Shown in pieces: positions 1-64,000 of a stretch of DNA of 64,000 nt. The DNA is taken from the NCBI RefSeq assembly GCF_001017125.1, contig NZ_JXOJ01000005.1, positions 1 through 64,000 on the forward strand, read 5' to 3'. The stretch's first letter is position 1; the number at the start of each line of letters is the position of its first letter. A program made the translations under genes and the position numbers. The DNA is from Methanoculleus sediminis. Its GTDB lineage: Archaea; Halobacteriota; Methanomicrobia; Methanomicrobiales; Methanoculleaceae. Below the pieces are notes generated by a model. The model was given only the letters and a program-made list of their open reading frames with translations. It was not told the origin of the DNA and searched no databases.

Positions 1-1
1 T

Positions 2-47
2 GTCCCCACCCCCCAGGCGCGATATCCCCACGGTCCACTGCATCGGG
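2..47 (+). repeat. Dispersed intergenic element, copy A (truncated by window edge)
   Basis: GC-rich non-coding stretch with a C-rich run, then GCGATATCCCCACGG and the core GGTCCACTGCATCGGG. The same order of modules recurs at 61013-61065 (same orientation) and 38939-38990 (inverted), and the core alone at about 31004-31024 and 60338-60355. The left part may continue outside the window. Confidence 0.7.
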
Positions 48-200
48 CTTTGTCCTCGCTTTGGTTGTCACATCAACCGTGGCAGGAACCCTAATGCCTT
101 TTCACGCTCGTGCTCACAGTGCCGCCGCGTCCATGCTTCCGGTCACTTCCTACCCATCCACCATACACCCCGCCGGAACCCCCTCTCCCCCGCGCTACCC

Positions 201-207
201 ATAAATA
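201..207 (+). promoter_or_regulatory. TATA box of the DUF2284 gene
   Basis: ATAAATA lies about 40 bases before the GTG start of the next gene, within C/G-rich sequence, so it stands out. An AGGTGA Shine-Dalgarno at 235-240 follows. This is a pattern call only. Confidence 0.5.
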
Positions 208-246
208 CCCGGAGCCGGTAGATACCCCTCATCGAGGTGAAGCGCG

Positions 247-894
247 GTGAGAAGCGAACTTGAAGAGGAGATCGCGAAACTCTCCTCCCTCGCACGGGAG
301 CGCGGTGCGGAAGCGCGGCGGATAGCGGCCCACGATGTCGTCGTCGCGGAGTGGGTGCGGTTCAAGTGCCGGTTCGGGTGCAAGGGCTACGGAAAACACA
401 TGTCCTGCCCGCCCTACGCCCCCACCCCCACAGAGACAGAGCGGCTGCTCGCCGAGTACGGCACCGCCCTCCTTCTGCGGTTCGAGGGCATCCCCGGCCA
501 CCCCGACCTCAGACCCGACGAGATACCGCTCGACTTCCACCCGTTCTTCCGCGACCTCATCCTCTGGGTGAACTCGACGGTGCACCTCCTCGAGAAGACG
601 GCTTTTTATGACGATTTCCCGAAGGCCTTCGGGTTCGGGGGATACCCCTGCATCTACTGCGAGCACCTGCACTGCGTCGCCGAAGAGCACGAAGGGGTCG
701 TCGACGAGAGCATCCGGAGGCTCTGCCGGCATATGGACCTCGTCCGCCCGACGATGGAGGGCGCCGGGATCGACGTCTTCTCCACCGCCCGGAGAGTCGG
801 GTGGGACCTGCACGTCGTCCCCTGCCGCGACCTCGGGTACGGCAAGATCGAGCACGGCAACATCACCTCGGTAGGCCTCGTCCTCATCGAGTGA
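247..894 (+). CDS. DUF2284 family putative metal-binding protein
   Basis: This 215-residue soluble protein belongs to the cysteine-rich DUF2284 family, which is common in methanogens and anaerobes and has no proven function. The diagnostic motif C-x3-C-x-GYGKHMSCPPYAP sits near residues 42-60, and a second cluster CIYCEHLHC lies near residues 137-145, so an iron-sulfur or zinc site is likely. I chose the GTG at 247 because AGGTGA ends six bases before it. It is monocistronic, with inositol-phosphate synthase converging on it from the other strand 11 bases downstream. Family assignment is from recognised motifs; the bound metal is inference. Confidence 0.85.
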   Translation: MRSELEEEIAKLSSLARERGAEARRIAAHDVVVAEWVRFKCRFGCKGYGKHMSCPPYAPTPTETERLLAEYGTALLLRFEGIPGHPDLRPDEIPLDFHPFFRDLILWVNSTVHLLEKTAFYDDFPKAFGFGGYPCIYCEHLHCVAEEHEGVVDESIRRLCRHMDLVRPTMEGAGIDVFSTARRVGWDLHVVPCRDLGYGKIEHGNITSVGLVLIE

Positions 895-905
895 CGTGCC
901 GCCCT

Positions 906-2009
906 TCAGTCGTCCCGGGCGCCCTGGATGAACTCCTCGATCATACGGCAGGCGTCGTCGTCCCTGACCTGCACCGGCGGGTGCTTCATGAAGTAGGCGG
1001 AGGGGGATATGAGCGGGCCGCCGATGCCCCTGTCGAGAGCGAGCCTGCAGCACCGGATGGCGTCGATGACGATCCCTGCGGAGTTGGGCGAGTCCTCGAC
1101 GGAGAGACGGAGTTCGATCTGCATGGGAACGTCCCCGAACAGCCGTCCTTCCATTCTGAGAAAGCAGACCTTGTTGTCCTTCTGCCAGCAGACGTAATCG
1201 CTCGGGCCGATGTGGATGTTATCGTCGTCGAGAGGCACTTCGAGGACAGACTGCACCGCTTCGGTCTTCGACGTCCTCTTCGAGGCGAGGCGGTCGCGGT
1301 TGAGCATGTTCAAAAAGTCGGTGTTGCCGCCGGTGTTCAGCTGGTAGGTCCGGTCAAGCCTCACTCCCCGTTGCCGGAAGAGGTTCGCGAGAACGCGGTG
1401 GGTGATCGTCGCCCCGAGCTGGGCCTTGACGTCGTCGCCGATGATCGGAAGGCCGTGTTCGCGAAATCTCGCTGCCCAGGCCGGATCACTCGCGATGAAG
1501 ACCGGCATGTTGTTGACGAGGCCGACGCCCGCCTCCAGCGCACAATCGGCGTAGAACCGTGCGGCCTCCTCCGAACCCACGGGGAGGTAGTTGAGCAGGA
1601 TCTCGGCACCCGAATCCTCGAGTGTCCGGACGACGTCCTCGCGCGACGCCTCCGCCTCTTCGGCGAGCATGAACCTGCACTCCTCCCTGTAGTTCAGCAT
1701 GTGCCCGGGAAACCCGTCCAGCACCCGCCCCATCCGGACGGCGACACCGGTTTTCGGCATCCCGGGGCAGAAGGCCGTGGTGCAGTTCGGGGGGGCGAAG
1801 ATGGCTTCCGAGACGTCCTTTCCGACCTTCCTCGCATCGATATCGAACGCCGCAGCCACCTCGATGTCGGACGGCCGGTAGCCGCCGAGGTCCCAGTGCA
1901 TCAGTCCGATTGCGTCCTTCTCGCTCTTCCTCCGGTAGTACTCGATCCCCTGTAACAGTGAACTGGCACAGTTCCCGACGCCCACGATTGCAATCCTGAT
2001 CGAGTCCAC
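906..2009 (-). CDS. ino1: Inositol-3-phosphate synthase (myo-inositol-1-phosphate synthase)
   Basis: Converts glucose 6-phosphate to 1L-myo-inositol 1-phosphate with NAD+, giving the head group for archaeal phosphoinositol lipids. The protein is about 367 residues, as usual for archaeal members. It opens with the Rossmann motif VGVGNCASSL, and has the conserved LNYLPVGSEEAARFYADCAL and LNTGGNTDFLNM segments and the catalytic-region KTEAVQS. The open frame extends much further upstream, but I place the start at the GTG encoding VDSIRIAIVG because AGGGGG precedes it and the upstream residues look non-coding. A TATA-like CTTATATTT near 2131-2141 on the minus strand would give a leader of about 100 bases. 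Confidence 0.92.
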   Translation of the reverse strand: MDSIRIAIVGVGNCASSLLQGIEYYRRKSEKDAIGLMHWDLGGYRPSDIEVAAAFDIDARKVGKDVSEAIFAPPNCTTAFCPGMPKTGVAVRMGRVLDGFPGHMLNYREECRFMLAEEAEASREDVVRTLEDSGAEILLNYLPVGSEEAARFYADCALEAGVGLVNNMPVFIASDPAWAARFREHGLPIIGDDVKAQLGATITHRVLANLFRQRGVRLDRTYQLNTGGNTDFLNMLNRDRLASKRTSKTEAVQSVLEVPLDDDNIHIGPSDYVCWQKDNKVCFLRMEGRLFGDVPMQIELRLSVEDSPNSAGIVIDAIRCCRLALDRGIGGPLISPSAYFMKHPPVQVRDDDACRMIEEFIQGARDD

Positions 2010-2272
2010 GACAGCCCCCTGATAAATCCGGTACGCGCCCGAAACACCCCTCTTCAGGCGGGTGCGCCGGGCACAGGTTGAGACGGTGCAACCCCCTCCA
2101 GGTTGCTTTTTTGGGTATAATACGGAGCAGGAAATATAAGGGTATGGTTTGGGAGGCATCCGACGGTCATGGATGATCCCTCCAGGCGCGACGGCGTTCC
2201 GTGCGGCCCGGCCCCCGGCCGTACCTGTTTGGTGCGTACGGAGTGATGGTACGGCGGCCGAATCTCGATGAG

Positions 2273-2302
2273 TTGCCTCCGGGTGCCTCCGGGTGCCTCC
2301 GG
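2273..2302 (+). repeat. 10-base tandem repeat, three units
   Basis: The unit (t/g)tgcctccgg is repeated three times head to tail in the spacer ahead of the methylthiotransferase-like gene. No coding frame explains it. Confidence 0.75.
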
Positions 2303-2372
2303 GATATGGGAGATATGTCGTCTCCCTAAATTCGTTGAGGGATGTTGAGATCACGCCCCCGCCGGCAAAAGG

Positions 2373-2400
2373 TTTATATGGGCCCCCTACTATAGGGGCT
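2373..2400 (+). promoter_or_regulatory. TATA box plus palindromic operator-like site
   Basis: TTTATATG at 2373-2380 is followed by GCCCCCTACTATAGGGGC, an inverted repeat that would cover the predicted transcription start about 25 bases after TATA. The ATG at 2414 is then close to the RNA 5' end, which fits the lack of a Shine-Dalgarno. Confidence 0.5.
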
Positions 2401-2413
2401 TTCGCGGTAGCCT

Positions 2414-3610
2414 ATGACCAGAATATTCCTCTGCACCAACGGGTGCGTCGAGGGGCAACTCAGGACAAAACTCGTCGAGAGGTATCTGGGCGCCCATACC
2501 CGGGATGTTCGGGTGACCCAGGAGATAAGCGATGCAGATACCGTTCTCTTCTATGCCTGCGGGCTGACCAACGAGAAGGAGAGCCATTCCCTGGACATCG
2601 TCAGGGAACTCAAGGGGAAGATGCAGCCGGGTGCCGAACTTGTCGTATGGGGATGCCTTGCAAAACAGAACCCGCAGGCGTTCGCGGGGATCTACGACGG
2701 CCCGCTCGTCGGCCCGCTGGATACCGATTTCTTCACCTCCATCCCGGGCTCAAACGGCATCTCTCTGGACGCGATCGATCATTCGGCTGCCGAGAACGAG
2801 CTGGCAACCATGGCCGCGCCCAGCATCCACGGCTGCAGCGGCACCGATCTCGTTACTCGTGCGCTCCTCCTCTATAAGCGCGGGGTGGACCTTTTCAGCC
2901 CACGGAGGGTGAACCATTCGCCGATATACTATATTCCCATTGCAGTCGGATGTACCGGACACTGCACCTACTGCAGCGAACGTCCGGCGTTCGGGAACAC
3001 CATTCACAGCCGCCCGATTGAAAACGTCGTCTCCGAGCTCCGGAGCGCGATGGGGCAGGGATACGCCCGTTTCTCGCTCGTTGCAACGGATCTCGGGAGT
3101 TACGGCGTCGATATCGGCTGCCGCCTTCCCGACCTTCTCGACGAGATGCTTGGCGCCGATCCGTCGGGCAACTGCTCGTTCCTCCTCAACCAGATCGAAC
3201 CGCACCACCTCGAGACGATCTACGACGGCATGGTGCCCGCCTTTGATTCGGGAAAGATCGAGATGGTGATGTCCCCCGTGCAGTCGGGGAGCGATCGGAT
3301 CCTGAAACTCATGGGCCGGCACTACACCGCCGGGCAGTGGAGGGCGCTGATGCTGGATATTCATCGGAATCATCCCGATATCCGGCTGAACACACAGTTC
3401 ATGGTGGGGTTCCCGACCGAGACGGAGGAGGATTTTGCCGCGACGCTGGCTCTCCTCGATCCCCCGTTCCGGCTCGACGAACTCCATATCTTCAGGTTCT
3501 CCCCGAGACCGATCGTTCCCGCCTCCCGCCTCCCGGACCAGGTTCCCGATGAGGTCAAGGAGGCACGGGCCGAACGCCTGCTCAGCCGGTTCGCAAGGAA
3601 CTGCATATAG
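2414..3610 (+). CDS. Methylthiotransferase-like radical SAM protein lacking the TRAM domain
   Basis: The 398-residue protein has the UPF0004/MTTase plan of MiaB, RimO and archaeal e-MtaB. Three N-terminal cluster cysteines are visible at residues 11, 49 and 81, and the radical SAM cluster CTGHCTYC is at 180-187. Family members normally finish with a TRAM RNA-binding domain of about 60 residues; this one ends right after the radical SAM domain (RAERLLSRFARNCI). That makes a tRNA substrate uncertain: it could be a divergent tRNA enzyme or act on another target. It has its own promoter and ends about 100 bases before a surface-protein gene. Catalysis of sulfur insertion is inferred from the family. 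Confidence 0.8.
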   Translation: MTRIFLCTNGCVEGQLRTKLVERYLGAHTRDVRVTQEISDADTVLFYACGLTNEKESHSLDIVRELKGKMQPGAELVVWGCLAKQNPQAFAGIYDGPLVGPLDTDFFTSIPGSNGISLDAIDHSAAENELATMAAPSIHGCSGTDLVTRALLLYKRGVDLFSPRRVNHSPIYYIPIAVGCTGHCTYCSERPAFGNTIHSRPIENVVSELRSAMGQGYARFSLVATDLGSYGVDIGCRLPDLLDEMLGADPSGNCSFLLNQIEPHHLETIYDGMVPAFDSGKIEMVMSPVQSGSDRILKLMGRHYTAGQWRALMLDIHRNHPDIRLNTQFMVGFPTETEEDFAATLALLDPPFRLDELHIFRFSPRPIVPASRLPDQVPDEVKEARAERLLSRFARNCI

Positions 3611-3710
3611 CGGATGGAGACGGCGGGAATCTGTCCGCGGCCCTGCGTCGATCCGGCAGGAGGCGGCCGTAACCGCATCGCAGAACCGCCTTTCAGGAGA
3701 TGGAAGTCGC

Positions 3711-5177
3711 ATGATTCGGAACGTGGTATATGGCGGATTCCTCGCGGTACTCGTGATCTGCGCGGGCATGATGGTCTTCGGATGGCTTGATCCGGGCGGC
3801 AACGACCATACCTCCCCGGCTCCCGGGGATGGCGCCATCCTGATCGCCGCACACGACAGCCCGGGAGAGTCGAAAGAAGCCGCGGATTATCTCTGCGACG
3901 GCACCGCCGACCAGATCGAGATCCAGCATGCGCTCAACGCCCTCGGCAGCGCCGGCGGCACGGTCGCCCTGGCCGAAGGCACGTTCTACCTCAGTGGAAA
4001 CCTGAACGTCCCGGGCAACGCGGTTCTCGAAGGACAGGGGGCCGATGCCACCCGGCTCGAGTGGTCCGCCGGCTTTATGCAGTGCCGGGGGGTGCAGGAG
4101 ATCCTGCTCCGTGACTTCACGACCACCGGAACCGGCGCGATCTTCATCTACAACTGCGACCGCGTGAAGGTTCACAACGTCACGGCGACGGTCGACAACT
4201 CCCGGTGGGGCGGGGCGTTCACGCTCTGGGCCTCTAACGACGTCATGGAGGATATCGAGTTCGTCAACTGCAGGGCCGTCGACTGCGGAAGGATGGGGTT
4301 CATGAACGACGGCGAGGGGTCCCCGAGGCTTATCCGGGATATCCGCTACATCGACTGCGAGGCCGTCAACTCCGGACGGTATTCGAGGTTCTCCCCGTAC
4401 GGGGAGTGGACGACCGGCTTTGCCGTAGCGGAGAACAACGACCTCGCGGATGCGGCTCTCGTCGGCTGCGTGGCCGAGGGCTCGTTCGAGTCCGGGTTTC
4501 ATATCGAAGATGCCCCAGAGGTTACAAACCTGGTCTTCGAGAACTGCATAAGCCGCTACAACGGCCAGAAGTCGGACGGTTTCTACAACCCGTCGGAGAA
4601 CACTCACGGCCTTCATTTCGGCTCCGGGTACTGGGTGCAGGGAGAAACCACGCTTTATGGCTGTGTCTCCGAAGGCAACGGGAACGCGGGCTTCTCCGTG
4701 GGCCCGGGCGTCAGTCTCTACAACTGCACCGACGACGGGTCGGCGGTGGGGTTCCGGCTGGTCGATACGCGTGATACCTATCTGGAGGACTGCACCAGCC
4801 GGAACGCAGGGGCGTACGCGGTCTATGCGCTCGAGGCGGAGAACATCGCGACGAAGAACCTGCAGATGATCGACCCCGGAGGCGTCAACGGGAACGGTGC
4901 GTTCTTCGGCACTGTTGCACACCCGGTCGTCGCCAGCCGGTTCGACATCGTCGGAAGAAGCGGCGGCGACATCCGCACAATCTATGGCGAGGGGTGCCGC
5001 GACATCGTATTCACGGGCGTTATCCGGACGGATCACCCGGAGCCGGTGGTCGTCAAGCGGGGCGACGGTGTCGATACCGGCGGGCTTGAGATCCTGGCCG
5101 GGCAGGAAGATCCGGGCCGAAACTGTGCAGGCGGGCTGAAGTGCCTTCTGCTGAGGATTATCACGGTGTTCTTATGA
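3711..5177 (+). CDS. Right-handed parallel beta-helix surface protein
   Basis: The 488-residue protein begins with a membrane-spanning signal segment (residues 5-23, VVYGGFLAVLVICAGMMVF) and then carries short repeats typical of parallel beta-helix (pectate-lyase-like) proteins. The entry motif DYLCDGTADQIEIQHALNA resembles the capping segment seen in polysaccharide-binding or -cleaving members. No clear catalytic residues can be named. The start at 3711 has AGGAGATGG ahead of it. Its stop overlaps the next glycosyltransferase start (ATGA), so the two are co-transcribed. It is paralogous to the gene at 6656-9247, nearly identical in DNA over one block. Probably secreted or membrane-tethered in the S-layer zone. 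Confidence 0.85.
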   Translation: MIRNVVYGGFLAVLVICAGMMVFGWLDPGGNDHTSPAPGDGAILIAAHDSPGESKEAADYLCDGTADQIEIQHALNALGSAGGTVALAEGTFYLSGNLNVPGNAVLEGQGADATRLEWSAGFMQCRGVQEILLRDFTTTGTGAIFIYNCDRVKVHNVTATVDNSRWGGAFTLWASNDVMEDIEFVNCRAVDCGRMGFMNDGEGSPRLIRDIRYIDCEAVNSGRYSRFSPYGEWTTGFAVAENNDLADAALVGCVAEGSFESGFHIEDAPEVTNLVFENCISRYNGQKSDGFYNPSENTHGLHFGSGYWVQGETTLYGCVSEGNGNAGFSVGPGVSLYNCTDDGSAVGFRLVDTRDTYLEDCTSRNAGAYAVYALEAENIATKNLQMIDPGGVNGNGAFFGTVAHPVVASRFDIVGRSGGDIRTIYGEGCRDIVFTGVIRTDHPEPVVVKRGDGVDTGGLEILAGQEDPGRNCAGGLKCLLLRIITVFL

Positions 5178-6316
5178 GGATTGTTCAGGTCACTCCCTAC
5201 TACCCCCCGCACACCGGGGGGATCGAGCGGTATGTCCATAACCTGAGCAGGGCGCTTGCCGACCGGGGCCACGAGGTCACCGTCCTGACCGCGAACGTAC
5301 CGGCCGGCCGGCCGGTCGAGACCGACGACGGGGTCACGGTAAAGCGCAGCACCTGCCTGGCACGCCCCTTCAACGATCCGTTCGTGCCTTCGTTCTTCAG
5401 GCTTGGCGGGGAACTCGCGGAAGCCGACGTCCTGCACGCCCACAACGCCTACAGTTGCGCCGCACTGGGGGCGGCTTTTGCCCGGCGGAGATATGGCGTG
5501 CCGACGGTTCTGACGCACCACGGCCAGCACCTCTTCGGCAGCCCCCTCAAGGACCTGGTCGTGGCACTCTACCGCAGGACGGTCGAGCGCCGGCTGGTGA
5601 ACGAAATCGATCGGGTTGTTGCGCTCTCGCCGTCGGATGCGGAGTACGTCTCGACATTCGGCGTTGAGAAGGAGAGAATCGCCGTCATCCCGAACGCAAT
5701 CTGCCCGGCAGACTTTCTACCGCACATGGACGGGGATACGGGCCGGTTCGAGGAAGGCTACCGGCTCAACGGGAGGAAGAGAGTGCTCTTTGTCGGGCAG
5801 ATCTCGACGAGAAAAGGGGTCGATGTGCTCGTGCGGGCGGCAAGCCTGGTTGTGAACGGGCAGAACGGGAGCGCTCCGGTCTTTTTCTTTGCCGGGGGCG
5901 GGGATTACCTCGATCCGGCACGGGAACTTGCCCGCGGTTACGGTATCGAGGATCACGTCAGGTTCCCCGGGAAGGTGAGTTTCCGCGACCTGGTTTCGGC
6001 GTACCGCTCCTCGGATCTCTACGTTCTCCCCTCCCTTTCGGAAGGGATGCCCACGGTGATACTGGAGGCCATGTTCTTCGGCCTGCCGGTCGTCACGACC
6101 GATCTCCCCTGCCTCCGGGACAACTTCGGCGACCATGCCGTCCTGGTCCCTCCCCATGACGAGCACGCGCTGGCCCGTGCCGTCACGGGGCTCCTCGGCG
6201 ATCCCGAACGTTGCCGGCGGCTCTCGGAGAGGGGGCAGGCGTTTGTGCGGTCGAACTACACCTGGGATAAGGTCGTGCTCGCATACGAGCGGCTCTACGA
6301 GCAGATGACCCCCTGA
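5174..6316 (+). CDS. Glycosyltransferase family 4 (group 1)
   Basis: Transfers a sugar from a nucleotide donor, probably during surface glycan or glycoprotein synthesis. The 380 residues show the two Rossmann domains of GT4: N-terminal MRIVQVTPYYPPHTGGIERY, the central FVGQISTRKGVDVLVRA, and the donor-binding PSLSEGMPTVILEAMFFGLPVV with the E-x7-E pair. The ATG overlaps the stop of the beta-helix gene, which fixes the start and suggests translational coupling. Donor and acceptor cannot be told from sequence. Confidence 0.92.
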   Translation: MRIVQVTPYYPPHTGGIERYVHNLSRALADRGHEVTVLTANVPAGRPVETDDGVTVKRSTCLARPFNDPFVPSFFRLGGELAEADVLHAHNAYSCAALGAAFARRRYGVPTVLTHHGQHLFGSPLKDLVVALYRRTVERRLVNEIDRVVALSPSDAEYVSTFGVEKERIAVIPNAICPADFLPHMDGDTGRFEEGYRLNGRKRVLFVGQISTRKGVDVLVRAASLVVNGQNGSAPVFFFAGGGDYLDPARELARGYGIEDHVRFPGKVSFRDLVSAYRSSDLYVLPSLSEGMPTVILEAMFFGLPVVTTDLPCLRDNFGDHAVLVPPHDEHALARAVTGLLGDPERCRRLSERGQAFVRSNYTWDKVVLAYERLYEQMTP

Positions 6317-6655
6317 ACGCTCTCATGTTTTATCCCGCGCGCCTGGCCGGGGTTGCACCGGGGCTCTCGCTGCCGCACCGTCATTCTGTGTGAGTGCCGA
6401 ATATGTAGCGTTCACGGAATGGCTGGCAGCCGTCCCGGCATGATTCCTGCGGACTTTTTAATTAAAACCTATCCTGAATCTTAATGTCGATTAACTCTGG
6501 TTATGGATGTTTATTTCAATTTTAAATCTGGATTTTCTCGAAATATTGAGAATAAAGCGATAATAAAAAATGAAATTGTATATATAACATAATTTATTTA
6601 TACATCAGATGCTGGAGCACGCGTGCTTCAGCCTGCAACTCAAGGAGGTAAGTAC
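6317..6655. other. Intergenic region with a strongly AT-rich promoter segment
   Basis: The first 130 bases are ordinary GC-rich spacer. From about 6455 to 6610 the composition turns sharply AT-rich, ending in the TATA element at 6579-6587. No gene or RNA was recognised. Confidence 0.6.
6579..6587 (+). promoter_or_regulatory. TATA box of the CARDB/beta-helix gene
   Basis: TATATATAA within an AT-rich block. A start of transcription near 6610 would leave a leader of about 45 bases containing the GGAGGT Shine-Dalgarno at 6643-6648. Confidence 0.65.
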
Positions 6656-9247
6656 TTGAGCTCTTTTGGCAGTAGATTTCAGCGAAAAACCAGCAAAAGC
6701 CCGACCATCTACCGGAGGGTGCTGACGCTCCTTTTGGGATGCGTTGCGATAGGGTGCATTGTGCAGGCCGGCAGCGCCCTGGTCGTTGCGGCAGGCGACA
6801 GTTCCGCCCAGTCGAAGGCACAGGCGGATTACGTCTGCGACGGCACCGCCGACCAGATCGAGATCCAGAATGCGCTCAACGCCGGCGGCACGGTCACCCT
6901 GACCGAAGGCACGTTTCACCTCAGCGGAAACCTGAACATCCCGAGCAATGTAGTCCTCGAAGGACAGGGGCCCGACGCCACATGGCTCAAGTGGTCCTCC
7001 GGCCTTATGCAGTGCCAGGGGAAAGAGAACTTCGTACTCCGTGACTTCAAGACCACCGGAACCGGCGCGATCTTCATCCAGAACTGCGACCGCGTGAAGG
7101 TTCACAACGTCACGGCGACGGTCGACAACTCCCGGTGGGGCGGAGCGTTCACGCTCTGGGTCTCAAGCGACGTCATGGAGGATATCGAGTTCGTCAACTG
7201 CAGGGCCGTCGATTGCGGAAGGCACGGATGGCAGAGCGACGGAGACGGTTCCGTAAAGACGATCAGAAACATCCGCTATATCGACTGCGAGGCGATCAAC
7301 TGCGGCCGCGACAGCCGGTTTGCTCCGCACGGCCAGTGGACGTGCGGGTTCCAGCTTGCAGAGAACGCCAACATCGAGGACTGCGAGGTCGTCCGCTGCT
7401 ATGCGGAGGGCAACTGGGAGGCGGGTTTCATCGTCGAGGCGGCGCCGAGCAAGAAGAACATCGTCCTGCGGGACTGTGTCTCGAAGAACAACGGCGTGAA
7501 GCCCGACAACTACTACAACGGGCCTGACGAGGACATGTACGGCGCCCTCTTCGGCGCCGGGTTCTGGCTTCACGGCGATATGACCCTTATCAACTGCACC
7601 GCGGAGAAGAACCGGAAAGCCGGTTTTGCGGTCTGGTACCCGTTGTCCTACACCAAACTTTACGGCTGTAGCGACACGGGCTCCGAGATCGGGTACAAGT
7701 TCGACTACACGGACAATGTTTATGTGGAGGACTGCACCTCACGCGACGCCGGGAGATACGGGATCTACGCCGCAAACGCCGGAAAGATTACCACCAACGG
7801 GCTGACCCTCATCGCCCCGAAGGGCGACGGCTCGAAGAGCAACGTCTTCGGCGTCTCCGGCTACCCTGTCCGGGAGAGCTCGTTCGAGATCGAGACCTAC
7901 GGCGGCGCGGGTACCGTAGTCTCGTGCCCGAGCGGCCAGAACGTCCAGTTCTCGGGGACCGTCAGGTCGGACGCGGCCCAGCCGGTCGCCGTCTCGGGGT
8001 CGGTCGATACGTCGCGCCTGAGCGTGGTGCCGTACTCCGGTGGAGCACCGACCCCTACCCCCACTCCGACTCTGACACCGACACCCGCCGGGAAACCGGA
8101 CCTCGTGGTGACCGACATCTCCTGGGAGCCGGCAAGTCCGGCACCGGGGAGCGCGGTGACGATGAAGGCAACGATCAGGAACCAGGGCGACGCCCCGACG
8201 CCCGCGGGCACGAAACACGGCGTTCTCTTCACGTTCGATGACGGCGCCGCCGGGCCCGGTGTCTGGTCCGATGCTCACACGGCTTCGCTCGCACCGGGCG
8301 CCTGGGTTACGGTGACCGCGAACGGTGGTTCGGCCGGCGCGCTCTGGACGGCAGTCGAGGGCGCCCACACCGTGCAGGCCCACGTGGACGACGTCAACCG
8401 GATCGTCGAGTCGAACGAGGCGAACAACGTCAGAACCGGGCAGATCATGGTCATGAAGTCTGCACCGACGCCCACCCCCACCCCGACACCGACACCCGTC
8501 GGGAGACCTGACCTCGTGGTGACCGGTGTCTCCTGGGAGCCTGCGAGCCCGGTCGCCGGGGATGTGGTGACGCTCAAGGCCACGATCAAGAACCAGGGTA
8601 CAGGTCCCACGCCAGCGGGCACGAAGCACGGCGTTCTCTTCATGTTCGATGACGGCGCCGCCGGGCCCGGCGTCTGGTCCGACACCCATACGGCATCGCT
8701 TGCCCCGGGTGCGTCGGTCACCGTGACCGCGAACGGCGGCTCAAGCGGTGCGACCTGGAAGGCCGTCGAAGGCACGCACACCGTGAAAGCCCACGTGGAC
8801 GATGTCGACCGGATCCCGGAGAGCAATGAGGCGAACAATGTCCGCTCCGAAGAGATCACGGTCTCGAAGACGGCGCCGGCACCGGCCGGGAAGCCCGATC
8901 TCGTCGTGACCCATATCTCCTGGAAACCCACAAAGCCTGTTCCGGGAAGCGATGTGACGTTCCGCGCAACGATCAAGAACCAGGGTACCGCTCCCACGCC
9001 TCCCGGCGTCATCAGCGGCGTCGCATTCCTCGTCGACGACAGGCTCACCGTCTGGTCCGACGGTTGCACCCGTTCGATCCCGCCGGGCAGCTGGGTGACC
9101 GTGACCGCGAACGGGGGCCCGAGCGGAACTGCGGTCTGGAAGGGGGCCGCCGGGACGCACACCATCCAGGCATGGGTTGACGACATCGACCGGATGGCCG
9201 AAACGAACGAGGAGAACAACCGGCGCACGACAACCCTGACCCTGTGA
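6656..9247 (+). CDS. Secreted beta-helix protein with three CARDB domains
   Basis: Large surface protein of about 863 residues. After a charged N-terminus and a hydrophobic signal segment (VLTLLLGCVAIGCIVQAGSALVV) comes a parallel beta-helix region (about residues 45-450) homologous to the protein at 3711-5177. Then three CARDB (adhesion-type, Ig-like) domains follow near residues 480-595, 618-735 and 747-863, each opening with PDLVVT; the first two are preceded by Pro-Thr-rich linkers, the third by a short Pro-Ala stretch. I place the start at the TTG at 6656, seven bases after GGAGGT, not at the upstream GTG at 6623. No C-terminal anchor is visible. Function is probably adhesion or surface structure; any enzymatic role is unproven. 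Confidence 0.88.
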   Translation: MSSFGSRFQRKTSKSPTIYRRVLTLLLGCVAIGCIVQAGSALVVAAGDSSAQSKAQADYVCDGTADQIEIQNALNAGGTVTLTEGTFHLSGNLNIPSNVVLEGQGPDATWLKWSSGLMQCQGKENFVLRDFKTTGTGAIFIQNCDRVKVHNVTATVDNSRWGGAFTLWVSSDVMEDIEFVNCRAVDCGRHGWQSDGDGSVKTIRNIRYIDCEAINCGRDSRFAPHGQWTCGFQLAENANIEDCEVVRCYAEGNWEAGFIVEAAPSKKNIVLRDCVSKNNGVKPDNYYNGPDEDMYGALFGAGFWLHGDMTLINCTAEKNRKAGFAVWYPLSYTKLYGCSDTGSEIGYKFDYTDNVYVEDCTSRDAGRYGIYAANAGKITTNGLTLIAPKGDGSKSNVFGVSGYPVRESSFEIETYGGAGTVVSCPSGQNVQFSGTVRSDAAQPVAVSGSVDTSRLSVVPYSGGAPTPTPTPTLTPTPAGKPDLVVTDISWEPASPAPGSAVTMKATIRNQGDAPTPAGTKHGVLFTFDDGAAGPGVWSDAHTASLAPGAWVTVTANGGSAGALWTAVEGAHTVQAHVDDVNRIVESNEANNVRTGQIMVMKSAPTPTPTPTPTPVGRPDLVVTGVSWEPASPVAGDVVTLKATIKNQGTGPTPAGTKHGVLFMFDDGAAGPGVWSDTHTASLAPGASVTVTANGGSSGATWKAVEGTHTVKAHVDDVDRIPESNEANNVRSEEITVSKTAPAPAGKPDLVVTHISWKPTKPVPGSDVTFRATIKNQGTAPTPPGVISGVAFLVDDRLTVWSDGCTRSIPPGSWVTVTANGGPSGTAVWKGAAGTHTIQAWVDDIDRMAETNEENNRRTTTLTL

Positions 9248-9350
9248 AGCGGCCCACGCTTCACCGGTCCCCCTCTTTTTCTCCGGAACGCACCGTTTCG
9301 GCATCCGGTCCCTGTCCCGGACCCGGGGATGGAACGGGACTCTCCTCAAG

Positions 9351-9360
9351 GTATATATGG
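9351..9360 (+). promoter_or_regulatory. TATA box of the downstream glycosylation gene set
   Basis: GTATATATGG stands out in the 198-base spacer that follows the CARDB gene; the glycosyltransferase ATG is about 90 bases further on. It is the likely promoter for the run of three genes up to 13673. Confidence 0.55.
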
Positions 9361-9445
9361 CATGAGGACTATTGCCATCCGTGCATTGGATGGATGGACG
9401 GTTGAGGGACCTCCTCCAAGCATGATGCAACACCGGGAAGATGCT

Positions 9446-10648
9446 ATGAAAATAGCACTGATCTGCCAGCAGTTCGGGGACAGAACGTCATATCAGGGTT
9501 CGGATATCTACGCCGCAGAACTGGTCTCACACCTCGCCGGACGCAGCGACGTCGATCTCCATGTCGTCACCATGGGCAGCGCGAACGCTGTACGGCAGGA
9601 AGACGGGTTCACCTGTCATACTCTGCGGAACAACGGCCTGCTCTCCCTCCCGTACGTTCACCCGCTGGTGCTCGCGAGGATGGTGAGGACGATCAGGGCC
9701 ATCCGTCCGGATATCGTCCACGTGCTCTCCACCCGGTATCCCTGCTCCGCGGCGGGCATGCTCCTCCGGAACGACTACCCCCTTCTCGTGACGGCGTTCG
9801 GCATCTTCGAGAGAGAGATCGTCTACTACCGTGAGGACATGCGTCCGCTGGAGAAGGCCCTCTCGCACGTCTTCCACGCTTTCTTCATCCGCAACGAGCG
9901 GTGGGTGCTCTCCCGCGCCCCCGAACTCGTCGTGAGCGCTCCGTCGATCGGCGAGCTCCTCCGGACGCCGGCAACCGGCCCCCTCCACGTCGTCGCCGGG
10001 GGCATCGACGTCGGGAAGCTCCGGTCGTCCGGTTCGTCCCTCCGTCCGGGGCCGGCCCCCGATATCGTCTTCGTCAACGCGCTCACGCGGCTGAAGGGTG
10101 CCGACGTCCTGCTCGATGCCCTGCCTCGTGTGGTGAAGGCGTTCCCGGAGGTCAGGGTCTGCATCGGGGGGAGGGGGCCTCAGGAACCGGAACTCAGGAG
10201 GCTTGCACGCAATCTGGGGCTTGAAGAAAACGTCGTCTTCTCCGGGTTCGTAACGGACGAAGAGAAGCATGATTACTACCGTGGGTGCAAGGCGGTGGTC
10301 GTTCCGTCGCGGTGGGACTGCCAGCCCTCTCCTATCTTCGAGGCCGCGGCGTTCGGCAAACCGGTCATCGCGTCCGATATGTCCCATCCCGACATCGTCG
10401 AGGACGGGGTGACCGGGCTTATCTTCCGCTCCGAAGATGCGGTCGGGCTCGGGGAGAAGATCCTCATGCTCCTCGGCGACGATGCCGCACGCGAGAGGAT
10501 GGGCCGGGCGGCAACGCTCAGAGCTGATGAATATGACTGGAAGAGCGTTGCAGAGAAATATCTCGCGATATACGGCGACGTCGTCAGGAGGCATCGCCGG
10601 CACGGGGGGCGGGCTGCGGCGGCTGCCGGCGCATCCCCGGAGAGGTGA
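9446..10648 (+). CDS. Glycosyltransferase family 4
   Basis: About 400 residues with GT4 architecture: MKIALICQQFGDRTSYQGSD at the start, then VNALTRLKGADVLLDALPRV in the second Rossmann domain and PSRWDCQPSPIFEAAAFGKPVIAS as the donor-site signature. An upstream in-frame extension exists to 9329, but MKIAL is the natural GT4 start and the extension overlaps the TATA box. It ends 15 bases before the next glycosyltransferase, so the two form an operon. Substrate unknown. Confidence 0.9.
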   Translation: MKIALICQQFGDRTSYQGSDIYAAELVSHLAGRSDVDLHVVTMGSANAVRQEDGFTCHTLRNNGLLSLPYVHPLVLARMVRTIRAIRPDIVHVLSTRYPCSAAGMLLRNDYPLLVTAFGIFEREIVYYREDMRPLEKALSHVFHAFFIRNERWVLSRAPELVVSAPSIGELLRTPATGPLHVVAGGIDVGKLRSSGSSLRPGPAPDIVFVNALTRLKGADVLLDALPRVVKAFPEVRVCIGGRGPQEPELRRLARNLGLEENVVFSGFVTDEEKHDYYRGCKAVVVPSRWDCQPSPIFEAAAFGKPVIASDMSHPDIVEDGVTGLIFRSEDAVGLGEKILMLLGDDAARERMGRAATLRADEYDWKSVAEKYLAIYGDVVRRHRRHGGRAAAAAGASPER

Positions 10649-10663
10649 CCCGGGAGGATCGCC

Positions 10664-11788
10664 ATGAGAGGGGTTACGGTTGGACTGCTCACGTTTCCGA
10701 TCGAGAGGTCGGGCGTACGCCCGCTCTCCAACCTCATCGGGATCTTATCGGGCCTTACCCGGGAGCGGATCGCCCTGGTGACGGGGAATGCCGGGCGGGT
10801 CTTCGAGAACGACGAGCGGGTCCGGTTCTCCGGGGTCGATCACGCCGCCGGGAGCAACATGGTGTCAAGGATTCTCCATAACGTCGTGACACAGGCAAGA
10901 GTGACCCGCCTGATTGCGAGGCAGAACAGAACCGATACCTGGATCTTCTTCTTCGGGGGTGAGGTTCTCGTCCTGCCGATGGCCGCGGCAAGACTCCTCG
11001 GGAAGAAGGTCGTGATGGCCCTTCCCGGCCATACCGCCACCATGATGGCCCCCTCCGGCGACCGCCTCCTTCTTCCGGCCAGAATACTCACCGGGGTGAC
11101 CTGCAGGCTCTGCGACAGGATCGTCCTCTACTCTCCCGCTCTCGTAGGCCACTGGGGGCTTGAGCGTTACCGGGAGAAGATCGCGATAGCTCACGAGCAC
11201 CTGCTCGACTTCGGGGCGTTCAGGGTTGAGGTGCCGCTCGATGAGCGGCCCGTAACCGTCGGGTACATCGGGCGTCTGGCCGAGGAGAAAGGCGTCTGGA
11301 ATTTTGTCCGCGCCCTTCCCCGGATCGCCGCCGGGAGACCGGACGTACACGTCTTCATCGGTGGGGACGGCCCTCTCCTCCCGGAGATCCGGGAGTTCGT
11401 CAGGGACAGCGGGCTCCAGGAACGGGTGACGTTCGCGGGATGGATCCCCCACGAAGATCTCCCCCGCAGCCTCAACGGTATCAGGCTGCTCGTCCTCCCC
11501 TCCTACACGGAAGGCCTCCCGAACATCATGATCGAGGCCATGGCGTGCGGGACACCCGTGCTCGCCACGCCCGTGGGCGCCATCCCGGACTTCGTCAGGG
11601 ACGGTGAGACCGGTTTTATCCTGGAATCAAACACGCCGGAAGGAATCGCAGCCTCCGCTCTTGCCGTCCTCGACCGCCCGGACCTTGAGTTTGTTGCAGA
11701 TGCCGCCGGGGAATACGTGAGAGAGGAGATCACCTGCGAACGGGCGACTGCGCAGTTTGCGGCCGTCATCGACGGTCTTGGGAGGTGA
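10664..11788 (+). CDS. Glycosyltransferase family 4
   Basis: The 374-residue protein has the GT4 C-terminal signature GYIGRLAEEKGVWNFVRALP and PSYTEGLPNIMIEAMACGTPVLATPVG, with the E-x7-E pair. The N-terminal acceptor domain is divergent. GGGAGGATC precedes the ATG. Its terminal codons overlap the Shine-Dalgarno (GGAGGTGATC, 11781-11790) of the following membrane protein, so translation is coupled. Probably works on the same glycan as the neighbouring transferases. Confidence 0.9.
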   Translation: MRGVTVGLLTFPIERSGVRPLSNLIGILSGLTRERIALVTGNAGRVFENDERVRFSGVDHAAGSNMVSRILHNVVTQARVTRLIARQNRTDTWIFFFGGEVLVLPMAAARLLGKKVVMALPGHTATMMAPSGDRLLLPARILTGVTCRLCDRIVLYSPALVGHWGLERYREKIAIAHEHLLDFGAFRVEVPLDERPVTVGYIGRLAEEKGVWNFVRALPRIAAGRPDVHVFIGGDGPLLPEIREFVRDSGLQERVTFAGWIPHEDLPRSLNGIRLLVLPSYTEGLPNIMIEAMACGTPVLATPVGAIPDFVRDGETGFILESNTPEGIAASALAVLDRPDLEFVADAAGEYVREEITCERATAQFAAVIDGLGR

Positions 11789-11795
11789 TCGCGGC

Positions 11796-13673
11796 ATGTA
11801 TCCTGCACTGTTCCGGGAAGATCCGGATAAGATCCTCGCCTGGCTCGGCATCGTCGCCTCGATCGCTCTCGTCGTCGCCCTCGCGTTCACCGTCGGCCGC
11901 CTGGTATTCATCCTCGTCGGCGTCCTCACCGTCATCTCCTGTCTGCTCTGGCTCGGTATCAGGGAGCATGCGGGGTCGGCGTTGGATGCCCGGGAGACCG
12001 GCAGCAACCGTCTCTTCACCGTGCTGCTCGTCCTCTTCCTTACGCTCTACTCGCTGAGCATCGTTGCACTCCACCTTCGCGCCTCCCTCTACGAGCGGCC
12101 GCCCGGCTACTTCATCCTGACCGGGCTCATGGCCGGCGTCGTCGCTCTCGAGATCTTCCTGCCGCACCGCAGAAAAGCCACCTGGGTTCTGCCGCAGATC
12201 ATTCTCCTCGGGATATCGGTCGCATGGTCCCAGATCCTGCTCTTTCCCGGTGTTCTGGGTTCGGATCCCTGGTGGCATAACATGTTCGCATCGCACATCC
12301 TGAACTTCCACGCCGTTCCCGGGGGTTACTGGTACACCTACATGCCGCTCTTCCACCTGGAGGTTGCCGAAACCTCGCTTCTGGCCGGGCTCGACTACAG
12401 GCTCGCGGCGATGCTCTCGGTGAGTCTGGCGCAGCTCGTCGTCTTTCCGCTGGGCGCCTACCTTATCGGGAAGGCGCTCTTCGGCGACGAGCGGATCGGG
12501 CTCCTCGCCGGGCTCATGCTGATCACCGCGAACCAGCAGATCGGCATGAGCACCGCATCGATCCCCAACGCCTTCGCGGCGGTATTCATGGTTCTCGTCC
12601 TCGTCCTTCTCTTCAAGACGAACTACACGAGCCCGGGACGGGCGCGGTATCTCGCGTACTTCTTCCTTGCCGCCATCATCCTGACCCACACAGTTACCGC
12701 GGCATGCATGGCGGTGGTGCTCTTCCTGACGTGGGGTGCGTGCAGGCTCTACGACCTCGTCCGCGAAGATACGGCCCGGAAGGCATATCCCGTCACGCTG
12801 GGCATGGCCTCGGTCTTCCTGGCTGCCGTGCTCGGGTGGTGGTACTTCGTATCGGGGCACGTCGCGGTGCTCCTCGACCTCATCCGGCAGGGATTTTCCC
12901 GGGACTACTTCGTCAGCAACCCGGCGGTCGTCGACGCATACCCCGGGCTCGTGCCGGTCTCTGAGCAGGTCTTCAACAACATCGGCATGTTCCTCTTCTT
13001 CACCTTGAGCCTCGTCGGCATCCTCTACCTGGTGGCGCGAAGGGAGCGGAACGGGTTTGCCTTCGCGACGGTAGGACTCGTCCTTCTTTCTCTCGGCTTC
13101 TTCCCGCTTGTCACGGGTCTCTCGTTCATCGAGCACCGGTGGTGGTACTTCGCGCAGATCCTCCTCTCTGTCCCGCTCGCGGTGTCTCTGCTGCTGGTGG
13201 GAAGTCTCCCCCGGGCCCGGACGAGGGCCGGGATGGTCGTTTTTGCCGTCGGTATCAGCCTCCTGGTCTTCGCCATGATTTTAAGCCCGGCCGCAAACAA
13301 CGACACCCCTATCTTCTCCGGAAACAGTGCGGTGAGAACAGGGTTCACGACGTCCGAGATGCGGGCGATCGATACCGTGAACGCCGTGCGAACCGGGCCG
13401 GTCTGGGCGGACAGGTACGTCCAGGTTCAGAACTATGTCAGCTTCGACCCGGGATTCATCCTGCCGGGCGACGATATGCTCATCGAAGGAACCTATCGCC
13501 CGTACGGGGCGGACGCCGTTCTGACCCGGGGCTGCATCCGGGATCGCCCTATCTTCTGCTACGACGGGATGTTCCGGCTGGCGCACGATCCGGAACGAAC
13601 GCTCGACGGTGAAGGCTACGACAGGGTGTATGCCTCGGGTTCGGCGAGCCTGTTCGTCTTCAACGAGCCGTAG
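11796..13673 (+). CDS. Multi-pass membrane protein, GT-C glycosyltransferase-like
   Basis: About 625 residues with some 12-14 hydrophobic segments and a short C-terminal soluble part. The extracellular-loop motif GSDPWWHNMFASHIL resembles the DxD-type loop of STT3/AglB and other GT-C enzymes, and ISTASIPNAF-like and W-rich loops fit a lipid-linked sugar transferase. A perfect GGAGGTGATC precedes the ATG. As last gene of the glycosyltransferase operon it may transfer a lipid-linked sugar or flip or polymerise it. It is not a standard AglB: no WWDYG motif is seen. Exact role uncertain. Confidence 0.7.
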   Translation: MYPALFREDPDKILAWLGIVASIALVVALAFTVGRLVFILVGVLTVISCLLWLGIREHAGSALDARETGSNRLFTVLLVLFLTLYSLSIVALHLRASLYERPPGYFILTGLMAGVVALEIFLPHRRKATWVLPQIILLGISVAWSQILLFPGVLGSDPWWHNMFASHILNFHAVPGGYWYTYMPLFHLEVAETSLLAGLDYRLAAMLSVSLAQLVVFPLGAYLIGKALFGDERIGLLAGLMLITANQQIGMSTASIPNAFAAVFMVLVLVLLFKTNYTSPGRARYLAYFFLAAIILTHTVTAACMAVVLFLTWGACRLYDLVREDTARKAYPVTLGMASVFLAAVLGWWYFVSGHVAVLLDLIRQGFSRDYFVSNPAVVDAYPGLVPVSEQVFNNIGMFLFFTLSLVGILYLVARRERNGFAFATVGLVLLSLGFFPLVTGLSFIEHRWWYFAQILLSVPLAVSLLLVGSLPRARTRAGMVVFAVGISLLVFAMILSPAANNDTPIFSGNSAVRTGFTTSEMRAIDTVNAVRTGPVWADRYVQVQNYVSFDPGFILPGDDMLIEGTYRPYGADAVLTRGCIRDRPIFCYDGMFRLAHDPERTLDGEGYDRVYASGSASLFVFNEP

Positions 13674-13870
13674 CGCCGGCGCGGGCGGTGATGCGCGAAC
13701 GGGGCAGGTGCGGTTCCGGCGGCCGTGCATGGGATAGTCCGCTCCGCAGAACAGGAGAGCCTGAGCCGCACCACGCCAAACGACTGCCTTGCATCCCCGC
13801 TCGGGACAGGATCCACTCTCCGCAACGTTTTATTACCTTCACACATCCATACCGGCGTAATCCTGATTCA

Positions 13871-13876
13871 GGAGGT
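13871..13876 (+). promoter_or_regulatory. Strong Shine-Dalgarno of fae
   Basis: GGAGGT eight bases before the ATG at 13885; a TATA-like TTTTATTA lies at about 13826-13833. Confidence 0.6.
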
Positions 13877-13884
13877 ATTGGATT

Positions 13885-14388
13885 ATGGTTGATTTCGAAC
13901 ATGCCCTCATCGGGGAAGCGCTCGTCGGCGAAGGGCCGGAGGTTGCCCACGTCGATCTGGTCATCGGGAAAAAAGGGAGCAGCGTGGAGCAGGCATTCGT
14001 CACGGCGCTCGCATCGCCTGCACGGGGGCACACGCCGCTTCTTGCCGTGCTCACCCCGAACATCCCTGCAAAGCCCCCGACGCTGATGGTCAACAAGGTC
14101 ACGATCAAGAACGCGGATCAGGCTCTCCTGATCTTCGGCCCGGCGCAGGCCGCCGTCGCGAAGGCCGTGGTGGACAGCGTTGCGGAAGGTATCATTCCCG
14201 GGTCGGAGGCCGATAACCTGCTGATCATAGCATCGGTCTTCATCGAATGGGATGCGGCGGACAAGAAGAAGATCCACGAATGGAACTACGAGGCGACGAA
14301 GACCGCCATCCGCCGGGCGATCGCGGGTGAGCCGGCGGTTGCCGAGGTGCTTGCACAGAAGGATACTGCAAAGCATCCCTTTGCGTGA
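13885..14388 (+). CDS. fae: Formaldehyde-activating enzyme
   Basis: Fae condenses formaldehyde with tetrahydromethanopterin or tetrahydrosarcinapterin to give the methylene derivative. The 167-residue length is right for a stand-alone Fae. The signature AHVDLVIGKKGSSVEQAF carries the catalytic histidine at residue 22, and PTLMVNKVTIKNADQALLIFGPAQAAVAKAV is the typical middle block (quoted in parts). In methanogens Fae usually handles formaldehyde released by the ribulose-monophosphate route or by spontaneous loss from methylene-H4MPT. It stands alone here; no hexulose-phosphate synthase is adjacent or fused. Confidence 0.93.
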   Translation: MVDFEHALIGEALVGEGPEVAHVDLVIGKKGSSVEQAFVTALASPARGHTPLLAVLTPNIPAKPPTLMVNKVTIKNADQALLIFGPAQAAVAKAVVDSVAEGIIPGSEADNLLIIASVFIEWDAADKKKIHEWNYEATKTAIRRAIAGEPAVAEVLAQKDTAKHPFA

Positions 14389-14465
14389 AACTGCCGGCAA
14401 GTACTGCAGAAAAGGCGGTATGCTCTGAAAGGAACATTGGAAGAAAGGTCAGACCGAAGTTCTGA

Positions 14466-14537
14466 TGCGCCGACCGGGACTCGAACCCGGGTTTAGGCGT
14501 TGGCAACGCCTAGTGATAACCACTACACTATCGGCGC
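14466..14537 (-). tRNA. tRNA-Gly (anticodon GCC)
   Basis: Read on the minus strand the acceptor GCGCCGA pairs with TCGGCGC, the anticodon stem AGGCG/CGCCT encloses TTGCCAA (anticodon GCC), and the T arm has GGTTCGAGTCC with CCGGG-type pairing. Discriminator A; CCA is not encoded. No intron. Confidence 0.95.
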
Positions 14538-14707
14538 ACGCCTGTGCTTTCGCACTGTGTGCCTTACAACATGGGTTTTTCAGGCTAATAAGCCTATCGA
14601 AGCGGGGCCCGGATCGGGCGGTGCCGCCCCTGCAGGATCGCATGGCGCGCGATGTTTCCGGGCCGACGGCCGGCCCTGCGGGAGGCCGGTCGTGCCGCCC
14701 CGCGCCT

Positions 14708-15397
14708 CTACCGGTGTCCGTGATCGAGTGCCTGCCTGATGTTTCGGTTTGCAAGTATCCAGAGCCCGGGCGTCAGGACCAGGATGAAGACGGCCATGGC
14801 GTAGGCGAAGATCTCGGCGGAGAAGAGCAGGAAGTTGAAGATGCCGTGCAGCACCATCCCGAGCAGAAGTCCCTGAAGGATGATCGCCGGCCGGCGTTCG
14901 GCGGCTGTGAACTTGGCCCGGCCGAGGGCGTAGCCCCATACGCCGGCGAAGAGCGCGTGCCCGGGGACCGAGAAGATCGCGCGGACGGCGATCGTGCTGA
15001 GGGCGAGCGCCGGGGACGTCAGGTATGCCGTAAAGACGTAAAGGATGTTTTCGAGCGTTGCGAGCCCGAGGGCGGCGGCGGCGGCGTAGACGATGCCGTC
15101 CATCGGTTCGTCGAACTCGGTGTTTCGGTAGGCGAACCGGCGCACGACCGCAAACTTGCCGTACTCCTCGACGATGGGCGCGATAACGGCGCCCATGATC
15201 AGGGGGGATACGATGAAGAGGCCGAAGAACCCCTCGACGAAGGCGACGGGAAACGTGACGAGGACGCCGAGGAGGAAGATCTTTACGATCAGGGCCGCCG
15301 GTTCGGGCTCGAATTTATCCCTGCGGTAGAAGTACCACGCCCAGAATACCCCCGGCGCCAGCGCCAGGGCAAGGATTACCAGCGGCTCGACGACCAT
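14708..15397 (-). CDS. PrsW-family intramembrane metalloprotease
   Basis: The 229-residue integral membrane protein has 7-8 hydrophobic segments and the PrsW (M82) motifs: EEYGK in one helix, ENILY in the next, the PGHALFAG histidine and the late HGIFNF histidine, which together form the presumed metal site. Family members cleave membrane-bound anti-sigma factors in bacteria; the archaeal substrate is unknown. It lies downstream of its own promoter region, with the multi-TM gene at 15562 upstream on the same strand. Confidence 0.88.
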   Translation of the reverse strand: MVVEPLVILALALAPGVFWAWYFYRRDKFEPEPAALIVKIFLLGVLVTFPVAFVEGFFGLFIVSPLIMGAVIAPIVEEYGKFAVVRRFAYRNTEFDEPMDGIVYAAAAALGLATLENILYVFTAYLTSPALALSTIAVRAIFSVPGHALFAGVWGYALGRAKFTAAERRPAIILQGLLLGMVLHGIFNFLLFSAEIFAYAMAVFILVLTPGLWILANRNIRQALDHGHR

Positions 15398-15550
15398 GCT
15401 GATCGAGGTTCATGGTCTCAGAGAGGAAGAGTCTTTCCGTCACATGGGCCGGACGGGCAGGGAGATCCCGGTCCGGCCCGGGATTAGGGGGCCGTGGTCG
15501 AGAAGGGCCGCACATCGGAGACGGGACTCCCGAAGAGGGCATCTTTGTTC

Positions 15551-15558
15551 AAAAAAAA
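15551..15558 (-). terminator. T-run terminator after the multi-TM protein
   Basis: Eight consecutive T on the minus strand a few bases beyond the stop at 15562, matching the oligo-T terminators of archaea. Confidence 0.6.
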
Positions 15559-15561
15559 GGG

Positions 15562-16500
15562 TTACTCGGGGAGGAGGCGGTACTCCGGGGCGAGCCCCTC
15601 GAGCACCAGCAGCCCGTAGTACCGGAAGAACGTGACGAACGGCACCGCGATCAGGAGCGCCACCGGGATGGCGATGACGAGGTAGGGGATGATGAGGGCG
15701 AGGAGCAGCACGTAGTTTCCTGCCTGGATTGCGGCGAGAAGCACGATCCCGATGAGGACGAACGGTATCGCGATGATCACCAGTGCAAGGATGACCAGGA
15801 CCGCCTGCACGATCGCGGCGATGAGGCCGAGCACGAACCTGGTGACGATGTAGACGAGGGTCTGCATGACGTTGTTCGATATCATCCCGAAAAGCCGCCT
15901 CCAGCCCTCGATGACCCCGCAGTCCTCACGGATCATGATCGGGACGACGAAGTCGGTGGTCAGGAGGAAGACGATCCCGAAGAGGAGGGCTGCGACCAGA
16001 ACGAACGGGATGAACGCAAGGATGAGTGCGGCACCGCCGACACCGGATCCCCCGATACCGACGAGCATGAGGATGAACGCCATCATGGCGAGGATCAGGA
16101 TCAGCGTGAGGGCTGCCTCGAAGAGGAAGAGCCGCATCCCTTTTCCGAGCCGCTCTCCAAAGAAGGGCCGGATATGGATGTCATCCGTCCGGAGCATATC
16201 GACGAAGACGAACCGCATCGCCGCGCCGATGATCCACCAGATGAGGGCGATCGCAAGTAAGACGATGACGAACGCCACGATGAGCGGCGCGATATCGGGA
16301 AGGGATTCCACGAAGCCGGGCGGGAGGTCGCCCTCTTCGAAATTGTACTGGGAGGTGTTCGGGAAACTTACGCCTCCTCCCACGAAGAGCGCTATCAGGG
16401 CCAGGCGGAGCCACACGCCCCACCTGATCGGCCAGAGCAGGCTTTTGGTGCGCTGGAAGGCACCATCCAGTCTGCTGAATGCATGCATTTCTTCAGCCAT
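15562..16500 (-). CDS. Multi-TM membrane protein (DUF7544-like)
   Basis: About 312 residues with six or more long hydrophobic helices and an N-terminal soluble stretch, MAEEMHAFSRLDGAFQRTK. The pattern (helices 1-2, conserved SRL..A..R.K start, late LAPEYRLLPE tail) resembles the haloarchaeal and methanogen DUF7544/glycerophosphodiester-phosphodiesterase-like membrane domain family. I chose the ATG at 16500 rather than the upstream one at 16578 because family-like sequence begins there. Function unknown. Confidence 0.7.
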   Translation of the reverse strand: MAEEMHAFSRLDGAFQRTKSLLWPIRWGVWLRLALIALFVGGGVSFPNTSQYNFEEGDLPPGFVESLPDIAPLIVAFVIVLLAIALIWWIIGAAMRFVFVDMLRTDDIHIRPFFGERLGKGMRLFLFEAALTLILILAMMAFILMLVGIGGSGVGGAALILAFIPFVLVAALLFGIVFLLTTDFVVPIMIREDCGVIEGWRRLFGMISNNVMQTLVYIVTRFVLGLIAAIVQAVLVILALVIIAIPFVLIGIVLLAAIQAGNYVLLLALIIPYLVIAIPVALLIAVPFVTFFRYYGLLVLEGLAPEYRLLPE

Positions 16501-16653
16501 GTCTCTCACGTAGAAGATGTTCTCCGTCTCATTAATACCTTGTTTCGGTAAACGGATCCCGGTGATCCGGCCGCGCATTGTACACTCACGGGTTTTTGAG
16601 GAAACCGGTTTTTCAACACCTTAATGTAGTCCGTTCACCACACTATAGAACGA

Positions 16654-17280
16654 ATGATCCCTCTCATGCTTGACCTGACGGGCCGGAGGGTGCTCATATT
16701 CGGCGGAGGCGACGTCGGTGCCCGAAAGGCTGCATTCTTTGAGCATGAGGCGGAGGTGACCGTGTTCAGCCGTTCGTTCTCGCCGGACCTCGACGGTCTC
16801 GCGATCCGGCGGCGGGAGGCCGATCTTTCGGCTCTTTCGGACGAGGCGCTCCGGGGCTTCCTACGGGGTGTGTTCCTCGCGGTAGCCGCGACGCCGGATC
16901 CGGCCCTCAACGACCGTATCGGCAGGCTCTGCGCCGAGGCCGGCGTTCTCTTCAACAACGCCGCCGGTGAGCCCGGCGACGTCATCATCCCTTCGGTCGT
17001 CCGGGGCAGCCGCTTTCTCGTCGCGATCAGCACTCGCGGAAGGAGTCCCGCCGTATCGCGGTACCTCCGCACGAGGCTCGAGGCGGACTACGCGGACCTC
17101 GATAAGATGATTGAACTGCAGGAGGAGATCCGTTCGATGCTCCGGGAGACCGAGCCGGTGCAGGCAGAGCGGTCCCGCATCCTCTGGAATGTCCTCCGAG
17201 ACGACGAGATCCGGGCGGCGCTCGCCACCGACTACGGCCGGGCACGCGCACTGGCGATCGAGAGGTATCTCCATGCCTGA
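16654..17280 (+). CDS. Precorrin-2 dehydrogenase / sirohydrochlorin ferrochelatase-like (siroheme synthase N-domain)
   Basis: NAD-dependent oxidation of precorrin-2 to sirohydrochlorin, the branch point for siroheme, cobalamin and F430. The 208-residue protein has the Rossmann GGGDVGARKAAFF near residues 17-29, and the conserved VLFNNAAGEPGDVIIPS and ISTRGRSPAVSRYLR segments of CysG-N/Met8p. It is the first gene of the tetrapyrrole operon and overlaps hemA by eight bases. The AT-rich sequence just upstream and lack of a clear Shine-Dalgarno suggest a short leader. It has no C-terminal methylase domain. Confidence 0.9.
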   Translation: MIPLMLDLTGRRVLIFGGGDVGARKAAFFEHEAEVTVFSRSFSPDLDGLAIRRREADLSALSDEALRGFLRGVFLAVAATPDPALNDRIGRLCAEAGVLFNNAAGEPGDVIIPSVVRGSRFLVAISTRGRSPAVSRYLRTRLEADYADLDKMIELQEEIRSMLRETEPVQAERSRILWNVLRDDEIRAALATDYGRARALAIERYLHA

Positions 17281-18544
17281 ACCGTCTGCCATCCCCCTCG
17301 CGCTCGCGGGGATCAGCCACCACACCGCGGACATCGCCACGCTCGAGGCGTTCCGGTTCCCCGATGAAGCGGCGTTCCTCCGCGATGCGCGGGAACGGTT
17401 CCGGGGCGCGTTCCTGCTCCAGACCTGCAACCGCGTCGAAGTGCTGGTGCAGGGGGACGCACGGAGCCTCGAAGGGTTCCTGCAGGAGAAGGGCAGGGAC
17501 GGCTTTACGGTCCTCGAGGGCGAGGCTGTGCCCCGCCACCTCCTGGAACTGGCCGCAGGCATCGACTCGCTGATCGTCGGGGAAGACCAGATCCTCGGAC
17601 AGCTCAAACAGGCGCTCGCGCTCGCGGAGGAGGCAGGAACCTGCTGCAGCGCCATCGGGCTCTGCATCAAGAAGGCGGTGCACGCGGGGGTCCGTGTCCG
17701 GCGCCAGACAGAGATCAACCGGGGAGCGGTCTCCGTCGGCTCCGCGGCCGTGACGCTCGCGGAGAACCTCCTCGGCACCCTGCGCGACCGGCACATCCTG
17801 GTCGTCGGGAGCGGGGAGATGGGGGTGCTGGTGGCGCAGGCGCTCGCCGCCAGGGATCTCACGGCCATCTACGTCGCCAACAGGACCTACGAACGCGCGG
17901 TGATGCTCGCGGATAAGATCGGTGGACGCGCGGTCAATTTCAAGGACCTCTATCGTTACATCGCGCTCTCCGACGTCGTCATCTCCTGCACCGCCGCGCC
18001 GCACCCGGTCATCCGGGCGGAGGATATCCGGGCGGTGATGGAGGAGCGGCTCTGGCCGCTCGACCGGCACCCCCGCCACCTTATCCTCATCGACATCGCC
18101 CAGCCCCGCGACGTCGAGGAGGGGGTGCGGTCGATCGAAGGCGTGCACCTCTTCACCATCGACGACTTGAGAAACGTCAACGACGCAGCCATGGAGTCCC
18201 GGAGGAGCGAGGCGGACCGCGCACGGGGGATCATCGACGAGGAGGCCGAACACTTCGTCCGGCTCCTCCGCCGGACGGCGGCCGACGAGACGCTCGCTCT
18301 CCTCTACACCTGGGCGGAGTCGATCCGGGCGCGTGAACGCGACCGGGCGCTCGCACGCCTGGGGGAGAGGGACGATCGCACGGAGGAGGTCGTCGACGAC
18401 CTGACGCGGGCGCTCACCAAAAAACTCCTCTCGGACGTGACGACAGCCATCCGTGTGAGCGCAGAATGCGGCGATACGGCAACGGCAGAAGCCCTGATGA
18501 GGGCGATTACCCGGGGAGAACCATGTTTCCAGAACGAAGAATGA
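17273..18544 (+). CDS. hemA: Glutamyl-tRNA reductase
   Basis: Reduces glutamyl-tRNA(Glu) to glutamate-1-semialdehyde with NADPH, the first committed step of C5 tetrapyrrole synthesis. About 423 residues. LLQTCNRVEVLVQG carries the catalytic cysteine, GIDSLIVGEDQILGQLKQAL is the substrate-binding block, HILVVGSGEMGVLVAQAL the NADPH site, and the C-terminal dimerisation helices are complete. The ATG sits inside the end of the preceding gene after GAGGTAT, and the gene overlaps hemB by 22 bases. Confidence 0.96.
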   Translation: MPEPSAIPLALAGISHHTADIATLEAFRFPDEAAFLRDARERFRGAFLLQTCNRVEVLVQGDARSLEGFLQEKGRDGFTVLEGEAVPRHLLELAAGIDSLIVGEDQILGQLKQALALAEEAGTCCSAIGLCIKKAVHAGVRVRRQTEINRGAVSVGSAAVTLAENLLGTLRDRHILVVGSGEMGVLVAQALAARDLTAIYVANRTYERAVMLADKIGGRAVNFKDLYRYIALSDVVISCTAAPHPVIRAEDIRAVMEERLWPLDRHPRHLILIDIAQPRDVEEGVRSIEGVHLFTIDDLRNVNDAAMESRRSEADRARGIIDEEAEHFVRLLRRTAADETLALLYTWAESIRARERDRALARLGERDDRTEEVVDDLTRALTKKLLSDVTTAIRVSAECGDTATAEALMRAITRGEPCFQNEE

Positions 18545-19506
18545 GACGGATGCGGCGGCGGATCGTCCAGCCGCTCCTCCGCGAAACCGAACTTCGAAAG
18601 ACCGACCTCATCGCGCCGGTCTTCGTGGACGAATCGATCAGCGCACCGATTCCAATTGCCTCGATGCCGGGGCAGTTCCGCCACCCGGTGGACGGTGTCG
18701 CCGACTACTGTGAGCGCCTGCGGCACGCCGGCATCCGGGCGGTCCTCCTCTTCGGGGTTCCGGCCGCAAAGGACGGCGAGGCGACCGGTGCCTACGCGGC
18801 CGACGGCGTCGTCCAGCGGGCCGTCCGGAATATCAAGGAGCGGTTGCCGGAGATGGTGGTCGTGACCGATGTCTGCGCCTGCGAGTACACCGACCACGGC
18901 CACTGCGGCATCGTCGGGGAGACTGCCGACGGCCCGGACCTCTTGAACGACCCCTCGCTTGCGCTGATGGCACGGATAGCCGTCTCCCACGCAGAGAGCG
19001 GCGCCGATATCGTCGCGCCGTCATGCATGCTCGACGGGATGGTCCGGGCGATCCGGCAGGCTCTCGACGCCGCCGGATACCAGGACGTCCTGATCATGTC
19101 TTACTCCTCGAAGTTCGCGAGCGCCCTCTACGGGCCGTTCCGCGACGCGGCGGACTCGGGATTCAGTTTCGGGGACCGGACGACCTACCAGATCTGCCCG
19201 GGCAACGCACGGGAGGCGGTGATGGAGTCGGAGCTCGACGCGGCCGAAGGTGCGGATATCCTGATGGTCAAGCCGGCCGGCGCCTATCTCGACATCCTCG
19301 CGGCCGTCGCGGGGTTCGGGCTGCCGGTCGCGGCCTACCAGGTCAGCGGTGAGTACGCGATGATCAAGGCCGCCGCCGAGCGCGGATGGCTGGACGAGCG
19401 GGCGGTCGCCATCGAGACCCTCATGGCCATCAAACGGGCCGGGGCCGACCTGATCATCACCTACTTTGCAGAAGATGCGGCGAGGTGGCTCGATGAAGAG
19501 CAGTGA
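18523..19506 (+). CDS. hemB: Delta-aminolevulinic acid dehydratase (porphobilinogen synthase)
   Basis: Condenses two 5-aminolevulinates to porphobilinogen. About 327 residues. The active-site zinc cysteines are seen in [15 protein letters not shown], so this is the zinc-dependent type; the two Schiff-base lysines lie in [17 protein letters not shown] and [24 protein letters not shown] precedes the ATG, which lies within hemA. It overlaps hemL by 14 bases. Confidence 0.96.
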
Positions 19507-20740
19507 CCTTTTTAGCCGCGCAAAAACCCTGATGCCGGGCGGGGTCAGCAGTCCCGTCCGGGCGATCAAGCCGTATCCGTTCTACGTGGGGCGCGCCGCG
19601 GGTTCGCATCTTACGACCGTCGACGGCGAGGACCTGATCGACTGCTGTCTCGGCTACGGCCCTCTCATCCTCGGCCATGCTCACCCCACTATCCGGGAGG
19701 CGATCGAGCGCCAGCTCGAGAAGGGATGGCTCTACGGCACGCCGACGCCGCTCGAACTCGACCTTGCGGGCGTCATCACCGGCGACCATCCCGCGGTCGA
19801 TATGGTGCGGTTCGTCTCGTCGGGCTCCGAAGCGACGATGGCCGCGATCCGGCTCGCCCGCGGCTACACGGGCAAGCAGGATATCATCAAGATCGAGGGC
19901 GGGTTCCACGGCGCCCACGACGCGGTTCTCGTCAAGGCCGGGTCGGGAGCGACGACCCTCGGGGTGCCCGACTCCGCGGGTGTCCTCGCGGATCTGGTGG
20001 CGCACACCCGGCAGGCTCCCTACAACGATACGGAGGCGCTGGAAGCCCTCCTCGCCAAAAACGACGACGTTGCCGCGTTCATCCTCGAACCGGTCATGGG
20101 GAACGTCGGCCCGGTCCTCCCCGACGACGGCTACCTGGCCGACGTCCGGGAGATCACCGCCGCCCACGACGTCCTCCTCATCCTCGACGAGGTGATCACC
20201 GGCTACCGGGCCGGGATCGGCGGCGCGGAGGTGCTCTACGATGTAAAACCGGATCTCGCCACGTTCGGCAAGATCATCGGCGGCGGCCTTCCCATCGGGG
20301 CGTTCGGGGGACGGCGCGAGATCATGGAACTGGTCGCCCCCGCAGGACCGGTCTACCAGGCCGGAACCTTCAGCGGCAACCCGGCGAGCCTCGCGGCAGG
20401 GTATGCGGCGCTTCGTTACCTCCACGAGCACCCGGAGATCTACCGGCGGCTCGATGAGGCCACGCGGGCGATCGGGGAGGCCGCCGCGGATGCGGGCAAG
20501 GGAACGTTCGTCAGGATGGGCTCGCTCTTCAAGCACTTCTTCCGCAGCGAGCCGCCGCGGGACTACCGCGAGGTCAAGGAGTGCGACACGGAGGCGTTCT
20601 CGCGGTTCTGGAAGGCGATGCTCGAGGCGGGGGTCTTCCTCCCGCCGTCGCAGTTCGAGACGAACTTCCTCTCCGCCGCGCACACAGATCAGGATATCGA
20701 ACAGATAGCGGACGCATACGGATCATGTCTCTTCGCATAG
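19493..20740 (+). CDS. hemL: Glutamate-1-semialdehyde 2,1-aminomutase
   Basis: PLP enzyme that isomerises glutamate-1-semialdehyde to 5-aminolevulinate. About 415 residues; [19 protein letters not shown] at the N-terminus, [11 protein letters not shown] for the PLP-binding aspartate, and the Schiff-base lysine in [24 protein letters not shown] precedes the ATG at 19493. It overlaps both hemB and hemC, so the whole set is likely one transcript. Confidence 0.96.
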
Positions 20741-21609
20741 GCACACGGGGAAGCGCTCTCGCGCTTGCACAGACAAACAAGGTGGTCGGCATCCTCGCCG
20801 ACCGGGGGATCGAGACGGAGGTCGTCACGATCGCGACCGAGGGCGACGCCGCGACCGGAGTCCCGCTCCACGCCATCGGGGGGCAGGGTGTCTTCGTCCG
20901 GGCGCTCGACGACGCCATCCTCCGCGGCGAGATCGACGCCGCGGTGCACAGCATGAAGGACATCCCCGCGGCCCGCCCGGCGGGGCTCACCTGCTCTGCG
21001 GTGCTCGAACGGGACTCGCCGGCGGACTTCCTGGTGCACGAGTGCCCCCTCGAAGCGGTCTCTGTCATCGGGTCGTCGAGCACCCGGCGCCGCGCGCAGC
21101 TCCTCCGCGACGCCCCGGCGCTTGAGGTGAAGCAGCTTCGCGGGAACGTCGATACCCGCATCCGGAAACTTCGCGAGGGGCAGTACGACGCCATCGTGCT
21201 CGCGGAGGCGGGCCTCGAGCGCCTCGGGCTCACGCTGCCGGGAGAAGCCCTCCCCACCGACCGGTTCGTCCCGTCCCCTAACCAGGGAACCATCGCGGTC
21301 GTCTGCCGGGACGACCCGGCCGTCGCCGGCGCCTTCGCGCCGCTCGACCACGCCCAGACCCGCCTCGACGTCGATATCGAGCGTGCCGTCATGGAGGAGG
21401 TCGGCGGCGGGTGCTTCACCCCGCAGGGGATCTACTGCCGGGGCGGCGACCTGATCGCCGAGGTGCTCGCGCTCGACGGTTCAAGGTGGGAGCGGATCGA
21501 GCGGCACGTCGCGACCGTCGGCGAAGCCCGGGAGTGGGGGCGGGCGCTGCGTGTCCAGGCGGCCACCCTGATCCGGGAGGCTCATGCGGCTCTTGGGGTG
21601 AAACCATGA
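20725..21609 (+). CDS. hemC: Porphobilinogen deaminase (hydroxymethylbilane synthase)
   Basis: Polymerises four porphobilinogens into hydroxymethylbilane. About 294 residues; the start [18 protein letters not shown], the substrate loop [22 protein letters not shown], and the dipyrromethane-cofactor cysteine in GGGCFTPQG are all present. Its ATG lies inside the end of hemL, and it overlaps cobA by four bases (ATGA). Confidence 0.96.
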
Positions 21610-22343
21610 CAGGGAAAGCGTATCTCGTGGGGTCCGGCCCGGGCGGGCTCGGCCTCATGACGATGAAGGCCCGCGAGGTGATCGACGGAGCGGACGTGAT
21701 CCTCTACGACCAACTCCCGGGCGAGGAGATCCTTGCAACCCTCCCGCGGGACGCCGAGCTCGTCGACTGCGGGAAGTACGGCGGGAACCACACCCTTGAA
21801 CAGGACGAGATCGAGGCGCTGATGGTCGAGCGGGTCAGGGCAGGGAAGACGGTCGTGCGCCTGAAAGGCGGCGACCCCTTCCTCTTCGGCCGCGGTGGGG
21901 AGGAGGTCGAGACCCTCCGGGAGCACGGTATCAGGGTCGAGGTGGTGCCGGGGGTGACGAGCGCCATCGCCGTCCCGGAGATGGTCGGCATCCCGGTCAC
22001 CCATCGGCGATATGCGTCGCAGGTGACCTTCATCACCGGCCACGAAGACCCCACGAAACCCGAGTCCGCCCTCGACTGGGAGGTCCTCGCCCGGCTGAAG
22101 GGAACCCTCGTGATCCTGATGGGCGTAAAGAACCTCCCGGCCATCGCGGCGGCCCTCACCGCGAACGGCAAGGATCCCGCGACCCCGGTCGCGATCATCG
22201 AGCGGGGGCTCCGGCCCGACCAGCGCGTGACGGTCGGGACGCTCGCCGATATCGCCGAGAAAGCCCGCGGTGCGGGCGTCCGGCCCCCGGCGGTGATCGT
22301 CATCGGCGGGGTGGTGGAACTTTACGAGGGGTTTGAGGGGTGA
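21606..22343 (+). CDS. cobA: Uroporphyrinogen-III C-methyltransferase (SUMT)
   Basis: SAM-dependent methylation of uroporphyrinogen III at C2 and C7 to precorrin-2. About 245 residues; VGSGPGGLGLMTMKAREVI, the RLKGGDPFLFGRGGEE loop and VPGVTSAIAVPEMVGIPVTHR are hallmark SUMT blocks. It closes the operon. The uroporphyrinogen-III synthase (hemD) that must act between HemC and this enzyme is not in the window. Confidence 0.96.
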   Translation: MTGKAYLVGSGPGGLGLMTMKAREVIDGADVILYDQLPGEEILATLPRDAELVDCGKYGGNHTLEQDEIEALMVERVRAGKTVVRLKGGDPFLFGRGGEEVETLREHGIRVEVVPGVTSAIAVPEMVGIPVTHRRYASQVTFITGHEDPTKPESALDWEVLARLKGTLVILMGVKNLPAIAAALTANGKDPATPVAIIERGLRPDQRVTVGTLADIAEKARGAGVRPPAVIVIGGVVELYEGFEG

Positions 22344-22560
22344 AGGGAACGGGGGCAGTCATGGCGATACCCCCACGAAAGCCGTGTCTGGGGTCTGTTT
22401 GATCGATAAATATGCGCATCTAAAGGGTGCGTAACGTAAGCGTTCGCACACGTGACGAATCACCTGCCTCACAATGCAGGCCAATCTCCTTGGCGCACCA
22501 CCCCCCCGCAACCGGAATACTCTTTTCTCCCCATGCGTTTATTCTCATACGAGGATTACC

Positions 22561-24204
22561 ATGCGGAGTGAGACGGTAAAGAAAGGCTACCAGCGTGCTC
22601 CGAACCGGGCGCTGCTCCGGTCGCTCGGCGTCACCGACCGTGAGATGGGACTGCCCTTCATCGGGATAGCAAACGCGTACAACAACATCGTCCCCGGACA
22701 CCTCCACCTCCGGTCGGTCTCGCAGAAGGTTCAGGAGGGTGTCGCGGCCGCGGGCGGCGTGCCGTTCGAGTTCGGGACCATCGGCATCTGCGACGGGATC
22801 GCGATGGGCCACGAAGGGATGCGGTATTCCCTTCCCTCGCGGGAGAACATCGCCGACGCCGTAGAACTGATGGTCGAGGCGCACCGGTTCGACGGTCTGG
22901 TCTGCGTCGGCACCTGCGACAAGATCGTCCCCGGCATGCTCATGGCGGCGGTGCGGTGCAACATCCCGGCGATCGTCGTCACCGGCGGCCCCATGCTTCC
23001 CGGCTACGCGGCAGGCCGCGAACTCTCCCTCATCGACATCTTCGAGGGCGTCGGCCGCGTCGCCGCCGGCACGATGAGCGAGGAGGAGCTCGGGGAACTC
23101 GAATGCGCGGCGATGCCCGGGTGCGGGAGCTGCCAGGGGCTCTATACCGCCAACACCATGGCGTGCGTGACCGAGGCGCTGGGCCTCTCCCTGCCCGGGT
23201 GCGCCGCCATTCCCGCGGTCGACGCCGCGAAACTCCGCATAGCCCGGGAGAGCGGGGAGCGGGCGGTCGGGCTCGTTCGGGAGGGTGTCCGGCCCCGCGA
23301 CATCGTCACCCCAAAAAGCCTCGCGAACGCGATAAAAGTGGACATGGCGCTCGGCGGGTCGTCGAACACCGTTCTTCACCTGATGGCCGTCGCACGGGAG
23401 GCGGGTGTCCCCCTCGATCTCGAGACCTTCAACGCCGTCGCCGAGGTGACCCCGCACATCTGCCACATGATGCCCGGGGGGCCGCACTCGATGCTTGCTC
23501 TCCACCGGGCGGGAGGCATCCCCGCAGTCTTGAAGATGCTCGAGCGTCACCTCGACGACGCCCCGACGGTCTCGGGCCACTCGATCCTCGAGATCGCGAA
23601 AGAAGCGCAGGTCGCCGACCCGAACGTGATCAAGACGACCGACGCCCCGGTCAGCCCGGCCGGCGGCCTGAAGATCGTGCGGGGAACGCTTGCCCCCGAC
23701 GGTGCCGTCGTCAAGTGCGCCGCCGTCCCGGAGGCGATGTGGCGGCACCGGGGGCCGGCACGGGTCTTCGACGGTGAAGACGCCGCGATGGAGGCGATCC
23801 TGCACCGCGAGATCGCGGAGGGCGACGTCGTCGTGATCCGCTACGAAGGCCCGCGGGGAGGGCCCGGGATGGCCGAAATGCTCTCGCCGACCTCGGCGCT
23901 GATGGGCCTCGGCTACACCCGGGTCGCCCTGGTGACGGACGGCCGCTTCTCGGGCGGCACCCGGGGCCCGTGCATCGGGCACATCGCCCCCGAGGCCGCG
24001 GTCGGCGGGCCGATCGCCCTCGTGGAGGACGGCGACGAGATCGCGATCGACCTCTACGAAAAGCGCCTCGACCTCGTTGTAGAGAGAGCGACCCTCGATG
24101 AGCGGCGCCGTACCTGGAAACCGCCGGAACGCCGGCTTACCGGTATGCTCGCCCGCTACGCGCAGACCGTGGAGCAGGCGAACCTCGGCGCCGTCCAGAG
24201 GTGA
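22561..24204 (+). CDS. ilvD: Dihydroxy-acid dehydratase
   Basis: Dehydrates dihydroxy-acids in valine, isoleucine and leucine synthesis; an iron-sulfur enzyme. About 547 residues, the IlvD rather than Edd type. Cluster and active-site segments [14 protein letters not shown] and [15 protein letters not shown] carry the conserved cysteines, and the C-terminal [22 protein letters not shown] is intact. GAGGATT precedes the ATG at 22561. It is monocistronic. Confidence 0.96.
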
Positions 24205-24532
24205 CCTCTTCTCCGGGAGAGGGAGCGCATACTCTCCGCCGGGATCGCGCCGCCCGGCGGGGAAACATCTTTTAAACAAACAGGCCCGGTTAAACGGGTC
24301 TACCCGTTCCTCATGGCGCGTTCAGCACCCGCACCCTGATCCGGGCGTCGGCCTCCGGGACGGTTCAGGTGCTCCGCACCCAGTCCGGAGACGGAACACC
24401 GCTTGTTTGTCCGTCTCCGATACTGCACGGTTTCCCCGAAACTCCAACGATATACCTTTTTAAACCCCTGGAATAATTCACTTTTCAGGCGCGACCGTCC
24501 GGAACGGCCGCCCATATCACTTACGGAGCATA
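24205..24532. other. Intergenic region with inverted repeats, possible structured RNA
   Basis: Contains CCCGGTTAAACGGG at about 24285, a perfect 10-base inverted repeat CGGAGACGGA / TCCGTCTCCG at 24386-24395 and 24410-24419, and an AT-rich TTTTTAAAC near 24455 that could serve as a TATA box in either direction. No convincing protein gene. It may hold a small non-coding RNA or simply the carbonic anhydrase promoter. Confidence 0.45.
24386..24419. repeat. Perfect 10-base inverted repeat
   Basis: CGGAGACGGA, a 14-base loop, then TCCGTCTCCG. Lies between ilvD and the carbonic anhydrase gene, 35 bases before an AT-rich promoter-like block. Confidence 0.7.
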
Positions 24533-25117
24533 ATGATGATTGACAGATTTCTTGAGGGTAACAAGCGCTTCCTGAAAGAAGATTTCGCAAAAGATCCCGA
24601 TCATTACGGCCCGCTTGCATCAGCCCAGCACCCCGTGGTCCTCTGGATAGGGTGCTCCGACTCGCGAGTGAATCCCGAGCGCATCGCCGGCGCGAAAGCC
24701 GGGGAGATCTTCGTGCAGCGGAACATCGGCAACATCGTCCCGGTCCATGACTGGAATTTCGCGACCGTACTCGAGTATGCGGTCAACCATCTCAAGGTCG
24801 CGGATATCGTCATCTGCGGACACTCCGACTGCGGCGCCATAAAGGCGCTCGACCACGAGAGCAAGGATGCATACGTTCCGCTCTGGCTGAACAACGCGAT
24901 GGAGGCGAAACGCCGCGTCGATGCGAAGATCCCGGCGCCGAAGAACCCCGAAGAAGAGAAGAACCGGCTGCGTCTCATCGAGCTCGAGAACGTCGCCCTG
25001 CAGATCGAGCACCTGCGCACCTACCCGCCGGTCAGGACTGCGGAAAAAGAAGGACGGGTTCAGATTCACGGCCTGTACTTCGATCTCGCGACCGGAGAGT
25101 TGAAGAAGATCCTCTAG
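24533..25117 (+). CDS. Beta-class carbonic anhydrase
   Basis: Zinc enzyme interconverting CO2 and bicarbonate, useful to a methanogen growing on CO2. 194 residues with the beta-class ligands: C41 and the D43/R45 dyad in CSDSRVNPER, and H97 and C100 in ICGHSDCGA. Two adjacent ATGs (24533 and 24536) follow GGAG at 24525-24528; the second has the better spacing, so the protein may be one residue shorter. It converges with the next gene, their stop codons overlapping. Confidence 0.95.
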   Translation: MMIDRFLEGNKRFLKEDFAKDPDHYGPLASAQHPVVLWIGCSDSRVNPERIAGAKAGEIFVQRNIGNIVPVHDWNFATVLEYAVNHLKVADIVICGHSDCGAIKALDHESKDAYVPLWLNNAMEAKRRVDAKIPAPKNPEEEKNRLRLIELENVALQIEHLRTYPPVRTAEKEGRVQIHGLYFDLATGELKKIL

Positions 25118-25458
25118 GACTCTTCAAGCGCATAATCAATCTCTTCTTTTATCAGATCGAGCGAGATCCTCCCGATCGACGTGAGCCTGCCGTTGACCAG
25201 GATGATCGGGATGGGCGGGTGGCGCTCCTCGATGATCTCTCTCACGTAGTCGGGCATCCCTTCATCGATCAGCGTCGTCTTCACCTCGACCGTATCGCCG
25301 TAAGCGGCGAGCAGTTCGTCGCGCAGCGCGCTGATGGCGTCCATCAGGTTATTCGACGGGTAACAGGTCTCGAGTCCGCAGGATCTCGTCTCGTCGCAGG
25401 GAAACGGGCCGCACTCGGACTCCTGGAGCCCGACAATCTCAACAGTCACTTCTGCCAT
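25114..25458 (-). CDS. Small cysteine-rich protein, possible thioredoxin-like fold
   Basis: 114 residues. The N-terminal part reads like a beta-alpha redox fold (VTVEIVGLQESECGPFPC) with clustered cysteines CGPFPCDETRSCGLETC at about residues 16-32. A later IPIILVNGRLTSIGRIS matches the cis-proline strand of thioredoxin/glutaredoxin-like proteins (PIILVNG). A thiol or metal role is therefore plausible but unproven. It is downstream of the flavoprotein gene at 25487-26371 with a short spacer and may be co-transcribed. Confidence 0.65.
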   Translation of the reverse strand: MAEVTVEIVGLQESECGPFPCDETRSCGLETCYPSNNLMDAISALRDELLAAYGDTVEVKTTLIDEGMPDYVREIIEERHPPIPIILVNGRLTSIGRISLDLIKEEIDYALEES

Positions 25459-25486
25459 GCATCATCGGTGGGGGACGGATGCTATA

Positions 25487-26371
25487 TTATCCTTCGTTTC
25501 GGAACGCGAGGAGCGCGGAGAGCGCCGCCCGGACGTCGCCTTCAACCCCGCCGATCGTATCCACGTCTCTCGCCCGGTCGAGATCGCCGATCAGCACCGG
25601 CGCGGCGGGACGGATGTCCAGGTTCTCCATGAACATCCCCACCACCCTCGTTACGCAGACGAATGGCTCGCTCCCCCGCCGTCCCGCGACGGCGACGAGC
25701 AGGCCCCGGGCGTGCACCTCCTTCCCCAGAACCTTCTCCCGGGCATGAAGCCACTGGCAGCGGTCCATCGCCGCCTTGAGGGCCGCCGGGACGGTGCCGG
25801 TGTAGACCGGGGTGCAGACGACGACCACGGAAGCGGCCTCAAGCGCCCGGATGATCGGGGGCATATCGTCCTCGACCGGGCAGTAGCCCTGGTCGTAGCA
25901 GACGTAGCAGCCGATGCACGGGCGGATATCCATCTCCTGCAGGTAGAAGATCCGGGACGTGAGGCCGGCTCGTGCGGCCTCGTCGTCGCACCAGGACGCA
26001 ATCTTCGCGGAGTTCCCGAACCGGCGCGGGCTCCCCTGCAGGATGACGACGTCGGCCGTGCCGGTGCCCGGAAGCGGGCGGGTGAAGACCCGTGGCCGGG
26101 TGTAGAGACTGGGGCGAGACGCCACGTCGTGCGCGAGCCGGGCAAAGACGATCTCCGCCGCCTTCCGGGTATCGAAGAGGGAGGCCTGGCGCCCGCTCTC
26201 GTAGGTGTTGATCGCGTAGGTGTAGACCGTCCCGGCGCCGCGGAGAACCTCGACGGTGTACCGGATCATGCCCGGGTAGATGCCCCCGAGGTCGTCCAGG
26301 ACGAGCCTGATCGTGAACGTTCCTTCGGGCGTCTCGATGGTCCGGGTCTTCTCTGCCGCGCTCTCGCTCAT
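25487..26371 (-). CDS. Iron-sulfur flavoprotein (NADPH-dependent FMN reductase fold) with N-terminal extension
   Basis: 294 residues. From about residue 105 the protein is a flavodoxin-like Isf: VVILQGSPRRFGNSAKIA for FMN binding and the cluster motif CIGCYVCYDQGYCPVEDDM. The first 95 residues form a separate small domain (TIRLVLDDLGGIYPGMIRYTV) not seen in the similar protein at 62986. Isf proteins transfer electrons from ferredoxin and reduce oxygen species in methanogens. GTGAGATGAC lies upstream of the ATG. Confidence 0.85.
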   Translation of the reverse strand: MSESAAEKTRTIETPEGTFTIRLVLDDLGGIYPGMIRYTVEVLRGAGTVYTYAINTYESGRQASLFDTRKAAEIVFARLAHDVASRPSLYTRPRVFTRPLPGTGTADVVILQGSPRRFGNSAKIASWCDDEAARAGLTSRIFYLQEMDIRPCIGCYVCYDQGYCPVEDDMPPIIRALEAASVVVVCTPVYTGTVPAALKAAMDRCQWLHAREKVLGKEVHARGLLVAVAGRRGSEPFVCVTRVVGMFMENLDIRPAAPVLIGDLDRARDVDTIGGVEGDVRAALSALLAFRNEG

Positions 26372-26480
26372 TGTGTGTCATCTCACGCCCGGCCGCCTTC
26401 AATATTTCGGGTTGATGAGGGCCCGCCGCTCCGGGTTTCCTGCAGGGGTGCGGGGGCGGGCGTTCGATCCGTCATTACCG

Positions 26481-26489
26481 TTAATAAGG
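26481..26489 (+). promoter_or_regulatory. TATA-like element of carAB
   Basis: TTAATAAGG about 30 bases before the carA ATG with no Shine-Dalgarno between, consistent with a leaderless transcript. Confidence 0.5.
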
Positions 26490-26516
26490 AATCTGATCCA
26501 CATGGTATGGTAATTC

Positions 26517-27572
26517 ATGAAGGCGGTTCTGGGTCTTGAAGACGGAACATTTGTTGTAGGGGATGGTTTTGGCGTTGAGGGGACATGTTCCGGCGAACTC
26601 GTCTTCACGACGCAGATGACCGGGTACATGGAGGCATTGACCGACCCAAGTTATGCCGGGCAGATTTTGATGTTTACGTATCCCCTCATCGGGAATTATG
26701 GTGTAGATCAGCAGAATTTCGAGAGTCCGATGGTTCATGCGCGGGGCTGCGTCGCGCGTGAGATCGCCGCGGTGCCCGCCGCGCGCCCCTCGGTTGCGGA
26801 CTATTTTGAAGAAAACGGCCTTTTCGGGATATCGGGCGTCGATACCCGCAGCCTGACGATAAAGACCCGGACGGTCGGCACGCTCAGGGCAGCGCTCATC
26901 GTCGGCAGCGACGACGGGGCGGAGGCGGTCAGGCGCGCCCGGGCCGTCTCACCGATCGGTGAAGTCGACCTCATCGGGGACGTCTCCTGCTCCGAGCCCT
27001 ACCGGATCGCCGGTCCCGGAAAGCGGATCGCCGTCATCGATCTCGGGGTGAAGCGGCACATTCTCGAGAGCCTCGGCCACCGGGGCGCAGATATCCACGT
27101 CTTCCCGCACACCGCCACACCGGACGAGGTGATGGCGGCAAAGCCCGACGCGCTCTTCGTCAGCAACGGCCCGGGCGACCCGAGGAGGGCGACGCACGCC
27201 ATCCGGTGCGTCCGCGACCTCGCCGGCGAGGTGCCGGTCATCGGGATCTGCATGGGCATCCAGGTCGCCGCGCTCGCGCTCGGCGCCGAGACCTACAAGA
27301 TGAAGTTCGGGCACCGGGGAACGAACCAGCCGGTCCGCTACAAGGACGGGAGCATCTACATCACGACGCAGAACCACGGGTTCGCGGTGGACGAGGAGAC
27401 CCTGCCCGAGGGATGCACGGTCTCGTACCGGAACGTGAACGACGGCACGGTCGAGGGGTTCGAGAACCGCGATCTTGCCATCACCTGCGTCCAGTTCCAC
27501 CCGGAGGCGCACGGCGGCCCCCGGGACACGGAGATGCACTTCTTTGACCGCATATACAGGGAGATTCCATAA
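26517..27572 (+). CDS. carA: Carbamoyl-phosphate synthase small (glutaminase) subunit
   Basis: Hydrolyses glutamine and passes ammonia to CarB for carbamoyl phosphate, used by argF and pyrimidine synthesis. 351 residues; the N-terminal CPSase_sm domain is followed by a class I amidotransferase with the nucleophile in GICMGIQ and the catalytic His-Glu in CVQFHPEAHGG. The start has no Shine-Dalgarno and a TATA-like site about 30 bases ahead. Stop and carB start share one base. Confidence 0.97.
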   Translation: MKAVLGLEDGTFVVGDGFGVEGTCSGELVFTTQMTGYMEALTDPSYAGQILMFTYPLIGNYGVDQQNFESPMVHARGCVAREIAAVPAARPSVADYFEENGLFGISGVDTRSLTIKTRTVGTLRAALIVGSDDGAEAVRRARAVSPIGEVDLIGDVSCSEPYRIAGPGKRIAVIDLGVKRHILESLGHRGADIHVFPHTATPDEVMAAKPDALFVSNGPGDPRRATHAIRCVRDLAGEVPVIGICMGIQVAALALGAETYKMKFGHRGTNQPVRYKDGSIYITTQNHGFAVDEETLPEGCTVSYRNVNDGTVEGFENRDLAITCVQFHPEAHGGPRDTEMHFFDRIYREIP

Positions 27573-30500
27573 TGCCGAAGAAATCTCATATCAAGAAAGT
27601 TCTCATCATCGGTTCCGGCCCCATCCAGATCGGGCAGGCGGCCGAGTTCGACTTCTCGGGATCGCAGGCCTGCCGCGCGCTCCGGGAGGAGGGCGTCGAG
27701 GTCGTCCTCGTCAATTCGAACCCCGCGACGATCCAGACCGATCCCGACACCGCGGACGTCATCTACATCGAGCCGTTGAAGGCCGAACTCATCGCAAAGA
27801 TCATCGCAAAGGAAAAGCCTGACGGGATCCTGAGCGGCATGGGCGGCCAGACCGGCCTCAATATGACCGCGGAACTCGCGGAGATGGGTGCGCTCGAGGG
27901 CGTTGAGATCCTGGGTACACCGCTCGAAGCGATCTACCGGGGAGAAGACCGTGAACAGTTCCGCGACCTGATGAACGCCATCGGCGAGCCCGTTCCCCGG
28001 AGCATGATCCTCGAGAGCATGAACCAGATCGACGAGGCAATCAGCGAGGTCGGCCTTCCGGCAATCATCCGGCCGGCATATACTCTCGGCGGCTCCGGCG
28101 GCGGCGTGGCGCACACGCCCGAGGAGATGCGGCGGATCATCGAGATCGGGCTCGCCCGTTCCCGGATCCACCAGGTGCTCGTGGAGGAGAGCGTCGCCGG
28201 GTGGAAGGAGATCGAGTTCGAGGTGATGCGGGACGCGGCCGATACCTGCATCATCGTCTGCGGTATGGAGAACGTCGATCCGATGGGCATTCACACCGGC
28301 GAGAGCGTCGTCGTCGCGCCCATCCTCACCCTGCGCGACGACGAGTTCCAGACGCTCCGGACCGCCGCGATAAAGATCATCCGGGCGCTCGACGTCCAGG
28401 GCGGGTGCAACATCCAGTTCGCCTACCGTGACGGCGATTACCGGATCATCGAGGTGAACCCCCGGGTCTCGCGGTCGTCCGCGCTCGCGTCCAAGGCGAC
28501 CGGCTACCCGATCGCCCGGGTCGCGGCGAAGATCGCGATCGGGCTTCGGCTCGACGAGATCATGAACACCGTGACCGGCGTCACCCCGGCGTCCTTCGAG
28601 CCCGCTATCGACTACGTGGTGGTGAAGGTGCCCCGGTGGCCGTTCGACAAGTTCAAGTCGGCAGACCGGACGCTCACGACGGCGATGAAGAGCACGGGCG
28701 AAGTGATGGCGATCGGGCGGACGGTCGAGGAGGCGTTCAAGAAGGCGCTCCGGTCGCTCGACAACGACATGCAGCGGCACACGAACCCAAGCGAGATCCG
28801 GATGATCCTGACGTCCCCGACGGACGAGCGGTTCGGGTGTCTCTTCGATGCCTTCCGCGAGGGATTCACGGTCGGGGAGGTTGCCGAACTCACCGCCATC
28901 ACGCCGTTCTTTTTAGAGAAGATTAAGAATATCGTGGACCTCGAACGGAAACTTGAGACCAATTTCGAACCGGAGGACGTCAGAACCGCCCGGCGCTACG
29001 GTTTCTCGGACGAGGATCTCCAGGCGCTGACAAAAAAGAGTGTCGACGAGCTTGCGGCGCTCTCCGGAACGCCCACCTACAAGATGGTCGACACCTGCGC
29101 CGCCGAGTTCCCGGCCACGACGCCCTACTTCTACTCCACCTGGGAGGAGGGGTGTGAGCTCTCCCGGGACGGCGCGAAGAAGGTGCTGATCCTCGGTTCC
29201 GGGCCGATCCGGATCGGGCAGGGGATCGAGTTCGACTACTGCACCGTCCACGCGGTGATGGCGCTTCGCGAGGAAGAGGGGATCGAGGTCCATATCGTCA
29301 ACAACAATCCCGAGACGGTCTCGACCGACGCCGACACCTCGGATCGGCTCTTCTTCGAGCCGATGCAGCTTGAGGACGTCGTGAACATTCTCAAGAAGGA
29401 TGGCTACTACGGCGTCATGGTCCAGTTCGGCGGCCAGAACTCGGTGAACCTGGCCGTGCCGCTGGAAGCGGAGATCAGGCGCCTCGATCTCCCGACGAAG
29501 ATCCTCGGCACGTCGCCCGATGCCATGGATGCGGCGGAAGACCGCGACCGGTTCAGCCGGCTTCTCACCCGGCTCGGTATCCCGAGCCCGGCGAACAGTT
29601 CCGCATACTCGGAGGAGGAGGCGCGGAGGATGGCCGGGGAGATCGGCTACCCGGTGCTGGTCAGGCCGTCCTACGTCCTCGGCGGCAGGGCGATGGAACT
29701 CGTCCACGACGAGGCCGAACTCGAGAGCTACATCAAGGAGGCCGTCCGGGTGAGCCGGAAACACCCGGTGCTGATCGACTCCTTCCTCCAGAACGCCGTC
29801 GAGATCGACGTCGATGCGGTCTGTGACGGGACGGACGTCCTGATCGGCGGCATCATGGAGCACATCGAGTGGGCCGGCGTCCACTCCGGCGACTCGGCCT
29901 GCGTCATCCCGCCGCAGTCCCTCACGCCCTCGGTGATCGCCCGGGTGCGGGAGTACACGAAGAAGATCGCTCTCGGCCTCGGGGTCGTCGGACTGATCAA
30001 CATCCAGTACGCCGTCAGAAACGACGTGCTCTACGTGCTCGAGGCGAACCCGCGTGCGAGCCGGACGGTGCCGTTCGTCGCGAAGGCGACGGGCATCGCG
30101 CTCGCGAAGATCGCGGCGAAGGTGATGGTGGGGCGCAGACTCGCCGATATGGGTGTCGCCGAGCCCGAGATCGAGCACGTTGCGGTCAAAGAGGTGCTCC
30201 TGCCCTTCAACAAGCTCCCCGGCGTCGACACCGTCCTCGGGCCGGAGATGAAGAGCACCGGCGAGGTGATGGGGATCGACTACGACTTCGGCCGTGCCTA
30301 CTACAAGGCGTGCACCGCGGCGGACAACACCCTGCCGACGACCGGCAACGTCTTCATCTCGGTGACGGACGAGCAGAAGGAGGAACTCCTGCCGGTCGCG
30401 CGGAAACTCCGGGAGCTCGGCCTCTCGCTCTACGGGACGAGCGGGACGGTCGACTTCCTCACCCAGAACGGCGTCGAGGCGAACCTTGTGCGGAAGGTTC

Positions 30501-30742
30501 AGGAAGGCTCCCCGAACGTCATCGATGCGATGCGTTCCGGCAGCATCCGGCTGATCATCAACACCCCGGCGGACAAGGCGTCCCGGCAGGATCACATCCA
30601 GATCATGCGGGCCGCCGTCGATTACGGCATACCCTACATCACCACCCTCCAGGCGGCGCGGGCGGCCGCGATGGCGATCGACGCCATCAAGCGCGAGGAA
30701 GTCACCCTCGAGCCGCTCGGGCACTATCACGGGCTGGCGTAA
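27572..30742 (+). CDS. carB: Carbamoyl-phosphate synthase large subunit
   Basis: Full-length 1056-residue protein with two homologous ATP-grasp halves: SGPIQIGQAAEFDFSGSQAC opens the first and GSGPIRIGQGIEFDYC the second. The oligomerisation domain lies between and a C-terminal methylglyoxal-synthase-like regulatory domain follows (LSLYGTSGTVDFLTQNGVEA). Single-chain form, unlike split CarB of some methanogens. GGGAGATTCC precedes the ATG. Works with carA; product feeds ArgF (39229) and the pyrimidine route (pyrC, pyrE here). Confidence 0.97.
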   Translation: MPKKSHIKKVLIIGSGPIQIGQAAEFDFSGSQACRALREEGVEVVLVNSNPATIQTDPDTADVIYIEPLKAELIAKIIAKEKPDGILSGMGGQTGLNMTAELAEMGALEGVEILGTPLEAIYRGEDREQFRDLMNAIGEPVPRSMILESMNQIDEAISEVGLPAIIRPAYTLGGSGGGVAHTPEEMRRIIEIGLARSRIHQVLVEESVAGWKEIEFEVMRDAADTCIIVCGMENVDPMGIHTGESVVVAPILTLRDDEFQTLRTAAIKIIRALDVQGGCNIQFAYRDGDYRIIEVNPRVSRSSALASKATGYPIARVAAKIAIGLRLDEIMNTVTGVTPASFEPAIDYVVVKVPRWPFDKFKSADRTLTTAMKSTGEVMAIGRTVEEAFKKALRSLDNDMQRHTNPSEIRMILTSPTDERFGCLFDAFREGFTVGEVAELTAITPFFLEKIKNIVDLERKLETNFEPEDVRTARRYGFSDEDLQALTKKSVDELAALSGTPTYKMVDTCAAEFPATTPYFYSTWEEGCELSRDGAKKVLILGSGPIRIGQGIEFDYCTVHAVMALREEEGIEVHIVNNNPETVSTDADTSDRLFFEPMQLEDVVNILKKDGYYGVMVQFGGQNSVNLAVPLEAEIRRLDLPTKILGTSPDAMDAAEDRDRFSRLLTRLGIPSPANSSAYSEEEARRMAGEIGYPVLVRPSYVLGGRAMELVHDEAELESYIKEAVRVSRKHPVLIDSFLQNAVEIDVDAVCDGTDVLIGGIMEHIEWAGVHSGDSACVIPPQSLTPSVIARVREYTKKIALGLGVVGLINIQYAVRNDVLYVLEANPRASRTVPFVAKATGIALAKIAAKVMVGRRLADMGVAEPEIEHVAVKEVLLPFNKLPGVDTVLGPEMKSTGEVMGIDYDFGRAYYKACTAADNTLPTTGNVFISVTDEQKEELLPVARKLRELGLSLYGTSGTVDFLTQNGVEANLVRKVQEGSPNVIDAMRSGSIRLIINTPADKASRQDHIQIMRAAVDYGIPYITTLQAARAAAMAIDAIKREEVTLEPLGHYHGLA

Positions 30743-31247
30743 CGCGAGCCCCTCGCGCACTCTTTTTCTATCGAACTTCTTAGCCTCTTGCCGGAAGCAC
30801 GGGGAGACTTTGGAGAGGAACCGTGCATGGCTTCCCACCGGCTTCGCACCTTCGGTGCTCATGCTCCTGCCCCCGCACCTAACGGTGCTCCAGCTCCGTT
30901 CCTCCGGAACATCGCACCTTCGGCCAGTCGCACTCCACCAGTGGCGATAAACGATGCGTGCCCGAAGGGCAGGCGGAGTTCGAGCACCAAAGGTGCGAGT
31001 CTCCCACGGTCCACTGCGCGGGGCGATGCTGGGAATGAACAGGGTTCCGGCTCGCTGCCGGGATACGGCTTCCCACCAGCATCGCCATGGCTACCCGTCT
31101 ACTGATGGAGACAGGGGAGTTCACCTCGAGAACCCTTTCGTGAATCCGCCTGCAAGGATGGCGGGTGAGAAGTGCCTGGGCAGGCGAGCGCCGCCGGATA
31201 ATAAGTCGCCAGGATACGCGAAGCGTGCGAGCTGAAAAAAAGAGGGG
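30743..31247. repeat. Dispersed intergenic element, copy B, between carB and the betaine-binding gene
   Basis: Convergent spacer of about 500 bases full of short inverted repeats. It has CGCACC(TTC/TAAC)GGTGCTC stem-loops at about 30845-30890, their inverted counterpart near 30980-30996, the core CCCACGGTCCACTGCGCGGGG at 31003-31023, and GGAGACAGGGGAG near 31106. Each block recurs at 60.3-61.1 kb and parts at 39.0 kb. No protein gene is credible here. Confidence 0.7.
31235..31241 (-). terminator. T-run terminator after the betaine-binding protein
   Basis: Seven T on the minus strand just beyond the stop at 31248. Confidence 0.55.
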
Positions 31248-32117
31248 TTATGCGTTCCCGAGCCAGACGTCGACCTTGTCGCGGTTGGCATCGACCCACT
31301 TCTGTGCGGCTTCCTCTTCGGGCATGCCGCCCTCGATATCGGTCATGACCGACGCGATATCCTCGGCGGTCCACTCGAACCGGGTCAGGATGCCGTAGGC
31401 CTCCGGGTCGTCGGTCGCGAGATCCTGCCTCGCGAGGGTCACGACATCCTCGGCTCCGCCGTAGACGCCTTTCGGGTCTTCGAGGAACTTGAGATCGTAG
31501 CGGCCGAACTTCCAGTGCGGCGACCACCCGGTCACCACGACCCACTCCTCGCTGTTGATGGAGGAGGAGAGTTCAGCCGCCATGCCGGCGCTGCTGCTTG
31601 CAACCAGGTCGTAGTCGAGGCCGTACTCATCGATGGCCTGCTCGGTCCGGGTCATGATGCCCGCACCGGGCTCGATGCCGACGATCCGGCCGCCGAACTG
31701 ATCGGAGACGTCGTTCATCTCCTCGATCGAGTCGATGGTCACGTAGTCCGGGACGACGAGACCTATCCGTGCCGCTGCCGGAATGTTCTTGTGCACATAA
31801 TCGATCCGGTCGCCGTACTGCTCCCAGTAGTGCTCATGGGTGTGAGGGAGCCATCCGGTCGTCGTGAAATCGACATTTCCGTTGGCGAGCGCCTGGAAGA
31901 GCGGTCCCGCGTCGACTGCGACCAGTTCGACATCATATCCCGCTTCTTCAAAGACCTGCTTCATCACGTTGGTGCTGGCAATTGCACAGTCCCAGGTGAC
32001 GTAGCCGATGCTGACCTTTTTTGCCTCAGTTTCCGTACCGGTGCAGCCGGCAGAGAAGAGGCAGAGTGTCAGAATTAAGCCCGTCAGTGCGAGCAGGCTT
32101 CCAATTTTTCGAACCAT
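31248..32117 (-). CDS. Glycine betaine/proline-type ABC transporter substrate-binding lipoprotein
   Basis: 289 residues with a lipoprotein-type signal (LALTGLILTLCLFSAGC) and an OpuAC/ProX-like fold: VSIGYVTWDCAIASTNVMKQVFEEAGY, TTGWLPHTHEHYW and VVTGWSPHWKFGRYDLKFLEDPK (given in parts) supply the aromatic cage tryptophans for quaternary amines. AAGGTGAATT directly precedes the ATG. It belongs with the permease and ATPase upstream but is separated from them by 386 bases and a T-run, so it probably has its own promoter and higher expression. Confidence 0.93.
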   Translation of the reverse strand: MVRKIGSLLALTGLILTLCLFSAGCTGTETEAKKVSIGYVTWDCAIASTNVMKQVFEEAGYDVELVAVDAGPLFQALANGNVDFTTTGWLPHTHEHYWEQYGDRIDYVHKNIPAAARIGLVVPDYVTIDSIEEMNDVSDQFGGRIVGIEPGAGIMTRTEQAIDEYGLDYDLVASSSAGMAAELSSSINSEEWVVVTGWSPHWKFGRYDLKFLEDPKGVYGGAEDVVTLARQDLATDDPEAYGILTRFEWTAEDIASVMTDIEGGMPEEEAAQKWVDANRDKVDVWLGNA

Positions 32118-32503
32118 AATTCACCTTGTATCTGTTAACCCGCTTTTTAGGGCGGATTGCATTCAGAACCCGGCTGTGTGGGGTTCCGGGCTCTCACGAA
32201 CCGTCCGGGACGACGAAGGCGCCGTTGACCCGGACATAGAGCAGAGGTGGCGGTAGATGCCACTCCTGGCGTGTTTGCACCCCAGGGCAAAAAGGCCAGT
32301 TTTTGACCGGTTCAACGTATGGACTTAACCCTATTTAGGTTTTACGGGTTCCGTTCGACAAACGGAGCCCTCTTGAAACGGGATTTTAAAGGATGTCCGG
32401 CCGGGAAACCATACCCTATGTGCCGGCGGCGTCGCCGTTCTGCCGTTGCCGGGTATCCGGGAAGTACGCAAAAAATTGTGAGTTCCAATCGAGCCTTTCA
32501 CGG
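32118..32503. other. Spacer between permease and substrate-binding protein genes
   Basis: Contains six T on the minus strand at 32470-32475 (likely terminator of the upstream pair), a TATA-like CCTTTAAAATCC on the minus strand near 32380-32391, and a small inverted repeat GTGGC...GCCAC at 32247-32263 within what would be a long leader for the binding-protein mRNA. No gene seen. Confidence 0.5.
32470..32475 (-). terminator. T-run terminator after the permease
   Basis: Six T on the minus strand about 30 bases past the permease stop at 32504. Confidence 0.45.
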
Positions 32504-33349
32504 TCACCGGCTCTCGTCGCGCTGCGGCACGAGGTTCTGGGTGATCCGATCGAGGATGATCGCGATGATCACGATGGCAAGCCCCGCCTCGAAGCCCATG
32601 CCGATATCCACCCGCTGGATACCCACGAGCACCTGATACCCGAGCCCTCCGGCACCGATCATCGATGCGATGACGGTCATGGAGAGGGCGAGCATGATGC
32701 ACTGGTTCACCCCCGCCATGATGGTGGGGAGGGCGACCGGGAGCTGCACCTTGAAGAGTTTCTGTTGCGGTGTTGAGCCGAAGGCGTCCGCGACCTCGAT
32801 CAGTTCGGTCGGCACCTGCCGGATCCCGAGGTTGGTGAGACGCAATGCCGGCGGCATTGCGAATACGACCGTTGCGATGGTGCCCGGCACGTTCCCGAGG
32901 CCGAAGAAGATCACGGCGGGGATGAGGTAAACGAACGAGGGCATGGTCTGCATGAAGTCGAGGGCCGGCCGGAGCGCTGCATTGAGCGCGTCGTTCCCTG
33001 CGGCCGCGATGCCGAGCGGGATCGAGATCGCGAGCGCGACTATCGTCGAGACGAGGACGAGCGCCAGGGTAAGCATGGCGAGGTTCCAGAGCTGGAGATC
33101 CCAGACCAGCAGCAGGCCGAGCACCGTGAGCCCTGCCAGTTTGATATCGCGCCGGGTGACGAACCAGACCAGGACGGTCGCGAGGATGATCAGGACCGGT
33201 GCCGGTATGGCGAGCAGAAGATCCTGCAGCCCGCCGATGAGGAACCCGAGCCCTTCGCTGATGCCGTCGAGCAGCCAGCCGAAGTACTGCTCGATCCAGT
33301 CGACGAGCGCTTCGACGGCATCTCCCACGGGGAGTTTAGGCAGTTGCAT
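32504..33349 (-). CDS. Glycine betaine/proline-type ABC transporter permease
   Basis: 281 residues with six or seven membrane helices and the ProW/OpuAB pattern. The coupling-helix EAA-type loop is visible as IEVADAFGSTPQQKLFKVQLPVALPTIMAG (in parts), contacting the ATPase. It starts within the end of the ATPase gene (14-base overlap), so both are translated from one mRNA. Import of compatible solutes for osmoprotection is the usual role. Confidence 0.93.
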   Translation of the reverse strand: MQLPKLPVGDAVEALVDWIEQYFGWLLDGISEGLGFLIGGLQDLLLAIPAPVLIILATVLVWFVTRRDIKLAGLTVLGLLLVWDLQLWNLAMLTLALVLVSTIVALAISIPLGIAAAGNDALNAALRPALDFMQTMPSFVYLIPAVIFFGLGNVPGTIATVVFAMPPALRLTNLGIRQVPTELIEVADAFGSTPQQKLFKVQLPVALPTIMAGVNQCIMLALSMTVIASMIGAGGLGYQVLVGIQRVDIGMGFEAGLAIVIIAIILDRITQNLVPQRDESR

Positions 33350-34595
33350 TGATATCCTCCCCCTTTCGTGCCAGGGCGGCGAGTATGGCGCCGCGCGATA
33401 TGACGCCCCGGAGCCTGCCGGTATCGTCCACCACCGCCACAGGGTAGGGACTCTCGACGATCAGCGAGATGATGTCGGAGAGCGATGCATCGGGAGCCAC
33501 GATAGGAACTTCGGTGATGAGGATGTCGGCGATCTGTTTGCCCTTCTTGACCGCCTCGGCGGCGTCGTCGAGCGTCACCCGCCCGCGGAGCAGGCGCTGG
33601 CGCGTGACCACGAATATCCCGGGGATGTCGTGCTCCTCCATGAGGTGCAGGGCAACCCTCGGGCCCGCAGTGCACTGGGCGACCGGCTCGGGGCGGCGCA
33701 TCACGTCGCTTGCCGAGAGAACCCTGGTGAGGTCTACGTCGGCGACGAACTTCTCGACGTAGGCGTTCTCGGGGGTCGTCAGGATCTCCTCCGGCGTGCC
33801 GACCTGCACGATTGCGCCGTCCTTCATCAGGGCAATCCGGTCGCCGAGTTTCAGCGCCTCGTCGAGGTCGTGGGTGACGAAGATGATCGTCTTGCCGAGC
33901 CGCTGCTGGAGGTCCAGCAGTTCGTCCTGCATGTCCCTGCGGATAAGGGGATCGAGAGCACTGAACGCCTCGTCCATCAGGAGGATGTCGGGGTCGCTCG
34001 TGAGCGCGCGGGCAAGCCCGACACGCTGTTTCATCCCGCCGGAGAGCTCGCCGGGCATGCTCGCCCCGTAGCCCCCGAGCCCCACCATCTGTAGCACTTC
34101 CTCGGCTTTTGCGTGCCGTTCTTCCGCCGGGACGCCCTGGACCTCGAGGCCGAAGGCGACGTTGTCGAGAACCGTTCGATGGGGAAGGAGAGCGAAACTC
34201 TGGAAGATCATCCCGAGCTTGCGCCGCCGGGTCGTCCGGAGGTCTTCCTGGCCCATGCCGACGATGTCCTCGCCGCCGATCAGTATCTCCCCCTCGGTTG
34301 GGTCGATGAGCCGGTTGATGCAACGGAGAAGCGTCGATTTCCCGCTCCCGGACAGCCCCATCAGGACGAAGGTCTCGCCCGGCATGACGTCGAACGAGAC
34401 GTTGTTGAGGGCCAGCGTCGAGCCGGTCTCCTCGTAGATCTCCTGTTTCGAGCGACCCCTTCTATGGAGTTCCAGTGCCTTTTCCGGGTCCTGCCCGAAT
34501 ACCTTGGTCAGGTCCCTGACGCTGATTATTGGTTGTAATGATGTTGTGTTCTCTATGGGTATCTTCTCAAAAATGACGGAACCCTCCAGCTTCAC
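33336..34595 (-). CDS. Glycine betaine/proline-type ABC transporter ATP-binding protein with CBS domains
   Basis: 419 residues. ProV/OpuAA pattern: Walker A GLSGSGKST, signature LSGGMKQRVGLARAL, Walker B ILLMDEAFSALDP, and a C-terminal pair of CBS domains (about residues 290-410) that sense ionic strength in OpuA. The N-terminus has the family-specific VFGQDPEKALELHRRGRSKQEIY segment. The start is a GTG with no Shine-Dalgarno, and ATTATAAAG lies about 25 bases upstream on the minus strand, suggesting a leaderless transcript. Confidence 0.94.
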   Translation of the reverse strand: MKLEGSVIFEKIPIENTTSLQPIISVRDLTKVFGQDPEKALELHRRGRSKQEIYEETGSTLALNNVSFDVMPGETFVLMGLSGSGKSTLLRCINRLIDPTEGEILIGGEDIVGMGQEDLRTTRRRKLGMIFQSFALLPHRTVLDNVAFGLEVQGVPAEERHAKAEEVLQMVGLGGYGASMPGELSGGMKQRVGLARALTSDPDILLMDEAFSALDPLIRRDMQDELLDLQQRLGKTIIFVTHDLDEALKLGDRIALMKDGAIVQVGTPEEILTTPENAYVEKFVADVDLTRVLSASDVMRRPEPVAQCTAGPRVALHLMEEHDIPGIFVVTRQRLLRGRVTLDDAAEAVKKGKQIADILITEVPIVAPDASLSDIISLIVESPYPVAVVDDTGRLRGVISRGAILAALARKGEDINATA

Positions 34596-35021
34596 GATTT
34601 CTATTTTATCTGCTTTATAATTTCGGGTTCTGGAAAATCTCCGTATTTTGGACGAATTTTAGTTTTTGGGTCATTTTGATGTTTTTTAAACGCTGGGCTG
34701 TGTGAGTGTCCGTTATCCCGCGATTTATCTATAGTGTGCCGGGTATTTTCTCTATAGTGCCCATTCTTCCGGATCCCGGGATCCCCTCCCGGGCCCCCGG
34801 TGACCCCGGGCCGCGCAGATGGGCGCCGGGGTTGCGCAGTCGCCGCGGCAGCGCCGCCGGGACCTCCGCGCCCAATCCTCCGGCATCCGGAAAAACAGGG
34901 AATGGTTGGGATTCCTGCCGGTGCGTCCGTCCATACCATTTCTTTTATTGGGTGAAAGGTCATATCAATGTAGATTACTCCAGCCTGCCTTCAGGCAGGG
35001 AGGAACGCGGAGATCAGTACC
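34596..35021. other. Divergent intergenic region between ABC transporter and argG
   Basis: AT-rich promoter sequence for the ATPase gene (34600-34700), two direct copies of CTATAGTG at 34729-34736 and 34752-34759, a run of GC palindromes (CCGGATCCCGGGATCC type) at about 34769-34810, then the argG promoter near 34943 and a leader hairpin at 34984-34999. No gene seen. Confidence 0.55.
34984..34999 (+). promoter_or_regulatory. Hairpin in the argG leader
   Basis: CCTGCCTTCAGGCAGG forms a 6-7 base-pair stem, directly followed by GGGAGGAACGCGGAGATC and the ATG at 35022. TTTTATTG at 34943-34950 is a plausible TATA box, so the hairpin would be near the mRNA 5' end. Confidence 0.5.
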
Positions 35022-36209
35022 ATGGAAAAGGGAAAAGTCGTCCTAGCATTTTCGGGAGGTCTCGACACCTCCATCTGTATTCCCCTCCTGCGCGAGCACT
35101 ACGGGTTCGACGAGATCATCACCGTTGCCGTCGACGTGGGCCAGCCCGAGGAGGAGATCGCCCGGGCAACCGAGAAGGGCCGGATGCTTGCAGACAACCA
35201 CTACACCATCGATGCGAAGGAGAAGTTCGTGGCGGACTGCCTCTTCCCCTCGATACGAGCGAACGGGTCGTACGAGGGGTACCCGATGGGAACGGCGCTT
35301 GCCCGCCCGCTGATCGCCGAGGAGATCGTGAAGGTCGCGAAGCAGGAAGGCGCCTCACAGATCGCGCACGGGTGTACCGGCAAAGGCAATGACCAGCTCC
35401 GGTTCGACTTCATCTTCAGGTCCGCCGGCTACGATATCGTTGCGCCGATGCGGGAGATGAACCTGACCCGGGAGTGGGAGATCTGCTACGCACAGGATCA
35501 CGATATCCCCGTGACGGTGGCGAAGGACAAGCCCTACAGCATCGACGAGAACTGCTGGAGCCGGAGCATCGAGGGCGGCAAACTCGAAGATCCCGCCTTC
35601 CACCCGCCCGACGATATCTACGCCTGGACGGTCTCTCCGAAGGATGCTCCCGACGCGATGGAGGAGATCCGTATCGAGTTCGAGCAGGGCGTTCCGGTCG
35701 CTCTCAACGGAAAGAAGATGCCCGGCCTTGCCCTGATCCGGGAGTTGAACAGGATCGCAGGAAGGAACGGTGTCGGCCGCAACGATATGGTCGAAGACCG
35801 AATCCTCGGCCTGAAGGCCCGCGAGATCTACGAGCACCCGGCCGCGACCGTCCTCCTTGCCGCGCACAGCGATCTCGAACGCCTCGTCCTGACCCGTTCG
35901 GAGCTCGCGTTCAAGCGTATCGTCGACGATAAGTGGTCGGAACTCGCCTACATGGGGCTTGTGCACGAACCGCTCTTCCACGCGCTCAATGCGTTCATCG
36001 ACAAGACGCAGGAGCGGGCGAACGGCACCGTGGACGTCGGCCTCTACAAAGGCAGCGTGAAGGTGCTCGGACGGAGCTCGGACGAAGCGCTCTACTCCGA
36101 CGACCTTGTCTCCTTCGACTCGACGACGCTCGACCAGAACCACGCCGTCGGGTTCTCGAATTACTTCGGCCTGCAGGCACGCCTGCTCAAAAACCTCAAG
36201 AAGTGTTGA
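35022..36209 (+). CDS. argG: Argininosuccinate synthase
   Basis: ATP-dependent ligation of citrulline and aspartate in arginine synthesis. 395 residues, the normal length; the PP-loop [14 protein letters not shown] is at residues 8-21, and [14 protein letters not shown], the [14 protein letters not shown]-like substrate block and the C-terminal tetramer region are all present. GGAGATCAGTACC precedes the ATG. argF lies about 3 kb downstream on the other strand. Confidence 0.97.
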
Positions 36210-36217
36210 AGGGGTGC

Positions 36218-36622
36218 CTAGAGCACCTTCTTCCCGGCTTCTTTTCCCGGCGTGCACTCGAAGACGTCGGTGATTGTGATGACGATGAGCGACTTCGCCG
36301 GGTACTGGTGGCCCTTCGTTCTCACCTGGTCGCGGAACTTCTCGTAATCAGGGCCGGACGTCTTGATCTCTGTCGCGCCCTTCACCTGGAAGCAGCGCTT
36401 GGTCTCCTGGTCGTAAAAATAGAGCGCCGTGACAGGGTTCTCTTTGAGGTTTTCAAGCGTCTTTACCATGTAGTTGTCCATGATCCAGATGGTGTCGTCG
36501 GCGACGAGCTGGATCGATGCCATCGGAGCCACGTTCGGAACGCCGCTCTTTGAGGCGGTGGCCATCGGGATGACTTTGGTCTTCGTAAATATCTCCTTAA
36601 TCTCACCTGAAAGCGCAACCAT
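36218..36622 (-). CDS. Pyridoxamine 5'-phosphate oxidase-like FMN-binding protein
   Basis: About 134 residues with a split-barrel flavin-binding fold: IPMATASKSGVPNVAPMASI and VTALYFYDQETKRCFQVKG are typical of small archaeal PNPOx-like proteins. I chose the ATG at 36622 because AGGTGA ends five bases ahead of it; the GTG three codons upstream is part of that Shine-Dalgarno. The substrate is unknown: F420-, heme- or FMN-dependent oxidoreductase activity are all possible. It converges with argG. Confidence 0.85.
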   Translation of the reverse strand: MVALSGEIKEIFTKTKVIPMATASKSGVPNVAPMASIQLVADDTIWIMDNYMVKTLENLKENPVTALYFYDQETKRCFQVKGATEIKTSGPDYEKFRDQVRTKGHQYPAKSLIVITITDVFECTPGKEAGKKVL

Positions 36623-36631
36623 GCGGTTCAC

Positions 36632-37072
36632 CTCTCCCTGGAAGCGGAACGGGCGCGACGGAGCGCCGGAACCCGTCCGGTAATGTGGTTATCCGCGTTA
36701 TCGATATATAAGCACTCTGCCGGAACCGGCAGTGCCGGCCGCTTGGTGGTGATCCGTGGCGACGGCGGGAGCGAGCTTTCGCACGGTGCAGGGGGGCCGG
36801 AAGTGTAGCGGGTTCTGGTTCCTGCACGGCAAAGGCCAATGCCTCTTCAAACTCCTGGCTTCGGACCGGGCTCTCCTGCAGAACTATCCCGGAACAGCAC
36901 AGCGCCAAAACCGCCAAACATCGTCCGAATCAATAAATCCCGCTGGGGAATCCCGGATGCCGTCCCGGGAACCGGGAGAAGAACTTCTCCCGGGATTTCC
37001 TCCCTTTCCGGGTCACGGGAACCGTATGGAACCATGGAAAGGTATAAAGTGGGAGACGGGGAAACGACTACT
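36632..37072. other. Intergenic region upstream of methanogenesis marker 14, with strong palindromes
   Basis: A TATATAAG-like element near 36702-36709 is followed by CTGCCGGAACCGGCAG (about 36717-36732). A 22-base near-perfect palindrome with arms CCGGGAGAAG / CTTCTCCCGG lies at 36972-36993, and the TATA box of the downstream gene is at about 37042-37048. A small RNA starting near 36730 is possible. No protein gene is convincing. Confidence 0.5.
37042..37048 (+). promoter_or_regulatory. TATA box of the methanogenesis marker 14 gene
   Basis: GTATAAA lies 25-31 bases before the ATG at 37073; with no Shine-Dalgarno this fits a leaderless mRNA and decides the start against the upstream ATG at 37034. 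Confidence 0.65.
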
Positions 37073-38569
37073 ATGTGTGCCCGCTTTTTGGAGCGCTTTT
37101 TCAAACCCACACCCCATATTGTCGAAAGCCCGCCTCCGCCGTCGCTCTCGCACGGGGCGGGCGCGGGTGTTCCCGAGTACCGGGTGAAGCCTTATTTTAT
37201 TGTGGCGTCTGTTGAGATGGGCAATACCACGACGAAGTGCATTCTGACCGGCACGAACCTGGAGACGGGCAGGTCGTACATCATCAATAAGACCGTGACC
37301 ATGAGTCGCGACGTCCGATCACCAAAACCCGGCGAGACGGTCTTCGGGGCGACCCTGGACGGCACGGAGCTGACGCGGGAGTCGGTCACGGAACTGGTGC
37401 GCGACACCCTGATCCAGTGCCACAAGGAGGCTCACCTGAGCATCAAGGACGATCTGGACTTCGTCGTCCGGAGCACCGGCGTTGTGGCGGCGATGGACTC
37501 CCCCGACCAGGTCGGGGACTTCATCATTGCTCTCGCGAACGGCTGCCTCGAAGCAGGCGTTCCCCCGCGGAAGATGACGCCGCCGATGTCGATCGACAAC
37601 CTCCCGCCGAAACTCCGGCAGTTCTCGTTCGCCGACCGGGTGGTCTTCGTCGGCGCGGTGGCCGGCGTCGTCCCGCCGGTCGGGTGTACCGGCGTCGAGA
37701 TGGTGGCAAACGAGATGGAAGGGGAGCTCGCGATGGCGGGGATCAAAGAGGGCGCCAAATGGACGCCGGTCGACTTCCGTAACCCCTGCATATCCATCGA
37801 CTTCGGGACGACGCTCGACGGCCGGATCACGAGCGACGTCGCCCGCGATGACCCGAACCCGTTCGCCCAGACGACCGGGAATTTCTGCGGGCTCGCGGGC
37901 GCCATACCGGACGCGATCGTCCGGGGCACCGGGCTCGTCAAAGACCGGACGGGAACCGCGCTCGACCTCTTCGGCGACCACAGCATCAAGGGCGCGTTCG
38001 GGGGCAGGAAGCGTTCCGTCGTCGATGATTACGTCGACCGCTGCCACGAGCACATCGATATCCGGATCGTCCCTCCCGACCGGACGAGGTTCGGGCGGGT
38101 TCCGGTCTGCGCCGACGTGGCCGACAAGTCGGGCGTCGCCCTCATCGGGTGCGACTGCGGCGTCAACGGCAGCGAGATGCCTGCCCTTGCGGAGATCGGG
38201 CGCGAGATCCACGAGAAGCACGGCATGGGCATGCTGACCGAGGTCGTCGACCGGGTCTGCGCGAGGATGGCGCTCCGGCTCATCGACGTCGCCGTCGAGA
38301 GAGGGATGGTTCCGCCGAACTCGTCGATCGGGTTCACCGGGCGTGCGGCGATATCGGGGAGGAAGCCCGAGTACATCCTCGCTGGCGTCACCGAACGGAA
38401 CCTCTACGATACCCCGAACGACCACCTGGTCTTCGTGGACGACGGCCTTGCCCGGGGGGCGGCACTGATGGGCCGGTGCATGAATTCTCTCGGGAAACCG
38501 AAAGAACCGCTCGGCGGCGTGCGGGGAGGGCCATGTATTATGTCCCGCCGGATCAAAATAGGAAAGTAG
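37073..38569 (+). CDS. Methanogenesis marker protein 14 (ASKHA-fold ATPase-like)
   Basis: About 498 residues. This family occurs essentially only in methanogens and relatives and has no settled function. VASVEMGNTTTKCILTGTNL and CISIDFGTTLDGRITSD are two ASKHA-type phosphate loops, as in activators of corrinoid and 2-hydroxyacyl-CoA enzymes, so ATP-dependent reductive activation of a methanogenic enzyme is a reasonable guess. GCDCGVNGSEMPAL and other cysteines may bind a cluster. The start is set by TATA distance. A 77-residue protein follows 13 bases later and is probably co-transcribed. Confidence 0.88.
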   Translation: MCARFLERFFKPTPHIVESPPPPSLSHGAGAGVPEYRVKPYFIVASVEMGNTTTKCILTGTNLETGRSYIINKTVTMSRDVRSPKPGETVFGATLDGTELTRESVTELVRDTLIQCHKEAHLSIKDDLDFVVRSTGVVAAMDSPDQVGDFIIALANGCLEAGVPPRKMTPPMSIDNLPPKLRQFSFADRVVFVGAVAGVVPPVGCTGVEMVANEMEGELAMAGIKEGAKWTPVDFRNPCISIDFGTTLDGRITSDVARDDPNPFAQTTGNFCGLAGAIPDAIVRGTGLVKDRTGTALDLFGDHSIKGAFGGRKRSVVDDYVDRCHEHIDIRIVPPDRTRFGRVPVCADVADKSGVALIGCDCGVNGSEMPALAEIGREIHEKHGMGMLTEVVDRVCARMALRLIDVAVERGMVPPNSSIGFTGRAAISGRKPEYILAGVTERNLYDTPNDHLVFVDDGLARGAALMGRCMNSLGKPKEPLGGVRGGPCIMSRRIKIGK

Positions 38570-38582
38570 GATCTGGTGAACC

Positions 38583-38816
38583 ATGGCTGAAGAAGAACTC
38601 TACGATATGCTCGTTCCCCCCGGCGTGCCCCGGAAGATGATCTACGACATTGCCGAGAAGTACGATGTCGAAGTGGTGCGCCGGCAGCAGAGGTTGTCGT
38701 TCGCGAACATGGATGGAGACGCACGGGAACTGATTGCGTTCCGCGGCAAACGAGAGGTCGTCGAAGAGGTGCAGGAGTACCTTTTCGCGCGGCTCAAAGA
38801 GTTCGTTGCGGAATAA
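38583..38816 (+). CDS. Small uncharacterised protein downstream of methanogenesis marker 14
   Basis: 77 residues, soluble and charged: MAEEELYDMLVPPGVPRKMIYDIAEKYDVEVVRR then a beta-alpha end (LIAFRGKREVVEEVQEYL), resembling a small ferredoxin-like (ACT/NIL-like) fold. A weak TGGTGA precedes the ATG. I do not recognise the family. Position directly behind marker 14 suggests a partner protein. Confidence 0.75.
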   Translation: MAEEELYDMLVPPGVPRKMIYDIAEKYDVEVVRRQQRLSFANMDGDARELIAFRGKREVVEEVQEYLFARLKEFVAE

Positions 38817-38823
38817 CTCCATC

Positions 38824-38830
38824 TTTTTTT
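38824..38830 (+). terminator. T-run terminator after the marker 14 pair
   Basis: Seven T a few bases past the stop of the 77-residue protein. Confidence 0.6.
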
Positions 38831-38985
38831 AGTTTTGCGCCGGGGGTTGCCGGGGCGAGGTGTGGTTCCGGGGCGCCACGGCGAAGACTGGTTAATGCAT
38901 AGAGGAGTGAACTGAACCCAGTTTTCTTCGCCTCACCCGTACACTGGACCGTGGGAGTATCGCCACGGAGGGGGGTGGGGACAGG

Positions 38986-39027
38986 GGAGGGGGGAATACT
39001 CCCCCCGGAGGGGGGAATACTCCCCCC
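38986..39027. repeat. Two tandem 21-base palindromic units
   Basis: GGAGGGGGGAATACTCCCCCC occurs twice without a gap; each unit is its own near reverse complement, so the region can form strong cruciform or hairpin structures. Confidence 0.85.
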
Positions 39028-39228
39028 TCCCCGTCAGCCCCTCCCCCAACGGCGATATCCACTGGAAAGCCGTGCATGGGGATAGGTGGTGTTCCAGTAA
39101 GAACAGAGACCTGAAAAATCCCTGGACGGGCTCCTCCCGCCAGAGGACACCACGATCCACCGGCCTGAAAGAGCCCATAACCGTTCTCACCCACTAAACC
39201 TACGGGTGGGAACGGCCGCAGTGGTGTA

Positions 39229-40158
39229 TTACTCCGTCGACGTCATCCCGCCCGCGATCAGCCGCACGAGGAGCGCCTTCTGTGCGTGGAGCCGGTTCTC
39301 CGCCTGGTCCCAGACGATGCTCTGCGGCCCTTCCATCACCTCGTCGGTGATCTCCTCGCCCCGGTGGGCGGGGAGGCAGTGCATCACGAGGGCGTCGGGT
39401 GATGCCCGGGCAAGAAGGCGGGAGTCTATCGTGTAGCCCTTGAGCGCCTGCAGCCGCTCGGCACGCTCCTGCTCGTCGCCCATGGAGACCCAGATGTCGG
39501 TGTAGAGGACGTCCGCGTCCCTGACCGCTTCCTCCGGGTCGGCGACGACGGTGACCTTTCCTCCCGCCGCCCGTGCCTGGTCGACGATCTCGTCCTTCGG
39601 CCGGTAACGCGGCGGGCTTGCAACCGCAACCTCCATCCCGGTCAGGGCGGCGGAGAGGATCCACGAGTTGCAGACGTTGTTGCCGTCCCCGACCCACGCG
39701 AGTTTCAGGCCGTGAAGGTCGCCGAACCGCTCGCTGAGGGTCATGATGTCGGCCAGCACCTGGCACGGGTGGAGGCGGTCGGAAAGGCCGTTGACGACCG
39801 GAACGTCCGCGTAGCGCGCGAACTCCTCGATGGCGGCGTGGCTGTAGGCGCGGATCATCACCGCATCGACGTAGCGGGCAAGCACCCGTGCCGTGTCCCG
39901 GATCTCCTCGCCCCGCCCGAGCTGCATATCCTGGGGGTTCAGGAAGAGCGCGTGGCCGCCGAGATCGGACATCCCCACCTCGAACGAGACCCGGGTGCGG
40001 GTGGACGCCTTCTCGAAGATCATCCCGAGGCTCCTGCCCCTCAGGAATTCGTGCGCGGTTCCCGCAGACTTCAGCCGCTTCAGGCGCACTGCGTCGGCGA
40101 CGATGCTCTCGAGTTCGCACTCGTCGATATCGAGGATCGAGAGAAAGTCCTTCTTCAT
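39229..40158 (-). CDS. argF: Ornithine carbamoyltransferase
   Basis: Makes citrulline from ornithine and carbamoyl phosphate. About 309 residues; the carbamoyl-phosphate motif is [13 protein letters not shown], the ornithine-side motif [15 protein letters not shown], and [11 protein letters not shown] is intact, so this is OTCase and not aspartate transcarbamoylase. The ATG overlaps the purD stop (ATGA), and GGGAGATTGC precedes it. Supplied by carAB and followed in the pathway by argG, both in this window. Confidence 0.96.
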
Positions 40159-41450
40159 GCAATCTCCCTCATGTGACGGCACCGCTTTTCGAGGATCTCG
40201 GGAGTGCCGATGTCCCTGCGGTGGAAGACGCTTCCCGAGACGGAAGATGCCGCCTTCTCAGCTATCGCTTCGGCCTCCTCGAGCGTCTCGCCCCTCCCGA
40301 CGAACGCGAGCGTCCGCGACGTCAGGGTATGGAGCGTCCCGTCCCGCTCCTCGACGTTTGCGTAGTAGAGCAGGGCGTCGCCGTAGTCACCGAGGGTGAG
40401 CGGCTCGTTAGCCCTCGGCGCCTCCGGGTAGCCGTCGGGGACGAGGTACTTGCAGACCGTCGCCTTGTTCGCGAACCGGACGTGGGAAGGCGCAAGATCG
40501 CCCTCGATGATGCGACCGACGATCCCGGCAAAATCCGACTCCAGGAGCGAGAGAACGTTCATGGCCTCGGGGTCACCGAAACGGGCGTTGAACTCGATGA
40601 CTTTCGGGCCGTCGCGGGTGTTCATGAACTGACCGTAGAGGATCCCCCGGTACGGCGTCCCCTCGGCCCGCATGGCCGCGACCGTATCCTCCATGATCCG
40701 GAGGGCTTTCTCGTAGTCCGACCGGGAGACGAAGGGGAGCATGTGATCCTGCAGGGAGTAGGAGCCCATGCCGCCGGTGTTCGGTCCCACGTCCCCCTCG
40801 TATGCACGCTTATGGTCCTGCACGAGCGGCATGGGCACCAGGTGCTCGCCGTCGACGAAGGCCTGGAGGGTGAACTCTTCCCCCACGAGCCGCTCTTCCA
40901 GGACGACGCTCCCCCCGATCTCCCGGGCGTATTCGACCGCCCCTGCCACATCGACATGTTCGCCCATGATTCGGACGCCCTTCCCGCCGGTGAGCCCGAT
41001 TGGCTTGACCGCGAGGTCGCCATCGTAGGACTCGATGAACCGCCGTGCCTCCTCCGGGTCGCGGCAGACCCGGTACTCCGGGCACCCCGCGATACCGTGC
41101 CGCTCCATCAGCCGACGGCAGAACGCCTTGTCCGTCTCGATCCGGGCCGCGGCACGCGTCGGCCCGAGAGACGGTATCCCCGCCGCCTCGAGGCGGTCGA
41201 CGATGCCCGCCTCAAGGGGGGCCTCCGGCCCGATGACGGCGGCATCGACTCCGCAATTGGTGGCGAATGGTAGTATCTTCTCGATATTGGTCTCGTTTTC
41301 GAGGAGCACCCGCTCCGCGAGCCGGGCAATCCCCGGGTTCTTGCGTGCCATGACAGAAAAAATCTTCGTGTCACTGTTGCAGGAAAGCGCCCTGGTGATC
41401 GCATGCTCCCTGCCACCACCGCCTACAACGAGTACTTTCATATCCATCAT
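40155..41450 (-). CDS. purD: Phosphoribosylamine-glycine ligase
   Basis: ATP-grasp enzyme of purine synthesis. 431 residues; [15 protein letters not shown] at the start, the ATP-grasp domain with [14 protein letters not shown] and [12 protein letters not shown], and the C-terminal GARS-C domain ending [17 protein letters not shown]. Three in-frame ATGs (41450, 41447, 41441) are close together with no Shine-Dalgarno; T-rich sequence 10-25 bases upstream suggests a leaderless start near the first. Co-transcribed with argF. Confidence 0.95.
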
Positions 41451-41473
41451 ATTTGCCCGCTCTTAAAAAATGT

Positions 41474-41986
41474 TTATCCGTCCAGCAGCTCGCTGACCCG
41501 CACAAGTGCAAGAAGAGATGCGCCTTTTTCTGCAAGCGCCTCGCGAGCGCCCGCTTCCCGGTCGACGACGGTCACCACACGGTCGACGTGCGCGCCCGCG
41601 GCACGAAGAGCCTCAAGACCGTAAACGGCGCTTCCTCCGGATGTGGTCACATCCTCGACCAGCAGCACGTTTTTCCCGTTCACGTCGCCGATGATCGTCC
41701 CGGCCTTGCCGTGATCCTTCCCTTCCTTCCGGACGATGGCGTACGGCCGGCCGCTCGCGAGCGAGACGGCGACTGCAATCGGTACGGCGCCGACCGCCAC
41801 TCCGGCGACCATCTCGAATTCCCGGCCTTCGGCAATGGTTTTTCCGATCTCTGCAAGGATGCTGGGGTTCGTCGTCGCAGCTTTGATGTCGATGTAGTAA
41901 GAACTCCGGGCTCCCGATGCGAGGACGAAATCCCCGAACTCGATAGCCCCGCACTCAAGTAACAGTGTCGCGATTGGGTTTACCAT
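41474..41986 (-). CDS. pyrE: Orotate phosphoribosyltransferase
   Basis: Converts orotate and PRPP to OMP. 170 residues; the PRPP-binding motif VLLVEDVTTSGGSAV and the N-terminal FVLASGARSSYYIDIK are standard. AGAGGTACC precedes the ATG. It starts within the last codons of carS, so the two are co-transcribed on the minus strand. Confidence 0.96.
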   Translation of the reverse strand: MVNPIATLLLECGAIEFGDFVLASGARSSYYIDIKAATTNPSILAEIGKTIAEGREFEMVAGVAVGAVPIAVAVSLASGRPYAIVRKEGKDHGKAGTIIGDVNGKNVLLVEDVTTSGGSAVYGLEALRAAGAHVDRVVTVVDREAGAREALAEKGASLLALVRVSELLDG

Positions 41987-42543
41987 GGTACCTCTTTAAC
42001 TCCGATGTAATAACCGATAATGTTCACTACCCGGTGCAGGAGAGGCGTCATGACGACGATCCAGACCGCGATGGGTAAAGTGATGTTTCCGAACAACCAC
42101 TGGGGGCTGATTATGAGGATCAGCAGGAAGGAACCGGCGACCAGGTCGTACTGGTCGGCAAGGAACCAGGACTCCCCCCGATCCTTACCCAGCCTCCGCT
42201 TCAGGAAACTCTTGGCGAGATCGCCGAGGAGCGCGCCGGTTGCGAGGAGGGTGACGGAGAGAAACGTCTGGTGGGGAAGAGCACCCAGGCCGAACGCGGT
42301 AGCTGCCCAGATCTCGATGAGACCTACCAGCACCCCTGAGAGGACGCCCCCGAAGAATCCCCGGTACGTCTTTCCGTCGCCGAAGATCCTTCTCCCGTCG
42401 GAGAACGTCCGGCCGAGATCGATGGGCGTCCCGCCGCCGAAGAGTGCGGCCGCTGAGTTCGGCACATATGCCGGAATCATGATCCACAGTGCCGCGAGCC
42501 CGGCAAAAATCCAGTAGCCGATGTCAGTACTGATAACTGTCAA
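41980..42543 (-). CDS. carS: CDP-archaeol synthase
   Basis: Activates unsaturated archaetidic acid (DGGGP) with CTP to give CDP-archaeol, the precursor of archaeal phospholipids. 187 residues, about five membrane helices, and the GRRIFGDGKTYRGFFGG motif with GKDRGESWFLADQYD, as in CarS. The likely start is a TTG at 42541-42543: the first helix needs it, no ATG or GTG fits, and TTTATATTT lies about 20 bases upstream, so it may be leaderless. It is divergent from tes, another lipid gene. Confidence 0.92.
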   Translation of the reverse strand: MTVISTDIGYWIFAGLAALWIMIPAYVPNSAAALFGGGTPIDLGRTFSDGRRIFGDGKTYRGFFGGVLSGVLVGLIEIWAATAFGLGALPHQTFLSVTLLATGALLGDLAKSFLKRRLGKDRGESWFLADQYDLVAGSFLLILIISPQWLFGNITLPIAVWIVVMTPLLHRVVNIIGYYIGVKEVPW

Positions 42544-42557
42544 TATTCAGTACAATC

Positions 42558-42572
42558 AGTAAATATAAAGAT
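42558..42572. promoter_or_regulatory. Shared AT-rich divergent promoter of carS-pyrE and tes
   Basis: GTAAATATAAAGATT reads as a TATA box in both directions within the 79-base spacer: towards carS on the minus strand and tes on the plus strand. Confidence 0.5.
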
Positions 42573-42622
42573 TAAAGTGTCGAAACATGAGATACGAATG
42601 AAAAGGTGGGCACGGTGAGAGA

Positions 42623-44092
42623 ATGCTGATAAAAAAGACGAAGAGCCTCTGCCCAACATGTGGTCGCGTGCTCGATGCCGATATCGTTGAGGAGGGGGGA
42701 AAGGTCTGGCTGGTCCGTACCTGCCCGGAACACGGCGCGTATCGGGGCCTTTACTGGTCCGATGCAGAGATGTACCGGAGATTCGACGCTTACGAGCGGA
42801 TCGGAAACGGGATCTCCAATCCGCAGAAGACGGTTTCCCCGGCAGGATGCCCGAACGACTGCGGTGTCTGCGAGAATCACCGGTCGACGACGCTGCTCGC
42901 GAATATCGACCTGACGAACCGGTGCAACCTCAACTGCGACTTCTGCTTTGCGAACGCCAGGGCATGCGGTTTCGTCTACGAACCGACCTTCGACCAGGTT
43001 GTCGGAATGCTCTCCATGCTGCGCGGGGAGAGACCTGTTCCGGCGCCTGCCGTCCAGTTCTCGGGAGGCGAGCCGACGATGCGAGAAGATCTTCCCGAGA
43101 TCATCCGGAAGGCAAAAGAACTCGGGATGTCCCAGGTGCAGGTCGCGACGAATGGTATCCGGCTCGCGAAAGAGCCGGACTACGCCCGGCAGCTCAAAGA
43201 GGCAGGGCTCTCCACCGTCTACCTGCACTTCGACGGCGTCACCCGCGAGACGAACCCGAAACTCGCAAGCGACCGGCGGGCGATAGAGAACTGCGAGAGG
43301 ATCGGCATGGGGGTGGTGCTGGTGCCCACGGTCATCAAGGGCAGAAACGACCACGAAGCGGGCGCCATCATCAAGTATGCCGCAGAGCACATCAAGACCA
43401 TCCGCGGCGTCAATTTCCAGCCCGTATCGTTCACCGGGGCCGCAAGCGAGGATGACGTCAGGAACGAACGGATCACCATCCCCGAACTTGCGGAGCGGAT
43501 CGAGGAGCAGACGGACGGCGTGATCAAGAAGGACTACTTCTACCCGGTGCCCTGTGTCGTTCCGATCTCCGAACTCGTCGAGGCCTACACCGGTAAACCC
43601 CAGATCACGTTCACCACGCACCAGCACTGCGGCGCAGCGACCTACGTCTTCGTCACCGACGAAGGGATGGTTCCGGTCAACAGGATGGTGGACGTCGACG
43701 CCTTTTTCGAGTCGGTCGAGAAGATGACGGCGAAACTCGCGAAAGGCGGGTCGCTCAACAAGTACGTGACCCTCGTCGAGGGGGTCAAAGACCTCTACGG
43801 CTCCACGAGGAAAGCGGAGCAGAAGAACACCGGGGAGTTCGTGAAACTGATAGGAAAGGCTCTCATCATGCAGAACTTCGAAGCCCTGCGCGAGTTCCAC
43901 TGGAACGCCCTCTTCATCGGCACGATGCACTTCATGGACCGGTACAACTACGACCTCTCCCGGGTGCAGCGGTGCTGCATCCACTACGCGACTCCCGACG
44001 GCCGCCTGATCCCGTTTTGCACCTACAACAGCGGCCCGGTCTACCGCGAGCAGGTCTGGAAAGCCTTCGCGCAGCCCGGGACGGAAGAGTAA
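42623..44092 (+). CDS. tes: Radical SAM protein of the tetraether synthase (Tes) / MJ0619 family
   Basis: 489 residues. The radical SAM cluster CNLNCDFC is at residues 101-108, preceded by an N-terminal metal-binding part with CPTCG, CPEHG and CPNDCGVCENH, and cysteines continue near the C-terminus (QRCCIHYATPDG). This layout is that of the Tes/MJ0619 family; Tes joins two archaeol lipids tail to tail to make macrocyclic and tetraether lipids. The sharing of a 79-base divergent promoter with CDP-archaeol synthase supports a lipid role. MJ0619 was earlier linked to methanopterin methylation, so that remains an alternative. GGTGAGA precedes the ATG. Confidence 0.82.
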   Translation: MLIKKTKSLCPTCGRVLDADIVEEGGKVWLVRTCPEHGAYRGLYWSDAEMYRRFDAYERIGNGISNPQKTVSPAGCPNDCGVCENHRSTTLLANIDLTNRCNLNCDFCFANARACGFVYEPTFDQVVGMLSMLRGERPVPAPAVQFSGGEPTMREDLPEIIRKAKELGMSQVQVATNGIRLAKEPDYARQLKEAGLSTVYLHFDGVTRETNPKLASDRRAIENCERIGMGVVLVPTVIKGRNDHEAGAIIKYAAEHIKTIRGVNFQPVSFTGAASEDDVRNERITIPELAERIEEQTDGVIKKDYFYPVPCVVPISELVEAYTGKPQITFTTHQHCGAATYVFVTDEGMVPVNRMVDVDAFFESVEKMTAKLAKGGSLNKYVTLVEGVKDLYGSTRKAEQKNTGEFVKLIGKALIMQNFEALREFHWNALFIGTMHFMDRYNYDLSRVQRCCIHYATPDGRLIPFCTYNSGPVYREQVWKAFAQPGTEE

Positions 44093-44264
44093 CCGCCTGC
44101 CCTATATGGAAACGGTGAGGAAGTTGACCGATCTCTTCCCTGAATACTCTTTTACGTGCGTTAACCTGGGCAGATAAGGATACGGTTCCACGCGAGGAAC
44201 GACTTCCCTGAAGTATGATTCCGGATGGGTTCGGCCTCCGGGAGGGGCTCCCGCAGGGCCGATC

Positions 44265-45206
44265 TTAAGGGAACGGCAGTTCGTATCCCCCATCCCCGTC
44301 CCGCAGGACGAGGGCGGCGATGGCGAGGTCCTGGATGGCAAGCCCGGTGGAGTCGAAGATCGTGACGGCGTCCGGGGACGACCGTCCTTTCTTCCCGATG
44401 ACGACCTCGCCGAGGGTTCCCGCGATCCGGGCGGGGTCGTAGTGCCCGGTGCTGATCGGGACGTTGATCTCGCCCGAGTGGGTCGCCTGGCCGGGGTCGT
44501 CGACGAAGACCTCGGCTTTCTCGAGGATCGCGGGATCCAGTTCCTGTTTGCCGGGGGCGTCCGCGCCGATCGCATTGATGTGCATCCCTTCGTGGATCCA
44601 GTCCGCCATCACGACCGGTCTTGTCGACGCTGTCGTCGTGGTCAGCACGTCGCAGTCGCAGGCGCGCTCAATCGGGACGCTCCGGGCGTTGTAGTCGGAG
44701 TAACGCGCTGCAAAAGCCTCTGCACTCTTCTCCGTCCTGCTCCAGACCCGGATCTCCTCGATCGCGAGCGCGGCAGCCGTCGCCTCTACCTGTGCCTCCG
44801 CCTGCCGCCCGGCGCCCACGATCCCGAGAGTGACGGGCTGGCGAGGCGCAAGGTACTTCGCCGCAACAGCGCCTGCCGCCCCGGTGCGCAGCGCTGTGAG
44901 TTCGGTGGCGTTGATGATCGCCGTCGGGATCCCGGTTGTTATATCGATGATGACGGTGAGCGCCATGACGGTGGGAAGGCCTCTCGTGCGGTTATGCGGG
45001 TGGACGTTGACGATCTTCACCCCGGCAATCCCCTGGGCCGGGAGATATGCGGGCATCGTCCGGAAATCCCCGTTCTCGACGAACGTTACGTAGACCTTCG
45101 GCGGCATCTGGACGCCGCCTCTCCCGTGCTCGGCAAACGCCGCTTCAATCGCCGGGTTCACCTCGGCATACGGCGGGCATCCGGCATGAACCGGGTAATA
45201 CTTCAC
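44265..45206 (-). CDS. Ornithine cyclodeaminase / alanine dehydrogenase family protein
   Basis: 313 residues of the mu-crystallin superfamily: KIVNVHPHNRTRGLPTVMAL, the NAD site LGIVGAGRQAEAQVEA, and the late GLAIQDLAIAAL. In archaea this family includes alanine dehydrogenase (as in Archaeoglobus), and related enzymes such as ornithine cyclodeaminase and pyrrolysine-pathway-like oxidoreductases, so the substrate is open. The start is GTG at 45204-45206, six bases after a perfect GGGTGATC. Monocistronic. Confidence 0.85.
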   Translation of the reverse strand: MKYYPVHAGCPPYAEVNPAIEAAFAEHGRGGVQMPPKVYVTFVENGDFRTMPAYLPAQGIAGVKIVNVHPHNRTRGLPTVMALTVIIDITTGIPTAIINATELTALRTGAAGAVAAKYLAPRQPVTLGIVGAGRQAEAQVEATAAALAIEEIRVWSRTEKSAEAFAARYSDYNARSVPIERACDCDVLTTTTASTRPVVMADWIHEGMHINAIGADAPGKQELDPAILEKAEVFVDDPGQATHSGEINVPISTGHYDPARIAGTLGEVVIGKKGRSSPDAVTIFDSTGLAIQDLAIAALVLRDGDGGYELPFP

Positions 45207-45462
45207 GGGGCGATCACCCCGCGAAGGCAGGGTTGCCTCGCCGTTCTCCTCGATTTGATGGAGAGGTGCATAGAACTACTCCGGCGGGCGGAGATATCAA
45301 CTGTTTGGTGCGAGGGAATCCGGTGCGTTTATGCGTGTTCCGGGAGATCCCGCAGCACGGTAAAATAGAGGATGTGTATGGGATCTCCCGTACATAGGCC
45401 TCGCGTGCACCGCTGATGCGGTTCGCCGGGAGAGAGAGCGGGGCGTGTTGGAACCCCGGCTC

Positions 45463-46134
45463 TCACTCGGGGTTCTCCTGCATCCCCCGTATCGAGAGCC
45501 GGATCAGGCCGAGATTGGCATCCGACTTCGTAAGGATGCAGAGGGAGAGGTCGCCGTAGGGTGCGATGATGAGTTTCCCTGCAGGTGTCTCGAGGATTAT
45601 CTGGGAGAGATCGCCCATCTCCATATCGCCGGTGATGCGGGTGCCGGCACGGAGCAGGTCTTCGGCGACCGCGGCCACCTGCTCGAAATCAGCGGAGCCG
45701 AGCGATTGAAGGGCAAACCCCTCGTGGAAGACCGAGACTGCGATGACGCCCGGCTGCCGCACGATCTGGTCGAGGCAACTCGTGTCCACCGATCCTATCC
45801 GGGAAGAAGGCTTTGCCCCGCCCTCGCTGATCAGGCACCCGGCCTCGCGGGAGGCTTCCCGGGCCGCCTCGGTCTCCTCGGCGGTGTAGGCGATGAGTTC
45901 CGAGTCGAGCGACGGCCGGTCAAACAGGTAGCTGTAAGCTTCGTCTCCGCTGAGCAGCAAACCTTTGCTGCTGTTCTCGAACGCGGCTGCATATGGCTTT
46001 CCGCTCTGAACCAGGACGAAACCGGTTCCTCCGGGCTCGCTGATGCGCACCGCTCCGGTGAAGTGGGGGCTGATTGAAGCAAGGGACGAGAGAGGCCCTT
46101 GCAGTCGTCCGAGTGAGATGCCGTCGGGTAGCAT
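45463..46134 (-). CDS. Two-domain protein: DUF2226/DUF4388-like N-terminus and Roadblock/LC7 C-terminus
   Basis: 223 residues. The first 85 residues (LPDGISLGRLQGPLSSLASI, then FTGAVRISEPGGTGFVLVQSGKPYAAAF in parts) look like the small beta-rich domain found near Roadblock/GTPase systems; residues about 115-223 form a Roadblock/LC7 domain (LDQIVRQPGVIAVSVFHEGFALQS). Roadblock domains dimerise and regulate small GTPases, or dock partners. It is the last gene of the hydrogenase operon, starting four bases after the previous stop. The N-terminal domain resembles that of the protein at 51295-51927. Function in this setting is unknown. Confidence 0.72.
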   Translation of the reverse strand: MLPDGISLGRLQGPLSSLASISPHFTGAVRISEPGGTGFVLVQSGKPYAAAFENSSKGLLLSGDEAYSYLFDRPSLDSELIAYTAEETEAAREASREAGCLISEGGAKPSSRIGSVDTSCLDQIVRQPGVIAVSVFHEGFALQSLGSADFEQVAAVAEDLLRAGTRITGDMEMGDLSQIILETPAGKLIIAPYGDLSLCILTKSDANLGLIRLSIRGMQENPE

Positions 46135-46138
46135 CGTC

Positions 46139-46486
46139 TCACAGAGCAGCGATAATCCGATCCCTGTTCTTCTTCAGTTCGTAGCGGATTCTCCCGACAT
46201 TAACGTTCGCGTTCGCCACGATGGCGATCAGCTCGTCTTCCGAGAGCGGGGAGAGCAGGATGGGGCCGTTCTCCAGTTCGATGAGCATCTGGTTCATCTC
46301 GCCCTTCCCGAGTTCGTCGCTCATGGCTTCGGACGTACCCATGCCTGTCGATGCCATGGCACCCAGGGCCTCAACGTCCACGTCCCCGGCAACGACGCTC
46401 TCGATTACAAAGCCGTCCCGCCCCGCCACGACTGCGGCGGTAACCCCGTCAAGTTTCAGGAATTCTCCCAGGATCTGTTTTAGCAT
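46139..46486 (-). CDS. Roadblock/LC7 domain protein (MglB-like)
   Basis: 115 residues, a single Roadblock/LC7 domain: LGEFLKLDGVTAAVVAGRDGFVIES at the front and ELIAIVANANVNVGRIRYELKKNRDRI at the back (in parts). GAGGAGATAGAAC, which overlaps the hydrogenase large-subunit stop, provides the ribosome site, so expression is tied to the hydrogenase. Such proteins act as GTPase regulators or scaffolds. No Ras-like partner (MglA) is in the window. Confidence 0.9.
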   Translation of the reverse strand: MLKQILGEFLKLDGVTAAVVAGRDGFVIESVVAGDVDVEALGAMASTGMGTSEAMSDELGKGEMNQMLIELENGPILLSPLSEDELIAIVANANVNVGRIRYELKKNRDRIIAAL

Positions 46487-46497
46487 GTTCTATCTCC

Positions 46498-47865
46498 TCA
46501 TGTTCTCCGAACGCATTCGATCTTGAGGGGCATCCTCCCGATTGCGTGCGTTGCACACGAGATACAGGGATCATACGCCCTGATGATCATCTCGATGCGG
46601 TTTGCTGCCCCATCGGTCAACGCTCCGTTCTCCACCACCCGGCGTGCCATATCCTCCACGCCGCGGTCCATCCCGTAGTTGTTCTGGCAGGTCGCCACGA
46701 TCAGGTTGCACCGCTCGATGATGCCGTTTTCATCGACGGTATAGTCGTGGATCAGGGTTCCCCGGGGTGCCTCGATGATCCCGACGCCCCGGCGGTTCAC
46801 GACCGCTCCCACCGGCGTCCGGATGTCTGAAGCGGTGATGCCCGGGTCGGAGAGCAACTGGACGGCCCGCTCGCACGAGGCGATGAACTCGATGTAGCGT
46901 GCCAGGTTGTATGCGAGCGTGGCCTGGGTGACGGTGCCGAACCGCTCGCGGTACTCCGCGAGAGCGGCGTCCGCGTGCTCCGTGCCCATCTTCTGCACGA
47001 TGTTGAGCCGGGCGAGCGGCCCGACCCGGTAATAGTTTCCACCCTTGAACCGGGCGAACTTCAGGTACGACCAGTCCTCCGAGTACTCCTCGATGAAGTT
47101 CGTGTAGTCCTGGCCCGAGAACGAACCGAGCTGACCGCCGTCCGGACCGAGCATCATGGCAGGCCCTTCATAGGTCGAGTAGACCCCGTTGTTGGCCATG
47201 CCCAGGAATCCGGTCGTTACGGCCCCGAACTCCTTATCGACGCCGTCGAGGAGGCCGCGAGCGAGATCCCATCCTTCACGCGCGATCCCGAGAGCCTCAT
47301 TCGCCATGGTGGCGAGTTCCGCTCTCTTTCCTTCCGTGAGCGGTGTCGACATCCCGCCGGGCAGCGCGTTTGACGGGTGGATGGGTTTGCCGCCGACCGC
47401 TTCCGTCAGGCGCTGACCGAACTTCCTGACCGCGATCGCCTTCTTCGCGAGATCCGGCGAGTGGCGGGCAAGCCCGATGACGTTCCGCGTCTCCGCCGGT
47501 GCGTCGTGGCCCAGGATGAAGTCCGGAGCCGCGAGCATGAAGAAGTGAAGGGCGTGGGAGTGGATGAACTGCCCGATGCTCAAGAGTTCGCGGAGTTTCT
47601 TCCCGGTCGCGGGCGGTTCGACACCGAAGATCTTGTCGGTCGCCTTCGCTGCGGCCAGGTGGTGCGCCGAGGGGCATATTCCGCAGATGCGGGGTGTTAT
47701 ACGGGGTGCTTCCTCGATTGAAGCCCCGATAAGGAACTTCTCAAACCCCCTCAGTTCCACGACCTGGAAGTGGGCCGAGTCGACCTGCCCCTGATCGTTG
47801 AGGTAGATCCTGACGCCTGCATGACCCTCGATCCGGGTCACCGGGCTGATGGTGATCTCTTTCAT
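46498..47865 (-). CDS. [NiFe]-hydrogenase large subunit, group 3 (MvhA-like)
   Basis: 455 residues. The nickel-iron site cysteines are C61 and C64 in RICGICPSAHH and C434 and C437 in DPCISCATH; the last His-440 is followed by a 15-residue tail that a maturation protease would cleave, and such a protease is encoded at 52025. The start SPVTRIEGHAGVRIYL and ELRGFEKFLIG match MvhA/F420-non-reducing type large subunits. Its ATG overlaps the small-subunit stop. Unlike classical mvh, no mvhD or hdr genes are adjacent; Roadblock genes follow instead. Physiological electron acceptor unknown. Confidence 0.93.
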   Translation of the reverse strand: MKEITISPVTRIEGHAGVRIYLNDQGQVDSAHFQVVELRGFEKFLIGASIEEAPRITPRICGICPSAHHLAAAKATDKIFGVEPPATGKKLRELLSIGQFIHSHALHFFMLAAPDFILGHDAPAETRNVIGLARHSPDLAKKAIAVRKFGQRLTEAVGGKPIHPSNALPGGMSTPLTEGKRAELATMANEALGIAREGWDLARGLLDGVDKEFGAVTTGFLGMANNGVYSTYEGPAMMLGPDGGQLGSFSGQDYTNFIEEYSEDWSYLKFARFKGGNYYRVGPLARLNIVQKMGTEHADAALAEYRERFGTVTQATLAYNLARYIEFIASCERAVQLLSDPGITASDIRTPVGAVVNRRGVGIIEAPRGTLIHDYTVDENGIIERCNLIVATCQNNYGMDRGVEDMARRVVENGALTDGAANRIEMIIRAYDPCISCATHAIGRMPLKIECVRRT

Positions 47866-48779
47866 CTGCTCCTCTCCTTTACCAGATCCCGGATCTTCGA
47901 GTTCTCCTTGTCCTCCATGATCAGGCTCCCGATGGTGAAGGCGTACATCGTGTGTGCGACGTCGTAGAGTTCCTTCTCCACCTCTTTCTGCGGCTTATCG
48001 GTGAGATCCGAGATCCTTCGCACCATCATGCCGTAGATGTCCCGGCAGGGCTCGCGAAGGATATCGAGCGAGGGGCCGTTGCATCCGTGGCACGGGACGT
48101 TGTTTTTGGGGCACGACGCGCCGCATCTCCCGAAGGTGACGCTCCCGAGGCAGAGGTAGCCCTGCCCGAGCAGGCAGTGTTCGCGGTCGGGAACACCCTC
48201 GTGCCGACGCTTGAGCGTCCAGTTCTCGACCGCCCCCATCTTCCTGTCGCATTCCGAACAGACGGACTTGCGCGAGAGTTCGAGGGTGTCTCCCGCGATC
48301 ATTGCCGGGATGATCTGTTTTAAGAACGCTTCTTTCGGCGGGCAGCCCGTGACGTAGTAGTCGATCTTCACGAGGTCACCCACCGCGAACGCCCGGTAGA
48401 GGAACGGCGGCACGTCCGTCGGGATAACCCCGTCGGGCTTCGTCGTCTCCGCCTCCCGGTAGACGTAGGAAAAGAGGTCCTCGTTCGAGCTCAGCATCGA
48501 GAGACCCGATACGCCCCCGTAGCAGGCGCAGGTCCCGAGTGCGACAAGCGTCTTCGACCGTTTCCGGATCATCTCGAGGCGTTCGCGGTTCTCTTCGTTC
48601 CGAACGGCTCCGGTCACGAACGCGATGTCGATGCCCTCGGGAGGTTCCTTGACGTCCATGATCACCGGGGAGTAGACGATGTCCGCTTCCGCGACGACGT
48701 CGAGCAGCATCTCATGGAGGTCGAGCACCGCGATCGTGCATCCCGAACATCCTGCCAGTTCTTCGATAGCAATCTTCAT
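47862..48779 (-). CDS. [NiFe]-hydrogenase small subunit, group 3 (MvhG-like)
   Basis: About 305 residues. The proximal-cluster motif is ELAGCSGCTIAVLDLHEMLL at the N-terminus, with GTCACYGGVSG and the GCPPKEAFLKQI block; a C-terminal cysteine-rich region (CSECDRKMG, CLGSVTFGRCGASCPKNNVPC in parts) binds further clusters. No twin-arginine signal, so it is cytoplasmic. Two ATGs are possible; 48779 is preferred because GAGGCGATGA lies the right distance ahead, the other being 48785. Electrons probably pass to the ferredoxin at 49353. Confidence 0.93.
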   Translation of the reverse strand: MKIAIEELAGCSGCTIAVLDLHEMLLDVVAEADIVYSPVIMDVKEPPEGIDIAFVTGAVRNEENRERLEMIRKRSKTLVALGTCACYGGVSGLSMLSSNEDLFSYVYREAETTKPDGVIPTDVPPFLYRAFAVGDLVKIDYYVTGCPPKEAFLKQIIPAMIAGDTLELSRKSVCSECDRKMGAVENWTLKRRHEGVPDREHCLLGQGYLCLGSVTFGRCGASCPKNNVPCHGCNGPSLDILREPCRDIYGMMVRRISDLTDKPQKEVEKELYDVAHTMYAFTIGSLIMEDKENSKIRDLVKERSR

Positions 48780-48789
48780 CGTCATCGCC

Positions 48790-49353
48790 TCATTTCAGAA
48801 CCAGTTTCTTCAGGCAGGCGTTCGGGCCGGTGTGAACGATCTCCAGTTTGGCTTTCCTGCCGGTGATCTCCTCGATCGCGCCGACGACGTAACCGAAGAG
48901 CGTCTGGCAGAGCGGGCCGCCCTGGTCGAGACCGTTGCGCCGGAGCGTCTGGCGGACGATGCAGTCGTGGAAGACGAGGTAGATGAACGTCTCGCCGTTC
49001 TCCTCGATGATGAACGTCTCCTTGTCTTCGGGCTTCCAGACCTCGAACGAGTACTGGCCCCGCAGCAGGTCGGAGAGTTCGTGAAGCGCTCCTTCCACGT
49101 CCTCACGTTTCTGGAAGTACTTGGCGACTTCGTGACCGAACTTCTTCCCGGCACGATAGGTGACCGCGTTCGCCCCACGGCCGGCGATCTCCTCAAGCGA
49201 CCTGATTACGAGGCCGTTGAGTTTCATCACGCCGTGGAGCGTATGTTCCATGTCTCTGGGCTTGGGTGAACACTCGAGGGGAATATCCTCGGAACGGTAG
49301 ACCAGATCGGAGTGAAAAGCCTCGTGCATTTCGTCGATGTATCCAGCGCTCAT
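48790..49353 (-). CDS. V4R-domain-like protein in the hydrogenase operon
   Basis: 187 residues. The second half (LVFHDCIVRQTLRRNGLDQG, then GGPLCQTLFGYVVGAIEEITG and HTGPNACLKKLVLK) has the spaced cysteines and ending of 4-vinyl-reductase (V4R) domains, which bind hydrophobic ligands, metals or heme. A sensory or hydrogenase-assembly role is an inference. The ATG overlaps the ferredoxin stop (TGATG), and the hydrogenase small subunit follows at once. Confidence 0.7.
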   Translation of the reverse strand: MSAGYIDEMHEAFHSDLVYRSEDIPLECSPKPRDMEHTLHGVMKLNGLVIRSLEEIAGRGANAVTYRAGKKFGHEVAKYFQKREDVEGALHELSDLLRGQYSFEVWKPEDKETFIIEENGETFIYLVFHDCIVRQTLRRNGLDQGGPLCQTLFGYVVGAIEEITGRKAKLEIVHTGPNACLKKLVLK

Positions 49354-49595
49354 CAGACCACCTTCCGAAGCATTTCACAGACCTTGATGTCGATGTAGTG
49401 TCTCCGGGCAGCGTAGATGCCCCGGTGCTCGAGTGCCTGGGCCGGGCAGATCTCGTGGCAGGAAAGGCATCCCATGCAATTGTTCGGCCTGACCGCGACA
49501 CTCACGTTGTCCTGGAGTTCGTACACGTGCATCGGGCAGTCCTTGACACAGAGACCGCACCCGACGCACGCGTCCTTATCCACATGTATCTCCAT
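49353..49595 (-). CDS. 2x[4Fe-4S] ferredoxin-type protein
   Basis: 80 residues with two cluster motifs, CVGCGLCVKDCP and CMGCLSCHEICP. It is the first gene of the hydrogenase operon and is likely its electron-transfer partner. GAGGCTCGCA precedes the ATG. A C-terminal extension (YAARRHYIDIKVCEMLRKVV) may dock to another protein. Confidence 0.93.
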   Translation of the reverse strand: MEIHVDKDACVGCGLCVKDCPMHVYELQDNVSVAVRPNNCMGCLSCHEICPAQALEHRGIYAARRHYIDIKVCEMLRKVV

Positions 49596-49632
49596 TGCGA
49601 GCCTCAGAAGGTGATTAACACTTCCTGCTATT

Positions 49633-49645
49633 AAAAGTATATAGT
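49633..49645 (-). promoter_or_regulatory. TATA box of the hydrogenase-Roadblock operon
   Basis: Minus-strand ACTATATACTTTTAA about 40-50 bases before the ferredoxin ATG, in an AT-rich segment. Confidence 0.6.
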
Positions 49646-49729
49646 TTGTTCGCTAACAGGATCCGGCATGCAGAAGAATATTTCGGATTTTATGCAATTT
49701 ATTTCCATTTGCCGACCATACAGCCCGTT

Positions 49730-49930
49730 TCAGAGTTCGTAAGTAAAATAACCGTGTAACTGTGCCGGCGGTGGCGGCCGGTCGCGGAGATCGGCCGGTT
49801 CAAACACCTCGCTCCCCGAAGCATCGTGCAGCCGGAACCGGCGTTTGCACGGCTCGTTACCCGTTGCTTCCCGTGCGAAAAACCGACGAAAATAGGCGGT
49901 AATAAGCGTGATAGGCCCTGCCGGCCGCAA
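49730..49930 (-). CDS. Possible small protein or gene remnant downstream of minD
   Basis: A 66-residue frame starting with TTG just after minD: the second half (RRFRLHDASGSEVFEPADLR, then PPPPAQLHGYFTYEL) reads like real protein. There is no clear Shine-Dalgarno and no family I recognise. It fills part of the 338-base spacer between minD and the hydrogenase operon; it could also be a decayed gene. Confidence 0.25.
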   Translation of the reverse strand: MRPAGPITLITAYFRRFFAREATGNEPCKRRFRLHDASGSEVFEPADLRDRPPPPAQLHGYFTYEL

Positions 49931-49933
49931 AGA

Positions 49934-50722
49934 TCACGCTTTCGCCCGGAAGAGGGCGCGGGCGAGCCGGTCGACAAAGCCTTCACTGGTACTCTGCGTC
50001 TCTTCCTCGGCATACTCGATACCGGCTATGTCGGCGGAGAGGCGCTTGAAGGCACGGGAAGCGCTGGACGTCGGGTACTTCACCACGATCGGCGATCTCC
50101 CGGCAGATGCGCGCCGGATGTTCGGGTCCTCCGGGATGATCCCGAGCACCCGGACCCCGAGGAGTTTCTCCATCTGTGCGCTGTTGAAGTCGTTCCCGGT
50201 GGCCGCGACCCGGTTGATGATCGCCCCTTCGATGTGCCCGCCGACGGTCTCGGTCAGGATCTTTGTCTTTAAGGAGTCGACGATCGAGGAGATCTCGGGG
50301 TTCACGACAAGAATCACCCCGTCGGCAATCGTCAGCGGGATGACGCCGTCCCTGCTGATCCCTGCAGGGGCATCCAGGATCAGGATGTCGAACTCGCTCA
50401 CGAGGTCGGTCATGATGTCCTTGAGCCGGTCGGGGTTCGACTGCTGGAAGCCCTGCAGAGAGAGACCGCACGGCACGATCTTCACGCCGAACGGCCCGTC
50501 GTAGATGGCGTCCCGGACGCGCGCTTTGCCTGCCAGCACCTCGTGCAGGGTCACCGGCAGGTTTTCAAGCCCGAGAATGAGCCCGAGATTCGCCATTCCG
50601 ACGTCGGCATCCAGAATGCATGTCTTCTTCCCGTATTGGGCAAGCATCGGGCCCAGATTTGCTGTGACCGTCGTTTTGCCGGTACCGCCCTTACCGGACG
50701 CAATCGTGTATACTTTTACCAT
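49934..50722 (-). CDS. minD: MinD-family ATPase
   Basis: 262 residues. Deviant Walker A KGGTGKT at residues 11-17 with the signature second lysine, ILDADVGMANLGLILG for switch I, and LILDAPAGISRDGVIPL for Walker B. The C-terminus EGFVDRLARALFRAKA is an amphipathic helix like the MinD membrane-targeting sequence, so ATP-dependent membrane binding is likely; the CXC motif of nickel-insertion CooC is absent. GAGTGATTAC precedes the ATG. Lies between a Roadblock-like gene and the hydrogenase operon. Archaea use several MinD proteins to position surface machines and chemotaxis arrays; the cargo here is unknown. Confidence 0.9.
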   Translation of the reverse strand: MVKVYTIASGKGGTGKTTVTANLGPMLAQYGKKTCILDADVGMANLGLILGLENLPVTLHEVLAGKARVRDAIYDGPFGVKIVPCGLSLQGFQQSNPDRLKDIMTDLVSEFDILILDAPAGISRDGVIPLTIADGVILVVNPEISSIVDSLKTKILTETVGGHIEGAIINRVAATGNDFNSAQMEKLLGVRVLGIIPEDPNIRRASAGRSPIVVKYPTSSASRAFKRLSADIAGIEYAEEETQSTSEGFVDRLARALFRAKA

Positions 50723-50753
50723 GTAATCACTCGCTGTTTTGATCTTCCCGGTC

Positions 50754-51275
50754 TTACACCCAGTGCTGCAGGGTCTCCCGGATATCCTGTTCGAGTGCGT
50801 TCATCTGTTCGTCGGAGAGGTGCTCCGAAGGGTGGGCGATGCCGACCACCGTCTCCCCGCGGTAGGGGACACCGAGGAGTTCCACTCCTTCTTCGTCGTG
50901 CAGTCTTCCCTCCGAGTAGAGGTGACTGTACCGTGCGGCCTCGTCCTCGCTGCCGGGCTTCGTCGAGCCGATCAGAAGACCGTCTGCGGCCGCAAGCGTC
51001 AGGGATGCAAGGCTGTACTTTTCGCTGATTGCACCGAGCGTCTCCTCAAGGCTTCCCGTGCTCGCGGGATCGATGGCTTTGAGGGGAGGCGTGGAGACGG
51101 GCGCCGCGATATCCGGGCCCGGGGAAGCCTCCGGTGTTACTGATGCCTCTGGAGAAGCCTGCCTTTTGATTGCCCGGGAGATCTCCGCAAGGTAGTATGT
51201 AATACCGGCAAAACCGACTACCGTCATTATCGTAAGGAGGATGAGGAAAAACTGGATGGTACCTGTTGAATCCAT
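50754..51275 (-). CDS. Membrane-anchored Roadblock/longin-like protein
   Basis: 173 residues. One N-terminal membrane helix (IQFFLILLTIMTVVGFAGITYYL), a proline/serine/alanine-rich linker (about residues 38-70), and a C-terminal domain (SLEETLGAISEKYSLASLTL, ADGLLIGST, ELLGVPYRGETVVGIAHPSE) of Roadblock/LC7-like or profilin-like type. The helix would fix the domain to the inner face of the membrane. GGAGCTGG precedes the ATG. Sits between the DUF2226/DUF4388-like gene and minD in one run. Confidence 0.68.
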   Translation of the reverse strand: MDSTGTIQFFLILLTIMTVVGFAGITYYLAEISRAIKRQASPEASVTPEASPGPDIAAPVSTPPLKAIDPASTGSLEETLGAISEKYSLASLTLAAADGLLIGSTKPGSEDEAARYSHLYSEGRLHDEEGVELLGVPYRGETVVGIAHPSEHLSDEQMNALEQDIRETLQHWV

Positions 51276-51294
51276 TCTGTTACCAGCTCCTGAA

Positions 51295-51927
51295 TTAGGT
51301 CTCTTTGTCCTTGATGAGGTGGTCGAGGTGAATCTTCTTGAGCATGTCCTTGCAGTTTACTTTGAAACTGCCGACCAGTTGCTCGACATCCATCTCTTCC
51401 ATGTTCTGGACGAGCGTATCGATCTCGTCACCACCTGATTGAGACGCCTCGGCCGTCTCCTGCACGGGTTTCACTCCCGGCATGGGAATATGATGCATCT
51501 CTGCGGCCGGTTCCGGACGACGCCTGGATGAAGATGCCGCACCGGCACCCTTCTGTCCTGTGGATGGCGTTGCTCCTCCCGGAGCCCCTCTCCCCGCCGA
51601 CGACCGTCCCGGTTTTCCGGGCGTTCCGGTCGCAAACGGGGGATTGAACTCCAGGGCGAGCTGTACCTGCTCGGGCGTCAGAAGGTTCAGTTCTGCCGCC
51701 ACCTCGTCCTCTTCGCCCTCCAGCACCGCGTCAAGTGCGTGTTGCCCTTTTGTGCCCCCATATTCGGCAAGCATGACGAGACCTTCGTTCAGCACCAGGG
51801 TGGCACTCTCGTTGCCAAGGACGATCGTGCAGATTCCGGTAAACTGTGCTGAGCTCATCTCTTCTTTCAGCGCACGGGCTGTCGTGGACTTGATAAGACG
51901 ATGGAACCGACCGCGTGGCAGTTGCAT
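51295..51927 (-). CDS. DUF2226/DUF4388-like protein with a low-complexity middle
   Basis: 210 residues: an N-terminal compact domain (about 1-95: MQLPRGRFHRLIKSTTARAL, FTGICTIVLGNESATLVLNE), a Gly/Ser/Pro/Ala-rich linker (about 96-150), and a C-terminal charged helix (VEQLVGSFKVNCKDMLKKIH). The N-terminal domain resembles that of the Roadblock fusion at 45463, so the two may share a partner. TATA at 51966-51976 lies about 45 bases upstream; no Shine-Dalgarno is seen. First gene of the run ending in minD. Confidence 0.68.
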   Translation of the reverse strand: MQLPRGRFHRLIKSTTARALKEEMSSAQFTGICTIVLGNESATLVLNEGLVMLAEYGGTKGQHALDAVLEGEEDEVAAELNLLTPEQVQLALEFNPPFATGTPGKPGRSSAGRGAPGGATPSTGQKGAGAASSSRRRPEPAAEMHHIPMPGVKPVQETAEASQSGGDEIDTLVQNMEEMDVEQLVGSFKVNCKDMLKKIHLDHLIKDKET

Positions 51928-51965
51928 TCAGACAACTTTAGTTCAGTGGTATGACATAAACCTTG

Positions 51966-51976
51966 TTATTTATACT
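51966..51976 (-). promoter_or_regulatory. TATA box of the DUF2226-like / Roadblock / minD run
   Basis: Minus-strand AGTATAAATAA about 45 bases before the ATG at 51927. Confidence 0.6.
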
Positions 51977-52024
51977 CTCCATAGGAGAGCCTGGTACGTA
52001 AAAATTCGAATGGTACGGTGACGC

Positions 52025-52504
52025 CTATCTATGATTGCACCCCGGACCCCCGATCCACTCCCGGAGGATGGCGAGGATCTTCTGCTCCGCAACCCGGATC
52101 CCCTCTTCGACCGCAGGGTCGATCTCCCTGCTGAACGCCTGGATCTCGCCCACTTCAATCCCGACGGTCACGATCTCTCCGGCGTACCCGAGCTCACGGG
52201 CGATCGTCACCACTTCACCGATCCCGATGTCGTGGAGCGCGTATGCCGGAAGGTCCCAGGACGGCGGGGCCTCAAACGCGAGGACTTCCCCGGTGCGGTC
52301 GCCGATACCCGTCATTGCATCGACGACCACCACCCTCTCGTAGCCTTCCATCAGCGGGATCAGGCCGAATCCGCCGGTGCCGCCGTCGATTGCGTCTACT
52401 CCGGGGAATCTCCCTTCAAAGAGGCGCATCACCGAGATCCCCGCCCCGTCGTTTCCCATGAAGGGGTTCCCGCACCCGATGATACATACCCGGTTCTTCT
52501 GCAT
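52025..52504 (-). CDS. Hydrogenase maturation protease (HycI/HyaD family)
   Basis: 159 residues. Cleaves the C-terminal tail of [NiFe]-hydrogenase large subunits after nickel insertion. GCGNPFMGNDGAGISVMRL carries the first metal-sensing acidic residue, VVVDAMTGIGDRTGEV the second, and YALHDIGIGEV the histidine. The large subunit at 46498 has a matching 15-residue tail. TAGGTACC precedes the ATG. It faces away from the ATP-grasp gene across a 91-base spacer. Confidence 0.93.
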   Translation of the reverse strand: MQKNRVCIIGCGNPFMGNDGAGISVMRLFEGRFPGVDAIDGGTGGFGLIPLMEGYERVVVVDAMTGIGDRTGEVLAFEAPPSWDLPAYALHDIGIGEVVTIARELGYAGEIVTVGIEVGEIQAFSREIDPAVEEGIRVAEQKILAILREWIGGPGCNHR

Positions 52505-52595
52505 GGTACCTACCGGTTATATCCGGCAAGGTACAAAATGGTACTGAAAACCCCCTGACCGTGAACTGCCGTTCCGGGAGCGGGATGTGAGGCGC

Positions 52596-53390
52596 ATGAT
52601 CCACATCGTACCAAAACCGACCGATACGCCGGACGACAACTCGACCGGCGCTGTTATGCGGGAGCTGGAGAGAGCCGACGCCCGATACGGAGTTCTCAAG
52701 CTCGACGCAGTCGACCCCCTCGATTCCGGGCTTGAGAACGAACTCATATGGGTCTGCGGTATCCGGCAGGACGGGCACCAGTTTGAGACCCTGAACGTGC
52801 TCTCGCTCCATAACCGGGTTATCAACACACCTGAAAGCATCGTTGCCTGCGCATCCAAGGTGATGACGACGGCTCTCCTCATCGCAAACGGAGTACGGAC
52901 GCCGGAGACGGCCTATATGCAGTCGGAGGAGCAGGCGCGGGAGTTTCTCCGGCGTCACGGAAAAGTCGTCTACAAACCGCTCTACGGGTATGACGGAAAC
53001 GGCATCCGGCTCGTGACGGAGCCCGGGGAACTCGGGCCGGGGCCCTGGTACCTGCAGGAGTTCGTGAAGAACGACCGGGACTTCCGCGTCTTCGTCCTCG
53101 GCGGGGAGGCCGTCGGTGCGATTGCCCGGGTCTCCGATACCCTGATGCACAACATCCACCAGGGCGGGATCGGGATGCCGGTCGATATTGACGAGGAGAT
53201 GCGCGCCACTGCCGAGGCGGCGGCGGCGGCGATCGGGATCGACTACTGCGGGGTCGATCTCCTCCGTGACCGCGAAGGCTATACGGTCCTCGAGGTGAAC
53301 GGGACGCCGAACTGGCACTGCATGGCGGCACCCATCCCGGCGTTGCTCGCCCGGTACCTCATCGAGCGCGAACGCGAGATGCATGCCTGA
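52596..53390 (+). CDS. ATP-grasp glutamate ligase-like protein (RimK/MptN/CofF family)
   Basis: About 264 residues of the RimK branch of ATP-grasp enzymes: ASKVMTTALLIANGVRTPETAY for the N-cap, KVVYKPLYGYDGNGIRLV for the ATP lysine loop, and YTVLEVNGTPNWHCM for the metal-binding Glu-Asn. In methanogens this branch includes MptN (tetrahydromethanopterin:glutamate ligase) and CofF (coenzyme F420 ligase); both add glutamate to a cofactor. I cannot choose between them from sequence alone. I prefer ATG at 52596 to GTG at 52587. Confidence 0.82.
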   Translation: MIHIVPKPTDTPDDNSTGAVMRELERADARYGVLKLDAVDPLDSGLENELIWVCGIRQDGHQFETLNVLSLHNRVINTPESIVACASKVMTTALLIANGVRTPETAYMQSEEQAREFLRRHGKVVYKPLYGYDGNGIRLVTEPGELGPGPWYLQEFVKNDRDFRVFVLGGEAVGAIARVSDTLMHNIHQGGIGMPVDIDEEMRATAEAAAAAIGIDYCGVDLLRDREGYTVLEVNGTPNWHCMAAPIPALLARYLIEREREMHA

Positions 53391-53431
53391 GGAGAGGAGG
53401 GAGCCGAGGGCCTTCGGCCCTGCGTGTGTTC

Positions 53432-53716
53432 TTACTGGAGATACTCTATCTCTTTTAAGGTCTTCTCTGCAAGTTCCTTCATCCGGGCGGAGATCCGGCC
53501 GGATGACGAGAACTCCACATCCTTCATGGCGTTCGCAAGTTCCGTGCCGAGCACGAATATTGCGTACTTATGTTCCATCTTGCTCTTATGCACCTGAGAA
53601 GGGTCTATCTTCAATGCGTAATATTGTGAAAATTTCAGTTCCGGGTTCTGCAACTCAAAAAAGTCTTTAATCTCGGTAAGAATCCCATGTAAGGCTATTA
53701 ACTCTTCCTTGTGCAT
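53432..53716 (-). CDS. UPF0058 family protein
   Basis: About 94 residues, all-helical: MHKEELIALHGILTEIKDFFE at the start and a conserved SKMEHKYAIFVLGTELANAM middle, as in archaeal UPF0058 (metal-binding, unknown role). The longer frame to 53767 is rejected; GGGAGAGAAT precedes this ATG. TATATATATTT lies about 35 bases upstream at 53748-53762. Monocistronic. Confidence 0.9.
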   Translation of the reverse strand: MHKEELIALHGILTEIKDFFELQNPELKFSQYYALKIDPSQVHKSKMEHKYAIFVLGTELANAMKDVEFSSSGRISARMKELAEKTLKEIEYLQ

Positions 53717-53747
53717 ATTCTCTCCCAGAGATAAAAATGGTGGATGT

Positions 53748-53762
53748 AAATATATATAAATT
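53748..53762 (-). promoter_or_regulatory. TATA box of the UPF0058 gene
   Basis: AAATTTATATATATTTACATC on the minus strand, a strong AT block about 35-45 bases before the ATG at 53716. Confidence 0.6.
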
Positions 53763-53779
53763 TGCACCCGGGATAACCG

Positions 53780-55006
53780 TCACCCTATCTTTATGAGTCT
53801 GATGGAGAGCGGGCGCTTTATTATCCCCTTAAAGTCCCGGGCAGCCACGAACTCGATGTCCCTCCCCCCGAGCTGATCGAGGAGTTTCTGGTCGATGATA
53901 CGATCGACGACAACCCCCTCGACGTCGCCGTTCAGGTTCTGGAGTGCGCCCTCGACGTCGGTTGCGTTGGATTCCAGGAGAACGGTGTAGTCCGGTGAGA
54001 GGAACCGCGCAATCTTTTTGTCCCGGACGTCGGCCATGTGCTCCCCGAGCGTCGAGGGGGCTTTTGAGGCCCATTCCCGGCGCGGAGGCCGCTCGTCTTC
54101 GCCCGTCCTTCCTGCACCGGCAGGAGCCCGCACCTCGGCGGGGGCCGGATACGCAGGCAGCCGTTCGATGTTCTCTTCGGCGGGAGGCTGGTCGATGATC
54201 CCCACCGCAGGCACTTTGTTCCGGAGCGCTTTGACGATCTCCTTGCGGCTCATCTCCTCGACGCTCTTTCCGCGGGGGCTGTAGGCCACGAAGTCGATCT
54301 CGGCGACCTGGAGGAGCTCGCGGAGGATCAGTTCTCCGCCCCGGTCACCGTCGAGCAGGGTCGTCACGGTCTTCTGCGAACAGAGGTCGATGATGATGCG
54401 CGGGACGTTGGTTCCTTCGACCGCAACGGCGTTCTTGATACCGTAGCGCAGCAGGTTGATGACGTCGGCCCGTCCCTCGACGATGATGATGGCGTCGGAG
54501 TCCATGACGTTCGGCCCCGCGTGCACCTTCTCCTCGCCGAGGTACTCGAGTTTCTCGATCCTGATGGTTTCCCTGACCTCATCGAGCAGGTCGTCGCTGT
54601 TGATGGAGCCCTCGTCGAAGTCCTCAAGGAGGAGTTCTTTGGCGCGCTCGACGATCTTGCGCCGCTTGGTCACCCGGATGTCCTCGATACGGTCGACCCT
54701 TACGTGCGCCGTGCACGGCCCGACCCGGTCGATCGTCTCGAGCGACGAGGCGAGGAGCGCGGTCTCCGCCCGGTCGAGCGAAGACGAGATGAGTATCTCG
54801 CCTTTTGTCTCTCCCCGTTTCGTGGTGATCTGGACATCGATCCGGCCGACGCGGCCGGTTCTCTGTAAATCACGCAGGTCGAGGTCTTCGCCGAGCAACC
54901 CCTCGGTCTGGCCGAAGATGGCGCCCACTACGTCGGGCTTGTCGACCACTCCCTCGATCTGCAGGATAAGATGAATGAGATACTTTGTGGTATCCGGTGA
55001 ATACAT
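53780..55006 (-). CDS. dnaG: DnaG-like primase / exosome-associated protein (archaeal)
   Basis: 408 residues. The TOPRIM domain is seen as IIVEGRADVINLL with the metal pair in LLDGDRGGEL; SPDTTKYLIHLILQIEGVV is the typical archaeal N-terminus. Archaeal DnaG has primase activity in vitro and is a stable part of the RNA exosome, binding poly(A). A Pro/Ala/Arg-rich linker (about 290-320) separates the C-terminal domain. GGAGG precedes the ATG. Confidence 0.96.
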   Translation of the reverse strand: MYSPDTTKYLIHLILQIEGVVDKPDVVGAIFGQTEGLLGEDLDLRDLQRTGRVGRIDVQITTKRGETKGEILISSSLDRAETALLASSLETIDRVGPCTAHVRVDRIEDIRVTKRRKIVERAKELLLEDFDEGSINSDDLLDEVRETIRIEKLEYLGEEKVHAGPNVMDSDAIIIVEGRADVINLLRYGIKNAVAVEGTNVPRIIIDLCSQKTVTTLLDGDRGGELILRELLQVAEIDFVAYSPRGKSVEEMSRKEIVKALRNKVPAVGIIDQPPAEENIERLPAYPAPAEVRAPAGAGRTGEDERPPRREWASKAPSTLGEHMADVRDKKIARFLSPDYTVLLESNATDVEGALQNLNGDVEGVVVDRIIDQKLLDQLGGRDIEFVAARDFKGIIKRPLSIRLIKIG

Positions 55007-55262
55007 GGAGTCTTGCCTCCTTCAGTATGTAAGTCTGATTGCCGTACCCCGCACGGTTTTGATCTGCGCGGATGTACGGATTAATCATATATCTAGGGTG
55101 CAATTACTTAAATCAGATGGCGGTCCTGACGCAAGATTTTTTAGAGGGTAAATCTAAAATTAAGTTTCTGGAGGGCAGCGTTTCGACAAACCCCGCTGTA
55201 TCGTTCTTTCACGGCGAACGTCGCTCTGCCCCGGGTGTTCTGCTTTTCCCGTCCGCACCGGG

Positions 55263-55580
55263 TCATGTACCGGCGGCATTCAGGCGCACGAGAGCGTGAG
55301 ATTTCGATACGCCGGCGATTGCCACGGTCTTTGAGGAAGACGTGTGTCCGGTGACGATGCTCACGTCGGCGCGGGGCACGCCGAACGTCTCCGCGAGAAG
55401 GTCGGTGATGGCGCGGTTTGCTTTTCCGCCGACGGCGGGGGCCGCTATCTGGCACTTGATACTCTTTCGCCACTCGTTATAACCCGCTGGAAACGAGGAG
55501 CGCTTTGCACCCGCCGTGACGTCGAGCGCGATAGTCACCCCGTGCGGGGTTTCGGCGACGGCATCGGCATAGGTGTCCAT
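55263..55580 (-). CDS. DUF167 / UPF0235 family protein
   Basis: 105 residues; VTIALDVTAGAKRSSFP at the front and the hallmark GGKANRAITDLLAETFGVPRADVSIVTG (in parts) of the YggU/DUF167 fold. Function unknown. GAGAGGAC precedes the ATG. A 256-base spacer without a visible gene separates it from dnaG, and an AT-rich segment near 55770 may be its promoter. Confidence 0.92.
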   Translation of the reverse strand: MDTYADAVAETPHGVTIALDVTAGAKRSSFPAGYNEWRKSIKCQIAAPAVGGKANRAITDLLAETFGVPRADVSIVTGHTSSSKTVAIAGVSKSHALVRLNAAGT

Positions 55581-55776
55581 GAGAATAGTCCTCTCGAAAG
55601 GGTGTCGCCCGACACTAACGATCGGTGTTCACAGGCGGCTTGTGCCGATCCTCACCCGATCGAACCCATATGCCGGGCGTGCCTGTCGCGCACCTGGGTT
55701 GTCCCGCGGATCATGTCCGGGCGTCTCGCCAGATGATCACCCGGGGACCTATAAGGTGCGCTTTATCGGCCCTGTA

Positions 55777-57039
55777 TTATTTATTCTCCCGGGATAAATA
55801 TCCTTGCCCGGGATACCACGCTCCATGAGCCTCCCGGAGTTCGCCGTGGGCGTAGGCCCGCGTTCCCCCGACGATCACCTCCTCCGGGAAGACCGCGTCG
55901 AGCCCCTCGAACGGCGACCAGCCGCACTTTGCATGGAGGTGCGAGGCGTCGATCCGGGTGATCTCGTCCGGGTAGAGGGCGTAGTCCGCCCGGTTGCCCG
56001 GCTCGAATCCCGCGCGCGGGATGCCGAGGATGGCTGCGGGCTTCCACGACGTCTTCTCGATCACCGAGGCAAGGGTGATCCGCCCTCTCTGCACCGCCGC
56101 CATCAGGAGCGGCACCATCGTCTCGACCCCCGGGATGCCGGAGGGGGCGGTCTCGAACGGCACGGACTTCTCTGGAATCGTGTGCGGGGCGTGATCGGAG
56201 GCGACGACGTCTATCCTGTCCCAGCACGACCACAGACCGCGCCGGGTCTCCTCGTCCCTGAGCGGCGGGTTCACCCGGGCCCGGGTGTCGTCCGGATCAA
56301 ACATCCTGCGCGAGAGGAAGAGGTGGTGCGGCGTTGCCTCCACCGTACCGCGCGCGGCCTCGATCGAGGCGGCGGTGCTGAGGTGGCAGAAGTGGAGCCG
56401 CATCCCCGCCGGGGCGAGGCCGGCGATCTTCTGCACGGCGCGGGCCTCACCGCCGCCGGACCGTGCGAGGTCGTGATCGGCGAGCGTCGCCGGCGCCCGG
56501 CCGCTGACCTCCTCGGCGTGGACGGTCACGACCCCTCCGAGGGCGTGGATGCGGGCAAACAATCCTCTGAGCGTCTCCGCATCGAGCCCCTCGCCGTAGC
56601 TCGACGGGGCGGCGAAGGTCTCCCCGAACGCCATTGCGCCGGCACCCCACATCCCGGCAAGATCGGCCTCCGGCACGACGCCCGCGTTCACCGCAAACCC
56701 GCATACGGTCCGCTCCTCCGCCTCGCGGATGCGGGCCCGGAGGAGTTCGGGCGTGGTCAGGGGCGGGACGGTGTTCGGCTGGTCGACGACGACCGTCACC
56801 CCGCCGGCGACCGCGCTCGTCGAGCCCGTCCGCCAGTCTTCCTTCCCGGCCTGCACTCCTCCCCGCATGTGGACGTGCATGTCGACCGCTCCCGGGAGGC
56901 AGGTATATCCGGTGCAGTCGACCGTCTCGTCGGCACGCACCGCCGCGCCGACGTGCCGGACGATGCCGTCGGCGACGACGATGTCGGCGCGGCGCCCCGT
57001 CGGGAGCGTTGCGTTCCGGAGCACCAGGTCGGCGATCAT
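55777..57039 (-). CDS. pyrC: Dihydroorotase
   Basis: Cyclises carbamoyl aspartate in pyrimidine synthesis. About 420 residues, class I type; the zinc HxH is in GAVDMHVHMRGG, further ligands in VVTVHAEEV and RLHFCHLST, and the catalytic aspartate in VVASDHAPHT. The long upstream frame is spurious; GGAGGCG precedes the ATG at 57039. It overlaps the DUF2156 gene by four bases. Confidence 0.94.
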   Translation of the reverse strand: MIADLVLRNATLPTGRRADIVVADGIVRHVGAAVRADETVDCTGYTCLPGAVDMHVHMRGGVQAGKEDWRTGSTSAVAGGVTVVVDQPNTVPPLTTPELLRARIREAEERTVCGFAVNAGVVPEADLAGMWGAGAMAFGETFAAPSSYGEGLDAETLRGLFARIHALGGVVTVHAEEVSGRAPATLADHDLARSGGGEARAVQKIAGLAPAGMRLHFCHLSTAASIEAARGTVEATPHHLFLSRRMFDPDDTRARVNPPLRDEETRRGLWSCWDRIDVVASDHAPHTIPEKSVPFETAPSGIPGVETMVPLLMAAVQRGRITLASVIEKTSWKPAAILGIPRAGFEPGNRADYALYPDEITRIDASHLHAKCGWSPFEGLDAVFPEEVIVGGTRAYAHGELREAHGAWYPGQGYLSRENK

Positions 57040-57950
57040 CGGCAGCACGCCTCCAGGTCTGCCCGGGTTGCGTAGTAGACCGCGACCATATAGGCGGGGC
57101 GATACCGGGTCTTCGACTCGCGGAGCCCGGGCACGCCCATGTCGCACTCCCGGTTGACGTAGGGGTAGCGATCCCGGAGCCCGGCCGCCGTCTCGGTCGT
57201 GATCACCTTGTAGATGTTGCGATAGGTCTCGGGAAGCGCCTTCTCGAAGTGGACGACTGCCATCGATGCGTTGACCGGACCGACAATCGATATCGCCCCG
57301 ATGGTGCCGCCGATCCTGACGATCCATCCCTCGAGCCCGATGGCGAAGAAATTGTTCACGGCAAAGAGGATGGCGTCTTTCTCGGCGACGAGGATGGGTT
57401 CCGAGTCGCAGTCCCGCCACTCGCACCAGACGACTAGGAACTCCCAGACCTCGCTGATGTTCTCCTCCGTGATCTTCTCGACCGTATACTGGTATTCCCG
57501 CCCGAACCGGTTGACCTGGCGGCGGATGGTGGCGTAGCCCTTCCCGGCGAGTTCGGCGAGGCCTTCGGTCCGGTAGATGTAGTCGAAGAAGTCCCGGTTC
57601 TCGTGCAGCGGGAGGTCGGGGTAGCGCTCCCGGAGCCAGGCTTCGTTTTCCGGGTCGAGGACCCGCAACGGTATGTCACTGCCCTCCCGGAGCGCAAGAT
57701 CGATGACGTCGTCGAGGAGATCCGGGTTTCTCGGGCCGATCGGCATGCGAAACGCCGTTACGCCGTCGATGGTGCTCGAGAGGACGATCGAGTCTTCGAT
57801 CTCTACGAACCGGTAGTCGGCGTAATGGTTCCAGCAGACCATGTTCGCGAACGTGTTGTCGCTGTGCACCTGGGGAAACTGCCGGTAATGCCTGGAGAAG
57901 AGGTCGCGATCGTCCAGGCTCACGGGCTTGAAGTCGGTCAGTTTCAGCAT
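57036..57950 (-). CDS. DUF2156 protein (phosphatidylglycerol lysyltransferase C-terminal-like)
   Basis: 304 residues: two GNAT-like halves as in DUF2156/FemX-type aminoacyl transfer domains (GKGYATIRRQVNRFGREYQY, AVVHFEKALPETYRNIYKVI, YPYVNRECDMGVPGLRESK). It is soluble with no membrane part, unlike bacterial MprF, so the acceptor is unknown. It overlaps pyrC and is preceded almost directly by a GNAT gene. Confidence 0.83.
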   Translation of the reverse strand: MLKLTDFKPVSLDDRDLFSRHYRQFPQVHSDNTFANMVCWNHYADYRFVEIEDSIVLSSTIDGVTAFRMPIGPRNPDLLDDVIDLALREGSDIPLRVLDPENEAWLRERYPDLPLHENRDFFDYIYRTEGLAELAGKGYATIRRQVNRFGREYQYTVEKITEENISEVWEFLVVWCEWRDCDSEPILVAEKDAILFAVNNFFAIGLEGWIVRIGGTIGAISIVGPVNASMAVVHFEKALPETYRNIYKVITTETAAGLRDRYPYVNRECDMGVPGLRESKTRYRPAYMVAVYYATRADLEACCR

Positions 57951-57952
57951 GC

Positions 57953-58384
57953 TTACCTCCTATCCGGGTACCATCGCATGGGTGTGTGCCCTTCCATCCT
58001 CCGAAAACCGAGTGCGGTGTAGAACGGCTCGGTCCCGGGTTCGGCGACGAGGGCGACCCAGGCGACTCCTGCAGACGTACAGTAATCGAGCAGCGCAGAT
58101 AAGATCATCGTTCCGATGCCCCGGCCGCGGTAGCGCGGCAGGACGACCAGATCCTGGACGTAGCCGTCCGAGATCCCGTCCGAGATCACCCTGCCCATGC
58201 CGACCGCTTCGCCGGTCGCCCGGTCGACGGCGACGGCGAAGGCGAAACTTCCCGCGATGAGGGCGGCGAGATCGGCAGGGTCCCATCTCTCGTTCCACCA
58301 GCCGCCCGCCCGGTAGAGGTCGGCGATCGTCTCGACGTCCCAGACGTTCACCAGACGCACCTCGATGCCCGCCTCCTCCGTCAT
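57953..58384 (-). CDS. GNAT family N-acetyltransferase
   Basis: About 143 residues; the acetyl-CoA motif A is VQDLVVLPRYRGRGIGTMILSALLDY, followed by VALVAEPGTEPFYTALGFRRMEGHTPM (in parts). The start at MTEEAG (58384) follows GGAGAGG with good spacing; 58402 is the alternative. Substrate unknown. It ends three bases before the DUF2156 start region, so the three genes to pyrC form an operon. Confidence 0.88.
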   Translation of the reverse strand: MTEEAGIEVRLVNVWDVETIADLYRAGGWWNERWDPADLAALIAGSFAFAVAVDRATGEAVGMGRVISDGISDGYVQDLVVLPRYRGRGIGTMILSALLDYCTSAGVAWVALVAEPGTEPFYTALGFRRMEGHTPMRWYPDRR

Positions 58385-58454
58385 CGGTTCATGCCTCTCC
58401 ATAAGGGTGCTCACGGCGTTTATCGTATATGACAGGCGCGGGTCCGGGCGATGC

Positions 58455-58460
58455 AAAAAA
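58455..58460 (-). terminator. T-run terminator of the hyp operon
   Basis: Six T on the minus strand about 15 bases past the hypE stop. Confidence 0.5.
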
Positions 58461-58474
58461 GTGTTGTCGTCCTT

Positions 58475-59470
58475 TCAGCAGACACGCGGGACCGGGTCGC
58501 CGACCGGCGGTTCGATGAACCGCTCTCCGCCGATGGCGGTGCGCATGACCACGTGCGAGCCTTCGACGACTTCGCCGACGATCGCGGCGTCACGCCCGTA
58601 GGGGTGCGAGCGGAGCGCCGCGAGGACGGTCTCTGCATCATGGGGCGCGACGCCCATGACGACCTTGCCTTCGTTCGCCACCTCGAGGGGGTCGAGGCCG
58701 AGCATGCCGGCGGCGCTCCGGACGCTTGCCCGGAAGGGGAGGTCCGCTTCCTCGATGACGATGCCGACGCCGCTCTTCCTCGCCATCTCGTTGATGGCGT
58801 TCGCAAACCCGCCTCTCGTCGGGTCTTTCATGGCGTGGATGTCTCCGGCGGCGAGCGCCTTCTCGACGAGCGGCCAGAGGGGGGCGACGTCGGACCTGAT
58901 CTGGCCGCCGAAGTCGAACCCCTCGCGGTGGGCCATGATGGCGATACCGTGGTCGCCGATGGTGCCGCTGACGATGATTTTATCCCCGACGGAAAGGCCG
59001 TTGTCCCGCACCACCCGCTCGGCGACGCCGATGCCGGCGGTGTTGACGACGATGGTATCGAGCGCGCTCCGCTCGAGCACCTTGGTGTCGCCCGTGACGA
59101 GGTTTGCCCCGCACTCCCCGAGTGCTGCGTCCATCGATGCCACGATCCGCTCGAGGTCGGCGACCTCGAAGCCTTCGGGGATGACCATGCCGCACGAGAG
59201 CGCGATCGGCCGCCCGCCCATCATCGCGAGGTCGTTGATGGTCCCGCAGACAGCGATGCGCCCGATATCCCCGCCGGGGAAGAAGATCGGCGAGACTACG
59301 TGGTTGTCGGTCGTGAAAACGATGTTCTGGCCGTTTAAGGGGATGACTGCGCCGTCGTCCAGCGATTCGAGCCCGATCCCACCGGCGTTGTTGTGCTCGA
59401 GGTTGGTGATGACGCGCAGGAGCTCGCCCATCACCTCGCCGCCGGCACCGTGCATGAGGTTGACTTTCAT
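58475..59470 (-). CDS. hypE: Hydrogenase maturation factor HypE
   Basis: Dehydrates the carbamoyl-cysteine at its own C-terminus to a thiocyanate, the source of the cyanide ligands of the iron centre. About 331 residues; the AIR-synthase-like domains, MKDPTRGGFANAINEMA, and the invariant PRVC terminus are present. It overlaps hypA by four bases. Confidence 0.96.
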   Translation of the reverse strand: MKVNLMHGAGGEVMGELLRVITNLEHNNAGGIGLESLDDGAVIPLNGQNIVFTTDNHVVSPIFFPGGDIGRIAVCGTINDLAMMGGRPIALSCGMVIPEGFEVADLERIVASMDAALGECGANLVTGDTKVLERSALDTIVVNTAGIGVAERVVRDNGLSVGDKIIVSGTIGDHGIAIMAHREGFDFGGQIRSDVAPLWPLVEKALAAGDIHAMKDPTRGGFANAINEMARKSGVGIVIEEADLPFRASVRSAAGMLGLDPLEVANEGKVVMGVAPHDAETVLAALRSHPYGRDAAIVGEVVEGSHVVMRTAIGGERFIEPPVGDPVPRVC

Positions 59471-59808
59471 TCTTCGTCCACTTCTATCTCGATGTTGGTG
59501 ACTACGATTTCCATTCCTGCAACGATCTCCGGGAGTTTCCCGCACCGGGGACAGACGAACCGCTCGTCCCCCTCATACCCGCAGGAGCAGCGGGTGCGGG
59601 CCTCGACCTTCCTGCACGAGAGTTGTGCTCCCGAAAAGAGCGGGTCGTCCTCGATGATGACGTTGAAGAGGAACTCCACCTGTTCGGGGTTCACCATCGC
59701 CAGTTTGCCGACGTCCACACTGACGCACTTCACCTCTTTTGCGTCGTTCTCGATCGCAGCCCGGCGGGCGGTCGTGTAGATGTCGTAGGCGATGCTGTAC
59801 TCGTGCAT
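59467..59808 (-). CDS. hypA: Hydrogenase nickel-insertion protein HypA
   Basis: 113 residues; the nickel-binding MHEYS start with His-2, and the zinc-binding CSCGYEGDERFVCPRCG. Delivers nickel to hydrogenase large subunits. It overlaps hypC by one base and hypE by four. Confidence 0.95.
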   Translation of the reverse strand: MHEYSIAYDIYTTARRAAIENDAKEVKCVSVDVGKLAMVNPEQVEFLFNVIIEDDPLFSGAQLSCRKVEARTRCSCGYEGDERFVCPRCGKLPEIVAGMEIVVTNIEIEVDEE

Positions 59809-60032
59809 TACTCCTCCATCGCGGCGTAGACCTGCCTGAAGACCTCGCGGGTCTCGAGCCCCTCCTCTCTGCTGAGGCGCTGGATGGCGAATCCGACGTG
59901 GACGAGCACGAACTCTCCGACCTTCACGTCGACGAGATCGAGCCTGACCTCCTGCTGCAGGTCGCCGAAGTCGACGACGCCGATGTTGCCCTCTTTTATC
60001 TCGAGTACCTCAGCGGGCATTGCAATACACAT
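59808..60032 (-). CDS. hypC: Hydrogenase assembly chaperone HypC
   Basis: 74 residues; starts MCIAMPAEVLEI with the essential Cys-2 and contains VDFGDLQQEVRLDLVDVKVGEFVLVHVGFA (in parts), typical of HypC. AGAGGTC precedes the ATG. First gene of hypC-hypA-hypE. The partners hypB, hypD and hypF are not in the window. Confidence 0.95.
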   Translation of the reverse strand: MCIAMPAEVLEIKEGNIGVVDFGDLQQEVRLDLVDVKVGEFVLVHVGFAIQRLSREEGLETREVFRQVYAAMEE

Positions 60033-60337
60033 GACCTCTCTTCCTCTTCTGTTATTTTGTTCCGTTGTCAAAAAAGGTTGACCATACTGCACAGAGGAAC
60101 CCGGGTGCAGCCGTTGTGGCCGGCGCTGCTCCCGTCCCCTCCGTATTCAGGTACCTATAGATCGGTTTGGGGGGTAAAAAAGATATGTCTGTCTCCAGTT
60201 CCGGCCCCTGGAGGGGTGGAGGACTGGGCCGACCGTGATGCGCCGGCCCCGGTGCCGCCGACCCGCGGGCGTTGCGGTGTTTGTGCCCGGGAGCGTAATG
60301 TTATGGGAGTACTGTATCTGCTTATTCCCGCCTGTCC

Positions 60338-60355
60338 CCGTGCAGTGGACCGTGG
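60338..60355 (-). repeat. Element core, inverted copy D1
   Basis: CCGTGCAGTGGACCGTGG is the reverse complement of the core CCACGGTCCACTGCA. Confidence 0.7.
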
Positions 60356-60420
60356 TGGCCTGCGCACCGCCGGTGCTAGATCCTGAATCGAAACTTTTCG
60401 GTTTTCCTCAAGTTCCGGCC

Positions 60421-60627
60421 CTTCGGCCAGCCGCCAGTCCAAGACCTTCGGCCTTCTTCTGCTCCTGCCCTTCGGCCAGCCGCCAGTCCAAGACCTTCGG
60501 CCTTCTTCTGCTCCTGCCCTTCGGCCAGTCGCCAGTCCAAGACCTTCGGCCTTCTTCTGCTCCTGCCCTTCGGCCAGTCGCCAGTCCAAGACCTTCGGCC
60601 TTCTTCTGCTCCTGCCCTTCGGCCAAT
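60421..60627 (+). repeat. 49-base tandem repeat, four full units and part of a fifth
   Basis: Units at 60421-60469, 60470-60518, 60519-60567 and 60568-60616, then a partial unit. Each unit carries two CTTCGGCC boxes and CCAGTCCAAG; units differ at only one or two bases (ccgcc versus tcgcc). The length is not a multiple of three, so no repeated protein is encoded in one frame. Confidence 0.92.
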
Positions 60628-61012
60628 CGCACCTCGCACCTAGCGGTGCTTGAGCTTCGTTCCTACTGGAACGTCGCTTATCGCCACGCACTGCCCCCGC
60701 CCCCCCGGGGCGGGGTGCGACGGGCCATGGGGCCGGAGCATGAGCACCGAAGAACGATGTTCCATCAGGAACGGAGTTCGAGCACCGCAGGTGCGAAGGT
60801 GCGAATGAGGAGGCCGGAGGCCGGGCGGGGTGGGGGTTACAGATCTTTTGGATGGGTAGAGACAGGGGAGGGGGGATGCCCCCTCGCACCTGTCGGTGCT
60901 CAAGCTCGCTACGCTCGCACTTCCCACCTGACGGTGGTCGAGCTCCGGGCGTTCGCACCTAACGGTGCTCACGCTCCTGCCCTCCGGCCAGTCGCGTTCC
61001 GCCCATCGCACT

Positions 61013-61065
61013 CCCCGTCAGCCCCTCCCCCCGAGGCGATATCCCCACGGTCCAGTGCATCGGGG
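61013..61065 (+). repeat. Element core, direct copy D2
   Basis: CCCCGTCAGCCCCTCCCCCC followed by GAGGCGATATCCCCACGG and TCCAGTGCATCGGGG, matching copy A (2-47) and the arms of copy C. Confidence 0.75.
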
Positions 61066-61177
61066 CAGGAGGGAAAAATGGATCTTGTCTATCTCAACCG
61101 CTTACTGAAGACTTGCAGATGTAATGTATGCCAACCTGTCAGACTGGGATTCGGCCGTCCAGAGCGCAGAACCTTCT

Positions 61178-61801
61178 CTACCCCTCCCGGCGAAACACCC
61201 CCTCCACCTCCGCCCGGGGGAGATCCCTGCCCCTGACCCGCATCCGCCAGCGGTGCGTCCGGACCGAGACCGCCGCGAGCGGTGCGAAGAGGTCCGCCGT
61301 CTCGGCCTCGGTGAAGTAGTGGGTGATGATCCCGTCGCCTCGCCGGAACGTCCACGGCTCCGTCTCCGTCCCCTTCCCGGCGCGCATGTCCTCGACGGAG
61401 AAACCCCTGAAGAAGAGCGTTCCGCCGGGCCCGAGCACCCGGACGGCCTCGGAGGCTATGGTTGTCCTGCCCTGTGCGGGGAGGTGGCCGGCGACGTGAA
61501 CCAGGATGACCGCGTCGAACGCCCCGGACTGGAACGGCAGATGCCGGGCGTCGGCGACGGCGAGACCGGTCTCCGCCATCCCCGGGCGCCGCCGGGCAAG
61601 GGCGACGGCCTCGCGAGAGATGTCGACCGCGGTCACGCGCGAGGATCGCCGGGCGAGGGCCGCAAGGGTCTTGCCGTTCCCGCAGCCGACCTCGAGGACG
61701 GCGGCATCGGCGGGAAGGTCCGGGAGCGGCGCGGCGGCTCCGCCCCAGAGGTTTCCCCGCCTCCGGTAGTCCTCGTCCCAGGGGGATGGATGGACAGTCA
61801 C
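61178..61801 (-). CDS. Class I SAM-dependent methyltransferase
   Basis: 207 residues; motif I is VLEVGCGNGKTLAALARR, post-I VTAVDISREAVALARRR, then DARHLPFQSGAFDAVILVHV and LGPGGTLFFRGFS. Resembles methyltransferase type 11/25 proteins of unknown substrate. Directly downstream of msrB (31-base spacing) and may be co-transcribed. Confidence 0.88.
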   Translation of the reverse strand: MTVHPSPWDEDYRRRGNLWGGAAAPLPDLPADAAVLEVGCGNGKTLAALARRSSRVTAVDISREAVALARRRPGMAETGLAVADARHLPFQSGAFDAVILVHVAGHLPAQGRTTIASEAVRVLGPGGTLFFRGFSVEDMRAGKGTETEPWTFRRGDGIITHYFTEAETADLFAPLAAVSVRTHRWRMRVRGRDLPRAEVEGVFRREG

Positions 61802-61831
61802 TGATCAGAGGTCGGCGCCGCCGGGGAATAA

Positions 61832-62317
61832 TCATTCGCGCCGGCCGAGATCCTCCCTGCGCACGAACCGGAGCGACGCCGAGTTCATGCAGTAGCGCTG
61901 GTGGGTCGGCGGCGGCCCGTCGTCGAAGACGTGGCCCAGGTGGGCGTCGCATCGCCGACAGAGCACCTCCGTCCGGCTCATGAAGAACCGGGTATCGAGA
62001 TCGGTTCCGACGTTCAATTCCGAGACGGGTTTCCAGAAACTCGGCCAGCCCGTGCCCGACTCGAACTTCGTCTCCGAGGAGAAGAGGTGGTTGCCGCAGC
62101 AGACGCAGACGTACAGCCCGTCCTCCTTGCAGTCCCAGTACTTCCCGGTGAACGCCGGTTCCGTCCCCTCCTTCCGGGCAACGGAGAACTGCTCCGGCGT
62201 CAACTGGCGCCGCCACTCCTCGTCGGACTTGACGACCTTCTCGACCTCTTCGACCTCTCCGGTCACGGCGTTGCAGACGTTCACCGTTTCGACGGTTTCT
62301 ACGGCTTCCCTGCTCAT
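61832..62317 (-). CDS. msrB: Peptide-methionine (R)-S-oxide reductase
   Basis: 161 residues. Repairs methionine-R-sulfoxide. Zinc cysteines are CVCCGNHLF and CRRCDAHLGHVF; the active site is usually RYCMNSASLRF with the nucleophilic cysteine, present here. The first 30 residues are an unusual charged extension (REAVETVETVNVCNAVTGEV). GGAGGGTGACC precedes the ATG. Confidence 0.95.
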   Translation of the reverse strand: MSREAVETVETVNVCNAVTGEVEEVEKVVKSDEEWRRQLTPEQFSVARKEGTEPAFTGKYWDCKEDGLYVCVCCGNHLFSSETKFESGTGWPSFWKPVSELNVGTDLDTRFFMSRTEVLCRRCDAHLGHVFDDGPPPTHQRYCMNSASLRFVRREDLGRRE

Positions 62318-62418
62318 CGGTCACCCTCCGGTTCCTCCCGGCCCTTGACCGGAGAGCAGATAAATCGTTCCCCGCCGCTGCCCGGGTGACGGTCCGCAGC
62401 CGGCGGACACATCGTCCC

Positions 62419-62438
62419 GGATGCGTTTTCGCATCCGT
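62419..62438. promoter_or_regulatory. Hairpin directly upstream of a TATA box
   Basis: CGGATGCG-TTTT-CGCATCCG, a perfect 8-base stem that ends where TTATATAT (62438-62445) begins. A likely operator or a bidirectional structure in the spacer between msrB and the lipoprotein gene. Confidence 0.55.
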
Positions 62439-62445
62439 TATATAT
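62438..62445 (+). promoter_or_regulatory. TATA box of the lipoprotein gene
   Basis: TTATATAT ends about 20 bases before the ATG at 62466; with no Shine-Dalgarno the mRNA is probably leaderless. Confidence 0.65.
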
Positions 62446-62465
62446 CCGCCGGTCGATGAACCATC

Positions 62466-62933
62466 ATGGAGAAACACTCTCTTCCTGGAAGGATCTTTGC
62501 AACCCTTATCCTCCTCGGCTGCCTCTTCGGCGCTGCCGTCACGGCAGGCTGCATGGGGACTTCCGCGGAGCCGGAACCACAGGTTCCGACATCGGAGGCG
62601 ACACTTGGCGCTCACACCATTTACTCGCCCGCCGGGCCGAAGCCATCGTTCTCGGCCAGCGTCACCACGCCCGAGAGGCATATGCGCACCGACGGTTCCT
62701 GTTACTGGATCGTGACCGGGAAGGTGACCAACGACGGTGACGGACCCGCGAGAAACGCCGTCATCCGGTTCATGCTCGTCGACGACGAAAGCAATATGAT
62801 TCGGGCGACCGAGACCATTCTCGCCCCCCGGTTCCAGGCGGGCGAGACGAAGATATTCACCATCGACGCGTTCCCCGGCGACTGTGACCGGCAGTACCAC
62901 GCCGAGATCGACGTCACGCACGATATCCCGTAA
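62466..62933 (+). CDS. Putative lipoprotein with FxLYD/CARDB-like domain
   Basis: 155 residues. A signal with lipobox-like end (LGCLFGAAVTAGC) is followed by a Pro/Ser/Thr linker and a small beta-sandwich (CYWIVTGKVTNDGDGPARNAV, FQAGETKIFTIDAFPGDCDR) of the FxLYD type found in secreted archaeal proteins. Exposed outside the membrane. Function unknown. The following gene begins 53 bases later and may share the transcript. Confidence 0.83.
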   Translation: MEKHSLPGRIFATLILLGCLFGAAVTAGCMGTSAEPEPQVPTSEATLGAHTIYSPAGPKPSFSASVTTPERHMRTDGSCYWIVTGKVTNDGDGPARNAVIRFMLVDDESNMIRATETILAPRFQAGETKIFTIDAFPGDCDRQYHAEIDVTHDIP

Positions 62934-62985
62934 GGCCGGGGACGAACGTTGTCCGGATACGGGTTCAGAGACGAGAGGAGAAGAG

Positions 62986-63654
62986 ATGAAGATACTTGGG
63001 ATCAATGGAAGCCCCCGCGCCTCAAGGAGCCAGACGCTCCGGCTCGTTCAGGCCGTCCTCGACGGGGCGGAGAGCGCCGGGGCCGATGTGGAGCTCGTGG
63101 ACGTCTGCAAGCTCCGGATCGAGTACTGCAACGGATGTCTGGTCTGCTGCGAGCGGGGTGAATGCGTCAAGAAAGACGATTTCGCCGAGTTATACCTGAA
63201 GATGCTTGATTCCGACGGGATTATCCTCGGGTCGCCCAACTACATCGACTCGGTCACCGCCCAGATAAAGACCCTGCTCGACCGGATGGCGGACGCCATC
63301 CACTGCCAGATGTTCCTCGGGAAGTACGGATGCGCCGTATCCACGGCGGGCGGGTCAGGAGCGGACGAGGTCGTGGCGTACCTGAATCGGGTTCTGCAGA
63401 CCCTGGGCGCGAACACCGTGGGCGGTATCGGCGTGGTTCTCGGCGGAGACCCGGAGACGATCGTGCCTGCGGAGGGGAGAGCCTACGAACTCGGCAGGAA
63501 ACTCGCAAAAGCCATCGAGAAGAAGGAGACCTATCCCGATCAGGAGGAACTCCACGCCGCGATGCTCGAGCGGATGCGTCTTCTGGTCACGGCAAACAAA
63601 GATCGCTGGCACCACGAGTACGACTACTGGAAGGAAGCCGGGCGGATACCCTAG
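62986..63654 (+). CDS. Iron-sulfur flavoprotein / NADPH-dependent FMN reductase
   Basis: About 222 residues; the flavodoxin-like start MKILGINGSPRASRSQTLRL binds FMN, and the cluster-type motif CNGCLVCCERGECVKKDD replaces the classic Isf CX2CX2CX4-7C spacing. GGAGAAGAG precedes the ATG. Probable ferredoxin-dependent reductase. It converges with the HEAT-repeat gene, stops overlapping. Confidence 0.88.
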   Translation: MKILGINGSPRASRSQTLRLVQAVLDGAESAGADVELVDVCKLRIEYCNGCLVCCERGECVKKDDFAELYLKMLDSDGIILGSPNYIDSVTAQIKTLLDRMADAIHCQMFLGKYGCAVSTAGGSGADEVVAYLNRVLQTLGANTVGGIGVVLGGDPETIVPAEGRAYELGRKLAKAIEKKETYPDQEELHAAMLERMRLLVTANKDRWHHEYDYWKEAGRIP

Positions 63655-64000
63655 GTTTCCCCCGTCTCCTTCACGCGGATCTCCGCGATGATCCGCTGCA
63701 GTCCTTCCCGGGCCTCCGACTGCGCCTCCTCCCCGATTGCCAGATCGAGAGCCGGGATAATCGCCCCGCCCATGCGGATCAGGCCCCATTCGGCCCGCTT
63801 TCTGACCACAAGCGCGTCGTCCTTGAGTGCCCGGACGAGCGGGGCGACGGCGTCCTCTCCCCCGATCCGGTTGATGGCCCGGACGGCGTTTGCCCGCACT
63901 TCGATCAGCGGATCGGCGAGCGTTTCCGCCAGTACCGGCAGCGCGCCGGCGCCGACCCGTTCCACCTCGGCCCACCTCCCCTGTGCCATGAGGTAGAGTG
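63651..64000 (-). CDS. HEAT/PBS-lyase repeat protein, C-terminal part (runs off the window)
   Basis: About 116 residues of helical repeats are visible: LADPLIEVRANAVRAINRIG and LKDDALVVRKRAEWGLIRMG are two copies, followed by a shorter third. The frame continues open to the window edge (LYLMAQGRWAEVER), so an internal methionine should not be taken as the start. HEAT repeats serve protein binding; partner unknown. Confidence 0.85.
   Translation of the reverse strand, partial: LYLMAQGRWAEVERVGAGALPVLAETLADPLIEVRANAVRAINRIGGEDAVAPLVRALKDDALVVRKRAEWGLIRMGGAIIPALDLAIGEEAQSEAREGLQRIIAEIRVKETGET

Follow-up and report, generated by a model that had tools for sequence, protein, structure and literature searches.

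The window analysed here, a stretch of 64,000 nucleotides from the archaeon Methanoculleus sediminis, contains on its reverse strand two genes for Roadblock proteins which directly follow the gene for the large subunit of a [NiFe] hydrogenase. RB_A (46139-46486) codes for a single-domain Roadblock/LC7 protein of 115 amino acids, and RB_B (45463-46134) for a protein of 223 amino acids which combines an N-terminal PATAN/DUF4388-like domain with a C-terminal Roadblock domain. That two Roadblock proteins are encoded 3' of the hydrogenase large subunit had been proposed in a first-pass annotation, and is borne out by profile searches with the Pfam family Robl_LC7, in which both exceed the curated cut-off of 23 bits (61.1 bits for RB_A; 32.3 bits for RB_B at residues 124-202). 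As read directly from the sequence, the junction between the large subunit and RB_A (46487-46500, reverse strand) reads ACATGAGGAGATAGAACATG, or, written from the end of the large subunit to the start of RB_A, ...ACA TGA GGAGATAGAAC ATG. The ribosome site of RB_A (GAGGAG, 46494-46499) therefore overlaps the TGA stop codon of the large subunit (46498-46500), whereas the TGA ending RB_A is separated from the ATG of RB_B by the four bases GACG (46135-46138). Both details had been noted in the annotation, and together they support its claim that the pair is tightly linked to the hydrogenase at the level of translation. Among 20 relatives sampled, 16 show similarly close spacing of RB_A and RB_B, with gaps between -4 and +10 nt.

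RB_A is highly conserved, with 70-83% identity across five families and a mean column identity of 83%, and its matches in the PDB are archaeal Roadblocks, CvnB and MglB. An AF2 model of RB_B (pLDDT 91.2) has the Ragulator subunit LAMTOR2 and archaeal Roadblocks as its top Foldseek matches (E 1.5e-7). The N-terminal domain of RB_B is related to X210, another protein encoded in the same operon (hhalign E 2.8e-9). DUF4388 is matched by 8 of the 19 members of the X210 family (best E 7.6e-4) and weakly by the N-terminal domain in 3 of 20 RB_B relatives, with no match for either window protein itself in the profile searches; DUF4388/PATAN may thus be taken as the best, though weak, label for the domain which the two proteins have in common. 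In three genomes of family f3 (G002, G020, G038), the RB_B-type Roadblock domain lies within open frames of 629-687 amino acids (L034, 7411-9300), which likely represent a large N-terminal addition to a protein of the RB_B type.

In the direction of transcription, the operon comprises the genes for a maturation protease, X210, TMx, a MinD ATPase, a ferredoxin, a protein of 187 amino acids, the small and large hydrogenase subunits, RB_A and RB_B, all on the reverse strand. The protease (52025-52504) belongs to the HycI/HupD family (Pfam HycI, 52.3 bits; TIGR00072, 91.4 bits with a cut-off of 47.45). The Mvh/Vhu-like large subunit (46498-47865; Pfam NiFeSe_Hases) carries the motifs L1 (CGICP) and L2 (DPCISCATH), followed by a cleavable extension of 15 residues at the C-terminus, and the small subunit (47862-48785; Pfam Oxidored_q6) is VhuG-like. 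VhuA and VhuG are the best NCBIfam families for these two subunits, yet both scores (404.9 and 244.3 bits) stay below the curated cut-offs of 800 and 450 bits. The 187-aa protein (48790-49353), a constant companion of the Roadblock-linked hydrogenase, weakly matches ATC_hydrolase, with one relative weakly matching V4R, and the small ferredoxin (49353-49595), of the 2x[4Fe-4S] type, is recognised by Pfam Fer4 families. No match was found in the window with HdrA-, HdrB- and HdrC-like sequences and a 364-aa iron-sulfur protein (all from L154) as queries; the HdrB-like query matches 3 of 107 Roadblock loci.

Two members of the operon go beyond the first-pass annotation, namely the MinD ATPase and the membrane-anchored Roadblock protein TMx. 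The archaeal MinD (49934-50722; NCBIfam minD_arch, 324 bits with a cut-off of 201.75) shows the deviant Walker A motif KGGTGKT and ends in an amphipathic helix (FVDRLARALFR), which is a putative membrane-targeting helix: the segment VDRLARALFRA has a hydrophobic moment of 0.94, a value reached by none of 300 shuffled versions. TMx (50754-51275) has one N-terminal transmembrane helix and is recognised as a Roadblock protein by its fold only: the profile search gave no significant Pfam match, and comparison with the RB_A or RB_B profiles gave no useful sequence signal. The AF2 model (pLDDT 87.8) consists of one membrane helix and a Roadblock domain, and the top 38 Foldseek matches are all from the Roadblock/LC7 superfamily (MglB, archaeal proteins, LAMTOR/HBXIP), with modest E values (best 1.1e-3). 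X210 (51295-51927) consists of a PATAN/DUF4388-like N-terminal domain, a linker and a C-terminal helix. As judged from the fold and profile results, the operon therefore holds three Roadblock folds, two PATAN-like domains and one MinD.

The linkage of hydrogenase and Roadblock genes is solid far beyond this genome. Among 199 Methanomicrobiales genomes, 78 contain the large subunit, and 76 of these have RB_A directly beside it on the same contig, with a gap of 8-305 nt between the match ends (median 41); the two exceptions are a match at a contig edge and a MAG of 56% completeness. The junction of large subunit, RB_A and RB_B stays in place while the genes for HycI, X210, TMx, MinD and the pilus proteins move. 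In families f3 and f4, the genes follow one another in one direction as ferredoxin, 187-aa protein, small subunit, large subunit, RB_A, RB_B, (X210), MinD, pilus ATPase, TadC and TadC. MinD is found near the pair in Methanoculleus (f1), part of f2, f3, the Methanofollis-type f4, the Methanoregulaceae (f5), all four Methanocellaceae and one Archaeoglobales-like genome; it is not adjacent to the pair in the Methanogenium-type loci L071, L075, L077, L079, L089, L093 and L097, nor in L131 and L150. In some f2 loci, the stretch from the prepilin peptidase to the hydrogenase cassette holds a second RB_A/RB_B pair, which is divergent (L136, 2176-8136; L071, L073, L075, L077).

The pair also occurs without hydrogenase. 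Of 129 genomes with a strong RB_A match, 53 have no large subunit as judged at E 1e-60, and almost all of the latter are from f5 (Methanolinea/Methanoregula). This family keeps RB_A and RB_B together with MinD, X210 and TMx in an arrangement leading into a pilus operon, usually in the order prepilin peptidase and V4R protein, MinD-TMx-X210 divergent from RB_A-RB_B, PilB3-type ATPase and two T2SSF proteins, and its RB_A still shows 70-77% identity. Homology of the V4R protein to the 187-aa cassette protein was considered and is unsupported (hhalign E 0.026, probability 1.9%). Individual losses are seen as well: L033 has lost hydrogenase and MinD and kept X210-TMx-RB_A-RB_B, while in L086 (Methanogenium MAG CSMAG_280, 9700-9950) a deletion joins residue 22 of the ferredoxin to about residue 393 of the large subunit, with RB_A, RB_B and the downstream pilus genes intact beside it, although misassembly is possible in a MAG. 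A pair dedicated solely to the hydrogenase is rendered less probable by f5, L033 and L086.

Pilus genes adjoin the pair in f3, f4, f5 and part of f2; in Methanoculleus and the other part of f2 the pilus operon lies apart, in the present genome on another contig (C8:306.9-313 kb). The hydrogenase and the pilus genes have thus been separated from the pair independently of each other. A pilus ATPase is encoded in 190 of the 199 Methanomicrobiales genomes, including those of f6, which are without RB_A; since it is nearly universal and also present there, pili do not require the module. Further Roadblock genes were observed in other surroundings. A third one detected by Pfam in the present genome is divergent from a MinD paralogue, with a response regulator next to it (L002, 342-1289 (-) and 1441-1842 (+); G000:C1:95 kb). 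RB_A/RB_B-like pairs of a second type lie beside a short two-helix membrane protein (L137, 8423-9645; L138, 8642-10020; L140, 7543-8573), for which a HAMP domain was confirmed in L137, and neither hydrogenase nor MinD is near the pairs of these three loci.

Outside the Methanomicrobiales, four Methanocellaceae genomes encode in one direction the ferredoxin, the 187-aa protein, the small and large subunits, RB_A, RB_B, a PATAN-like protein, a protein of 237-323 amino acids and MinD, with no pilus gene within the stretch examined. Large-subunit identity at this junction is 53-57%, and the Roadblock-linked large subunits of the Methanomicrobiales and the Methanocella order form one clade with 100/100 support in the tree. 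G215, presumably Methanocella paludicola, has a second Mvh copy which adjoins hdrABC, whereas the Roadblock-linked copy does not; the latter presumably corresponds to MCP_2492-2493, the Mvh copy with a D subunit assigned at a distance (MCP_1575). Archaeoglobales-like genomes (f9) show yet another version. L130 encodes in one direction two 187-aa-type proteins, small subunit, ferredoxin, large subunit, a TMx-like protein, MinD, RB_A and a DUF2226 protein, and in L131 and L150 RB_A is divergent from this same cassette. These large subunits fall on another branch of the tree than those from Methanomicrobiales and Methanocella. Together with those of L144-L149, the large subunits of L130 (12809-13981), L131 (5548-6765) and L150 have DPCxxCxxH as their very last residues and lack the cleavable extension, and three of them adjoin RB_A. 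Sensory hydrogenases likewise end without a cleavable extension.

A single origin of all Roadblock-linked hydrogenases was considered; the tree needs at least two label changes, which would fit a deep single origin followed by losses as well as two separate associations. The linkage of hydrogenase, RB_A and MinD occurs outside the Methanomicrobiales, while pilus linkage is seen only within the order. This makes a pair dedicated solely to the pilus less probable. Moreover, the hydrogenase link is old, being shared by Methanocella and, with a different hydrogenase, by Archaeoglobales-like genomes, and is therefore no chance neighbourhood.

Roadblock proteins elsewhere in archaea do adjoin GTPase genes, for example in L129 (8110-9625), where a fusion of KaiC-like and MglA-like GTPase domains lies directly beside a Roadblock gene, and in L133, L139 and L141 with GTPase-like genes. 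The first-pass annotation had stated that no Ras-like GTPase is encoded in the window, and tblastn with the GTPase of the same genome and the KaiC-GTPase fusion as queries indeed gave no match there, nor in any of the 107 Roadblock loci searched with them. From this absence it had concluded that either a distant GTPase is used or the proteins act on the hydrogenase itself, an alternative which leaves out the MinD P-loop ATPase from the same operon, found near the pair in most lineages. A whole-genome search, which it had proposed, identified a single GTPase of the Ras/MglA-like kind, encoded on a different contig (G000:C8:499627-500109; TIGR00231, 51.3 bits with a cut-off of 42.5), with an orthologue or relative in 125 of the 199 Methanomicrobiales genomes. 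The annotation had named a GTPase partner encoded elsewhere with an unrelated role, and synteny conserved without hydrogenase, as evidence against its proposal. Such a GTPase gene does exist and the pair is conserved without hydrogenase, yet the hydrogenase link is old, so that the proposal is contradicted only in part.

At E 1e-12 the GTPase was not found in G001, G007, G013, G025 and G043, five near-complete genomes of f2 which keep hydrogenase, Roadblock pair and MinD. The Roc-domain matches in these genomes are sub-threshold and come from proteins of about 200, 373 or >600 amino acids; the same kinds of protein exist in the present genome and are, by inspection, IF2/FeoB-type, Obg-like and Era-like GTPases. 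Because these five full-cluster genomes and the 107 Roadblock loci are without the GTPase, an obligatory Ras-like partner of RB_A and RB_B, nearby or distant, appears unlikely. As a separate observation, f2 genera with an MglA-like GTPase (g17, g22, g25, g31) tend to have the pair beside pilus genes, where checked, and in the genera lacking it the pair and the pilus genes lie apart.

These features are best explained if RB_A and RB_B are the adaptor pair of a spatial or regulatory module of MinD, Roadblock and PATAN proteins, with type IV pili and a dedicated Mvh-like hydrogenase as clients, a reading to which we assign a probability of about 0.5. The module would consist of the MinD ATPase, the membrane-anchored TMx, the PATAN-like X210 and the co-produced RB_A and RB_B. 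ATP-bound MinD would sit on the membrane via its C-terminal amphipathic helix, and the Roadblock and PATAN proteins would form a heteromeric scaffold, in parts comparable to MglB or Ragulator and partly tethered by TMx, which might include an RB_A/RB_B heterodimer and would bind both MinD and a client. In most families of the Methanomicrobiales, the motor of the type IV pilus would serve as client, as would the Mvh-like hydrogenase where present, and the module would place or gate these machines at the membrane. The gene content, the amphipathic tail of MinD and the membrane-anchored Roadblock protein suggest such a membrane-associated scaffold, while a positioning role of MinD would be by analogy with other organisms and any signalling function is equally putative. 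Since this portable MinD module accompanies the hydrogenase in some lineages and the pilus machine in others, RB_A and RB_B probably do not just assist the hydrogenase or a Ras-type switch. The hydrogenase itself might be a hydrogen-sensing or locally anchored client, coupling hydrogen availability via MinD and the Roadblock proteins to type IV pili or surface attachment; the truncated C-termini of the Archaeoglobales-like large subunits, resembling those of sensory hydrogenases, argue in this direction, but we regard this extension as rather unlikely.

It is conceivable, if doubtful, that the hydrogenase itself is the target of RB_A and RB_B, which would be its anchors, assembly factors or regulators of its activity, with the coupling setting the stoichiometry and the MinD and pilus genes being incidental. 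The almost invariable neighbourhood of RB_A and large subunit, which outlasts the moves of all other genes and is shared by the four Methanocellaceae genomes with large subunits of the same clade, would be expected in this case, as would the recurrence of RB_A beside a different hydrogenase in Archaeoglobales-like genomes; the retention of RB_A without hydrogenase across f5, in L033 and after the deletion in L086, and the similar pairs beside HAMP-type membrane proteins in L137, L138 and L140, would not. Another reading regards RB_A and RB_B as GTPase-activating or effector proteins for the Ras/MglA-like GTPase encoded elsewhere, as MglB is for MglA, probably acting in pilus polarity. It appears unlikely in view of the five near-complete genomes without such a GTPase and its absence from all 107 loci, even though other archaeal Roadblocks adjoin one; in its favour, the present genome encodes such a GTPase, with orthologues or relatives in 125 of 199 genomes, the f2 genera with the GTPase are those with the pair beside pilus genes, where checked, and a group 4 MglA has been described from methanogenic Euryarchaeota (PMC4316618). 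Finally, the pair and the hydrogenase may share only a promoter from an old rearrangement, with no functional link. The differing client genes around the pair in different families fit such hitch-hiking, which is nonetheless improbable given a junction surviving down to the large-subunit identity seen in Methanocella through several rearrangements of everything else, and a similar, separately branching cassette (187-aa relative, ferredoxin, small and large subunit) beside RB_A in Archaeoglobales-like genomes.

If RB_A and RB_B indeed serve as adaptors of a MinD-Roadblock-PATAN module, a signalling or positioning system familiar mainly from pili and cell polarity would be wired to a hydrogenase in hydrogen-using methanogens. 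This would provide a testable route to the role of archaeal Roadblock proteins without a Ras-like partner, as well as to that of the Methanomicrobiales Mvh-like hydrogenase encoded apart from its supposed electron acceptor Hdr, and the families which kept the module and lost the hydrogenase would represent natural deletion strains for comparison. Type IV pilus loci of archaea are known to contain Roadblock proteins (arCOG02603) and FleN/MinD ATPases (arCOG00589; Makarova et al., 2016, PMC4858521), and the hydrogenase subunits Memar_1007-1008 of Methanoculleus marisnigri have been classed as Mvh (PMC2686161). Full-text literature searches (on Methanomicrobiales, and on archaea and GTPase; subscription journals outside their scope) retrieved no report of a link between Roadblock proteins and hydrogenase, and as far as these searches reach, the version coupled to a hydrogenase and holding three Roadblock folds appears to be new.

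Among the closest known arrangements is that of the archaeal pilus loci, in which Roadblock and MinD-family ATPase genes lie beside those for PilB/TadC and prepilin peptidase (PMC4858521), as in the Methanoregulaceae; here, in contrast, the pair is coupled to a hydrogenase, which that paper does not mention, and the pilus genes are elsewhere. With the F420-non-reducing hydrogenase Mvh, the enzyme shares large and small subunits, but there is no hdrABC match in the window, and its constant partners are the ferredoxin, the 187-aa protein and the Roadblock pair. The MglA-MglB polarity switch of Myxococcus and Thermus has in common the Roadblock fold, with MglB among the fold and sequence matches, and the connection to type IV pili, yet no Ras-like GTPase is found in the operon or in several pair-bearing genomes, and the nearby P-loop partner is the MinD ATPase. 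Ragulator (LAMTOR) likewise contains several different Roadblock proteins, one of them membrane-tethered, and provides with LAMTOR2 the top Foldseek match of RB_B; in contrast to it, the present complex is archaeal, has no Rag GTPase and is a putative one, known from genes and predicted folds. Other systems lend support to the proposed working of the module: it is common for the genes of ParA/MinD ATPases and of their cargo to be neighbours (PMC10241942), archaella and chemosensory arrays of Haloferax are placed by MinD (PMC11588486), and in cyanobacteria PilB is a target of PATAN regulators (PMC7690835). Although it would be unusual among cargo-positioning systems to find Roadblock/PATAN proteins in the adaptor role and a soluble hydrogenase in that of the cargo, the putative module described here resembles those represented by McdA/McdB and MinD4 in that candidate genes for adaptors and cargo adjoin that of a MinD-family ATPase.
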